36,625 nucleotides of DNA, taken from a virus. The stretch is from positions 1-36,625 of the IMG/VR virus record IMGVR_UViG_3300032893_000179; one strand, given 5' to 3'. The notes beneath the pieces are model-generated. The model was given only the letters and a program-made list of their open reading frames with translations. It had not been told where the DNA came from and did not search any database. A program made the translations under genes and the position numbers. Below, piece after piece: positions 1 through 36,625 of this stretch (position 1 is its first letter; each line of letters starts with the position of its first letter).

Positions 1-175
1 GATAGCCGGTGATCGTGGTGAGCCCGCCGACTGCGATGACGGCGAGCGATTGGATGCCGCTGGGTACATCTGTCCGGTTGAGAGCAAGGGAGTACGTTGC
101 GAAGACGCACCCCAATGTGATAGCCGTAAAGCCAATAACAAGGCAAATTGGGATATAACCGCTAGCGCGGTCCAT
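1..175 (-). CDS. Holin-like small membrane protein (3' end outside window)
   Basis: The minus strand reads an ATG at 173-175 preceded by GGAG about 8 nt upstream, then 58 codons without a stop to the window edge. The visible peptide starts MDRASGYIPICLVIGF. It has a hydrophobic segment at about residues 8-27 and a second hydrophobic stretch at about 46-58, separated by a short polar turn. Two membrane segments in a short protein at the end of a tail operon would fit a holin or other lysis-associated membrane protein. No family motif is recognised, so that role comes from position and topology only. It follows the GT9-like gene by about 70 nt in the same direction. Confidence 0.55.
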   Translation of the reverse strand, partial: MDRASGYIPICLVIGFTAITLGCVFATYSLALNRTDVPSGIQSLAVIAVGGLTTITGY

Positions 176-247
176 AGGAAAAACTCCGTCATCATTGCCC
201 ACCACACACACAAGGTTCAGACCGTTTGGTATGGTGATAGTCTAGCG

Positions 248-1639
248 TTATCGCTGCTCCGGTGCAATCGCCCTGATCGCCTCCACGACCTCCTCTGGAT
301 CTATGTCAAGGCACCCGGGAACCTTTAGTCCCTTGGGGGCCACGCAGTCGCGCCATTTGGATTTCCCGCAGCCATCTCCCGCAGAGCACGGCAACGTCCC
401 GTGTCGTCCAAGATATCTGATGAATCCCGTGCTGGGGTACTGGCTCCACGATATGGCTTCCGTACCAGTTATGACGCACAGGTAGGGGACCAGGAAGCCC
501 GCGCACAGATGCGTCAGGAACGTAATGCCGCCCATCGCAAAGGACGCGCCGCGTACGACGAGCAGGAATTCCCGGACCTTCTTGGGGTTGTCCCATTTGC
601 CGACCATGTTAACCACCCCGTCGAGCGGCACATGATGGTCGCGCGCGGTCCCGACCTGGACGAACGTGACTTTCGGGTAGAGTAAGCGAAGCTGGTTGAT
701 GACCTCTTGCCAGCGGGCGTACCATTTGAGCTCCGCACCACTATGCCAGCCAGCATTGATGATGGCATACGACTTATCCATGAACCGCCATTCCCTCTCC
801 TGGTCGGTCAGGTAAAACTGTGGCCGGTCGATCTGCGGCGATATGGGCACGCCCAGGTGTTGGCCGAGGTAGGCGCAAACCGACTTGACCATCGTCGCTT
901 CGGTGCGCTTCACGTCCCAAAAATCAAGGACCTTCACGCCCTCCACTTCAAAGGGCGGCCTGGTGCGTTTCAGCCTCATGTATCTGCGAGACGCTTTGTG
1001 GAGGACATGGCCCAGGTTGGTCGCGTAGGGATTGTTTGCGAATATGGCCTTGGCATAGTTGCCGATCACGTCCGTCTGGAACTGGCCAGGATAAAGCTTG
1101 TGCAGGCTTTCGAGCGCGATCGTGTTGACGCAGGAATCCCCGCAGGAGAGGTTGCAAATCAGGATGGCCTTTTGCACGGAAGGCGCGGCTTTACCTTCCG
1201 GCCTGGCCCAGCGACCTTCGTAGGGGCACTGGTAACATTCGGGCAATGTTACCTCGCCGCCGATGTTTGGATTGAGGCATTGATGCACGGGGCGGTTCGG
1301 CGTCGCGGCGCATGTCTTGCACTTGCGCGTCTTTATGGTGCCGTCCTCGTTGCGTAGAACAGGGCCGAAATACTGGCACTTGAAGACCAAAGGCTCTCGC
1401 TTGACTTCCCTAATCTGAGGCTTCTGTCCGCTCCACTTGGCATAGTAAACGGGGTCCGTTTGGAACTTCTCGCAAAGCGCACACCTGCCCTTGGCTTTGA
1501 GCACGTCCTGGTGCATGTTGGCGCAGCAGCAATCCGGCGCTGGGTCCGTGGTGAATCTCTGGCCTCTGGTTTCCGAACTTAGTTGGGCCTGGTACTCCAT
1601 GGCTCGCAAACCTTCGGCGACCACGTTCTTAGCTTTCAT
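248..1639 (-). CDS. GT9-like (heptosyltransferase-type) glycosyltransferase with Cys-rich N-terminus
   Basis: 463 aa from the ATG at 1637-1639, which overlaps the TGA of the upstream gene as ATGA; an upstream in-frame start exists but is less likely. The first ~150 residues are rich in cysteine pairs (CCC, CALC, CKTC, CYQC), suggesting metal binding. Next comes ILICNLSCGDS, followed by a Leu/Tyr-Pro segment typical of the N-domain of family 9 glycosyltransferases (the SLGD-like loop). The C-domain contains VNMVGKWDNPKKVREFL and a Gly-rich GGITFLTHLCAG segment, resembling the ADP-heptose-binding half. It probably transfers a sugar to a virion or host-surface glycan. The acceptor and donor cannot be read from sequence. 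The cysteine-rich extension is unusual for the family. Confidence 0.65.
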   Translation of the reverse strand: MKAKNVVAEGLRAMEYQAQLSSETRGQRFTTDPAPDCCCANMHQDVLKAKGRCALCEKFQTDPVYYAKWSGQKPQIREVKREPLVFKCQYFGPVLRNEDGTIKTRKCKTCAATPNRPVHQCLNPNIGGEVTLPECYQCPYEGRWARPEGKAAPSVQKAILICNLSCGDSCVNTIALESLHKLYPGQFQTDVIGNYAKAIFANNPYATNLGHVLHKASRRYMRLKRTRPPFEVEGVKVLDFWDVKRTEATMVKSVCAYLGQHLGVPISPQIDRPQFYLTDQEREWRFMDKSYAIINAGWHSGAELKWYARWQEVINQLRLLYPKVTFVQVGTARDHHVPLDGVVNMVGKWDNPKKVREFLLVVRGASFAMGGITFLTHLCAGFLVPYLCVITGTEAISWSQYPSTGFIRYLGRHGTLPCSAGDGCGKSKWRDCVAPKGLKVPGCLDIDPEEVVEAIRAIAPEQR

Positions 1640-2658
1640 GCCGTGATCTTCCAGTCCGAGAAGATGTTGGTATCGTCGCAGGCCAATCCTAACTGGCACA
1701 AGTTGTAGTCGATCTCGAAGGCGCTAATCCCTTCCGTTCCTGTCAAGCCGCAATCGAACTTTGTCGGAGAGCCTACGACTTCGCTCCCTCCAGGCGACCA
1801 TATCTGGAACAGGTAATTCTGGATCTTGAACCCTCCCGTAAACTGTGTCGGTGATGGCGAACCGGTGGTAATCAAGGCGTTGTTGGGCACGTCAATGCCA
1901 AGGATGATGAACCCTTCGTAGGCCTTGGTGTTATCGACACCGTAATTGCCGAAACCCCACACCACGTTGCCGACCATGTTGCTGTCTACGGTGCAGCCAT
2001 CAATCTGTAGTTCCGTACTCGATCCCACCGTTATGATGGTCCCTGTACCGCTGCACTGATTCTGACATTGGAGCGTTAATACCTCAAACCAAAGACCGTT
2101 GGGGCCGGTGCCGTAGTCCGCTCCGTAGTTGCCGGTGTAATATTGCAATCCCCCGTACCACCCCACGGCGATAGCCGGACCACCAGATGGGAAGGCGCTG
2201 TTGGCAGGAAATGGGCTTACCCCGTTGCTGATGTAGGTCAATGGGACCGCATTACCGACGAACGTATGCACGAAATCATTGTGGTTGGTCAACGGATCGC
2301 CATTGGCCCACCAGACGGTGCAGCCTACGCTGGGGCTCGTGGTCGGTATGCAGGGCGGCGGGTAAGATGGAAAAATTTGGCAGGTGTAGACGCTCTTGCA
2401 AACAGCCTGAAGCGGGCTCGGCACATAAGGACAGCCGCAAGGGACATTGGTCAGGCCGGTGCAACAGGGGCAGTTGAAAACCCATTTGAGATCCGTGAAG
2501 TGGGCGGGCACGCTGCGTATCGCTTGGTCCACTTCATCGTCCGATGGCCAATCCTGTATCGTGCGCCAGCGACCATTGTCGTGCCTGTGGCCCAGATGCG
2601 TACCGTAGGCGATCTTCCATGCCTTGTACTCGGCTTGTCGCGCTCGGCGGGATTTCAT
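1636..2658 (-). CDS. Virion/tail protein carrying the shared DEEV-AI-VP N-terminal motif
   Basis: 340 aa from the ATG at 2656-2658, overlapping the previous stop as ATGA. The open frame extends 26 codons further upstream but the coupled start is preferred. The N-terminus is basic (MKSRRARQAEYKAW), followed by SDDEVDQAIRSVPAHF, a motif also found in three other proteins of this window. A Cys-rich segment follows (NCPCCTGL, PCGCPY), then a Gly/Asn/Tyr-rich beta-type body of about 250 residues. No enzyme motif is seen. Its place at the end of the tail operon suggests a distal tail, fibre or receptor-interacting protein. The function is inferred from position only. Confidence 0.6.
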   Translation of the reverse strand: MKSRRARQAEYKAWKIAYGTHLGHRHDNGRWRTIQDWPSDDEVDQAIRSVPAHFTDLKWVFNCPCCTGLTNVPCGCPYVPSPLQAVCKSVYTCQIFPSYPPPCIPTTSPSVGCTVWWANGDPLTNHNDFVHTFVGNAVPLTYISNGVSPFPANSAFPSGGPAIAVGWYGGLQYYTGNYGADYGTGPNGLWFEVLTLQCQNQCSGTGTIITVGSSTELQIDGCTVDSNMVGNVVWGFGNYGVDNTKAYEGFIILGIDVPNNALITTGSPSPTQFTGGFKIQNYLFQIWSPGGSEVVGSPTKFDCGLTGTEGISAFEIDYNLCQLGLACDDTNIFSDWKITA

Positions 2659-4103
2659 GGGCTGGTGTCGAGGACCATGGTGGAGCCAGCGGGCAGATGC
2701 GAGTGCAGGTACTTGCCCGTCGCGCTCAGGGCGCAAGCTGCGCTATCGAAGCTCGGGTCGGCCAGATAGGGCCCGGTGGTAATGTCGGTGAACGCCCCTT
2801 CCCACCCTGGACAGCCGGCCCCGCAGTCGCCGCCACCGGCAAAGACGTTGGTGTAATAGGTCGTCATGCCGTCAATCGTGTAATCGGTGATCCAGGCGCG
2901 GTAGAACAGGCCAGGCTCCAGCGTCTCGTCGTTTTCGTCATAGACCCGGACCTCGATGCCCAGCGGCTGCTGGTTGCGGTCGTAGAGCTCGGCCTTGTAG
3001 TAGCCGGGGCTGACGTCCGTCTCGCCGTAGGACTCGGGGATGAGCTTGATGTTCTTGTCGTCGTCGTACGCCGCCGAACCAGCGCTAAAAAGCCACTCCT
3101 GGTCGTTCTGCAAGAGCGTCGAGTCGGCACGCAACAAGGGGAAGTTGGCGAAGCCCGGATCGTCGAATGTGATGAGATAAGGGTCCGTGGCGACGCCAGA
3201 GCCGGTCACGTTGATGGCAAAGGATACATTGGTCAGCGCCTCCAGGGCGCTCGCGATGTCCGACGCCGAGGCGTTGTAGTTGAGAGCGGCCGTCGTCTGC
3301 TCGTTGGCTTGCTCATTCTGATTGGTATCGGCGGTATTGAAGGTAAGCGTGAAGGTGCCGCCCAGGGCGTTTGTCGGCAGGATCAGCGTTTGCTGGGAAT
3401 TGGTCGCCACGCCGTCGCCGTCCGTCTTGTAGCCGATGATGACCTGAGGCGCGCCTGACGTATAGGCCCGGTAGATAATCTGATACGTGTCGGAAAGACC
3501 GGTCACGTTGTTGAGTTCCGTGGCCGGGTTGGCGCTGTACGTGCCGGACAGGCCATTGGGGGCCGCGTGGAACGTGCCGTTTGCGCCAGGATATTGCTCG
3601 AGCCAATCGTAGCTTCCTGGCGTGTCAGGATCCTCATCGCCAAGCAGAACGACGCGCAGCCATGGGTTGTAGACAAAGAAATAGCAAGGACCGGGTCCAG
3701 GCCAGATTTCGACCACGGCGGCCCCGTCGATGGGGACCGCGTAATTGCCGCTTATTTCGTAAGCGGGTACGCTGGCGGTGCTGGTGTTGTTCGCGGGCTG
3801 ATCGACAAACATGACGGGACGCAAGATTGGCGGCGTGTAGGGAGAAAGCAAATTGGCCTGGGATGTGTCAATCATCCATAGGATTTGCACCGTGTAGGCG
3901 GGGAGAGAGCCGGTGGACAGATCATCCCTGCCCGTCACGCGCGCGAAGGCTCGCACGCGCTCCGGATGGCGTGGCGTCATCTCCTCGTTGGGAGCCGAGC
4001 CGCCACCCATAGCCGACAGCGCCTCCAGCCGATCGCGCATTGCGTTGAGGTTGGCGACCGCGTCGCGATTCAGGCGGCGAGTAAGATCGGCATAGTTTTC
4101 CAT
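2655..4103 (-). CDS. Tail/virion structural protein with GTFTLTF-type beta domain
   Basis: 482 aa. It starts MENYADLTRRLNRDAV with a short charged helix, then a mainly beta, acidic body. Residues ~215-310 contain GGTFTLTFNTAD, then a segment of the form SASDIASALEAL and a terminal YLITFDDPGF. This is a repeat-like beta domain that recurs in the large tailspike of this window (around residue 850 there). The C-terminus is Cys/Gly-containing (GGGDCGAGCPGWEG). It overlaps the start of the next gene by 4 nt and the stop of the preceding gene by 1 nt, so it is tightly coupled in the tail operon. Probably a baseplate or distal tail component; exact role unknown. Confidence 0.6.
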   Translation of the reverse strand: MENYADLTRRLNRDAVANLNAMRDRLEALSAMGGGSAPNEEMTPRHPERVRAFARVTGRDDLSTGSLPAYTVQILWMIDTSQANLLSPYTPPILRPVMFVDQPANNTSTASVPAYEISGNYAVPIDGAAVVEIWPGPGPCYFFVYNPWLRVVLLGDEDPDTPGSYDWLEQYPGANGTFHAAPNGLSGTYSANPATELNNVTGLSDTYQIIYRAYTSGAPQVIIGYKTDGDGVATNSQQTLILPTNALGGTFTLTFNTADTNQNEQANEQTTAALNYNASASDIASALEALTNVSFAINVTGSGVATDPYLITFDDPGFANFPLLRADSTLLQNDQEWLFSAGSAAYDDDKNIKLIPESYGETDVSPGYYKAELYDRNQQPLGIEVRVYDENDETLEPGLFYRAWITDYTIDGMTTYYTNVFAGGGDCGAGCPGWEGAFTDITTGPYLADPSFDSAACALSATGKYLHSHLPAGSTMVLDTSP

Positions 4104-5182
4104 TACGCTCCATAGAAAAGCGTCTGCAGGCGAGCGGGCTGGTAAAACCCGCGTTTGTTGAGCCCATTGTTATCGGCGGGAAGATTGGGCGCATTTGGTC
4201 CGGGAACCACCTTCGTTTTGATGGCCCGCTCAAACTGGCCCGTTTCCCAGCGGTAAAAGAAATTCGCCCCCTGCGGCTTGACTTTGAACCGATACATGAT
4301 GTCGCACGCATACTCGCCCGTCACCATCGGGTATGGGTCGCCGATCTTCGGTGAGAGGCAGATAAAGATAGCATCCGAGCGCCCGCCATTTGGTGCGGCT
4401 ACAAGCGGACCAAGCAAGTTAAAGGGGAATAGTGGCCCCAAGTACGTATTGAGAGCAAAATCAAAGCGGCTGGAAACGCCCAGCGGATTGACAGCGGCGT
4501 CGCACTTGCCGACGCAAGCTGCAATCGCTGACCACGGGATCGCCTCGACGGGTATTTGAAACCACGTCATCTCGACTTCGCCCTCGGTTATCAGGACCGT
4601 GCGCGCGTTCGCCACGGCAACGTCCGTGCCCGCCCAATAGAACGATGTCGCGGAAGGCAGCGTTTCCGCAACGGTCGTCGTGTTGCATTTGATCATCACG
4701 TATTGCTGAAGCAGCGACTCATCGGCGATGCCGCTTGCCAGGATGACGTAGGGCCTGGTCGAGAACGTGACACCCAGCTTGGCTTCCTGGTACTTGGCCA
4801 CGTCGTTGATGTCTTGCGCTGGCGAGCCGTCAGGGACGTCGCCCTCGATGTCGGGGATGCCATCGGCGTACAGATAATTTGGCGCGCTCGGATGCGGATA
4901 AGGAATCACGCGATTGAGACCGTAAACCGCGCCGACGGAGTCAAGGTTGCTTTCCGTGTAGCCCACGAAGTCGCGCCAGGCCTGGGGAATATTCAATCCA
5001 TCGATGTCCCACTTGATGCGATATTCGGACTTGCCGCGCCCTTCCTTGAGGCCAATCGAGAACTTGGGTGATGGCCGGTTGGTTTCGGTGGACTCGCGCA
5101 CCTGCGTAATGCGCGATGAGGTGGCGCGGCCAGAACCGGTAATGAGCAACGGTGAAAAGCTGTAGACAGGTCCCGCTGCCAT
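4103..5182 (-). CDS. Structural protein following the tape measure (distal tail or hub candidate)
   Basis: 359 aa, beginning MAAGPVYSFSPLLITGSGRA. The gene abuts the stop of the tape-measure candidate and overlaps the next gene by one base. The composition is that of a soluble beta-rich virion protein. It contains no signal peptide or transmembrane segment and no catalytic motif that I recognise. In long-tailed phages the gene after the tape measure usually encodes the distal tail protein or an early baseplate protein, and that is the basis for the suggested role. No homology could be tested. Confidence 0.55.
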   Translation of the reverse strand: MAAGPVYSFSPLLITGSGRATSSRITQVRESTETNRPSPKFSIGLKEGRGKSEYRIKWDIDGLNIPQAWRDFVGYTESNLDSVGAVYGLNRVIPYPHPSAPNYLYADGIPDIEGDVPDGSPAQDINDVAKYQEAKLGVTFSTRPYVILASGIADESLLQQYVMIKCNTTTVAETLPSATSFYWAGTDVAVANARTVLITEGEVEMTWFQIPVEAIPWSAIAACVGKCDAAVNPLGVSSRFDFALNTYLGPLFPFNLLGPLVAAPNGGRSDAIFICLSPKIGDPYPMVTGEYACDIMYRFKVKPQGANFFYRWETGQFERAIKTKVVPGPNAPNLPADNNGLNKRGFYQPARLQTLFYGA

Positions 5183-6193
5183 TTAGTTACCCGATTTCCA
5201 GAAGGACGCATTATCGCCGATGCGGTCACTGAGGTAGCCAACGGCCTTGGCGAGAGCCTCCATGGCCCGCGCCTGCATGTTGGCGGTTTCCTGTTGCAGA
5301 GGATCGCGAATGGCCTGGTGTTGAATCCAGGCGTCCAGGTCTTCCACCATCATGCGCTGTCCCTGGAAGTCAAAGCCGAGCTTTGGAGCAGCGCTGGGGC
5401 CGCCCAGGTACGCGCCGAGGGTGCCGCCCAGAGCTGCGCCTACAGAGACTCCTATTGCGGTGCCGATGCCGGGAAGCAAGCTGCCGATCGCGCCGCCTAT
5501 CCAGCCGCCGATAGAGGCACCGGTTATCCCGCCACCCGTCCGTCCTCCGGTTGCGGTCCCTATGAGAACGCCAGCGCCCGCCACACCCGTAGCGACCTTG
5601 CCAAGAGTCGATAAACCCATGATGCCGAAAGCGCCCGCCGCACCCGCGGCGCCTGCGCCTCCCGCGGCGCCTGCGACCAGGGCGGTTCCACCTGCGCCCA
5701 CGGCTGCGCTGACGCCGGTTCTCAGCGCCAGTCCGGTCAACGCGGCTGCTGCCTGCGCTGCCGCCGTGGCCATGCTCCATATCCATTTCACAGCGCCGAC
5801 TGCCGCCGCTCCGAGCGCAACGAACGTGAGCGGTACGGCGATAAGAGCCGCCGCACGTCCGATAAAGCCGCCCGCAATGTCATTGATGAAGCGAATGCCG
5901 GACGCGAGCCCCTGCATGACGCGGCTGACGGCAATGACGGCGGGGATGAGCATGATGCCGATCTCGCCCGCCGCGAGGCGTATGGAACCGGCCAGCGTCG
6001 CTACTGCCGCCGGTGAAGCTGCCGCTGCGAAGCCGCCGAGCGCGACACCGCCGGCGCCTGCGCCAAAGGCGAGCGTGCGGAAGCTGCTGTTTAACTGGTC
6101 GCGGACCTTGGAAAGATCAGACGGGTCAACTTGCGGTTTGATCTGGACGGCGACGACCACTTGCCGGGTTGTTTGGAGCGCTCTTCCTGGCAT
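5183..6193 (-). CDS. Short tape-measure protein
   Basis: 336 aa from the ATG at 6191-6193, directly after the frameshifted tail-chaperone pair, which is the usual position of the tape measure. The first ~45 residues are a charged region (QVDPSDLSKVRDQL). The centre is very Ala/Gly-rich with several hydrophobic stretches and glycine zippers (for example GASIGGWIGGAIGSLL), typical of the membrane-interacting part of tape measures. The C-terminus returns to an amphipathic helix. At roughly 1.5 Å per residue such a protein would match a tail of about 50 nm, which is an inference. It overlaps the chaperone frameshift ORF by 68 nt. The long plus-strand frame opposite is a GC shadow. Confidence 0.65.
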   Translation of the reverse strand: MPGRALQTTRQVVVAVQIKPQVDPSDLSKVRDQLNSSFRTLAFGAGAGGVALGGFAAAASPAAVATLAGSIRLAAGEIGIMLIPAVIAVSRVMQGLASGIRFINDIAGGFIGRAAALIAVPLTFVALGAAAVGAVKWIWSMATAAAQAAAALTGLALRTGVSAAVGAGGTALVAGAAGGAGAAGAAGAFGIMGLSTLGKVATGVAGAGVLIGTATGGRTGGGITGASIGGWIGGAIGSLLPGIGTAIGVSVGAALGGTLGAYLGGPSAAPKLGFDFQGQRMMVEDLDAWIQHQAIRDPLQQETANMQARAMEALAKAVGYLSDRIGDNASFWKSGN

Positions 6194-6422
6194 CGTCTCG
6201 CGCCTTTTGCATTTGTTTCCACAACTGCTCGATCAGCCAGTCGTCATAGCCGCGCTGTCGGAAGCGTACCGCGAATCGGTCAAATTCGCTTGGCATCGCC
6301 GTGTCGATTGTCTCTATTGGCCTCGGGAGCAGATTGCCGTGCTCGTCTTGAGGCCAAAAGGTTATGTTGCGTATCCACCACGGATCCTCGGCCAGTATCC
6401 GTTCTTTTGTCCAGCCCCGCAA
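6126..6422 (-). CDS. Tail assembly chaperone, -1 frameshift extension (G-T type)
   Basis: The 98-aa frame from the TTG at 6420-6422 is most likely not translated alone. The same -1 frame stays open upstream across the end of the preceding chaperone gene, reading REVGLLEIFARLELRGWTKE. A canonical slippery heptamer lies in phase at 6494-6500. A -1 slip there would fuse the first ~160 residues of the upstream protein to this segment, as for lambda G/GT-type chaperones that load the tail tube onto the tape measure. The segment contains RGWTKERILAEDPWW, resembling the GWT..I..DPWW pattern of such C-terminal extensions. It lies immediately before the tape-measure gene. Confidence 0.6.
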   Translation of the reverse strand: MRGWTKERILAEDPWWIRNITFWPQDEHGNLLPRPIETIDTAMPSEFDRFAVRFRQRGYDDWLIEQLWKQMQKARDDARKSAPNNPASGRRRPDQTAS

Positions 6423-6424
6423 TT

Positions 6425-6979
6425 CTAGCCGGGCGAAGATTTCGAGGAGTCCGACTTCTCGCCCGTCTCCTGGCCCAGAGGCGGGCGAGGGGAGTTTGGG
6501 CGGTATATCATTTCCAGTATCTTGCTGACAAGAGCCTGGCCCATGGTCTGAATCGACGCATCCTCGATCTCCAGGATGCCGGGAACGTTGGGCACGACGA
6601 AGTCAGAAGGACGCGGCGCTCCGACCAAATCAATGAGCGGTCCTACAAGTTTTCCCTCGGCCAGCGTGGGACGCTCGAGGCGCTGGTGCCGCTGCTGCAA
6701 AACAAGAAAGACGAGCTCAAGGGCGCCCTCTTCCGACTGGACAAACTCGAGCCACGCCGCGGAGGCCCACTGGTAGCGGCTGCGGCGCGAAATCTCGGCA
6801 AGGATCATGCGGTAATCATTGCCGTAGCTGGCCTTGCTGGCGACGCAATCCTTGATCGACTGGTCCCGCCAGTAGCTCAAATGCTGCCGCTGCGTGTCAT
6901 AGCCAGGCGGCGTCAGGATGTACTCGACGCCGTTGAACTTCTGACGATACTCGATCAGTGCTGTTTGCAGGTCCGACAT
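6425..6979 (-). CDS. Tail assembly chaperone, first ORF
   Basis: 184 aa, starting MSDLQTALIEYRQKFNGVEY, between the tail-tube candidate and the tape measure. It is largely helical and charged with no catalytic motif. The last ~25 residues (NSPRPPLGQETGEKSDSSKS) look like a disordered tail and are replaced by a different sequence if the ribosome slips at 6494-6500. Position, size and the slippery site together identify it as the abundant form of the chaperone pair. It would act in the host cytoplasm during tail assembly and be absent from the virion. Confidence 0.65.
   Translation of the reverse strand: MSDLQTALIEYRQKFNGVEYILTPPGYDTQRQHLSYWRDQSIKDCVASKASYGNDYRMILAEISRRSRYQWASAAWLEFVQSEEGALELVFLVLQQRHQRLERPTLAEGKLVGPLIDLVGAPRPSDFVVPNVPGILEIEDASIQTMGQALVSKILEMIYRPNSPRPPLGQETGEKSDSSKSSPG
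6494..6500 (-). other. Programmed -1 ribosomal frameshift site CCCAAAC
   Basis: On the minus strand the zero-frame codons are CGC CCA AAC, so the heptamer C CCA AAC fits X XXY YYZ with X=C, Y=A, Z=C in the correct phase. After a -1 slip the reading frame stays open through the zero-frame TAG at 6425-6427 and into the second chaperone ORF. No downstream pseudoknot was worked out. Confidence 0.65.
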
Positions 6980-6982
6980 GCT

Positions 6983-7585
6983 TTAATTGTTCGGCATGAA
7001 CCACGGGCCATTACTCTTGCCGCTGAACGATCCTTCGAGCTTGCCGTCCACGTTCCACGTCAGCCGGCCGCTGGCGCAGATGAACGACGGCACAAGGTAA
7101 GGATCCTTGACCGGATCGGCGTTGCCGCTCACGCCGTTCGGATAGAAGGCGACGTAGAGCTCGACGCCGGGGCCAATGGCGAACCCTGACACGCCGAACG
7201 AAGGAACGTTGTATTTCTCGTAGAAATCGGCGGTCGCGTTCAGGACAAGACGGCCAGCCTTGTGCGCCTCGTAAATGCCGGTGATGCTGTCGCCGCACTC
7301 TTGAAGGTTCGACGTGAACTCGATGGAACCGCCGCGCACGCCGAAACTGGTTTGCACGCCCGTGACGCCAAGAACGCTGTTAAACCCGAGCCAGATGTCA
7401 AGCTCGGACTGCCAGCCCATGACGACCGGGGGTTGCAGGTAGTGAGCCGGGACGGTCTTGATCGCCTCGATGACCTCTTCATCGGTGGGGTTGCGCATGG
7501 AAAAGACGCGGGGCGTGTGACGGCGCGAGCGCCTGGCTTTACGCGCCCGCTCCTGCAATCTTTCAAATAGCCATTTCCAAAACAT
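6983..7585 (-). CDS. Tail tube candidate with DEEV-AI-VP N-terminal motif
   Basis: 200 aa. The N-terminus is strongly basic (MFWKWLFERLQERARKARRS), followed by PTDEEVIEAIKTVPAHY and then a ~150-residue beta-rich domain ending GRLTWNVDGKLEGSFSGKS. A single beta domain of this size just before the tail chaperones is the usual place and form of a tail-tube protein. The final Gly/Ser strand pattern also fits, but no family signature is certain. An internal ATG at 7496-7498 (MRNPTDEEV) would give a version without the basic leader. The motif is shared with the products at 1636, 7597 and 22521. Confidence 0.55.
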   Translation of the reverse strand: MFWKWLFERLQERARKARRSRRHTPRVFSMRNPTDEEVIEAIKTVPAHYLQPPVVMGWQSELDIWLGFNSVLGVTGVQTSFGVRGGSIEFTSNLQECGDSITGIYEAHKAGRLVLNATADFYEKYNVPSFGVSGFAIGPGVELYVAFYPNGVSGNADPVKDPYLVPSFICASGRLTWNVDGKLEGSFSGKSNGPWFMPNN

Positions 7586-7596
7586 CGCACGCTACC

Positions 7597-8193
7597 TCAC
7601 GGCATGGGTCCGTAGTTCTTGATGTCGATTTGGAAGAGGCTCGCGCTGATCGCATAGCCCAGACGCACGGCGTAGTTGGTGGCCGCCAGATCGGTCTGCT
7701 TCTGTCCATAGTTGCCAGCGTTCGGGGACAGGAAATACTCGCCGGCGACCGTGAGCGTCGCGCCCGGGTAAAACTGCCCGCCCTTCACGTAGCTCGTCAC
7801 CTGATTGATGGCGCCGCCACTCATCAGCCACCCGAGGACGTTGGCCTGAGCCGCCGTTCCCGCGGCGAACGCCTTATACATCTTCTTGTCGGTCGAGTTT
7901 TGATAGCAGACCTGGCCGGCCGTCATCGACGTTTCGCCGATGATCACGTTGGTTTGCAGGGCGGATACATTGGGAGCCGTGTTGTAGGGAAGCACGCTCG
8001 TTGCCGTGACCGACAGGTCGGTGAAGGAGTGATGGCAGGGCACACTCTTGATAGCCTGGATCACTTCCTCGTCCGTGGGCGGATCCTGGTGCATCCAGCA
8101 GACAGGGTGCATCACAATCGCCTTGTGGAAATTGTGCCGGATGTGCCGGAAGGCCCGCACCGATGCCGCTTTGCGAAGGAGTTCCTGGATCAT
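7597..8193 (-). CDS. Head-fibre/decoration-like protein with DEEV-AI-VP N-terminal motif
   Basis: 198 aa, starting MIQELLRKAASVRAF and overlapping the previous gene's stop. After a basic leader comes PPTDEEVIQAIKSVPCHH, then a ~120-residue beta domain. Segments there such as AGQVCYQNSTDKKMYKA, VKGGQFYPGATLTVAG and YFLSPNAG resemble the 'entity is tagged with fluid properties' fold common in head-fibre and capsid decoration proteins (values updated from a host default). It sits between the tail-completion gene and the tail-tube candidate. Probably a virion surface protein; the exact location is inferred. Confidence 0.55.
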   Translation of the reverse strand: MIQELLRKAASVRAFRHIRHNFHKAIVMHPVCWMHQDPPTDEEVIQAIKSVPCHHSFTDLSVTATSVLPYNTAPNVSALQTNVIIGETSMTAGQVCYQNSTDKKMYKAFAAGTAAQANVLGWLMSGGAINQVTSYVKGGQFYPGATLTVAGEYFLSPNAGNYGQKQTDLAATNYAVRLGYAISASLFQIDIKNYGPMP

Positions 8194-8696
8194 GGCGTTG
8201 CATTCCTCGAATAATCGAACACGCTCGGAGGGTTACGCGGCGTCCACATTTCGCACCAGATAATGAACTGGCTGCGAATCCCCTGGAAAGGCGGCTGGCG
8301 CGTGTCGAACACGTTTCTGGTTTCGACCGTCACCGCCGCACCGATCTTGCTGTCGTCGCTGAGGATCTTCTTTTGGTGGAAAGCATCCATCAGCTTAAAG
8401 CGCTTGTTCAGGAAGCTCCCCTCGGTCTTCGGGTCGGCAAGCTTTCGCGTGGCGTTATCAATCAGCACGATTCCGACCGGGAACATCCATTGCTTGAGCG
8501 TGCTGTCACCTTCAAGGGCCCTGTCGGCCATGTCGGCCATGATAACCAGGATGCACGGATACTGGACGTTAATCAGGTTCCCGTCGGCGTCCGTCTGATC
8601 CGCTACGTCCCAGCCAAGGTCGAGCTTCTTGATGCGCCCAATAATGAGCTGCTTTGCCGCCTCGGCGATCTCCCAGGTTTTCAGTTCGGTCGTCAC
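8190..8696 (-). CDS. Tail completion/terminator-like protein
   Basis: 168 aa, starting MTTELKTWEIAEAAKQLIIG, with 4-nt overlaps on both sides. It has a helical N-terminus followed by alternating beta segments (PCILVIMADM, WMFPVGIVLID, SQFIIWCEMW). Size, fold pattern and the place between the gpG-like gene and the tube candidate fit a tail terminator or head-tail completion protein. I do not recognise a specific family. Confidence 0.5.
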   Translation of the reverse strand: MTTELKTWEIAEAAKQLIIGRIKKLDLGWDVADQTDADGNLINVQYPCILVIMADMADRALEGDSTLKQWMFPVGIVLIDNATRKLADPKTEGSFLNKRFKLMDAFHQKKILSDDSKIGAAVTVETRNVFDTRQPPFQGIRSQFIIWCEMWTPRNPPSVFDYSRNATP

Positions 8697-9193
8697 CTGC
8701 TGAGGCTCCTGGCGATTTGTTCCGCCACGAAGTCCGCCGTCGCCTCCTCAATCTCCGTTTCCATTTCGTCCGAGATGCCCAAAAATTGGCGCTGCGGAAT
8801 GTTCTTGGGCGGGTAGCCGTAGTTGTGGACGCCCGCGTAAATGAGGTTGCTGCCGAGGGTGATGCTCGTGTCCGTCATCTCTTCCACTTTGCCGCGACCG
8901 CCCGCCGTGACGCTGCGCATCAGCGTTCCGGTATCGACAAGGGGCTTGTCGATACCCAGCGGGCTCTTGCGCTTGCGGTGCTTCTGGCCGCGACGCAGCG
9001 GACGGTAGCGAGGCCTTTTGAGAGGCTTCCAGGGGACACCCTCCGGATCTCTGCTCTGGTCAAAAAATCCTCGGACGCCCGAAACCAGGATCACTCGTAT
9101 CGTCTTGAGCAAGGGACGGTAATCGATCTTGCCAGAGACGGCACGCTCCAGCATGGTTGCGAACTTCGAAAGGTCGAGGACGGTCTTGGCCAT
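8693..9193 (-). CDS. Mu gpG-like virion morphogenesis protein
   Basis: 166 aa, starting MAKTVLDLSKFATMLERAV. It shows the pattern of the phage virion morphogenesis/tail completion family: GFFDQSRDPEGVPWKPLKRP, then a basic stretch, PLVDTGTLMRSV, a Gly-containing LGSNLIYAGVHNYG and IPQRQFLGISDEME near the C-terminus. These correspond to the F-x-x-x-x-x-P-x-G-x-x-W, L-x-x-T-G-x-L and I-P-x-R-x-F-L-G signatures of Mu gpG-type proteins, which act at the head-tail junction. It overlaps its neighbours at both ends in a translationally coupled operon. Confidence 0.75.
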   Translation of the reverse strand: MAKTVLDLSKFATMLERAVSGKIDYRPLLKTIRVILVSGVRGFFDQSRDPEGVPWKPLKRPRYRPLRRGQKHRKRKSPLGIDKPLVDTGTLMRSVTAGGRGKVEEMTDTSITLGSNLIYAGVHNYGYPPKNIPQRQFLGISDEMETEIEEATADFVAEQIARSLSR

Positions 9194-9681
9194 TACAGCC
9201 TCATCGCTCTGCCGGTATTGCGAGGGCAGTAGACAAATTCGTCGTTGCTCGTGTCATAGGTGCCGCTCACGGCCTGGCCAACGAGCAGCTTCGGGTCCAC
9301 AAAGGCGCCGTTGATCGTGAAGGTCACTCCCGGGCCGCGCTCGGTCTTGTAAAGCTCCCAGCGCCTATCCAGGCGCCATTCATCGAGCGCTGAAGGATTG
9401 TAGCTCGCCGTGTCCATCAGCAAGCCATGTTCCAGGCACCACCAGATGGCAATCGCCATTTGAAATTCGGCCCCGCGATCCCACTGGGCGATCTGATCCA
9501 CCGAGTAGCCTCGCATGGTCAGTGCCGAGTAGATGTCGCCGAGGGCGGCGCCCGTGGCGGCACCGGTGATGCTTTGCCAGAACGCCTTGAGCTCGCCAGC
9601 CTCGCAGCGCGCTCGCTGGAGAATGTCGTGCAACTGGTCATAGACCTGTTGCTGCGTCACGAATCCGACTGGCAAAGGCAT
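9193..9681 (-). CDS. Head-tail connector-like protein
   Basis: 162 aa, starting MPLPVGFVTQQQVYDQLHDI. The N-terminal two thirds are helical (LHDILQRARCEAGELKAFWQ, AIAIWWCLEHGLLMD), and the C-terminus is beta-rich. It lies between the capsid region and the gpG-like gene, where Mu-like phages encode gp36-type connectors. It does not clearly match the DUF1320 pattern, so the role rests on position. Confidence 0.5.
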   Translation of the reverse strand: MPLPVGFVTQQQVYDQLHDILQRARCEAGELKAFWQSITGAATGAALGDIYSALTMRGYSVDQIAQWDRGAEFQMAIAIWWCLEHGLLMDTASYNPSALDEWRLDRRWELYKTERGPGVTFTINGAFVDPKLLVGQAVSGTYDTSNDEFVYCPRNTGRAMRL

Positions 9682-9683
9682 GG

Positions 9684-10130
9684 TTACTTGGCTTTCTTGC
9701 GCTGCGGCGCCTCCTGCGCTGGCGGCGTCGTCGCTTGCTGGGCAGGGACGAAATCTTCCATCGTGACCGCGAAGCGCGGGTTGACGGCAATGAGCGTTAC
9801 GCGACTGCGGCTCTTGCGCAAAGGTCTTTCCAGGGGCAGGTCACGCGGGAGTCCGCACTGCTTGCACACAAAGCCGAGGTTGCCGATCCAGATATAGCAC
9901 GCACCGCATTGCACGCACGTCATGTCATCGTGCCTGCGGATGTCGGCGTGCGAGTGACGTGTCTCGCGCCTGGTCGTGACTTTGACCTTGCGATGATTGG
10001 CGTGCTTGCGCAGGTAGTCATTGGTTTTTTTCAGCCGTGCCTTGATTTCGGCCAGCTTGCCCTCGTCGTATTTGCTGGGGCCAGCCTTGACGACGGGAAC
10101 GGATGGCGTGACGGTCACAAGTCCTGGCAT
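9684..10130 (-). CDS. Small zinc-ribbon protein in the head-tail region
   Basis: 148 aa from the ATG at 10128-10130. The frame stays open upstream to a TTG at 10200-10202, adding a Cys-containing peptide (CRASGCTNTAGACFILC); neither start has a clear Shine-Dalgarno sequence. The core carries CVQCGACYIWIGNLGF followed by CKQCGLPRD, two CxxC pairs forming a probable zinc ribbon. The N-terminus is basic and helical. The C-terminus is a low-complexity tail ending QRKKAK. Its role is unknown. The plus-strand HNH gene lies between this gene and the capsid gene, so the two minus-strand genes may originally have been adjacent. Confidence 0.55.
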   Translation of the reverse strand: MPGLVTVTPSVPVVKAGPSKYDEGKLAEIKARLKKTNDYLRKHANHRKVKVTTRRETRHSHADIRRHDDMTCVQCGACYIWIGNLGFVCKQCGLPRDLPLERPLRKSRSRVTLIAVNPRFAVTMEDFVPAQQATTPPAQEAPQRKKAK

Positions 10131-10164
10131 GGAAGGCACCGCGCTTTCACATAAGATAAAGCAA

Positions 10165-10193
10165 GCCCCGGCGGTGTTGGTGCACCCCGAGGC
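10165..10193 (+). promoter_or_regulatory. Hairpin in leader of HNH gene
   Basis: GCC-C-CGG-C-GGTG pairs with CACC-CCG-A-GGC around a 6-nt loop, giving ten base pairs with one mismatch and one bulge. It ends 20 nt before the AAGGAGG ribosome-binding site at 10214-10220. A leader hairpin at a similar position precedes the second plus-strand HNH gene. It may limit read-through or translation; this is inference. Confidence 0.35.
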
Positions 10194-10227
10194 GCGACAC
10201 AAACGAACCTGTCAAGGAGGTCCGATC

Positions 10228-10803
10228 ATGTCCCGTCAGAATATCGCTGGTGTCTCTCGAAGACAACAAAAGGTTTACGTCAAGGGGCCTTACAAGCGGC
10301 AATCGCTGGCCGATCGCTTTTGGAAGAAGGTTGATAAAAACGGCCCGATTCCTGAGCATTGTCCGGAATTGGGGCCGTGCTGGATTTGGACGGGGGCCGT
10401 TTATCGAGGCAAGTGGCCGTATGGCAAGATTGCCGAGGGAGGCAAGAATGGGCAGGTGTTGCCGGCTCATCGGGTCGCATGGCAACTGGAGCATGGACCC
10501 ATTGAGATTGGCGTTCTCGTTTGTCACAAATGCGATCAAGCGAGATGCGTCCGCGTGGCCCATTTGTTCCTTGGCGATTACGTTGACAATGCAAGGGACA
10601 TGGTCAATAAGGGACGCGATGCTCACGGCGATACACGCGGTGAGAAGAATGGTTCTGCCGTTTTGACGGAGCAGATTGTGCGCCACATTCGCGATTTGCA
10701 TTCTCAAGGTTTCGGCCCACTTCGTATAGCAAGGCGTCTTAATTTAAGCCTCGCAACGGTCGCACATGTCGTTTACCGACACACTTGGAGTCATATACCG
10801 TAA
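10228..10803 (+). CDS. HNH homing endonuclease with C-terminal HTH
   Basis: 191 aa from the ATG at 10228, chosen because AAGGAGG lies at 10214-10220. The phage HNH pattern is clear: CWIWTGAVYRGKWPYGKI (residues 51-68), AHRVAWQLEHG with His81, then VCHKCDQARCVRVAHLFLGD (98-117), followed by YVDNARDMVNKGR and GEKNGSAVLT. Residues ~146-184 form a helix-turn-helix (IARRLNLSLATVAHVVY) for target binding. It is a free-standing mobile endonuclease gene that would cut an allele lacking it and spread by repair. It is on the opposite strand to all flanking virion genes and converges on the capsid gene, 6 nt from its stop. Confidence 0.85.
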   Translation: MSRQNIAGVSRRQQKVYVKGPYKRQSLADRFWKKVDKNGPIPEHCPELGPCWIWTGAVYRGKWPYGKIAEGGKNGQVLPAHRVAWQLEHGPIEIGVLVCHKCDQARCVRVAHLFLGDYVDNARDMVNKGRDAHGDTRGEKNGSAVLTEQIVRHIRDLHSQGFGPLRIARRLNLSLATVAHVVYRHTWSHIP

Positions 10804-10823
10804 CTTCTCTTATAAGAAGTTAC
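10800..10823. terminator. Palindrome between convergent HNH and capsid stop codons
   Basis: GTAACTTCT at 10800-10808 pairs with AGAAGTTAC at 10815-10823 around a 6-nt loop, a 9-bp perfect stem. It contains both stop codons (TAA 10801-10803 on plus, TAA at 10810-10812 on minus). No strong T-run follows on either strand. A bidirectional transcript end or 3'-end stabiliser is likely. Confidence 0.5.
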
Positions 10824-11814
10824 TTACGACATAATCCCCACAACCTTTCCACAAGTTAGTCGTCCCCGCCGTGGTCCCCGTGCCCCCTCCGGTCGCGCCG
10901 ATGCCCGCCTGCGGGATCCATTCCTGGTTGAGAATCTGACGCAGCAATGGTGCCAGGGGCACCGAGCCGGCGTACATGAAATTCTCGGCGGTGAACTCCA
11001 CTTGCTCGTGGACGTACTCGCCGTCTTCCGTGCTCGCCGTCTTGGGGAGCGTGAAGGACCGCATGGCGTTTTCGATGTTCTGTAGGATGTCGAACATCTC
11101 CGTGATGTTCGGCGTGTTCGTGATGGGTTGTTTGACAACATCGAACCAGAAGCCATACGCGGCGGCACCGCGCAGGTCGGCCCACCAGCGTACTTGGCGG
11201 CTTTCCCACATATCCGGCGTCCCGCTGTTGGTGTGGAACTCGACCGGCGTGCGGTCCTGCCAGATGAGCGGCTTGAGATCAGGACGGCAATACATGCCGT
11301 AGAGGGCCAGGCTCTTGCCGTCTCCCGACGCGCAGGTTTTTGTCGTGAGAAGGTTGTCACCGACTCCGTAACCCGATGCCGTCGAGGTGCGCACACCCGT
11401 TGCGATAAAGTCCAGCCCATCGAATGCCAGGGTGCCAGTACCGGCGGCGAGAGCCTTCATCACCATGCGGCTTGGGAAGATTTTGCCCTTCTCGACGAGC
11501 TGCGCCGGCTTACGGAGGAGCCCGCCCGTCTGCTCGTCTTCCACGTCCTCCAGGGTCGCCATGAACTCGGAGTGGTAGACCTCATTCATCACCGAATAGA
11601 TGAACGAGTCGATGTCGCCGTATGTTCGGTAGCCGGACCATAGCTGGAAGCCAGGCACCAGCGTGAACAGGCCGTGGTTTTCGATGCGGGTCGTGCTGGG
11701 TAGCTTGGTGGTGAATTTTTGGTACTTGACCGGCTCCGCGATCTGGACCATCGCTTGTTCGAACTGAGTCTTGAGAGCGGCGGTCAAGACGCTTACTTGT
11801 TGATCGAGAGACAT
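10810..11814 (-). CDS. Major capsid protein, Mu gpT-like
   Basis: 334 aa, starting MSLDQQVSVLTAALKTQFEQ. It has the pattern of the Mu-like major head subunit family: residues 25-65 include PVKYQKFTTKLPST and FQLWSGYRTYGDI. VYHSEFMATLEDVEDEQTGG follows, matching the conserved 'diEDDq.G' segment of the family. The rest is alternating alpha/beta as in the HK97 fold. The last ~30 residues are Gly/Thr-rich. It would form the capsid shell. The gene has a 110-nt untranslated leader with a hairpin also found upstream of the decoration gene, and is followed by a palindromic terminator and the convergent HNH gene. Confidence 0.75.
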   Translation of the reverse strand: MSLDQQVSVLTAALKTQFEQAMVQIAEPVKYQKFTTKLPSTTRIENHGLFTLVPGFQLWSGYRTYGDIDSFIYSVMNEVYHSEFMATLEDVEDEQTGGLLRKPAQLVEKGKIFPSRMVMKALAAGTGTLAFDGLDFIATGVRTSTASGYGVGDNLLTTKTCASGDGKSLALYGMYCRPDLKPLIWQDRTPVEFHTNSGTPDMWESRQVRWWADLRGAAAYGFWFDVVKQPITNTPNITEMFDILQNIENAMRSFTLPKTASTEDGEYVHEQVEFTAENFMYAGSVPLAPLLRQILNQEWIPQAGIGATGGGTGTTAGTTNLWKGCGDYVVSNFL

Positions 11815-11893
11815 TGTGCGTATTCCCGCCGCCTACCCTGCGGCCCCGAAAACCTTAAACGCTCGCGGCGCTGGTCGGATAGTGTCCAGTTAA

Positions 11894-11908
11894 GGGGAGC
11901 GACCCCCA
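11894..11908 (-). promoter_or_regulatory. Leader hairpin GGGGGTCGCTCCCC upstream of capsid gene
   Basis: On the minus strand the 15-nt element TGGGGGTCGCTCCCC (GGGG/CCCC stem) lies 79 nt before the capsid ATG. The identical 15 nt occurs 77 nt before the decoration gene ATG. Downstream segments of the two leaders also resemble each other (TCCGACCAGCGCCGCGA versus GGCCGACAGCGCGA; GGTAGGCGGCGGG versus GGATAGCGGGAGG). Probably a shared late-gene leader; mechanism unknown. Confidence 0.5.
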
Positions 11909-11924
11909 CCGCGAACTTGCGCCT

Positions 11925-12158
11925 TCAGGCGATACGCTTACCGCCCTGGTAAACCTTTGCTCTTGCCGGCGACACATCGGTCGAGCGTTCCGGCACTTCC
12001 TTTGACTCGTCGGGCACCGAGGTTTTTGGTGCCATGTCCAGCAACTCCCGGCACAGGCTGATCGCGCCTTCGATCGTACAGAGCGACTTTTCCGCCTCGC
12101 GGCGCTGGACCTCGAGTACGGCAAGACGCCTTTCAAGCTGATCACGATCAACCGGCAT
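11925..12158 (-). CDS. Small coiled-coil protein upstream of capsid
   Basis: 77 aa, MPVDRDQLERRLAVLEVQRR at the N-terminus, a heptad-like charged helix over residues ~5-45, then a disordered basic tail ending YQGGKRIA. It starts 1 nt after the stop of the next small gene. Two short coiled-coil proteins in tandem before the capsid gene could be head accessory or scaffold-like proteins. No family is recognised. Confidence 0.5.
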   Translation of the reverse strand: MPVDRDQLERRLAVLEVQRREAEKSLCTIEGAISLCRELLDMAPKTSVPDESKEVPERSTDVSPARAKVYQGGKRIA

Positions 12159-12159
12159 T

Positions 12160-12360
12160 TTACCCCTCGGTCACTTCGGCACGGTCCGGTAGCACGCCGT
12201 TGCGGTCCAGAGGATCGGTGGTCCGCTTTTCGTGAAGCAACTGGATGACCTTGTCGTTCAGGTCCGCGACCTGCTTCTGCAACAGTTCAATGTGAATCTG
12301 CTGGCGCCCGATGCGCTCGAAGAGAGCGGCGGAACTGATTTCCATATTCTGCACGTCCAT
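12160..12360 (-). CDS. Small coiled-coil protein
   Basis: 66 aa, starting MDVQNMEISSAALFERIGRQ with a long amphipathic helix over residues ~8-45 (IHIELLQKQVADLNDKVIQL) and a short acidic end. It directly follows the methyltransferase-glycosyltransferase gene without a gap. It is similar in kind to the next small gene. The role is unknown. Confidence 0.5.
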   Translation of the reverse strand: MDVQNMEISSAALFERIGRQQIHIELLQKQVADLNDKVIQLLHEKRTTDPLDRNGVLPDRAEVTEG

Positions 12361-13779
12361 TTACGATCTCCAGTTGGGTGCCGTGTCCTCATCGCCGTTG
12401 CGGAAGCTGCCATGGTCCGGGTGCGTGCTATACGCCTTGAGCCCATAATGGTCGGCCTGCAGGCGGCGCGTGATACAGGTCTTGGCGCCGAGCTTGTGCA
12501 GTTGCCGCGAGAAGAACCAGTCCTCGCTTTCGCGGCCTTTCTGCCAAAGTCCGTCTTCCCCGCGGATAACGCGCGTCGGGAAGTCAAACCAGGCCGCGAG
12601 TGAGCCGTCCGGGCGCGTCTCGCGAAAGACAGGCCGGCGCAGGTCGCAAATCCACAGGCCCGTATTGTGCAAGAGGTAGGCATTGCCTTCCTCCTGAAGC
12701 GTTTTGCCCGGGCCCTCGGCCAGAAATACCCGGGCAACATCGGCCATGTCGAAGCGTGGCGGCAGCAAAGGCAATTCACGGTTGGTCAGGCGACGGAAGG
12801 CTCCCCATGGGTTACGCAGATCGCCGATGCCGCAACTGAGCACGCCGCGTCCGTCCTTGAGCGCCATGGGCGTTGATACCATGTCGGCGCCCGAATCTTC
12901 GAGTTCGTCCCTGAGAACGTCCACGTAGCCGGGAGGCGGCACCACGTCCGAGTGGCACATCACCCAATGCGTGACCTCTCCAGCCTCCATCTGATTGAGG
13001 GCAGCGGCCCAGAGAGCGTTGAAGTCGTCCCAACCAGTCTCACCGCAACTTTCGGGAAGGCGAATTTCGTGAGCACCCAGCGAGGCCTGCATGATCCCTT
13101 GCGTGATCGTTCCCCAGCCCCAGCTTCTTCCAGGGCAAGCGAGAAAGATGCGGCTGCGTTCGATGGCCTTGCAGCGGCGCACGACCATGGCCGTATCGAC
13201 GCGCCCGAGAATGCGCAGCTCATGCGGCCTGGTCATGATCTTTTCATCAAAGGCGCGGACCACACCGGCGTCGGATGGCATGACGTCGTGGAACATGACG
13301 TGTCCGCCGATCTTCACTCGGCCCAGGTAAAGATCAATGTCCCGGCAGACGTCCTCATAGCGGTGGCTGCCATCAATGAAAAGCAGCGAGCACTCGTCGG
13401 GAATATCGGCCAGCGCATCTTGGCTCGTCTTCGGCACAATACGCACCAGGCCGTTGACGCCCGCATTGTCCAGGTTCTCGCGCATCAGCGTCGGCGAGCA
13501 TGGCCTGGCCGGATTACCGAGAGAGGTCTTGAACGCACCTTCCTGGGCGCCGATGAACGGATCCACGGCAAAAACGGGATGATGATTGCCGGCCTGGCTT
13601 CCGAGTGCCAGCGCGGCCGTCGAGCGGCCCTGGTAAGAGCCGATTTCCACAATGGGACCGTCCGACTGTCGCGCCAATTCATAGAGCGTACCCGCCTCGC
13701 TCCTGGTCAGCCAGCCGTCAATACGAAGGGCTTTGTCCAGGTCGCGCTCACGCCGATCTATGAACGTTTTGGTGGTCAT
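12361..13779 (-). CDS. SAM methyltransferase fused to GT2-like glycosyltransferase
   Basis: 472 aa. Residues ~40-165 form a class I methyltransferase: PIVEIGSYQGRSTAALALG (motif I, Glu45-Gly51), AVDPF, and SLLFIDGSHRYEDVCRDIDL followed by GGHVMFHD. This matches the Methyltransf_24 type found beside sugar-processing enzymes. Residues ~205-460 resemble a GT-A glycosyltransferase: a start SRIFLACPGRSWGWGT, a WVMCHSDVVPPPGYVD segment with the Asp-x-Asp-like position, and a late GRESEDWFFSRQL pattern. The fusion would modify and transfer or cap a sugar. It lies between the decoration and capsid genes, so virion glycosylation is an attractive inference. The ribosome-binding site is AAGAGG just upstream. 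Confidence 0.7.
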   Translation of the reverse strand: MTTKTFIDRRERDLDKALRIDGWLTRSEAGTLYELARQSDGPIVEIGSYQGRSTAALALGSQAGNHHPVFAVDPFIGAQEGAFKTSLGNPARPCSPTLMRENLDNAGVNGLVRIVPKTSQDALADIPDECSLLFIDGSHRYEDVCRDIDLYLGRVKIGGHVMFHDVMPSDAGVVRAFDEKIMTRPHELRILGRVDTAMVVRRCKAIERSRIFLACPGRSWGWGTITQGIMQASLGAHEIRLPESCGETGWDDFNALWAAALNQMEAGEVTHWVMCHSDVVPPPGYVDVLRDELEDSGADMVSTPMALKDGRGVLSCGIGDLRNPWGAFRRLTNRELPLLPPRFDMADVARVFLAEGPGKTLQEEGNAYLLHNTGLWICDLRRPVFRETRPDGSLAAWFDFPTRVIRGEDGLWQKGRESEDWFFSRQLHKLGAKTCITRRLQADHYGLKAYSTHPDHGSFRNGDEDTAPNWRS

Positions 13780-13806
13780 TCAGCCCTCTTTCCGGCTAAA
13801 ATGACC

Positions 13807-13840
13807 GAGCCGGCGCGATGCGTAAACATCGTGTCGGCTC
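13807..13840 (+). promoter_or_regulatory. 14-bp hairpin in leader of second HNH-like gene
   Basis: GAGCCGGCGCGATG at 13807-13820 pairs with CATCGTGTCGGCTC at 13827-13840 around CGTAAA. All 14 pairs form on the plus-strand RNA if two G-U pairs are allowed; on the minus strand those become C-A mismatches, so the structure favours the plus transcript. It ends 20 nt before AGGAGG at 13861-13866. Confidence 0.45.
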
Positions 13841-13874
13841 TAACCAGTGCAGAACCTTCGAGGAGGTCCATGTC

Positions 13875-14387
13875 ATGGCTGCCAATTATCTTAGCGTCAT
13901 CAAGATCAGAACCCACGGCAAAGGGGACATGCCAGAACACAAAATCTGGCGAACGATGCGCCAACGGTGTCGCAAGGACGCTGCTGCCAGGTATCCCCAG
14001 TACAGCGGTCGCGGCATTCAAGTTTGTCAGCGCTGGGACGAATCTTTTGACGCATGGTTTGCTGATCTCGGACCACGTCCATCTTCCCGATACACTCAGG
14101 ATCGCAAAGATAACGATGGCCATTATTCCTGCGGACGATGCGACCAATGCCGCGCGAATGGCTGGACCATGAATTGCCGATGGGCGACTAGGTCCGCTCA
14201 GTCGCGGAACACTCGCACCAATCGACTGCTGACTCTTCATGGAAAAACCTTGTGCCTTACGGAATGGGCAGAACTTTTAAGTATCAACGTCCTGACGATT
14301 TACTACCGTCTCAAGTGCCACTGGCCTATTGAAGAAGTCCTTTCTCCGGCCAATCCAAGCCGTCGCAAGCGAAAGATTAAACGATAG
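13875..14387 (+). CDS. HNH-type homing endonuclease-like protein with Cys insert
   Basis: 170 aa from the ATG at 13875, 8 nt after AGGAGG. It belongs to the common phage/bacterial family with the pattern HKIWRTMRQRC, YSGRGIQVCQRWDESFDAW, a DRKDNDGHY core, NCRWATRSAQSRNTRTN, and a C-terminal LTEWAELLSINVLTIYYRL helix-turn-helix (NUMOD-like). Between core halves lies SCGRCDQCRANGW, a cysteine insert that may bind zinc. It is likely a mobile endonuclease. It is antisense to the virion operon and overlaps the 3' end of the convergent decoration gene by 11 nt. Confidence 0.75.
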   Translation: MAANYLSVIKIRTHGKGDMPEHKIWRTMRQRCRKDAAARYPQYSGRGIQVCQRWDESFDAWFADLGPRPSSRYTQDRKDNDGHYSCGRCDQCRANGWTMNCRWATRSAQSRNTRTNRLLTLHGKTLCLTEWAELLSINVLTIYYRLKCHWPIEEVLSPANPSRRKRKIKR

Positions 14388-15981
14388 TCTCCGGGTCAGT
14401 GTACCAGAGCGTGGTGCTCACACATCTGAATGTGCGTACTCCGGCATTGGGTATGTTGTACGCATTATTAATTCCCTTCGCGTTGATCTGGCTGTTGACC
14501 GGAGGGAAGATTGGCAGGATGGCCGTTGCCACCGTGTTTTTCACCGTGACAACCTTGCCTGCCACTGAGGCCGGTAGGATGATCGCCGCTGTATTGTCGG
14601 CACCGGTCACGTAGTAGAAGCCCTCGTCTACTGCATTGGCGTTATTGATGGCCGTGCTGCCGGCGGCGATGGTTGTCGATTTCGTTCGCAGAATCGCGCC
14701 GCCTGTCGATGAGGTCCCGATGGAAATCAGGCCGGAACCCTTGCCGTCCAGCTTGAGTGGCTCGTTCGTGTTGCTGCCGATCGCGGCCAGGGCCACACCA
14801 TTGTTGTCGGTGCCGCCCGTCACGGAGAGTCCGCCCGCCTCGGAGCCAACGCTACAGACAACCTTGAATGTCGGATTGGTGGCGCCGTTGGGGCCTACTT
14901 CGAAGCCGGTTGCGCCCGTGGTGGTGACGATGACGCTGCCCGATCCCTTGGGAGCAACGTAAAGCGTCTCGTTCGTTCCGCCAGTCGTGCTCAAGGTCAC
15001 GCCTGAGCCACTCGCGGCTGATGCGATAGTCACGCCTGTAATCGAGGAGCTAGTCGAGGCATCGACATTGAAAGCGGGATTGGTGGAACCGTTCTGGCCC
15101 ACGGAGAAGCTGTTTGCCGAGTTGTCCGTCACGGTCAAGGTGGCGCTATTGACGGCGACGTTCCCCGTGAACGTCGTGCTGCCGAGCGTTCCGCCCGTGT
15201 TGCCAGCCGCCACGTACCAGTTCGAAACGCCGTCCGAGGTCACGGTGATCTTGGCGTACTGAGCCGTGGACATGGCATAGCTGCTGGCGCCGTTGATCTT
15301 GTCCGAACCGGCCGGCGTGATCGTCGGCGTGGACGTGTTCGCGCTGGTATTGATGAAGACAAACTCGTCGCCCGGCGATACGGCATTGGCTGCGGGCAGC
15401 GTGATTGCCTCGCTCGACGTGAGCGGCAAGAGGACCATCTTGTTGACGTCAAACTTCGTGAGCGTCGTGCCAGCAGCAGCCGCTGCGGAGATCATGCCCT
15501 GGAGGTTGCCACCCGACGTCCGGCCCATCCACGGCGCTAGGACCGTCACATGGGTCGAGTCCTTGACGTGGATGATGGTGCCGGCGAAGTTGGCGCTGGT
15601 TCCCGGCGTGAGCGACACCTGATTGTTGTAAAGCCACCAGACTTTTTGACCTTCCTGGCCACCGACGGAGCCGAGCGTCGCGATGAGGGCCGTGAACACG
15701 GGCGGACGCTCGATCTTGAACTCCTTGTCACCCGAGACACCATTGACGCTCACGCTGTCCGTGGTATTGACGGTGACACGGTTGATGCGCTTGAGAATGC
15801 CGATAAATTCGGCCTTCGCCGTATCGTCCATCTGGACCATGTTGCCGTCCTTGTTGCGCCCGACGGCCTGTCCGGAATAGAACGTGGTCGCTGAGGCCGG
15901 GATTGCGGCCGGAATATTCAGCCCGGGCTCGGCAGAGAACGGGGCAAAGACTACCTTGTTTCCGCCTGTGGTATTGGCCAT
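14377..15981 (-). CDS. Capsid decoration/head-fibre protein
   Basis: 534 aa, starting MANTTGGNKVVFAPFSAEPG. Residues ~25-160 form a small beta domain of the decoration/head-fibre type (FYSGQAVGRNKDGNMVQMDD, EFIGILKRINRVTV). The remaining ~350 residues are Thr/Ser/Gly/Asn-rich with repeated strand patterns (for example VSVNGVSGDKEF, GATGFEVGPNGATNPTF), as in trimeric fibre shafts. It lies directly after the protease/scaffold gene, where Mu-like and HK97-like phages place decoration proteins. Its leader carries the same hairpin as the capsid leader, suggesting equally strong late expression. Confidence 0.6.
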   Translation of the reverse strand: MANTTGGNKVVFAPFSAEPGLNIPAAIPASATTFYSGQAVGRNKDGNMVQMDDTAKAEFIGILKRINRVTVNTTDSVSVNGVSGDKEFKIERPPVFTALIATLGSVGGQEGQKVWWLYNNQVSLTPGTSANFAGTIIHVKDSTHVTVLAPWMGRTSGGNLQGMISAAAAAGTTLTKFDVNKMVLLPLTSSEAITLPAANAVSPGDEFVFINTSANTSTPTITPAGSDKINGASSYAMSTAQYAKITVTSDGVSNWYVAAGNTGGTLGSTTFTGNVAVNSATLTVTDNSANSFSVGQNGSTNPAFNVDASTSSSITGVTIASAASGSGVTLSTTGGTNETLYVAPKGSGSVIVTTTGATGFEVGPNGATNPTFKVVCSVGSEAGGLSVTGGTDNNGVALAAIGSNTNEPLKLDGKGSGLISIGTSSTGGAILRTKSTTIAAGSTAINNANAVDEGFYYVTGADNTAAIILPASVAGKVVTVKNTVATAILPIFPPVNSQINAKGINNAYNIPNAGVRTFRCVSTTLWYTDPETIV

Positions 15982-16058
15982 GAGTGGCGTTTTCCTCCCG
16001 CTATCCGTCGAGCCCCTGTGTCTTTGTTGTCGCGCTGTCGGCCAGGGTTGCCGAAGCT

Positions 16059-16073
16059 GGGGAGCGACCCCCA
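16059..16073 (-). promoter_or_regulatory. Leader hairpin GGGGGTCGCTCCCC upstream of decoration gene
   Basis: Minus-strand TGGGGGTCGCTCCCC, identical to 11894-11908, here extended to a 6-bp stem (CTGGGG/CCCCAG). It lies 77 nt from the decoration ATG and 27 nt after the protease/scaffold gene stop. Confidence 0.5.
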
Positions 16074-16100
16074 GAGCGATTGTCGAAAAAGAACTCCGTT

Positions 16101-17900
16101 TTACGCTGCCAGTTCCGGGTACATCGTGCGCGGCGTCAAATGCGGCGACCGCTTCTTGGCCTCCGCGTAGGTCGTGATTAGGTCATCGGCGGTCATCTTC
16201 TTGCCGTCCGCGCGCGGCTGGCGGGAGAACGCTTCCGAGAAGCGCTGGAACATACTCGTCAGTTCCATCTTCTCATCATCCGTGACCGCGCCCGGGTCCG
16301 GCATCTTGCCATTCTCGCCGGCCCTGACCTTTTCGGCATTGCTGCGCGGCCGGCGGGCCATGATGAGCGCCTTTTGCACGTCAAGCTCGCTCATGTTGAC
16401 CACCTTGCCGCGCTCGGCAAACGTGTGAATCGGCGTGGTCGCGTCGCAGCGCATGAGGATGTCCACGATGTTCGGGCGCCCGCCCGGACGGTCGAGCTCG
16501 GACGGGTCCAGGTGCCCGGTGCGGACGGCGTTTTCGGCAAACTTCTGGATCGTTTCGCGCCTGGTTTCCTCCACGAAGTCATTCACGAACTTCTTGGATG
16601 CCTTGACCTCATTGATCATCGGTCTCAACACGCGCGACACTTCGCGGCGCACGGCCTCCGAAAATTTGGTCGCCTCCGAATGCTGCGCCAGGTGATCGCC
16701 CACGGCAGTCTCCTTTGTGTCAAGGCCCTTGGTGGCGTTGTATTCGTCGCCCACCTTGGGGATTTCCCGCTCGTGCGTGATGCCCGAGACGGTCTGGTTG
16801 TCGAGGACCTCGGCAAACTTGCCGCCGAAGCGCTTGTGGCCGTACTCGCGCATGCGGGCACAGTGCTCCGCGAGCTTTTCCATCGACGCGATTTGCTCGG
16901 TAGGGATGGGATCGACGTTGCCCCCGCCGATCGGATCGACCTCGCTCATCTTGCCCGAGGCGTACTGGTGCGCCATGGCGACCTCATCGCCTTCGGGTTC
17001 GCCGCCGCCTCCCTTGAGTTGCCCGACGATGCGGGCCACAAGTTGCAGCGTATTGTCGTCAAGGGACTCGACATCCTGAGCCGACACGCCACAATCGACA
17101 AGTTGTTTGATAAGTTCGTCGCGGCCCATTGCATCCTCCGCGTGTTTGTTGGACAGGCCGGCTTTATCGAGGGCAATCGCAACGGCCTGTTTCTGCGGCT
17201 TGCCGTGTTCCATTTCGGTTTTGATGTTTTGTCCCACAACGGCGCGGCTCGAGCCTTCTTTCAGCGGCATGGGATGTACCTCACTGAAAACACGGTGAAA
17301 TCCCTTGTTTTTGGTGATGCGCACCGTGCGGTAAAGCTGGATATTGGAAGTGACCTCGCCGAACTCGCTGTAATCGGTCGCTTCAAGGTAGTTGTCGAGA
17401 GACTTGACCTGGGCGAGCTCACCCCCTTGAAAGGAGACGGCACGCAACATTTTCCCCTTGGCAGGAACGCCCTCCGGTGGCGCGTTTTCATCGTAGATTT
17501 CGGCGGAAACGTCGTCGTAAAGGCCCTTTTCGATGCAGTGCGCGATTTTTTTGGGCACGCCCTGGACATCGCCGGCGAGCACCACGCGCTTGCCTCGGCC
17601 ATAACAGCACGGGCATGGCTGCTTGCGACCGTAAATCTCCATCTGGCCGCTATGGTCGCACCATTTGCACGGCACGATTGCCTTCCAGACATCCGTGACG
17701 TTGCCGATGCGCGGGACGCCGGTGAACTCCTGACCTTCCTCGTGTCCGATTTTGCCAGCAGGAATGAAAATTGCCTTGGGGCCTGAAGAGAATTGCCGGA
17801 AGTTGCGAATGATGTCATCGATGTCCTGCTCGGTGTATTCCCGGCCCTTGCGGGTTCCGGCCTGGAATAGCTCGATATTTTTGACCGAGAAGCCTCGCAT
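16101..17900 (-). CDS. Mu gpI-like head maturation protease and scaffold with zinc-finger insert
   Basis: 599 aa. The N-terminal ~170 residues resemble the Mu I protein family: an early GREYTEQDIDDIIRNFRQF, FIPAGKIGHEEG with His53, and LYDDVSAEIYDE with Ser132, a plausible His/Ser protease pair. Between them lies CKWC (78-81) and CPCC plus GRG (96-103), a DnaJ-like cysteine insert that such proteases normally lack. A second module at ~225-255 reads TEMEHGKPQKQAVAIALDKA, a short motif seen in various phage proteins. The remainder is helical and charged, as expected for a scaffold domain, ending PHLTPRTMYPELAA. It would build and mature the prohead. The gene starts 56 nt from a palindromic operator-like site. 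Confidence 0.7.
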   Translation of the reverse strand: MRGFSVKNIELFQAGTRKGREYTEQDIDDIIRNFRQFSSGPKAIFIPAGKIGHEEGQEFTGVPRIGNVTDVWKAIVPCKWCDHSGQMEIYGRKQPCPCCYGRGKRVVLAGDVQGVPKKIAHCIEKGLYDDVSAEIYDENAPPEGVPAKGKMLRAVSFQGGELAQVKSLDNYLEATDYSEFGEVTSNIQLYRTVRITKNKGFHRVFSEVHPMPLKEGSSRAVVGQNIKTEMEHGKPQKQAVAIALDKAGLSNKHAEDAMGRDELIKQLVDCGVSAQDVESLDDNTLQLVARIVGQLKGGGGEPEGDEVAMAHQYASGKMSEVDPIGGGNVDPIPTEQIASMEKLAEHCARMREYGHKRFGGKFAEVLDNQTVSGITHEREIPKVGDEYNATKGLDTKETAVGDHLAQHSEATKFSEAVRREVSRVLRPMINEVKASKKFVNDFVEETRRETIQKFAENAVRTGHLDPSELDRPGGRPNIVDILMRCDATTPIHTFAERGKVVNMSELDVQKALIMARRPRSNAEKVRAGENGKMPDPGAVTDDEKMELTSMFQRFSEAFSRQPRADGKKMTADDLITTYAEAKKRSPHLTPRTMYPELAA

Positions 17901-17955
17901 TTGCTTCTAACGGTAGCCCGCGCGCCGTATACTTGCAACGACACTGGTGGAAAAC

Positions 17956-17972
17956 GTCTACCTTCGGTAGAC
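17956..17972. promoter_or_regulatory. Palindrome GTCTACCTTCGGTAGAC (operator/promoter candidate)
   Basis: GTCTACC and GGTAGAC flank TTC, a perfect 7-bp inverted repeat, in the region between the divergent protease gene (minus) and XRE-MuF operon (plus). A near-copy lies at 29796-29812. A second short inverted repeat (TTGTG at 17974-17978 and CACAA at 17987-17991) follows immediately, before the XRE start. Confidence 0.5.
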
Positions 17973-18003
17973 TTTGTGGCATGAGACACAAGAGCTTATT
18001 TCG

Positions 18004-18213
18004 ATGCTAGATCCTTCGATGGCGAGGATCCGCGACCTCTACATGCGCTCGTCGCTCACGCTCGAAGAAATAGGCTTGCGCATGGGTTACGAGGCCGACA
18101 CGGCGCGCAAGGCTGCGTGGCGTTTTCTTTCGCGCACCGAGGATCCACGGATTTCCATGCTCAGACGGTTCAGTAGAGCCGTGGGCGTCACGATGGAGGA
18201 TTTGCTGAAGTGA
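18004..18213 (+). CDS. XRE/Cro-type HTH transcriptional regulator
   Basis: 69 aa from the ATG at 18004; an in-frame TTG at 17974 and an ATG at 18019 are alternatives. The sequence has the five-helix XRE plan: ARIRDLYMRSSLTLEEIGLR, a turn at MGYEADTARK, recognition-helix region TARKAAWRFLSRT, and the C-terminal MLRRFSRAVGVTMEDLLK typical of single-domain Cro-like regulators. It overlaps the MuF gene start as GTGA, so both are co-translated. A palindrome 32 nt upstream is a natural candidate for its binding site, and a near-copy precedes the portal gene. Confidence 0.7.
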   Translation: MLDPSMARIRDLYMRSSLTLEEIGLRMGYEADTARKAAWRFLSRTEDPRISMLRRFSRAVGVTMEDLLK

Positions 18214-20297
18214 GCAATCTTTCGGCGCTCGCCGTGGCCATGCTCGAGCCCGATGCCGATCGCAACGTGCTGGCATCTCTTGCCGACTACGACGATCATT
18301 TGGACGCACTTCTCAATGACGGCGGCGAACTCGCCCGTCTGTCGGAACTCTGCCAATTCTCTGAACAAATCGCAGTCGGCGGACAGGACGGCGACAAAAT
18401 CGAATCCCTGATGAGCGCCGCCCAAAAGGAAGGCGCCGCCACCCTCGCTCGCCTATCCACAAAAGCCCTCGCCCGTGCCATGCGCCGCGGCCCGGCCGCT
18501 TTCCTCAGGCGCTCGGGACGCTTCTTTGACTTCGATGAGCTGTGCGAGTTACAAGAGGTTTTCGCCAAGGCCGCTGCAATGGCAGACCTGCTCGGGCGCT
18601 CGCGCATCCGGTTGCGAGCGGCAAAGGCCGAGCAATATTCCGAGGATGAACTTACCGACTGGTCATGCTTCGCGACGACGGCAATCAAGCCGCTGGCGCC
18701 GATGGATGCGCTGGAGTATTTCAGGAAGCTCGTGCCGAGGCTGGGGATTGATCCAGAGCATTTTGGACCACGAATGTATCGAACCGCTTTCACGATGTCC
18801 GAAGCGAGTTCCACGACGATCTTGAAGAAGTGCCAAAAGGTTATTGCGGACCTTGTGGCAAGCGGCGAGGCGCCACGAAAGGGACGGTTAAAGATCCAAA
18901 GGATTCTTGAGAAGGCTGGCGTCACGCCGGGAGAAGGTTACGCCGAGATGGTCGTCAGGACCAACGTTGGCGAAATTTACCGTCACTCCATGCAAGAGGA
19001 GTTTCTTGATCCAGATTTACGCGACACGTTTCCATGTTGGCGTTTTCTTGGCGTACAAGATGGGCGCGAACGGCACGGGCCTTTGCCTCATAAACCTGAT
19101 CACCGCCGATGGTTCGGCAAATACTTTTCTCGCGATGTCCTTTTTGCCGACGTGCGAGGCCGAGAAGCCCGCGACGTTTGCAACTGCGTTCTTCCGGGAA
19201 ACCAAGTACACGGCAACATTAGGGCGATGTCAAAATCCTGGTATTCGGGGGATGCCTTTGAAGTGAAAATGGCGAGCGGGGTTCTTTTTACTGTCACTCG
19301 AAATCACCCCATATTTACCGAAGATCGTCTCACGGCGGCGTGCCATCTCCAGAAGGGTATGAAGACGTGGTCCCACTTTAATCAAAATCATTTTCTGGCG
19401 GACTGTAACATAGATCAGGCACCAGCCCTGATCGAGGATGTATTCGATTCTCTTCCTCCTGGACTTGATAGTAAACCCGTGTCGCGTCTCGATTTCCACG
19501 GCGATGGGGAATTCATCAAGAGCGATGTCCACGAAATAAGGACCAACCGCAACGGACTGCTGGCAAGGTATCTGCATCGCGCGAAGCCACTCGATAACGT
19601 CGCTCTCGAATCTGCCCTTGACGGACGCATGAGCAGCGTGGACTTGGCGAAGCCGTTGATCTTGCGTCATCATGGACCACTTGAGGGATTCGGACTCGGA
19701 CTGGTTGCGGGCAGTTATTCCCATCCGGAGCAATCGCCTTCTTATAGTCCGACGACTGGTGCCGAATTTAATTGCCAAGGCGTTCTCGGACATGTGGCTG
19801 TCTCTATAAAGAGCGCACAATTCGTTATCGGAAAGGAAAACTTTGTCGCGTTTTCCGATCGCGATTTGGCTTCTCCATTTCGTCACGGTTCCATGACTGA
19901 CGCCGAACTTGGCGGCTATTTCTTGGATGTTAAGACCGGAGCGGACAATTTCTTCAATATCGGAAGGCATTGGTCGTCGCGGCTTCAGTCGGATTTCAGC
20001 ATTGTGTTTCAAGAGGAAACTTTTCATTGTCCCGTGGCTTATGCCCGCTTCATTTGCCAGCTGACCGCAGCTTACCCCAGACATGTATTTCTTGATAAAG
20101 TAGTCAGCGTCAAGCGTTTTCATCACGAAGGCCCTGTGTACAACGTGGAAACCAACGTGGGCTATTTTACGATTGGAAATGAGAAAGGGATAGCGGCACT
20201 GTCAAAAAATTGTCGCTGCGACATGCAGCCCATATCGAAATATCAATGGGCAAGACTCAAGGCTAAAGGCGCCCGTCTTTCGCGCGCTCCGTCCTAA
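18210..20297 (+). CDS. MuF-like minor head protein precursor containing an intein
   Basis: 695-aa precursor from the GTG at 18210, preceded by GGAGGA and overlapping the XRE stop. The N-terminal ~220 residues are helical. The MuF domain spans ~235-325: YAEMVVRTNVGEIYRHSM, PCWRFLGVQDGRERHGPLPH, and a Trp-containing segment leading to DVCN. It resumes after the intein with CRCDMQPISKYQW, so the extein junction rebuilds the conserved CNCRC of MuF proteins. Spliced length is 353 aa. MuF proteins enter the capsid interior near the portal. The gene is on the opposite strand from the rest of the head genes and away from the portal, which is unusual. Its stop overlaps the convergent fibre gene stop. 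Confidence 0.8.
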   Translation: MSNLSALAVAMLEPDADRNVLASLADYDDHLDALLNDGGELARLSELCQFSEQIAVGGQDGDKIESLMSAAQKEGAATLARLSTKALARAMRRGPAAFLRRSGRFFDFDELCELQEVFAKAAAMADLLGRSRIRLRAAKAEQYSEDELTDWSCFATTAIKPLAPMDALEYFRKLVPRLGIDPEHFGPRMYRTAFTMSEASSTTILKKCQKVIADLVASGEAPRKGRLKIQRILEKAGVTPGEGYAEMVVRTNVGEIYRHSMQEEFLDPDLRDTFPCWRFLGVQDGRERHGPLPHKPDHRRWFGKYFSRDVLFADVRGREARDVCNCVLPGNQVHGNIRAMSKSWYSGDAFEVKMASGVLFTVTRNHPIFTEDRLTAACHLQKGMKTWSHFNQNHFLADCNIDQAPALIEDVFDSLPPGLDSKPVSRLDFHGDGEFIKSDVHEIRTNRNGLLARYLHRAKPLDNVALESALDGRMSSVDLAKPLILRHHGPLEGFGLGLVAGSYSHPEQSPSYSPTTGAEFNCQGVLGHVAVSIKSAQFVIGKENFVAFSDRDLASPFRHGSMTDAELGGYFLDVKTGADNFFNIGRHWSSRLQSDFSIVFQEETFHCPVAYARFICQLTAAYPRHVFLDKVVSVKRFHHEGPVYNVETNVGYFTIGNEKGIAALSKNCRCDMQPISKYQWARLKAKGARLSRAPS
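19185..20210 (+). mobile_element. Intein in MuF protein (342 aa)
   Basis: The intein starts at Cys326 (CVLPGNQVHG, block A) and has block B as FTVTRNHPIFT, with Thr363 and His366 of the TxxH motif. Near the end is VYNVETNVGYFTI (block F-like). It finishes ALSKN followed by Cys668 as the +1 nucleophile. The terminal Asn667 is present; the usual penultimate His is Lys, a known tolerated variant in some inteins, so splicing needs testing. No LAGLIDADG endonuclease motif is visible in the sense frame. The middle instead lies opposite the antisense nuclease ORF. Confidence 0.8.
19230..20123 (-). CDS. Homing-endonuclease-like protein encoded antisense inside the intein
   Basis: 297 aa from the ATG at 20121-20123 (a GTG one codon upstream is possible); the ORF is wholly within 19185-20210 and its codons are in register with the sense codons. 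Residues ~16-40, 65-86 and 112-134 each form a helix-turn-helix (ANEAGISHGTMKSFLLKH; AAKFGVSHGTVTKWR; AIKFGTSRRTIRRRL). Residues ~172-242 resemble a Vsr/PD-(D/E)XK nuclease: Glu174 in FESDVIEWL, Asp200 in YFVDIALDEF, PIAVEIETRH with Glu211, Glu213 and His216, then RKRIEYILDQGWCLIYV. Multi-HTH plus Vsr-like nuclease fits an EDxHD-type homing endonuclease. The last residues overlap intein block B and the start overlaps the approach to block F. Transcripts from the minus-strand fibre gene could read into it. Confidence 0.7.
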   Translation of the reverse strand: MKTLDADYFIKKYMSGVSCGQLANEAGISHGTMKSFLLKHNAEIRLKPRRPMPSDIEEIVRSGLNIQEIAAKFGVSHGTVTKWRSQIAIGKRDKVFLSDNELCALYRDSHMSENALAIKFGTSRRTIRRRLLRMGITARNQSESESLKWSMMTQDQRLRQVHAAHASVKGRFESDVIEWLRAMQIPCQQSVAVGPYFVDIALDEFPIAVEIETRHGFTIKSRRKRIEYILDQGWCLIYVTVRQKMILIKVGPRLHTLLEMARRRETIFGKYGVISSDSKKNPARHFHFKGIPRIPGF

Positions 20298-22516
20298 AAC
20301 GCCGCCTCGATATTCGGCAAGGGCGTCGTCGGCGCCGCACTCACCTTGAAATGCTTGTTCACCAGGCCGCTCGAATCCGTGAGCTTGTAGGTCGCAAGCT
20401 GAACCAGAGTGACTTGACACAAACCATTCGAATCGCTCGTGAAGGACACCGGATTGGTGCTGTACGCATCGGTGGGGTCCGCCGTGCTTTCCAGCGTTAC
20501 CGAGAATTTGATGCCCGTCTTGAGATTCCCCTGCGCGTCGTAGACGTTGAAGAAGCAGTTGCTTGTACCCACACCCGTGCTTGGCTGAATCGTCGGAATG
20601 AGCGTCAACGTGATCGTCAGGTTGGCCGAACCAGTCGAATCCCAATGTCCCGAACCGTCGATGGTGTGCGTCGTCGGCGTGTAGCGATAGCCCGGGCTGG
20701 TCACGGAGAGGACCAGGCCGCTCCCCGCGTTGAGGCTGAAGGACGCGACGCCGCTGCTGTTGCTCGCTGTCAGCGCCTGCTGCGTGCCGCTGATGCGGAC
20801 GTTGGCACCAGGAATCGGCGTGCTTCCGTCGCTCGTGACGATGACCTCGACCGCAAAGGCACCGGAACCCGAGCCGCCTGATGGAGCGTTGGCCAGGGCT
20901 TGGCCGGTGAAGACGCTGCTGCCCTGTGTTGTGAAGGCGCTACCGAGCTGCGTGACGATGATCTTGCTGATGGTGCCGTTGCCGCCTGCCGTCACGGAGT
21001 CGAGGCCGTCCGCAGCGAGCTTGTAGCCCGTCTTGTCGGTGATGCTGCCCACAGTGACTGCACTTGCCACAGAGCCTACAGGCGATGTCGCCATGGCGCT
21101 GACCACGGCTGCAGGAACGGCGACCACGTTGCTGTTGACGGTCGTGAGAGCGCTGGAGGTTGCCAGGCCGGACTGAATTTTTGTGACCGCGTCCGCCTTG
21201 ACTCCTGCGGCCGTGAGCCAATCGGTCGGCACTGCCGGGAGGTTTGTCAGAGTCGTCACGGTGGTTATCGTGCCCGCCGTGATGTTGGTGGGTGTGGCCA
21301 GGCCGTTTTGGATCTTGGTGACGGCGTCGGCTTTAACGCCGGCCGCTGCAATCCAGTCGGTGGGGATGGTCGGAAGCGTGATTGCTGCCGCCACGCTGCC
21401 TACGGGAGCGGTCGCCATGGCAGAAACGAAGGCCGCTACGAGGGTCGATTGATCTATCAGATCGTTCTTGGCCGCTCCAATCGAGGCCGTGCCGATGTAG
21501 GCTCCGGCCGTTATCGCTCCCGAGGCCGTCACCGTCTGACCGCCAAACTGAGCAGCGTCCACTGCCGCAATTACACTCGCTCCCACAATCGTGCCGCTGC
21601 TTCCGAGATTAACATCTTTTGTCCCGGAGAACGTTGCACCATTGCCGAAACTCACGGTGCCCGTAATGCCGCATTGGGCAACAAAACCATCGCCAGATCC
21701 ATTTGTGGAAGCCGCTCCATGGCCACCGATTGCGCGGAATCCTGCCGCTGCGGTATTGCCTGCCCCTGTTGCGGCCGCACCGCCTGCTGCCAAGATGCCT
21801 TCGCCAGCAGCCGTTCCACCGGAGGCTGCTCCCCCCGTTGTCAAGAAACCAGGATTTCCCGCTCCCTGCGCCACGCTGTAGATGCCGCTGCCCGTGGTCG
21901 CGCCGCCAGAGCCAACAATACCCGAACCGTTTGCGCCTCCGATGGCATAAAGTCCGGCTCCCGTGCCATTGCCCGTGAGCGATAGTGCCGGCAGGTTGCT
22001 GCCCGATTGCGTGACCACGATGCCGCCTGTTATCTGGAACGTGCCGTTGAAGTAGGCCGCCGCTGCACCGGCACCGCCAACGAAGTCCACCCCAGGAAAT
22101 CCGCTGGAACCGGTGGCTGTGATGCCTGGCCCGGAAGTGCCCGTGAAGCTGGCTGCCGCGTTGGCACCGGCGATCAGCAGGCCAGTGTTTCCGCCTGCGA
22201 CCGCATCTGGGATGCAACCAGCGAAGAAGTCCTTGGAATCGGTCCAGATGATCGCGTTGTCGGTGACCGAACTGACCGTGGCGGCGATGCGCAAGCAGCA
22301 GACATCGCCCACGGCCAAGGTGGGCAGCGTGACGCTGGCGTAGTAACTACCGGTTACGCTGTCGGCGGTCAGGGACACCGTCACCGTGGCGCCGTTGGCG
22401 ACCCCGTTGACGTACAGGACGCCCGTGGGCAGGGAATCGGCGTTGGTCCTGGCACCGGTAGAAAAGGACCGCGTGGTAAAACAGACGCTTATCGTTTGTC
22501 CTGATCGTACTGCCAT
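20294..22516 (-). CDS. Gly/Ala/Ser-rich tail fibre-like protein with C-terminal Ig-like domain
   Basis: 740 aa, starting MAVRSGQTISVCFTTRSFST. The N-terminal ~100 residues form a beta domain. Residues ~110-350 are very Gly/Ala/Thr-rich with short repeats (GSGIVGSGGATTGSGIYSV, AAGGAAATGAGNTAAAG), typical of fibre shafts. Two internal repeats follow: a block around VPTDWLTAAGVKADAVTKIQ occurs twice, and VSAMATAPVGSVAAA recurs as VSAMATSPVGSVASA. Residues ~560-640 resemble a carboxypeptidase-regulatory/Ig-like domain (PIPGANVRISGTQQALTASN). Probably a fibre or adhesin. It starts 4 nt after the stop of the preceding gene and converges on the MuF gene. Confidence 0.6.
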   Translation of the reverse strand: MAVRSGQTISVCFTTRSFSTGARTNADSLPTGVLYVNGVANGATVTVSLTADSVTGSYYASVTLPTLAVGDVCCLRIAATVSSVTDNAIIWTDSKDFFAGCIPDAVAGGNTGLLIAGANAAASFTGTSGPGITATGSSGFPGVDFVGGAGAAAAYFNGTFQITGGIVVTQSGSNLPALSLTGNGTGAGLYAIGGANGSGIVGSGGATTGSGIYSVAQGAGNPGFLTTGGAASGGTAAGEGILAAGGAAATGAGNTAAAGFRAIGGHGAASTNGSGDGFVAQCGITGTVSFGNGATFSGTKDVNLGSSGTIVGASVIAAVDAAQFGGQTVTASGAITAGAYIGTASIGAAKNDLIDQSTLVAAFVSAMATAPVGSVAAAITLPTIPTDWIAAAGVKADAVTKIQNGLATPTNITAGTITTVTTLTNLPAVPTDWLTAAGVKADAVTKIQSGLATSSALTTVNSNVVAVPAAVVSAMATSPVGSVASAVTVGSITDKTGYKLAADGLDSVTAGGNGTISKIIVTQLGSAFTTQGSSVFTGQALANAPSGGSGSGAFAVEVIVTSDGSTPIPGANVRISGTQQALTASNSSGVASFSLNAGSGLVLSVTSPGYRYTPTTHTIDGSGHWDSTGSANLTITLTLIPTIQPSTGVGTSNCFFNVYDAQGNLKTGIKFSVTLESTADPTDAYSTNPVSFTSDSNGLCQVTLVQLATYKLTDSSGLVNKHFKVSAAPTTPLPNIEAAF

Positions 22517-22520
22517 GGGA

Positions 22521-23366
22521 TCACCACCTGACTATGGAAGACTGAAGGATGCCGCCCGATAGGATGGGGGCGCCGGTACCGCCTGCTGGCGGACTCGCCG
22601 CTTTGAAAGCCGCAATCGTTGCTGCCGCTCCCTGCGATGTCTGCCACGAAAATTTCGGATTGACAGCACTGGCCGATGTCTGAATGAGATAGGCGAATGT
22701 GATACCTAGCGCGTTGGCGGCGACGTTGGCCTGGTGCTCCTGAATGTGGAAACTGCTGTCAATCGTGTAGGTGTCCGATGCACCACTATTGACAGCTAAT
22801 GCAGCTAAGAGAACGTCGCCGCCTTGACTTGGACTGGCACTGCCGGTTTGTAGATTGGTTAATCCTGTATTACCCGCTCCATGATTGGTGCCGCTGTCGT
22901 AGGGTGAAGAAGTCACGACTGCCGAAAAGCCGATTACCGCGATGGACGGGAATGTCGTGCCGCCGGAGTATTGCCAGTAATCATTAGCTCGGCCTGAATA
23001 GTTCGCGAAATAGTAAATCGTTGAACGGCATACGCTGGCCCCGTCCGTATACGATGTCAAAGCGGTCGGCCCATGGGCGTCTCTGCTTAGCACTGTGCCG
23101 AGGCTTGCCCCGGCGTAATCTGATACGGCCACTGCAACAAAGCCAGATGTCGATGAATCAATTCCGCTTGTCGGAGTTGTGACGCTGCCACCACTGTCGC
23201 TGGATACCGCGGAGGTGGAAAATACTTCTGTAATCGGCGCAAAGTGTTCCGGGACTGACTTGATAGCCCGAATAACTTCCTCATCCGTAACCTCGCTGCG
23301 CAGGCTGGCACGCCCCTGACTTTCGAGCCAGCGACGGTATTCAAGCTGTTTTTGACGGCGGTTCAT
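22521..23366 (-). CDS. Virion protein with DEEV-AI-VP N-terminal motif
   Basis: 281 aa from the ATG at 23364-23366, chosen because AAGG lies 6 nt upstream and the N-terminus MNRRQKQLEYRRWLESQG then matches that of the 1636-2658 product (MKSRRARQAEYKAW). The open frame starts 16 codons earlier, inside the tailspike gene. VTDEEVIRAIKSVPEHFAP follows. The body is Ser/Thr/Gly-rich with beta character (TSGFVAVAVSDYAGASLGTV) and an Ala-rich C-terminus. Its place between the tailspike and fibre genes suggests a fibre-associated or adsorption protein. No enzymatic motif is seen. Confidence 0.6.
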   Translation of the reverse strand: MNRRQKQLEYRRWLESQGRASLRSEVTDEEVIRAIKSVPEHFAPITEVFSTSAVSSDSGGSVTTPTSGIDSSTSGFVAVAVSDYAGASLGTVLSRDAHGPTALTSYTDGASVCRSTIYYFANYSGRANDYWQYSGGTTFPSIAVIGFSAVVTSSPYDSGTNHGAGNTGLTNLQTGSASPSQGGDVLLAALAVNSGASDTYTIDSSFHIQEHQANVAANALGITFAYLIQTSASAVNPKFSWQTSQGAAATIAAFKAASPPAGGTGAPILSGGILQSSIVRW

Positions 23367-23373
23367 GTTTGCC

Positions 23374-26300
23374 TTAATGTAGGAAGTTATCAAAGGCCGA
23401 TGTTCCACCTTCATTGACGGTCACGGAAGTAGGATTCGCTGTTGATACGCTGCCAGCATTCACACCATCATCCCCATAGACCAACGTGTTGTAAAAGTTA
23501 ATGGTGCCGGAAGGTGAACCGCTTGAATAAAGTCCGTATGGTGCCCCATAGTTCTGTCCCGACGTTCCGAATGTGCCGTTGCCATAACTGCTTGCCAGGA
23601 TCGTACTGTTGTAGTTGTTGACACGCAATGCCGCTGGAGCCAAGGTCACTGGAATAATGTTGTAATTAGTCGGACATAGGCATTCGTTGAATGTAATCCC
23701 GAACATGGACCCATTTTCATTGCCCGACGTACTAACGTTTTCAGCGTAATCAACGCCCACGCAGCATCCATTGAAGCGGCAGCCGTTGACGGTCCACATA
23801 TAGGCGGGAGATGCAAGCGTAGACCCTCCCGTGTTCACCGAAATCGCCCGCATGAAACCACTGTAGTCGTTGTCACGTAGAACGATGTCCGACCCACCCA
23901 CAAAGGCCGCGAAGCCCGTATTGGCTGCGGCAGGGACAAGGTAAAAAATGTATTGATCCTGAAACTGGAAATAGTTGTTCCCTTCCAAGGCACACTTATG
24001 GACGGTGACACGGTACGCAATTTCGCCCACACTGGCTCGCGATGAAGCCGGGTCCGGCGTCAAGGTCCATGGTCGGTCCACTGTAAGTTGAAGTCCGCTG
24101 CCTCCCGTGACGTACCGAGCTTGGGCAAAGCCTTTGCCATTGGTAATTATCACCTGGTAAGGATGAATCCAGGCCGCATGAGTGACTGACCCTGTACCTG
24201 TCAATGATCCAGTGCCGATAGTAGGGCTTGTCTGTGAGCCTGTCAGCGTCCCCGCAAATTCGATGGTATATGTCTGGACGCCGCTATTCGGATTCGTGTA
24301 AAGACGCACCACGGCATTGTTGGCACCAAGGACCGCTTGCACCACTGTTTGCACTGTCGATGCAGAAGCACCAGCCGCTATGGCGCTAGTAGTTCCTTGA
24401 GTGAAGGTGAGCGTGAATGTTCCCGTCGCCCCGGCACTGATCGTGACGTAATTGGCATCGTAGAACGTGATCGTGTTACTCGTGGCAGCCGCCACGTTGG
24501 TCACGTATTCCATGCCGTTATTTTCCCAATTAAAACTCTCTCCCTTGTTGGGATCGCCGCTAGTTCCACCTGCCTCGAACCACATGGGCGTTGAATAAAA
24601 GATCGTTTGGCAGGCATTGAAGGTCATGTCGCTGATTTCGCAATTCTGTGCCCACATGATGCGGCCTTGACAGTAATCCGCCTTTTTTGTGCTATTGAAG
24701 GTCCATGATGAACAAGTGCCGCAGCCAATAGCTTTGAACAACGTGAAGGCGACACCCGTATCCATGGGAGCCATTGCCAAGACGCCAGTCGAAGAGTTGT
24801 AGACGGCGGCTTGCCCGACAAGCGTAACCTTGTTGCGATTAGGCGCGGCATCGCTGGTGCCATACAGCATGATTGGATCGCCAACGGAAATAGGTAAATT
24901 GGTCTGCGTCGTGATCGTCACCGCCCGGATGGTAACAGTCCAGCTTGCGAATGTTCCTGAGCCACCTGTCAAGATTGGCGACAAGACGAGCGTAGTTCCG
25001 TTGTAGCTGACGATTGTGCCATAAATGTAGTTGCCGCCATTGAGCAAGATGACGGGCAAGCCAACGACGTTGGACGTGGGCAAGCCGGATACCGCGAAGG
25101 AGTAATTGGGGCCAGCATTAGGCGAACCGATAGTCAGGTTGGATGTCGATGTCGATGCGCCTGTATTCCACGACTGAAAATTCGCTCCGTCCGTTTCCGC
25201 GATGGTGAGCGATGTCGATGATGTATTCGTTGTCAGGCTGGCCTCGTGGCGGAAGACAGCATTGTTTACATAGACACCGCAAGTATCCGCCGTGAAGAAG
25301 AAAGCCGCTTCCGATGGGACTGTACCGCTACCGTCCGACGTACCGTAGTAGGTAAACCCGTCCACATAAAACTGGCCAGAATTGAGCGTGGCATTGCCTG
25401 AACCGCCGATAAAACCTTGACCGTGAATCGTGAGGTTCTTGTGGTAGATATTCGTCAGTGTGCCGTTGTAAGAAAACGGTCGAAGAGAACCGCCGTTTTC
25501 AGGCCCATTCTTACAGATGAGCGTGACGTTTTTTGTCGAGGACGCACTTACCAGGGCACCGCCCACGGCACCGCCTGCGGTCAACGTCGCTGCCGTAGTG
25601 TCCACGGTCAAGTCCGTCACCAGACCATAATCGTTACGGATAAGTCCGTCAGAAAAGCTTTCGCCTGCATAGGACGCCAGAACCGTGTTTTGCCCAGAAA
25701 TGCCAGTAAGCCAAACAGCATAACCGCCACCTACTTGAATGTTGTAAGCCGCACCAGCAGATGCCTTAAAGAGATAAGTTCCTGACGCCCCGCCCCTGGT
25801 CCCGAACACAATCTTGCCAGCGCCGCCACTAAGATCAGTTAAGGCAGAAGTTAATGCAGGCGTACAATCGAGGCCAGAATTAGGCTGTCCACTAGCCCCA
25901 TAGTCTCCCATGTAGACCGTTCCGCCCGCCGTCCAGTTATCCGCTGTGGCTATCACAACTGAGAGCGGTTGCGCCCATCCTCTCTTGTCACCGAAACCAT
26001 TATGCAGCCACACGTAATAAGTGGCTGATGTATCCGCTGTTGGCACAACAAAGTTGACGTGACACTCATTGAGTTCGACGGGCGTGAGCCATGCGCCTTG
26101 CGAGCCATCCGATTTGATCCAATAAATCCAACAGGAACATACGTCCCAAAAAGCGTAAGTCCCGCTACCGTTGGCTGTGGTGATATTAAGGACAAGAGTG
26201 GTTGTGCCGCCTACCGTCGTAGCGCTCGTCACGGTGCCGATCATGGACGCCACAAGGAGTCCTGTGGTTGTGACATTGGCTGGAGAGGGTGCCGTGAACG

Positions 26301-27048
26301 AATAATTGTTGAGCACCACCGTTTGACCGGCAGCATAGGTGCGTCCAGCAGGGACGGTAAGCGTTTGCGTACCAGTGGCAACCGTTAGCGATGTAGTGGA
26401 CCTGTCTGTGCTTGTTAAATTGCGCCCGGTGCAAGTGCAAGTTTCACCAACCACCACACGAGATTTGGCTTGACTTGCAGCAGATGGTGTAAAGAATACC
26501 TGGATGCTTTCCGTCTTGTTGACAGCTATAGGAAGGCCAACACCGTTACTGTTACTTGGCCATACTAAGTACATTCCCTTCGATACTTGGCTGGGGTCTA
26601 TGACAATGTTGGCGACATTCTTTGCCGTGTCTAACCAAGACGAACTAGGAAGGATGGCATTGACTAATGTTCCATTACCACTGTTCGTTTGCCCATAGGT
26701 CTTAAAAACTGTATCGCTAGTTAATTGCCATCCAGCTATCGCAAGAGTATCATTTTGCCCAGCTATCGGAGTGATAGCAGAAATTGCCGGTGCCGTACTT
26801 CCCGGTGTTCCTACGCTGCCAGGAGGGTTGAAGGGTGCCCATCCAAGAGGGGCAGCGGGATTGTCGGCGGGGTAGTCTACTCCAGCCGTGAGAGATGGCA
26901 GAGGTAATGTCGCGCCAGAAGAACGGACACCTACGCCAGCCGCAAAAGAACGCAGATGACGGCAACAATACGTCACCAGGCGGCACGTACAGGCCCATTT
27001 TGTCAAGGGATGAAGCCGACTGCGGCGTCTCTTCTTGGTCGCGATCAT
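23374..27048 (-). CDS. Large beta-helix tailspike protein
   Basis: 1224 aa, overlapping the portal stop as ATGA. The N-terminus is very basic (MIATKKRRRSRLHPLTKWAC). Residues ~60-320 are beta domains of IPT/TIG character (ISAITPIAGQNDTLAIAGWQ). At ~365-420 begins a pectate-lyase-like beta-helix: VYMGDYGASGQPNSGLDCTP followed by GGAGKIVFGTRGG and GTYLFKA, the pattern of phage tailspikes (DYGA.GD..DDT.A). Coil-like repeats continue, with a GTFTLTFTQGTTSAIAAGAS domain near residue 850 and further beta-helix near 1040-1180. It probably binds or cleaves a surface polysaccharide. The catalytic residues could not be assigned. Confidence 0.65.
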   Translation of the reverse strand: MIATKKRRRSRLHPLTKWACTCRLVTYCCRHLRSFAAGVGVRSSGATLPLPSLTAGVDYPADNPAAPLGWAPFNPPGSVGTPGSTAPAISAITPIAGQNDTLAIAGWQLTSDTVFKTYGQTNSGNGTLVNAILPSSSWLDTAKNVANIVIDPSQVSKGMYLVWPSNSNGVGLPIAVNKTESIQVFFTPSAASQAKSRVVVGETCTCTGRNLTSTDRSTTSLTVATGTQTLTVPAGRTYAAGQTVVLNNYSFTAPSPANVTTTGLLVASMIGTVTSATTVGGTTTLVLNITTANGSGTYAFWDVCSCWIYWIKSDGSQGAWLTPVELNECHVNFVVPTADTSATYYVWLHNGFGDKRGWAQPLSVVIATADNWTAGGTVYMGDYGASGQPNSGLDCTPALTSALTDLSGGAGKIVFGTRGGASGTYLFKASAGAAYNIQVGGGYAVWLTGISGQNTVLASYAGESFSDGLIRNDYGLVTDLTVDTTAATLTAGGAVGGALVSASSTKNVTLICKNGPENGGSLRPFSYNGTLTNIYHKNLTIHGQGFIGGSGNATLNSGQFYVDGFTYYGTSDGSGTVPSEAAFFFTADTCGVYVNNAVFRHEASLTTNTSSTSLTIAETDGANFQSWNTGASTSTSNLTIGSPNAGPNYSFAVSGLPTSNVVGLPVILLNGGNYIYGTIVSYNGTTLVLSPILTGGSGTFASWTVTIRAVTITTQTNLPISVGDPIMLYGTSDAAPNRNKVTLVGQAAVYNSSTGVLAMAPMDTGVAFTLFKAIGCGTCSSWTFNSTKKADYCQGRIMWAQNCEISDMTFNACQTIFYSTPMWFEAGGTSGDPNKGESFNWENNGMEYVTNVAAATSNTITFYDANYVTISAGATGTFTLTFTQGTTSAIAAGASASTVQTVVQAVLGANNAVVRLYTNPNSGVQTYTIEFAGTLTGSQTSPTIGTGSLTGTGSVTHAAWIHPYQVIITNGKGFAQARYVTGGSGLQLTVDRPWTLTPDPASSRASVGEIAYRVTVHKCALEGNNYFQFQDQYIFYLVPAAANTGFAAFVGGSDIVLRDNDYSGFMRAISVNTGGSTLASPAYMWTVNGCRFNGCCVGVDYAENVSTSGNENGSMFGITFNECLCPTNYNIIPVTLAPAALRVNNYNSTILASSYGNGTFGTSGQNYGAPYGLYSSGSPSGTINFYNTLVYGDDGVNAGSVSTANPTSVTVNEGGTSAFDNFLH

Positions 27049-29723
27049 TCGCCCTTGGCCTTTTTAACAATGTGGTCCACAATGTCGCGTGGCTTGAATA
27101 TGAAATTGGCGGTATCCATGCCGTATTGACTGGCTACGCGCTCGCGGTCTGCTGGCGACATCTTGCGCAGGAGCGCGACAAGCTGCTCCGTCTGATCCTC
27201 ATCGAACGTGAGCAAATGCTTGATCTGCAGCGCACCCGACGAAAAGCTCGGCGCCTTGAGGTGCCGCGACATCTTCGCCGCCTGTGTTGCGATCGTGCCC
27301 GAGGCCTTGATGCCGAGGCGCTCCTTGAGCCAGGCAAGGTCGGCGTGCGACAGGGATTCGAGCGCCTTGGCCATGTCCTTGAGATCCTGGGCGGTCGCCT
27401 TGCCGTGCATCAGTTCCCGGACGCCCTGCTCGATCTGGGCCGGCGTCATGTCCTCGGCGAACATTTTCTTGGTAGGCGCCGTGAGGACGCTGACCTGCTG
27501 GTCCGCGTTGGTGGCGACGAAGGGTGGAATGTAATTCGTGCCGCCAGGGGCATAGAGTTCCGGCCATTCTTTGGCCGCGCCCTCGGCGTGCTCCGTCACC
27601 TTCGGACCGACCATGATGCCAAAGCGGATGTATTCGTTGCCTTCGGCATCCTTGTCATGCCAGTTTGCCATCCAGGTTTCGGGCGCAATCGCGATGCGTC
27701 CAGGTTCTTGAATGGAACCCTGCCCGCGCGTGATGTTGTCCTCGCTCGAGTCCTGACAGATGACTTCTCCCTGCCCGGTTACTGTCAAGACTCCGAGGTA
27801 ATGCCCATAGGCGAAGTCCGCGCCTTTCTCTCTGCGGCTGCCATAGTCCTGAACCGGGCAGATCGTGTAACAGCCACGCTTACGAGCATCCCGCAAATCT
27901 TGGATGCTCATGCCACTTTTGGCTTCCACCTTGAGTCCGAGCGACTGAAGATAAGCGATGATTGCCTTTGGATTTGTGCTTTTCTGGACGTTGGTTCCGA
28001 GCGCCTTTTCCCATTCGCTGATTTTGTCGGGGCCGACGCCAAAGAGCTTGCCGGCGGTCATGGCCTGCGAGGCTCCGCATGAAAACTGGTTCGGCTGCAC
28101 GATGTCCGGGGCAGGCAACGGCGGCAGTTCTTCCACGAATGGACGGATTGTCGTCTTCTCTGCCTTTGCACCATTCTCCCCAAACATCGGCGCCTTGCGA
28201 AAGCCGGCGAGACGGTTTAACGCGAGGGCGCGTCCGTTGCCGTTCGTCTCGTGGTGCGCCGTTTCTTCCGCGGGCGTCTTTGGAGCCTCAGGCGTCGGAA
28301 TCTCAGGATTCGGAGGCGACGACCTTGTCGGGAAGAGATGATCCAGGCCCATCGGCCCCTCGCCCGCTCCCGACTGCTGCTGCGCCGGCTTTTTGAGCAT
28401 GTCTTCGGCGTCGGTGGCCCACGTGCGCCCGTAGCGCTCCTCCATCTCCTTGCGGGATAGCGGCCAGTCCATGTCGTAAAGGCCCTGGTCGATCGCCAGG
28501 CTTTCTTTGAGCTCGGCGTCATCCGTGCCCGTGAGCGTGCCGTGCGGCAGGTCAATGACGTCCGCGTAGTTGCCGGTCAGCATGTCGCGGATCAGCCCGT
28601 CCTCGTGATCGTTCAGGATGTTCTCGCACTGCTCGGCCAGCAGCCATTCCGCCTTGTTCGACTTGGCCTCGTGGATGGCCGATGAGCCGCGCACGGTGCC
28701 AGGGGCGCCCGTCAGGGCCTGGAGCGTGGCGAGCTGGATGGACAGAAAAATATCTTCCTGGCAGTCGCGCCGGAACGATGACCAGTATTCGTCCGAGCGC
28801 CCGGCCAGGTCCACCACCTCAAGTTTTACGCCCTCGGGGACCGCTGCCCACTGCTCCGAGCGCAGCTGCTTGAGGACATTTTCGACCGAGCTTTGCGTGT
28901 GCGCGGCGGGATAGGTTGCATAGGCGACCGGCCGGGCATACTTCTCGGCTACCACGGCGCGGAGCTTCGTCACGGCATCGAGGATCCAGTAGCGCCCGTA
29001 GGCAGCGCGCAGGTCGCTTGTCCCCGTGGGGTTGCCGTACATCGGCATGTTCTGCCAGATGATGAACTCATCCGGCGACCATATCTGCCCGCCGTTGTAG
29101 CGCAGACCCATGATGCCGGTGATGTTGCGGTACTCGTCCATGCGCGGCACAAGATCCTGATCGACGTCCTTCTGCTTCAGGTCGCGGAGCACGCGCTTGA
29201 GGAAAAATCGCTGTCGCCGGTCCCCGTCCTGGAAGGTCCAGATTTTCTCGTTGACGGAGTAACCATCCACGCAGCCTCCGGACAGGACGGACCAGATGAG
29301 CATCGGCACGGCGCCGTGAAAGCGCTTGGTCAGGTTCCACTCGATGAACTCGGCGTGTTCCTTTTGCTCGGGCCGGTCGCCGGCGGGGTGGATCTTGAGC
29401 TCGAGCCCCATGACGCCGAGGAGCTTGCCCAGCAGCGCGGCCTTGACGTTGGGATCCGAGAGCATGCGCCGATAAGCGCGGCGCATCTGCTGCGTTTCTT
29501 CCAGGTTCTGCCAGGCGTCATAGAAGGGGAGAAAGGCGAGGTTGGCCGCTGTGCTCTTAAGCTTTTCCGTCGTGTATTGCTGGCGGTCAGGACGTTCGCG
29601 TGAGAGGAAGGCCTGCGAGCTTGCCGGTGTGCCGCTGCCGTAAAAGTTGGCGCCGAAGCTTGTCGCCAGGCTAGAAAGGAACTGGCCGCTCACCTTGCCA
29701 ATCGAGGACCATACGGAAGGCAT
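27045..29723 (-). CDS. Portal protein (gp29/DUF935-like) fused to a C39-like cysteine peptidase
   Basis: 892 aa from the ATG at 29721-29723; an in-frame TTG at 29754-29756 adds 11 residues. Residues ~75-440 match Mu-like portals: RRAYRRMLSDPNVKAALLGK, HAEFIEWNLTKRFHGAVPML and WSPDEFIIWQNMPMYGNPTG, then AIHEAKSNKAEW. After a Pro/Ala linker, residues ~540-710 look like a papain-fold C39-type peptidase: QPNQFSCGASQAMTAGKLFG with Cys549, GADFAYGHYLGVLTV with His641, and ICQDSSED with Asp658, followed by an aromatic/Gly strand (FGIMVGP). The C-terminal ~180 residues are helical. The portal forms the packaging vertex. The peptidase may take part in prohead maturation, which is inference, and such a fusion is unusual. 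Confidence 0.75.
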   Translation of the reverse strand: MPSVWSSIGKVSGQFLSSLATSFGANFYGSGTPASSQAFLSRERPDRQQYTTEKLKSTAANLAFLPFYDAWQNLEETQQMRRAYRRMLSDPNVKAALLGKLLGVMGLELKIHPAGDRPEQKEHAEFIEWNLTKRFHGAVPMLIWSVLSGGCVDGYSVNEKIWTFQDGDRRQRFFLKRVLRDLKQKDVDQDLVPRMDEYRNITGIMGLRYNGGQIWSPDEFIIWQNMPMYGNPTGTSDLRAAYGRYWILDAVTKLRAVVAEKYARPVAYATYPAAHTQSSVENVLKQLRSEQWAAVPEGVKLEVVDLAGRSDEYWSSFRRDCQEDIFLSIQLATLQALTGAPGTVRGSSAIHEAKSNKAEWLLAEQCENILNDHEDGLIRDMLTGNYADVIDLPHGTLTGTDDAELKESLAIDQGLYDMDWPLSRKEMEERYGRTWATDAEDMLKKPAQQQSGAGEGPMGLDHLFPTRSSPPNPEIPTPEAPKTPAEETAHHETNGNGRALALNRLAGFRKAPMFGENGAKAEKTTIRPFVEELPPLPAPDIVQPNQFSCGASQAMTAGKLFGVGPDKISEWEKALGTNVQKSTNPKAIIAYLQSLGLKVEAKSGMSIQDLRDARKRGCYTICPVQDYGSRREKGADFAYGHYLGVLTVTGQGEVICQDSSEDNITRGQGSIQEPGRIAIAPETWMANWHDKDAEGNEYIRFGIMVGPKVTEHAEGAAKEWPELYAPGGTNYIPPFVATNADQQVSVLTAPTKKMFAEDMTPAQIEQGVRELMHGKATAQDLKDMAKALESLSHADLAWLKERLGIKASGTIATQAAKMSRHLKAPSFSSGALQIKHLLTFDEDQTEQLVALLRKMSPADRERVASQYGMDTANFIFKPRDIVDHIVKKAKGE

Positions 29724-29795
29724 CCGGAATACCTGAGAGGGACGGACACTGTCCAAAGTGTAATCGGAACGCTGACGATGGGATAGCCGTTATGT

Positions 29796-29812
29796 GTCTA
29801 CCGTAAGTAGAC
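29796..29812. promoter_or_regulatory. Palindrome GTCTAC-N5-GTAGAC upstream of portal gene
   Basis: On the minus strand the site reads AAACGTCTACTTACGGTAGAC. It matches the site at 17952-17972 (AAACGTCTACCTTCGGTAGAC on plus) at 19 of 21 positions. It is 73 nt from the portal ATG, oriented toward that gene as the other copy is toward the XRE-MuF operon. Confidence 0.5.
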
Positions 29813-29843
29813 GTTTCAAAAGTGCCGGGCAGGAAGGCGCAGC

Positions 29844-29884
29844 AAAAAACCCGCGCCGGCCAAGGACCACAAGCCGGACGCGGG
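29844..29884 (-). terminator. Rho-independent terminator
   Basis: On the minus strand CCCGCGTCCGGC pairs with GCCGGCGCGGG (one bulge) around a 12-nt loop and is followed directly by TTTTTT. It would end minus-strand transcripts coming from the terminase side, just before the portal promoter region. Confidence 0.75.
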
Positions 29885-30005
29885 CCGCTCTGACTCTCCA
29901 GTCAGCGCCCGGATGCTAACATGGCATCGCGCGCCTGTCCAATGGTATTTTCGAAATAGTCTTGCCGCTCGCCGCCTCCTTCGTGTAAAACAGGAGACGC
30001 GCATG

Positions 30006-30040
30006 AAAAGGCCCTGGACATCGCCCAGAAGTCCAGGGCC
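30006..30040 (-). terminator. Rho-independent terminator
   Basis: GGCCCTGGAC (30031-30040 on the complement) pairs perfectly with GTCCAGGGCC over 10 bp around an 11-nt loop, followed on the minus strand by TTTT. It is the first of two terminators in series between terminase and portal. Confidence 0.65.
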
Positions 30041-30473
30041 CGAATGCGAAGGTGGTCACGCACCGACGCGGAAGTCATCTTAGTGATTTCGCACGTCTGA
30101 CTGCAAGCCACCTTTCGAAAAAAGCCAATGTTCGGCAAAATGGCAATGGCGGGCTACTGCCTAAAATGTGCCCGCAAGAGGCTAACGCCTCGCCGCTCCG
30201 AGGGCTCCGGGCCCGGGCGGGGGCGGTGCTGCACAGCGCCTGAGGTCATGCTGGCATGATTTCCGCGCGGGTCGATTTCGTTCGACGTGTAGAAGGCACC
30301 GTCGCCGCCCTGGCCTGTTAGACCAAGGTGCCGGGTGCAAATTGCGGTCGCCGCCTTACCACCGGCGATTGATCCGCACGCTGCTTTGGCGTGTTGTTGT
30401 ATCCCCCGGTGAACGGGTCTTCTGAGTTTCCGAAGGGCAGTCCCAACCGGACTAACAGCCGGGGCGAATGCTG

Positions 30474-30494
30474 CCCCCATCCCCCATCCCCCAT
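30474..30494 (+). repeat. Three tandem copies of CCCCCAT
   Basis: Seven-base unit repeated exactly three times, followed by a degenerate fourth copy (CTTCCAT), just upstream of the small plus-strand membrane protein gene. Copy-number change would shift any frame crossing it. Confidence 0.7.
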
Positions 30495-30509
30495 CTTCCA
30501 TGGGATGCC

Positions 30510-30728
30510 ATGATCCTCATCGCCTTCGTCGCCTTTGTCTTCGCCTTCGTCATCGTCTCAGCCGTTATCCAGCACGTCAAGGAAACGCCGATCTGCCCGC
30601 ATTGTCGCGTGCGCGCCAAGTACCACATGAGCGAGGCGGGCTTCCTTCGCTATGGCTGGTATCAATGCCCGGTGTGCGGGAGAAGTGCTTTCAAGGACGG
30701 CCTGGGCGAGTGGCACATGCGCGGCTGA
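30510..30728 (+). CDS. Small membrane-anchored zinc-ribbon protein
   Basis: 72 aa from the ATG at 30510, chosen because it starts the hydrophobic segment; an earlier in-frame ATG at 30468 would add a Pro-rich leader. Residues 1-21 are a transmembrane helix (MILIAFVAFVFAFVIVSAVI). Then CPHC at ~29-32 and CPVC at ~53-56 form a zinc ribbon, ending FKDGLGEWHMRG. It is convergent with the terminase gene, ending one base before the terminase stop. Ribosome-binding site is weak. Function unknown; the N-in anchor and cytoplasmic ribbon suggest a small regulatory or exclusion-type protein only by topology. Confidence 0.5.
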   Translation: MILIAFVAFVFAFVIVSAVIQHVKETPICPHCRVRAKYHMSEAGFLRYGWYQCPVCGRSAFKDGLGEWHMRG

Positions 30729-32345
30729 TCACCATCCCATTTCCTGCATCTGCTTGTCCATCGACTTGTCCCCGCCGATGAACGCATCTGTCGGCGTCGT
30801 CTCCTCGCGCTTGCTGCGCTCGCGCGGCGCCTTGACCACCCAATCAAACAGCGTGCGATTGATGCCGGCTATCGCGAGGACGTAGGACACGGCACGATCA
30901 TCGAACATCCCCTCGGGCGCCTTGAGGGTAGCACCCTCGATGGACGATAGCTGCGCCCAGGTCGCGAACGAATGCAGGATCGTCTCCTTGTTCCGGAATG
31001 CGTCCGCCGTCTCGTCGTAGAGCATCGTCTTGCTTTTTGTCGTCGTCGCCCAGCCGGGCTTATCATCCAGGCCATGCAGAACCTGAATGTGCCCGTTGTC
31101 GCGCAGCCAGGCGATGACCGCGTGGCCGTGGTTGTTGAGTTCGATCATGGCAGGGGCGTGGTTGTAGAAGATACCGATCCGGTCAATGTGCGCCGCGAAG
31201 ACGCTCATCTCGATCTTGCCGCACAGACAGGCAACCTCCTCGCCGGTGCGTCGGTCAAGCACATGGGCCGCGCTGTCGTCGCTGGTGGGGTTGCCCTGCG
31301 CCGGGTCGGCGCCCATGACATACTGCCCGCCGATGGTCGGCGGCTTGTAGATGACAAGCTGAGGGATGGCCGGCGGGGGAGACGGCAAGGCGCCGGCGAC
31401 GGTCGGGTTGTACCAGGCGCGCAGCTCGGCGTCGGTCATGGGGCCCATGGGCTGGTAGCATTGCTCGAGCCATTGCGGAGCGAGGCGCTTGTCGAGAACG
31501 CGCGGCGCCAGGGCCTCGGTGTCGGTCGCGGGATACTCCTGGTGGATGTAATCGAGCGAGCCGCGCGTGGCCAAGCAAGTCCGGCACTCGTCCGCGTACC
31601 ATTCCGGCGTCCGGTCGGGTCGAGCGTGCCACGGCAGAAAGATCGGCTTGTAATTGGCCTGCCCTTCTTTCGCGGCCTTGTAGATTTTCTTGAACAGCGA
31701 CATGGGCCGCGCCTTATCCACCGTTGAGATGAGCACCAGCTTGCCGCCGGCGTCCACCGTTGGTTTTACGGCGTCGATCATCTGGCCGAGGCGTCCTTCC
31801 TCGGAGGATGAAGGAGGCAACACGTCGGCCTCGTCAATGACGGCCATGGTGCCTGTAAAAGAGCGCCCGCCCGTCGTGGGGAAGGAAAGAACGCGGCTGC
31901 CGTTGGCGAACTCGATCTCTTCGCTGTTTTGCCCTCTCACATTCTGCCGCATCCAGTCCGGTAAGCGGTCGTGCATTCCCGACAGACGCTCGATAAGTTC
32001 CTTCGACTCGCGCACGCCTTTGGAGAGCGCCACGACTTTCGCAATGGGATGAAACAGCATCGAGGACAGGATTTGCGCAAGGACGATCGCGGTGATGCCA
32101 AGCTGGCGGGCCTTGAGGGCGATGGCGAATTGGTTGTCGAGAATGTCTTGAAGGGCCTCGGCCTGCGCTGGCCACATATGGAATGGAATCCACGAGCGGG
32201 TTATGGAATCTTCGATGCGGCAATACGTGTTGATGAAGTAGTGCGGGCTACGCCGACACTTTTCCATTTCTATCCGGTGGCGCAGTTCCTCCGCTGCCCC
32301 CGGCTGCGATTGCAAGAGCGCGGTCAAGCTGTTCAAGTTGCTCAT
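30729..32345 (-). CDS. terL: Terminase large subunit
   Basis: 538 aa. The ATPase domain has KARQLGIT at 78-85 (Walker A type), and Walker B MAVIDEAD with Asp171-Glu172, followed by LVLISTVDKA (motif III-like). The nuclease domain has MGADPAQG with Asp347, IELNNHGHAV with Glu402 and FDDRAVSYVLA with Asp482/483, the acidic triad of RNase-H-fold terminase nucleases. It packages DNA through the portal. Its start at 32343-32345 overlaps the upstream small gene by 98 nt; a later ATG at 32265-32267 (MEKCRRSPHYF) would shorten the overlap to 20 nt. It is followed by a convergent plus-strand gene. Confidence 0.9.
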   Translation of the reverse strand: MSNLNSLTALLQSQPGAAEELRHRIEMEKCRRSPHYFINTYCRIEDSITRSWIPFHMWPAQAEALQDILDNQFAIALKARQLGITAIVLAQILSSMLFHPIAKVVALSKGVRESKELIERLSGMHDRLPDWMRQNVRGQNSEEIEFANGSRVLSFPTTGGRSFTGTMAVIDEADVLPPSSSEEGRLGQMIDAVKPTVDAGGKLVLISTVDKARPMSLFKKIYKAAKEGQANYKPIFLPWHARPDRTPEWYADECRTCLATRGSLDYIHQEYPATDTEALAPRVLDKRLAPQWLEQCYQPMGPMTDAELRAWYNPTVAGALPSPPPAIPQLVIYKPPTIGGQYVMGADPAQGNPTSDDSAAHVLDRRTGEEVACLCGKIEMSVFAAHIDRIGIFYNHAPAMIELNNHGHAVIAWLRDNGHIQVLHGLDDKPGWATTTKSKTMLYDETADAFRNKETILHSFATWAQLSSIEGATLKAPEGMFDDRAVSYVLAIAGINRTLFDWVVKAPRERSKREETTPTDAFIGGDKSMDKQMQEMGW

Positions 32346-32640
32346 GAGTCAGCACGGTGAGGTTAAGGACGTTGACGATACTTGCCGCTTCCGGCTTGTC
32401 TTCCTCGGCTTGCGTGGCTTCCCGCCTGGCATCCACGGCATCCGCGGCCACAAGAACCTTGGATGCCGCCACGCGGTTGCGCTCGTCTTCTGACTTGCCG
32501 ACGACGAGGGCCATTTGGTTGACCACAAGCTTTTTTATCTCCGGCGGCACGTCCCAGCCATTTTTGATAGCACGGCGGACGAGGGCCATGTTGTACTTGC
32601 CGGCCTGCAAGCCGCCGTCGCCAAGAATACCGTCAGGCAT
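32248..32640 (-). CDS. Terminase small subunit-like protein
   Basis: 130 aa, starting MPDGILGDGGLQAGKYNMAL. The core NMALVRRAIKNGWDVPPEIK followed by RVAASKVLVAADAVDARRE is helical and resembles small proteins placed directly before large terminases in many prophages. The C-terminus is Gly/Pro-rich. It overlaps the terL start, indicating coupling. It would recognise the packaging start and dock on TerL, but a DNA-binding HTH is not clear-cut, so the assignment is mainly positional. Confidence 0.55.
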   Translation of the reverse strand: MPDGILGDGGLQAGKYNMALVRRAIKNGWDVPPEIKKLVVNQMALVVGKSEDERNRVAASKVLVAADAVDARREATQAEEDKPEAASIVNVLNLTVLTHEQLEQLDRALAIAAGGSGGTAPPDRNGKVSA

Positions 32641-32751
32641 TATCTTTTCCCCCAGAACCCCCAGGTAACCAAAATTCGTTTCTCTTTATGTAGCACCTAA
32701 CCCTCCCCACCAATGTCTACCCAGTCCTCGAACGGGTCGTCCATGATGGTA

Positions 32752-33075
32752 TCACTTTCCGGCGTGCGTACCCTCAATGCCAGCCTGCTCACGCCGTTTG
32801 GTACGGCTGTCGAGTAAGGCGAGGGCCGCTTCCAAGTGCTTGATTGCCGCTGCATTCTCCTCGCAGTTAAAACGCGACCTCTGGTAGAACTCCAATCGGT
32901 CCTGCGCTGCCGCTATGATATCCTCCACGAAAGCGCCGTTCGGCTCCTCCCGTTGTTCGCCTCTTCCGAGTGGACCTCGCTGCCATGCGATGGCGAACCC
33001 TTTGCCGAACGTATGGCCACCCTCAGGGCAACCATTGGCATCACTGAACTGAGAAGAGTAGATAGTGTTTCGCAT
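32752..33075 (-). CDS. Tad1-like candidate anti-Thoeris protein (Acb2/Tad1 hairpin)
   Basis: 107 aa from the ATG at 33073-33075 with AGGAG 7 nt upstream. It has an N-terminal beta segment (FAIAWQRGPLGRG), then PNGAFVEDIIAAAQDRLEFY, a helical hairpin with NAAAIKHLEAALALLDSRTK, and the end GIEGTHAGK. This follows a phage family that I recall as Acb2/Tad1-type: NGxxxED..., RLxxFQ, ENALAL...L..RT..R..RGVEGT. Tyr64, Asn74 and Arg91-Thr92 have the spacing I remember for the cyclic-ADPR-isomer-binding Phe, Asn, Arg and Thr of cbTad1. If correct it sequesters an immune signalling nucleotide in the infected cell. Family assignment is from memory. Confidence 0.55.
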   Translation of the reverse strand: MRNTIYSSQFSDANGCPEGGHTFGKGFAIAWQRGPLGRGEQREEPNGAFVEDIIAAAQDRLEFYQRSRFNCEENAAAIKHLEAALALLDSRTKRREQAGIEGTHAGK

Positions 33076-33090
33076 TGTGACTCCTAGCTC

Positions 33091-33108
33091 CCCAATTAAC
33101 AGATTGGG
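33091..33108 (-). promoter_or_regulatory. Hairpin immediately upstream of the Tad1-like gene
   Basis: CCCAAT and ATTGGG form a 6-bp stem around CTGTTA on the minus strand, ending about 6 nt before the AGGAG ribosome-binding site. The 115-nt gap here (33076-33190) holds no other gene. It could affect translation or protect the 5' end. Confidence 0.35.
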
Positions 33109-33190
33109 ACGGCATATCGGGGTTTTTCAATTTCCAATCGCCAGATTTTAACTTCGCTTGATTTCCGATGCAAGACATTAATGTGCTGGG

Positions 33191-33496
33191 TCATTCTTCG
33201 GCAAGTTCTTTGATGCAATCATCGCACAGGATATGCGTCCAGCACGAGGACCACCAGAATCTTCGGATCCAGACGAACCAGCCGCGAAATCGGACCTTGA
33301 CGGGGTGCCCGTAGCACCAATATTTGCAGCGAGCGCATTGGCCAATGAGTTGACCAGGGATGGTGACTGTCTTTCTTGGATCTTCCACGTTTTTTTTCAT
33401 CCAGCAGCGCAACCGCTGCCACAATTCTCGCAAATTCTGACGACCTGGCCTTCCGGGTTTATTTGGGACCAGACTTCTTCTTCCGATGGTCGGCAA
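33191..33496 (-). CDS. Small zinc-binding protein
   Basis: 101 aa, starting MPTIGRRSLVPNKPGRPGRQ, basic and Arg/Trp-rich. CARCKYWCYGHPVKV (residues ~54-68) and CDDCIKELAEE at the C-terminus provide two CxxC-like pairs about 33 residues apart, so it probably binds one zinc ion. A GAGGA ribosome-binding site lies upstream. No family recognised. It lies between the ParB-like and Tad1-like genes among early accessory genes. Confidence 0.5.
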   Translation of the reverse strand: MPTIGRRSLVPNKPGRPGRQNLRELWQRLRCWMKKNVEDPRKTVTIPGQLIGQCARCKYWCYGHPVKVRFRGWFVWIRRFWWSSCWTHILCDDCIKELAEE

Positions 33497-33580
33497 GTTT
33501 TCCTCACCGGGTAGTCACGGTCAGGACTACGCTTCCCAACGCACGCACGGCTCACGTTTGCCAATGGCTCGAAACGGCTG

Positions 33581-33763
33581 CTATTCTATCACGTTGCACG
33601 TCTCGCCGCACTGCTTGCACTTGAAATCCTTGGCGTCCTTGGCGATGGCATTGTCGAAGCCGCAGTTATCGCAAGAGGCGGACATCTGATCCATTTCCAG
33701 GTCGGGGCCGGGGAGTCCGCCGAGCTTGGCGATGAGGAAGCGGCCGTCCACGAAGCGATTTTT
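33581..33763 (-). pseudogene. Frame-shifted C-terminal part of the ParB-like gene, with zinc ribbon
   Basis: In the frame one base off from the ParB-like ORF the sequence reads NRFVDGRFLIAKLGGLPGPD, then ASCDNCGFDNAI and FKCKQCGETCNVIE to a TAG at 33581-33583. FVDGRFLIAKL reads like the natural end of the domain that precedes it in the other frame. Removing one A from the A5 run (33759-33763, T5 on plus) joins them as GCEENRFVDGRF. The zinc-ribbon end might instead start its own small gene at MDQMSASCDNC. Confidence 0.55.
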
Positions 33764-34511
33764 CCTCGCAGCCGATGGTGCGCAGGAAGTGGTTGCGAAT
33801 GCGGACGTCCTGGAAGATGACGACGCAGTAGAAGTTGGGGTCGTCGCGGAAGGCCTGTTTTTTTTCGGTCTTGTCGAGTTGGGCACGGGCGGCGCGCACC
33901 TTGTCCGCAGCGGTTTGCAGGGCCTCGGGGTTGGCGATGAGGGGAGCGTTGCCGAAGAGTTGGTAGATGTCGTCGGTCCCGAACCCGGTGGCATCCAGGT
34001 CGATCTCCTCCTTGAACATGGCCTCCAGCTTGCCGAGGTCCCAGGTGCCGGCGGCTTCCTGGTTGTTGAGGGCGATATTCAGTTCGCGCTCCTTCTTCGG
34101 ATCCACGTCGATGACCGCGACATCGATTGTGTAGTCGCTCGTCTTTTCCAGGGAGTCGATGACCGAGATGCGCTGGTGCCCACCGACAAGGTTATCCGAG
34201 CGGCGGTTCCAGACGAGGGGCTCGACCAGGCCGTGCTTCTCGATCACCTTGCGGAGCTTCTGACGGGCCTTTTCGGAGAGGACGCGGGGATTGTAAGGGG
34301 CGTTTTTGAGTAGGGAACGGTGGATGCGCTCGATGGTGAATTGCTGGAAGCGCGAGAGGGCGGCGAGGGGCTGGACGCTGGCTGCTGGCTCGGCAGGCGC
34401 TGCTGGTGGCGCGGCGCCCTGGAGCTCGGCGTCTGGGGCGTCTACGGCGGCTGTCACGGCGCCGACGGCCTGGAAGGCGGCTTCGATGCTGGGTTTCTGT
34501 TTCTTGCCCAT
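33666..34511 (-). CDS. ParB-like nuclease-domain protein (IbrB-like), apparent frameshift near C-terminus
   Basis: 281 aa as read. After an Ala/Pro-rich N-terminus, residues ~55-175 form a ParB/sulfiredoxin-like domain: IHRSLLKNAPYNPRVLSEKA, KHGLVEPLVWNRRSDNLVGG followed by HQRI, then VIDVDPKKERELNIALNNQE. The C-domain runs to FLRTIGCEE, after which the frame gives an Arg/Pro-rich nonsense-like end (GRPLPHRQARRTPRPRP) while the neighbouring frame gives a sensible continuation. It overlaps the PAPS-reductase-like gene by one base. ParB-like plus PAPS-reductase-like pairs (IbrB/IbrA type) recur in phages and act in regulation or DNA-linked chemistry. The biochemical role here is unknown. Confidence 0.7.
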   Translation of the reverse strand: MGKKQKPSIEAAFQAVGAVTAAVDAPDAELQGAAPPAAPAEPAASVQPLAALSRFQQFTIERIHRSLLKNAPYNPRVLSEKARQKLRKVIEKHGLVEPLVWNRRSDNLVGGHQRISVIDSLEKTSDYTIDVAVIDVDPKKERELNIALNNQEAAGTWDLGKLEAMFKEEIDLDATGFGTDDIYQLFGNAPLIANPEALQTAADKVRAARAQLDKTEKKQAFRDDPNFYCVVIFQDVRIRNHFLRTIGCEEKSLRGRPLPHRQARRTPRPRPGNGSDVRLLR

Positions 34512-35191
34512 CAGGTCACGTTATAGAACGTTCGGCGGGCGACTACGCTGTCCGCGTATTGGAACGTCTCGCAGAGCTTCTTGAAGTCTTCCGGATGGTT
34601 GTCGTGCATCCAGAGGAGGCTGCTGGTGCCGAGGTCCACGCCGGCGGCGCGGCGGTCCTTGGATTCCTGGGGGATGGGGATCTTGCGTGAGTCGAGATAG
34701 GCCATGACGTCATACTTGGACCAGGAGCGAATGGGATAGAAGATATGCGAGCATTTCTTGGAGGCGCCGGTGGCGCTCATCATGCGGCGGCGCCAGAGTC
34801 CGTCCGCCGTTTTGCCGCCGTGGGCGATGATGGGAATGCCGGTTTCCTCGACAACCATCTCGTAGATGTCGAAGAGCTTGAAGTTCGGAAGGTCGTCAAA
34901 GGAATGATGGTTGGGGCAGTAGATGCCATTGCGCAGGCACTTGAAAAGGACCCAATGGGGGAACTGGAGGACGGGGGTGCCCCAGCGTTTATGGGCGTCG
35001 GCGAGGCGCTCTTCGATGAAGGATAGGCCCGGGACGAGGTACATGAAGAAGGGGATCACGCGGTCGAAGGCCCTCGTGCACAGGTCCATGACGGCGAGGG
35101 AGTCTTTGCCGGTGGAAAATGAAACAAGGCACGCCTTGTGAAAGCGTGCCTTTTCTTTGAGATCCGACAGGTCGGCGAATACGCTGGCCAT
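34511..35191 (-). CDS. PAPS reductase/adenine-nucleotide alpha-hydrolase-like protein (IbrA/DndC-like)
   Basis: 226 aa, starting MASVFADLSDLKEKARFHKA. CLVSFSTGKDSLAVMDLCTR holds the PP-loop (S-T-G-K-D-S, around residues 25-31). HGGKTADGLWRRRMM matches the second substrate-contacting segment of the superfamily, and FYPIRSWSKYDVMAYLDSRK is the usual W-x-x-x-D-V segment. CxxxC pairs suitable for a DndC iron-sulfur cluster are not obvious. Members adenylate or reduce sulfur compounds or, in IbrA-type proteins, act with a ParB-like partner, which is encoded next to it with a one-base overlap. Confidence 0.75.
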   Translation of the reverse strand: MASVFADLSDLKEKARFHKACLVSFSTGKDSLAVMDLCTRAFDRVIPFFMYLVPGLSFIEERLADAHKRWGTPVLQFPHWVLFKCLRNGIYCPNHHSFDDLPNFKLFDIYEMVVEETGIPIIAHGGKTADGLWRRRMMSATGASKKCSHIFYPIRSWSKYDVMAYLDSRKIPIPQESKDRRAAGVDLGTSSLLWMHDNHPEDFKKLCETFQYADSVVARRTFYNVT

Positions 35192-35196
35192 GTAAA

Positions 35197-35574
35197 TTAG
35201 CCGCCACCGCCGCCACCGCCACCGCCACCACCGCCACCCTTGCCCTTGCCATGGCCAAGGGACGAGCGACAGCCAAAAAGGCCACGAAAGCCAAGGGTGT
35301 CCTGGTTTCCTTTCACGAGAGCAAGGGCGGCGCGCAGGTCGTCGCCTTCCTTGACATGGTTGTTGGGGGATTCAATATCCGATTCGATCCGTGCCAGGGC
35401 TAACGCAGCCGCAGCGACTAAAGAGGCGTGACAGTTGACAGCCAGGACGATGAGGCGCGCATCGCCTGCCGATTGGATATTGCCGATCTCAACGTTTCGC
35501 TCATCCAGAATATCCCACGATCCTTTGACGGTATCGACAGGAACCGCTCGCCAAGGTGGAGGTGTGTGCCTCAT
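35197..35574 (-). CDS. Small phage protein of HTPxPW type with poly-glycine tail
   Basis: 125 aa. MRHTPPPWRAV at the N-terminus and SAGDARLIVLAVNCHASLVA further on match a widespread small phage family (HTPGPW..., DA.LI..A...L..A) of unknown function. The C-terminus ends with GKGKGG and 13-14 consecutive Gly residues encoded by GGC/GGT triplets (35197-35237), a sequence prone to slippage. It overlaps the ATPase gene stop by 4 nt and precedes the PAPS-reductase-like gene by 5 nt. Confidence 0.65.
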   Translation of the reverse strand: MRHTPPPWRAVPVDTVKGSWDILDERNVEIGNIQSAGDARLIVLAVNCHASLVAAAALALARIESDIESPNNHVKEGDDLRAALALVKGNQDTLGFRGLFGCRSSLGHGKGKGGGGGGGGGGGGG

Positions 35575-36625
35575 TCGTGACCTCCTTCCACGATCTCCAC
35601 ATGCAGATACTTGTCATCGTAGTCCGACACCACGCCGGTACTGAGGATGCGATAGTCGTTTTCTTCGGCCATTTTGTAGACGATGGCCCGCGTTTCATCG
35701 GTGAGACGCTCCCAGCCGTCCATGGCGATCATGCGGATTCTCCTCGGCCGGCGCATGGCGAGCGCGATGGCGAAGGCATACTGCTCGGCGGTCGATGCCT
35801 GCCGGAAGGGGACGCCCTTGTAAAGCAGCGTCCGATCCTCTTTCACTTCCAGGCCGTCGATGCCGATGGCCTCGCGCGAGAGGATCTTCGCCTTGAGCGC
35901 GTCCAGTTCCTTGACGATCTTGTCGGCCTTGGCGGCGGCTTCTTCGGCTTCCCTGGCCTCGGCCTTGAGACGCTCGAAGTTGGCTTTCTTCTCGCGGGCT
36001 GCTGCCGTCGCCTCGCGTCTTGATTCCACGGCCCTGATCTCGGCGCGCACGTCCTTGAGTTCGGGCATGGGGTCTGGGAATGCCTCGGTCTTCTCCTGCG
36101 CCTCAGTCAGCTCTTCTATGGCCTTCGCCACCTTGGCGTCGTTTTTCTTGACCTCGGCCTCAAGCTTGGCGACCTCGTCCTTGAGAGCTTTCAGGCGCTT
36201 TTGCATCTGGGCCCCGGTGGCGTTGAGCGTGTTGTAGGCGCTCTGCTTGAGCGCTTCTTCCTTGGCAAGCGCATCCCGCTTGGCCTGCGCTTTCTCCAGC
36301 GCGTCCATGCGTGCGAGCAGGGCCGTGATGTCCTCGGTCGGTTCCTCGGCCTCGCCAGGAAGGTCGGCCATGGCCTCCTGCGCAGCGGCGAGCTTCTTGG
36401 CGGCAATGCGATTGGCCTCGGTGCGGCGCACGTAGTAGATGCCCGTTTTGCCGCAGAGGGATTCGAGGTACTCGAGGGCAGAGATGCCCATCGGCTTGTC
36501 GGGTGACTTCTCGCCGGTAATTGTCTCAACTTCCTTGAAAGGCGGCTTGACGTCCGCCACGGCCAGGATCTCGGTAAGCTGCTCGCGCTCGCTCATCCGT
36601 TCCACGAAGTCAGCCGGGTTGAGCA
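35571..36625 (-). CDS. SMC/Rad50-like AAA ATPase, C-terminal part (5' end outside window)
   Basis: The frame is open to the window edge (LNPADFVERMSEREQ before any start), so the Walker A half is missing here. About residues 70-230 of the visible part are a long Ala/Glu/Lys coiled coil (LEKAQAKRDALAKEEALKQS onward). The head returns with LLYKGVPFRQASTAEQYAFA (signature-like) and MIAMDGWERLTDE (Walker B with Asp and the following acidic residues). It ends HVEIVEGGHE. This is the SbcC/Rad50-type arrangement found in phage recombination ATPases, which process DNA ends together with a nuclease. The partner nuclease is not in the window. Confidence 0.75.
   Translation of the reverse strand, partial: LNPADFVERMSEREQLTEILAVADVKPPFKEVETITGEKSPDKPMGISALEYLESLCGKTGIYYVRRTEANRIAAKKLAAAQEAMADLPGEAEEPTEDITALLARMDALEKAQAKRDALAKEEALKQSAYNTLNATGAQMQKRLKALKDEVAKLEAEVKKNDAKVAKAIEELTEAQEKTEAFPDPMPELKDVRAEIRAVESRREATAAAREKKANFERLKAEAREAEEAAAKADKIVKELDALKAKILSREAIGIDGLEVKEDRTLLYKGVPFRQASTAEQYAFAIALAMRRPRRIRMIAMDGWERLTDETRAIVYKMAEENDYRILSTGVVSDYDDKYLHVEIVEGGHE

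Follow-up and report, generated by a model that had tools for sequence, protein, structure and literature searches.

The window analysed here, the whole 36,625-nucleotide stretch of viral DNA, carries on its plus strand the gene of a MuF-type head protein that is interrupted by an intein, and much of the DNA of this intein is also open on the minus strand. The plus-strand features are listed below with the evidence on which they rest.

18210-20297 (+): ORF of the MuF-type head protein, 695 aa
18210-19184 (+): N-extein, MuF-type minor head protein, ending ...RDVCN (PHROG matches, head-gene neighbourhood)
19185-20210 (+): intein, Cys1 to terminal Asn, 342 aa (junctions, Pfam matches in homologues, empty alleles)
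19185-19382 (+): N-terminal half of the Hint fold, sense residues 1-66, with the TRNH block (AlphaFold pLDDT 92-98; Foldseek)
19389-20027 (+): sense spacer between the splicing halves, containing DFHGDG...SDVH (mostly low predicted confidence; sense omega 0.88 in homologues)
20052-20210 (+): C-terminal half of the Hint fold, with block F (VYNVET) and the terminal Asn (AlphaFold pLDDT 71-97)
20211-20297 (+): C-extein, CRCDM..., and stop codon

The N-extein matches the PHROG families phrog_220 (minor head protein, E 2.3e-7) and phrog_15127 (head protein, E 7.8e-18), and its assignment is further supported by the presence of Mu-type portal, head protease and major head genes in the window. All three of these genes (portal 27045-29756, protease 16101-17900, major head 10810-11814) lie on the minus strand, so that the MuF gene and a small ORF upstream of it (17974-18213), both on the plus strand, run against the head operon. 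This differs from the annotated phages examined, in which MuF and the head genes share one orientation. An endonuclease gene antisense to the window's MuF gene is therefore co-oriented with the operon and would be read with it. A methyltransferase gene (12361-13779, minus strand; Methyltransf_24 4e-20; phrog_2675, DNA methyltransferase) is located between the head genes.

A preliminary description of this DNA had placed complete splicing blocks within the conserved CN-CRC of a MuF protein, and each of them is found there: Cys1 at 19185, TRNH at 19296-19307, the terminal Asn at 20208-20210 and Cys+1 at 20211. The junction context reads VCN/CVLPGN...ALSKN/CRCDM, which gives VCN-CRC when the exteins are joined, and it agrees with about 60 other loci that share the insertion site. 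Cys1 and the block B His of TxxH are invariant across the sense alignment (A7), and Pfam Intein_splicing is matched by 46 of 52 homologues, the window copy not being among those that match. Inteins usually, if not universally, have a penultimate His before the terminal Asn; this position is occupied by Lys in the window intein, by Ser in many homologues and by His in some. The AlphaFold model of the sense intein (overall pLDDT 65) has the RadA and Mtu RecA inteins as its top Foldseek matches, and most of residues 137-281 are modelled at a pLDDT of only 30-50. The earlier reading that the sense middle holds no endonuclease agrees with this low confidence and with sense matches that include no nuclease family; an endonuclease hidden in the sense middle was considered and rejected for the same reasons. 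Judged from sequence and model, the sense insert is an intein with a middle that is predicted to be unstructured, and protein splicing is inferred.

The antisense reading frame and its predicted protein

In exact codon register with the sense ORF, the minus strand encodes a protein of 297 aa from an ATG or 298 aa from a GTG one codon upstream. The in-register 297-aa frame of the preliminary description is thus exact, its coordinates and residue numbers being correct when counted from the GTG. The frame ends within the splicing domain, so the overlap comprises block B plus the spacer.

19230-20123 (-): putative antisense homing endonuclease ORF (ATG at 20123, stop at 19230-19232; alternative GTG at 20126)
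19992-20108 (-): HTH unit 1, antisense residues about 6-44 (AlphaFold helices; HTH_58 5.7e-5)
19848-19967 (-): HTH unit 2, residues about 53-92 (HTH_28 1.1e-9; AlphaFold)
19725-19829 (-): HTH unit 3, residues about 99-133 (HTH_24 1.2e-6; AlphaFold)
19677-19709 (-): linker RNQSESESLKW, consensus RxRSEAExLKW (marked columns kept in 48-53 of 53 sequences)
19299-19616 (-): Vsr/DUF559-like PD-(D/E)XK nuclease domain, residues about 170-275 (Foldseek, profile)
19605-19607 (-): predicted catalytic Glu173 (E in 52 of 53 sequences)
19527-19529 (-): predicted catalytic Asp199, mirrored in sense SDVH (D in 52 of 53 sequences)
19494-19496 (-): predicted catalytic Glu210, AVE strand, mirrored in sense FHGDG (E in 51 of 53 sequences)

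A profile built from the homologues without the window recognises the window's antisense frame with an E of 6e-65, and the same profile gives no score for the other five frames of the window or for 200 shuffles. Besides the families listed above, the protein matches Pfam HTH_23 (1.2e-8). The match of MTES_1575 REase to the window protein is weak (0.012); among its homologues this family is matched by 25 of 53 (best 8.7e-10) and DUF559 by 12 of 53, and DUF559-like domains coded in the ordinary way in bacterial genomes match the antisense profile.

In the AlphaFold model (pLDDT 84), a compact nuclease domain comes after the three HTH units. The first nuclease among the Foldseek matches of this domain is the catalytic domain of I-Bth0305I (3r3p; TM 0.68-0.69 over 91 columns, E 3.5e-3), to which identity is just 14%; 3hrl (TM 0.67) and Vsr (TM 0.56) are also matched, and 3hrl, a solved endonuclease-like protein, is matched by profile as well (E 1.5e-6). 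Because the Foldseek search of the PDB with the antisense protein gave no match below E 0.001, the fold assignment rests on the agreement of structure, profile and active-site residues. The E and D of the EDxHD motif are present and no conserved His-Asp is seen in alignment A6; without a residue-level alignment to I-Bth0305I, the protein is not counted among the EDxHD enzymes.

Three HTH units and a Vsr/PD-(D/E)XK-like core had been proposed from the sequence alone, and both are now supported by HMM matches, predicted structure and Foldseek. Failure to detect nuclease or HTH homology in the antisense protein would have refuted that proposal; both were found. The active-site residues named at that time, Glu174, Asp200 and Glu211, are E173, D199 and E210 when counted from the ATG, and the near-complete conservation given above confirms their choice. 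As suggested, the sense stretch DFHGDG...SDVH mirrors the two antisense active-site strands, AVE and YxVD. An HGDG string that had been proposed for other MuF inteins is real, DFHGD being conserved in the sense alignment, and its interpretation as the shadow of a conserved antisense nuclease is supported.

At the point directly facing the block F His position (GHVYDLQ), the antisense strand has an ATG or a GTG in 49 of 63 loci. For the Leu of the same block, 39 of 46 loci use CTC, compared with 11 expected from the codon usage of the same genomes, and this codon yields the antisense GAG of a Shine-Dalgarno sequence, often GGAGG or GAGGT, at a fitting upstream distance; the His is CAT in 16 of 19, compared with 6.9 expected. 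As far as sequence can tell, then, many homologues have the antisense start and its Shine-Dalgarno written into splicing block F, expression being inferred. The window copy has diverged at block F (GPVYNVE) and is without the block F start and strong Shine-Dalgarno of most homologues; its antisense start seems to lie a few codons further in. A promoter scan near this start found no sigma-70-like site.

Homologues, empty sites and exchange

The same two-strand layout occurs at the same MuF site in more than 100 other phage sequences. A tblastn search of phage records with the antisense protein retrieved 33 records. In all loci examined among them, which come from phages of Gordonia, Rhodococcus, Pseudomonas, Cronobacter, Idiomarinaceae, Vibrio and Aggregatibacter, the gene is antisense to head genes. 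Together with scans of IMG/VR this gave 98 loci (65 after removal of near-identical copies) in which the antisense and in-register sense ORFs are open and the other minus frames contain many stops. When the sense intein was the query, the antisense nuclease was present in 80 of 80 of the best 80 of 408 matches (E <= 1e-56). These loci share some contigs with those found by the antisense query, and because sense retrieval ranks full-length matches first, it could have overlooked mini-inteins that lack the antisense gene. An endonuclease is thus encoded within the element, at its own insertion site, in all 98 loci found by the antisense query and in the 80 found by the sense query among the best 80 of 408 matches. 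The multi-family alignment (A1) was too divergent for use in scans of the collection, and the sense protein alone, as a query against viral contigs, found nothing. A scan of genome contigs returned a single bacterial contig, from Atlantibacter; a class-wide genome search returned mainly DUF559-like or HTH-only proteins, and a motif scan of its loci found no MuF intein except that of Atlantibacter. One candidate locus (L069) was excluded for a match limited to the HTH and a sense frame that is not open, and an apparent internal stop in the antisense frame of another (L061) was rejected as being only the terminal stop.

NZ_LN890657.1 (Candidatus Promineifilum breve), listed as a plasmid, has a further homologue at 26761-27582 (27% identity, E 1e-10), which lies under a gene with the annotation 'phage minor head protein', and this replicon is probably a phage genome. 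The homologous insert of Rhodococcus phage REQ3 (2506-4284) has Ala in place of Cys1, an extein CGH for CRC and a shorter antisense protein of 181 aa that lacks the HTH region; it is possibly a class-2-like or degenerate version. Idiomarinaceae phage 1N2-2, which also has a MuF intein with an antisense nuclease, has a separate annotated HNH endonuclease gene (380-898) near its head genes and in opposite orientation.

Occupied and empty alleles can be compared directly. The Gordonia phages Stultus, Geodirt and Jabberwocky have an empty site with an uninterrupted VAPHEVIN-CRCTM, and Vivi2, Fosterous, Angelicage and Affeca carry the intein precisely at that site, with flanks that are mostly 94-97% identical. 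The site is likewise empty in a prophage of E. coli L73, which at the DNA level is 91-92% identical to an enterobacterial phage that carries the intein. The similarity of antisense proteins does not follow that of the exteins: it is 82% versus 51% for one pair of loci (L002/L071) and 27% versus 62% for another (L088/L205). Vivi2 and Angelicage share all 150 extein residues that precede the insertion (100% identity), and their antisense endonucleases are only 84% identical, a mismatch that suggests either that the element was acquired separately or that it changes fast. In two of the 80 loci from the sense query (L147, 2280-3254; L154, 589-1410) the antisense frame is broken by internal stops and the sense intein is intact, as expected of a decayed homing gene.

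Selection on the two strands and the proposed cycle

The window has no close relative, and selection was therefore measured only in homologues, with omega pooled over 11 independent pairs; in this register, codon position 1 of the sense frame is position 3 of the antisense frame. In the exteins omega is 0.09 for the sense frame and 2.62 for the antisense frame, and the N- and C-terminal Hint halves are constrained in the sense frame (0.21 and 0.13) and near neutral in the antisense frame (0.86 and 0.85). In the middle of the intein the values are reversed, the sense frame being near neutral (sense 0.88, antisense 0.21; asymmetry p = 7e-29), so that selection switches strand at the borders of the splicing domain. 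The comparison of synonymous and nonsynonymous change proposed earlier thus finds that homologues keep the antisense frame open and constrained in the middle, which could have refuted the antisense gene had that frame shown stops or neutral drift. Differences at sense positions 1/2/3 number 371/284/786 in the exteins and 847/304/602 in the intein middle. Furthermore, 61 dereplicated loci contain no TTA, CTA or TCA in the overlap on either strand, each of which would stop the opposite frame; the joint log10 P of such avoidance, from extein codon usage, is about -254 and -189, values that treat codons and loci as independent and are indications, not exact. The pattern persists at 36-45% G+C, a range in which the other minus frames are interrupted by tens of stops.

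These observations bear on whether the antisense ORF could be no more than the passive reflection of a conserved sense protein, left open through codon usage. In G+C-rich genes its codon register does favour long ORFs on the reverse strand, and the sense alignment has conserved motifs, DFHGD among them, but the codon-position rates and the omega values of the middle contradict such a reflection, the antisense frame has a confident fold and homology to HTH and nuclease families where the sense middle has neither, and the layout holds at low G+C; we consider this explanation practically ruled out. The antisense ORF is a real protein-coding frame and not a chance ORF, its expression being inferred.

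We propose that the phage head-protein gene of MuF type in the window very probably harbours a mobile intein with a homing endonuclease nested antisense within it, for which splicing, expression, cleavage and homing are all inferred. The antisense gene would occupy, in codon register, the place that the endonuclease domain has in an ordinary intein. The plus strand would be translated through the whole insert, the ends of which are predicted to fold as a splicing domain, excise and rejoin VCN-CRC. From the minus strand a separate protein would be made, recognising DNA through its tandem HTH units and carrying a nuclease of predicted Vsr-like fold. Based on the occupied and empty alleles, this protein is expected to cut MuF genes that lack the insert, with repair copying the intein in. 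The DNA of the middle would then be read both ways, with selection acting mainly on the antisense protein and the sense product being merely a stop-free, disposable linker.

Two other accounts accept the antisense nuclease and question the rest of this cycle. The insert might be a cleaving or retained Hint domain, comparable to bacterial intein-like domains, that does not splice and is spread by the antisense nuclease; the absence of a penultimate His in the window (Lys) and the Ser of many homologues would be consistent with this. It is nevertheless very unlikely, given the conservation of Cys1, TxxH, the terminal Asn and Cys+1, the restoration of the uninterrupted N-CRC of empty alleles by removal of the insert, the true RecA and RadA inteins that are the best Foldseek matches, and omega values of 0.13-0.21, which show both splicing halves to be strongly constrained. 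It is also conceivable that the nuclease is real but that its main job is not homing, the intein sheltering a gene whose product attacks the DNA of competing phages at the MuF site, by marker exclusion or superinfection interference, or regulates the head operon by means of its HTH units. Phage homing endonucleases are able to exclude competing markers as well, tandem HTH units could affect transcription, and in the window the antisense gene runs in the same direction as the head genes. The presence or absence of the whole element at one site between near-identical flanks is, however, the trace of a homing cycle, and swaps between diverged MuF genes and the decay of the antisense gene with the sense intein kept point the same way. 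We regard a chiefly non-homing role as unlikely, if somewhat less so than a Hint domain that does not splice, and such a role and homing can coexist.

Mobile inteins are usually viewed as one polypeptide with splicing and homing domains. With a mobile intein whose endonuclease is nested antisense, these two functions are divided between two proteins, one encoded on each strand of the same DNA, and homing could consequently be regulated independently of head-protein production. The element also offers a large and measurable case of antisense dual coding, in which the swap of omega at domain borders provides a natural test bed for the evolution of overlapping genes. Because databases annotate the whole stretch as head protein, annotation misses the antisense endonuclease family, and 'sense' motifs that are conserved, HGDG for example, mirror an active site that goes unseen.

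Relation to known mobile elements

In canonical mobile inteins the endonuclease domain (LAGLIDADG or HNH, as in PI-SceI) is in the same polypeptide. The MuF intein has in common with them self-splicing ends, a conserved protein site, an endonuclease between the splicing halves and empty alleles. Whereas the canonical endonuclease is coded in the sense frame as part of the intein, here it is a separate, opposite-strand protein, and the sense middle has no endonuclease. An intein with an opposite-strand endonuclease was not found in the literature searched, which excludes a 2025 preprint on 'non-canonical' actinobacteriophage inteins (10.1101/2025.01.02.630785), and priority for the layout is uncertain. 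On balance we favour the view that these loci represent a widespread and undescribed class of inteins with antisense endonucleases, in which start and ribosome-binding site often lie in block F and the DNA is selected on one strand and merely kept open on the other.

I-Bth0305I and related Vsr-like 'EDxHD' homing endonucleases are reported in connection with fractured genes and split inteins (Dassa 2009 and Taylor 2011, as cited in PMC10448857 and PMC3943268). I-Bth0305I provides the closest solved nuclease fold (TM 0.68) and likewise has its nuclease tethered to DNA-binding modules, although identity over the match is only 14%. To our knowledge, antisense placement of an EDxHD endonuclease inside an intein has not been reported. 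The Vsr-like nucleases of DUF559 and MTES_1575 share profile-level homology with the antisense nuclease domain, but they are ordinary sense-coded proteins without the arrangement of tandem HTH units and RSEAExLKW at an intein site.

Insertions of the ShiLan type, in which an HNH endonuclease is encoded out of frame in phage methylases, resemble the MuF intein in being mobile, in residing in a phage gene, in leaving the host frame open and in placing the endonuclease in another frame (PMC11855218). They are read on the same strand, encode an HNH enzyme and have no intein splicing domain and no detectable ribosome-binding site (PMC11855218), whereas the MuF intein uses the opposite strand, a Vsr-like nuclease and true splicing blocks, and often has a Shine-Dalgarno in block F.

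Antisense homing endonuclease genes are also known from nuclear group I introns, such as Didymium squamulosum L2066 and Dir.S956-2, and one such endonuclease has been shown to be expressed and active (PMC9548176). Common to both systems is an endonuclease gene that runs opposite to the host gene within a self-splicing mobile element. The introns differ in that they are removed at the RNA level, encode His-Cys nucleases and reside in eukaryotic rDNA; moreover, their endonuclease gene is an insertion in a peripheral loop, so that there is no second protein frame to keep (PMC9548176).
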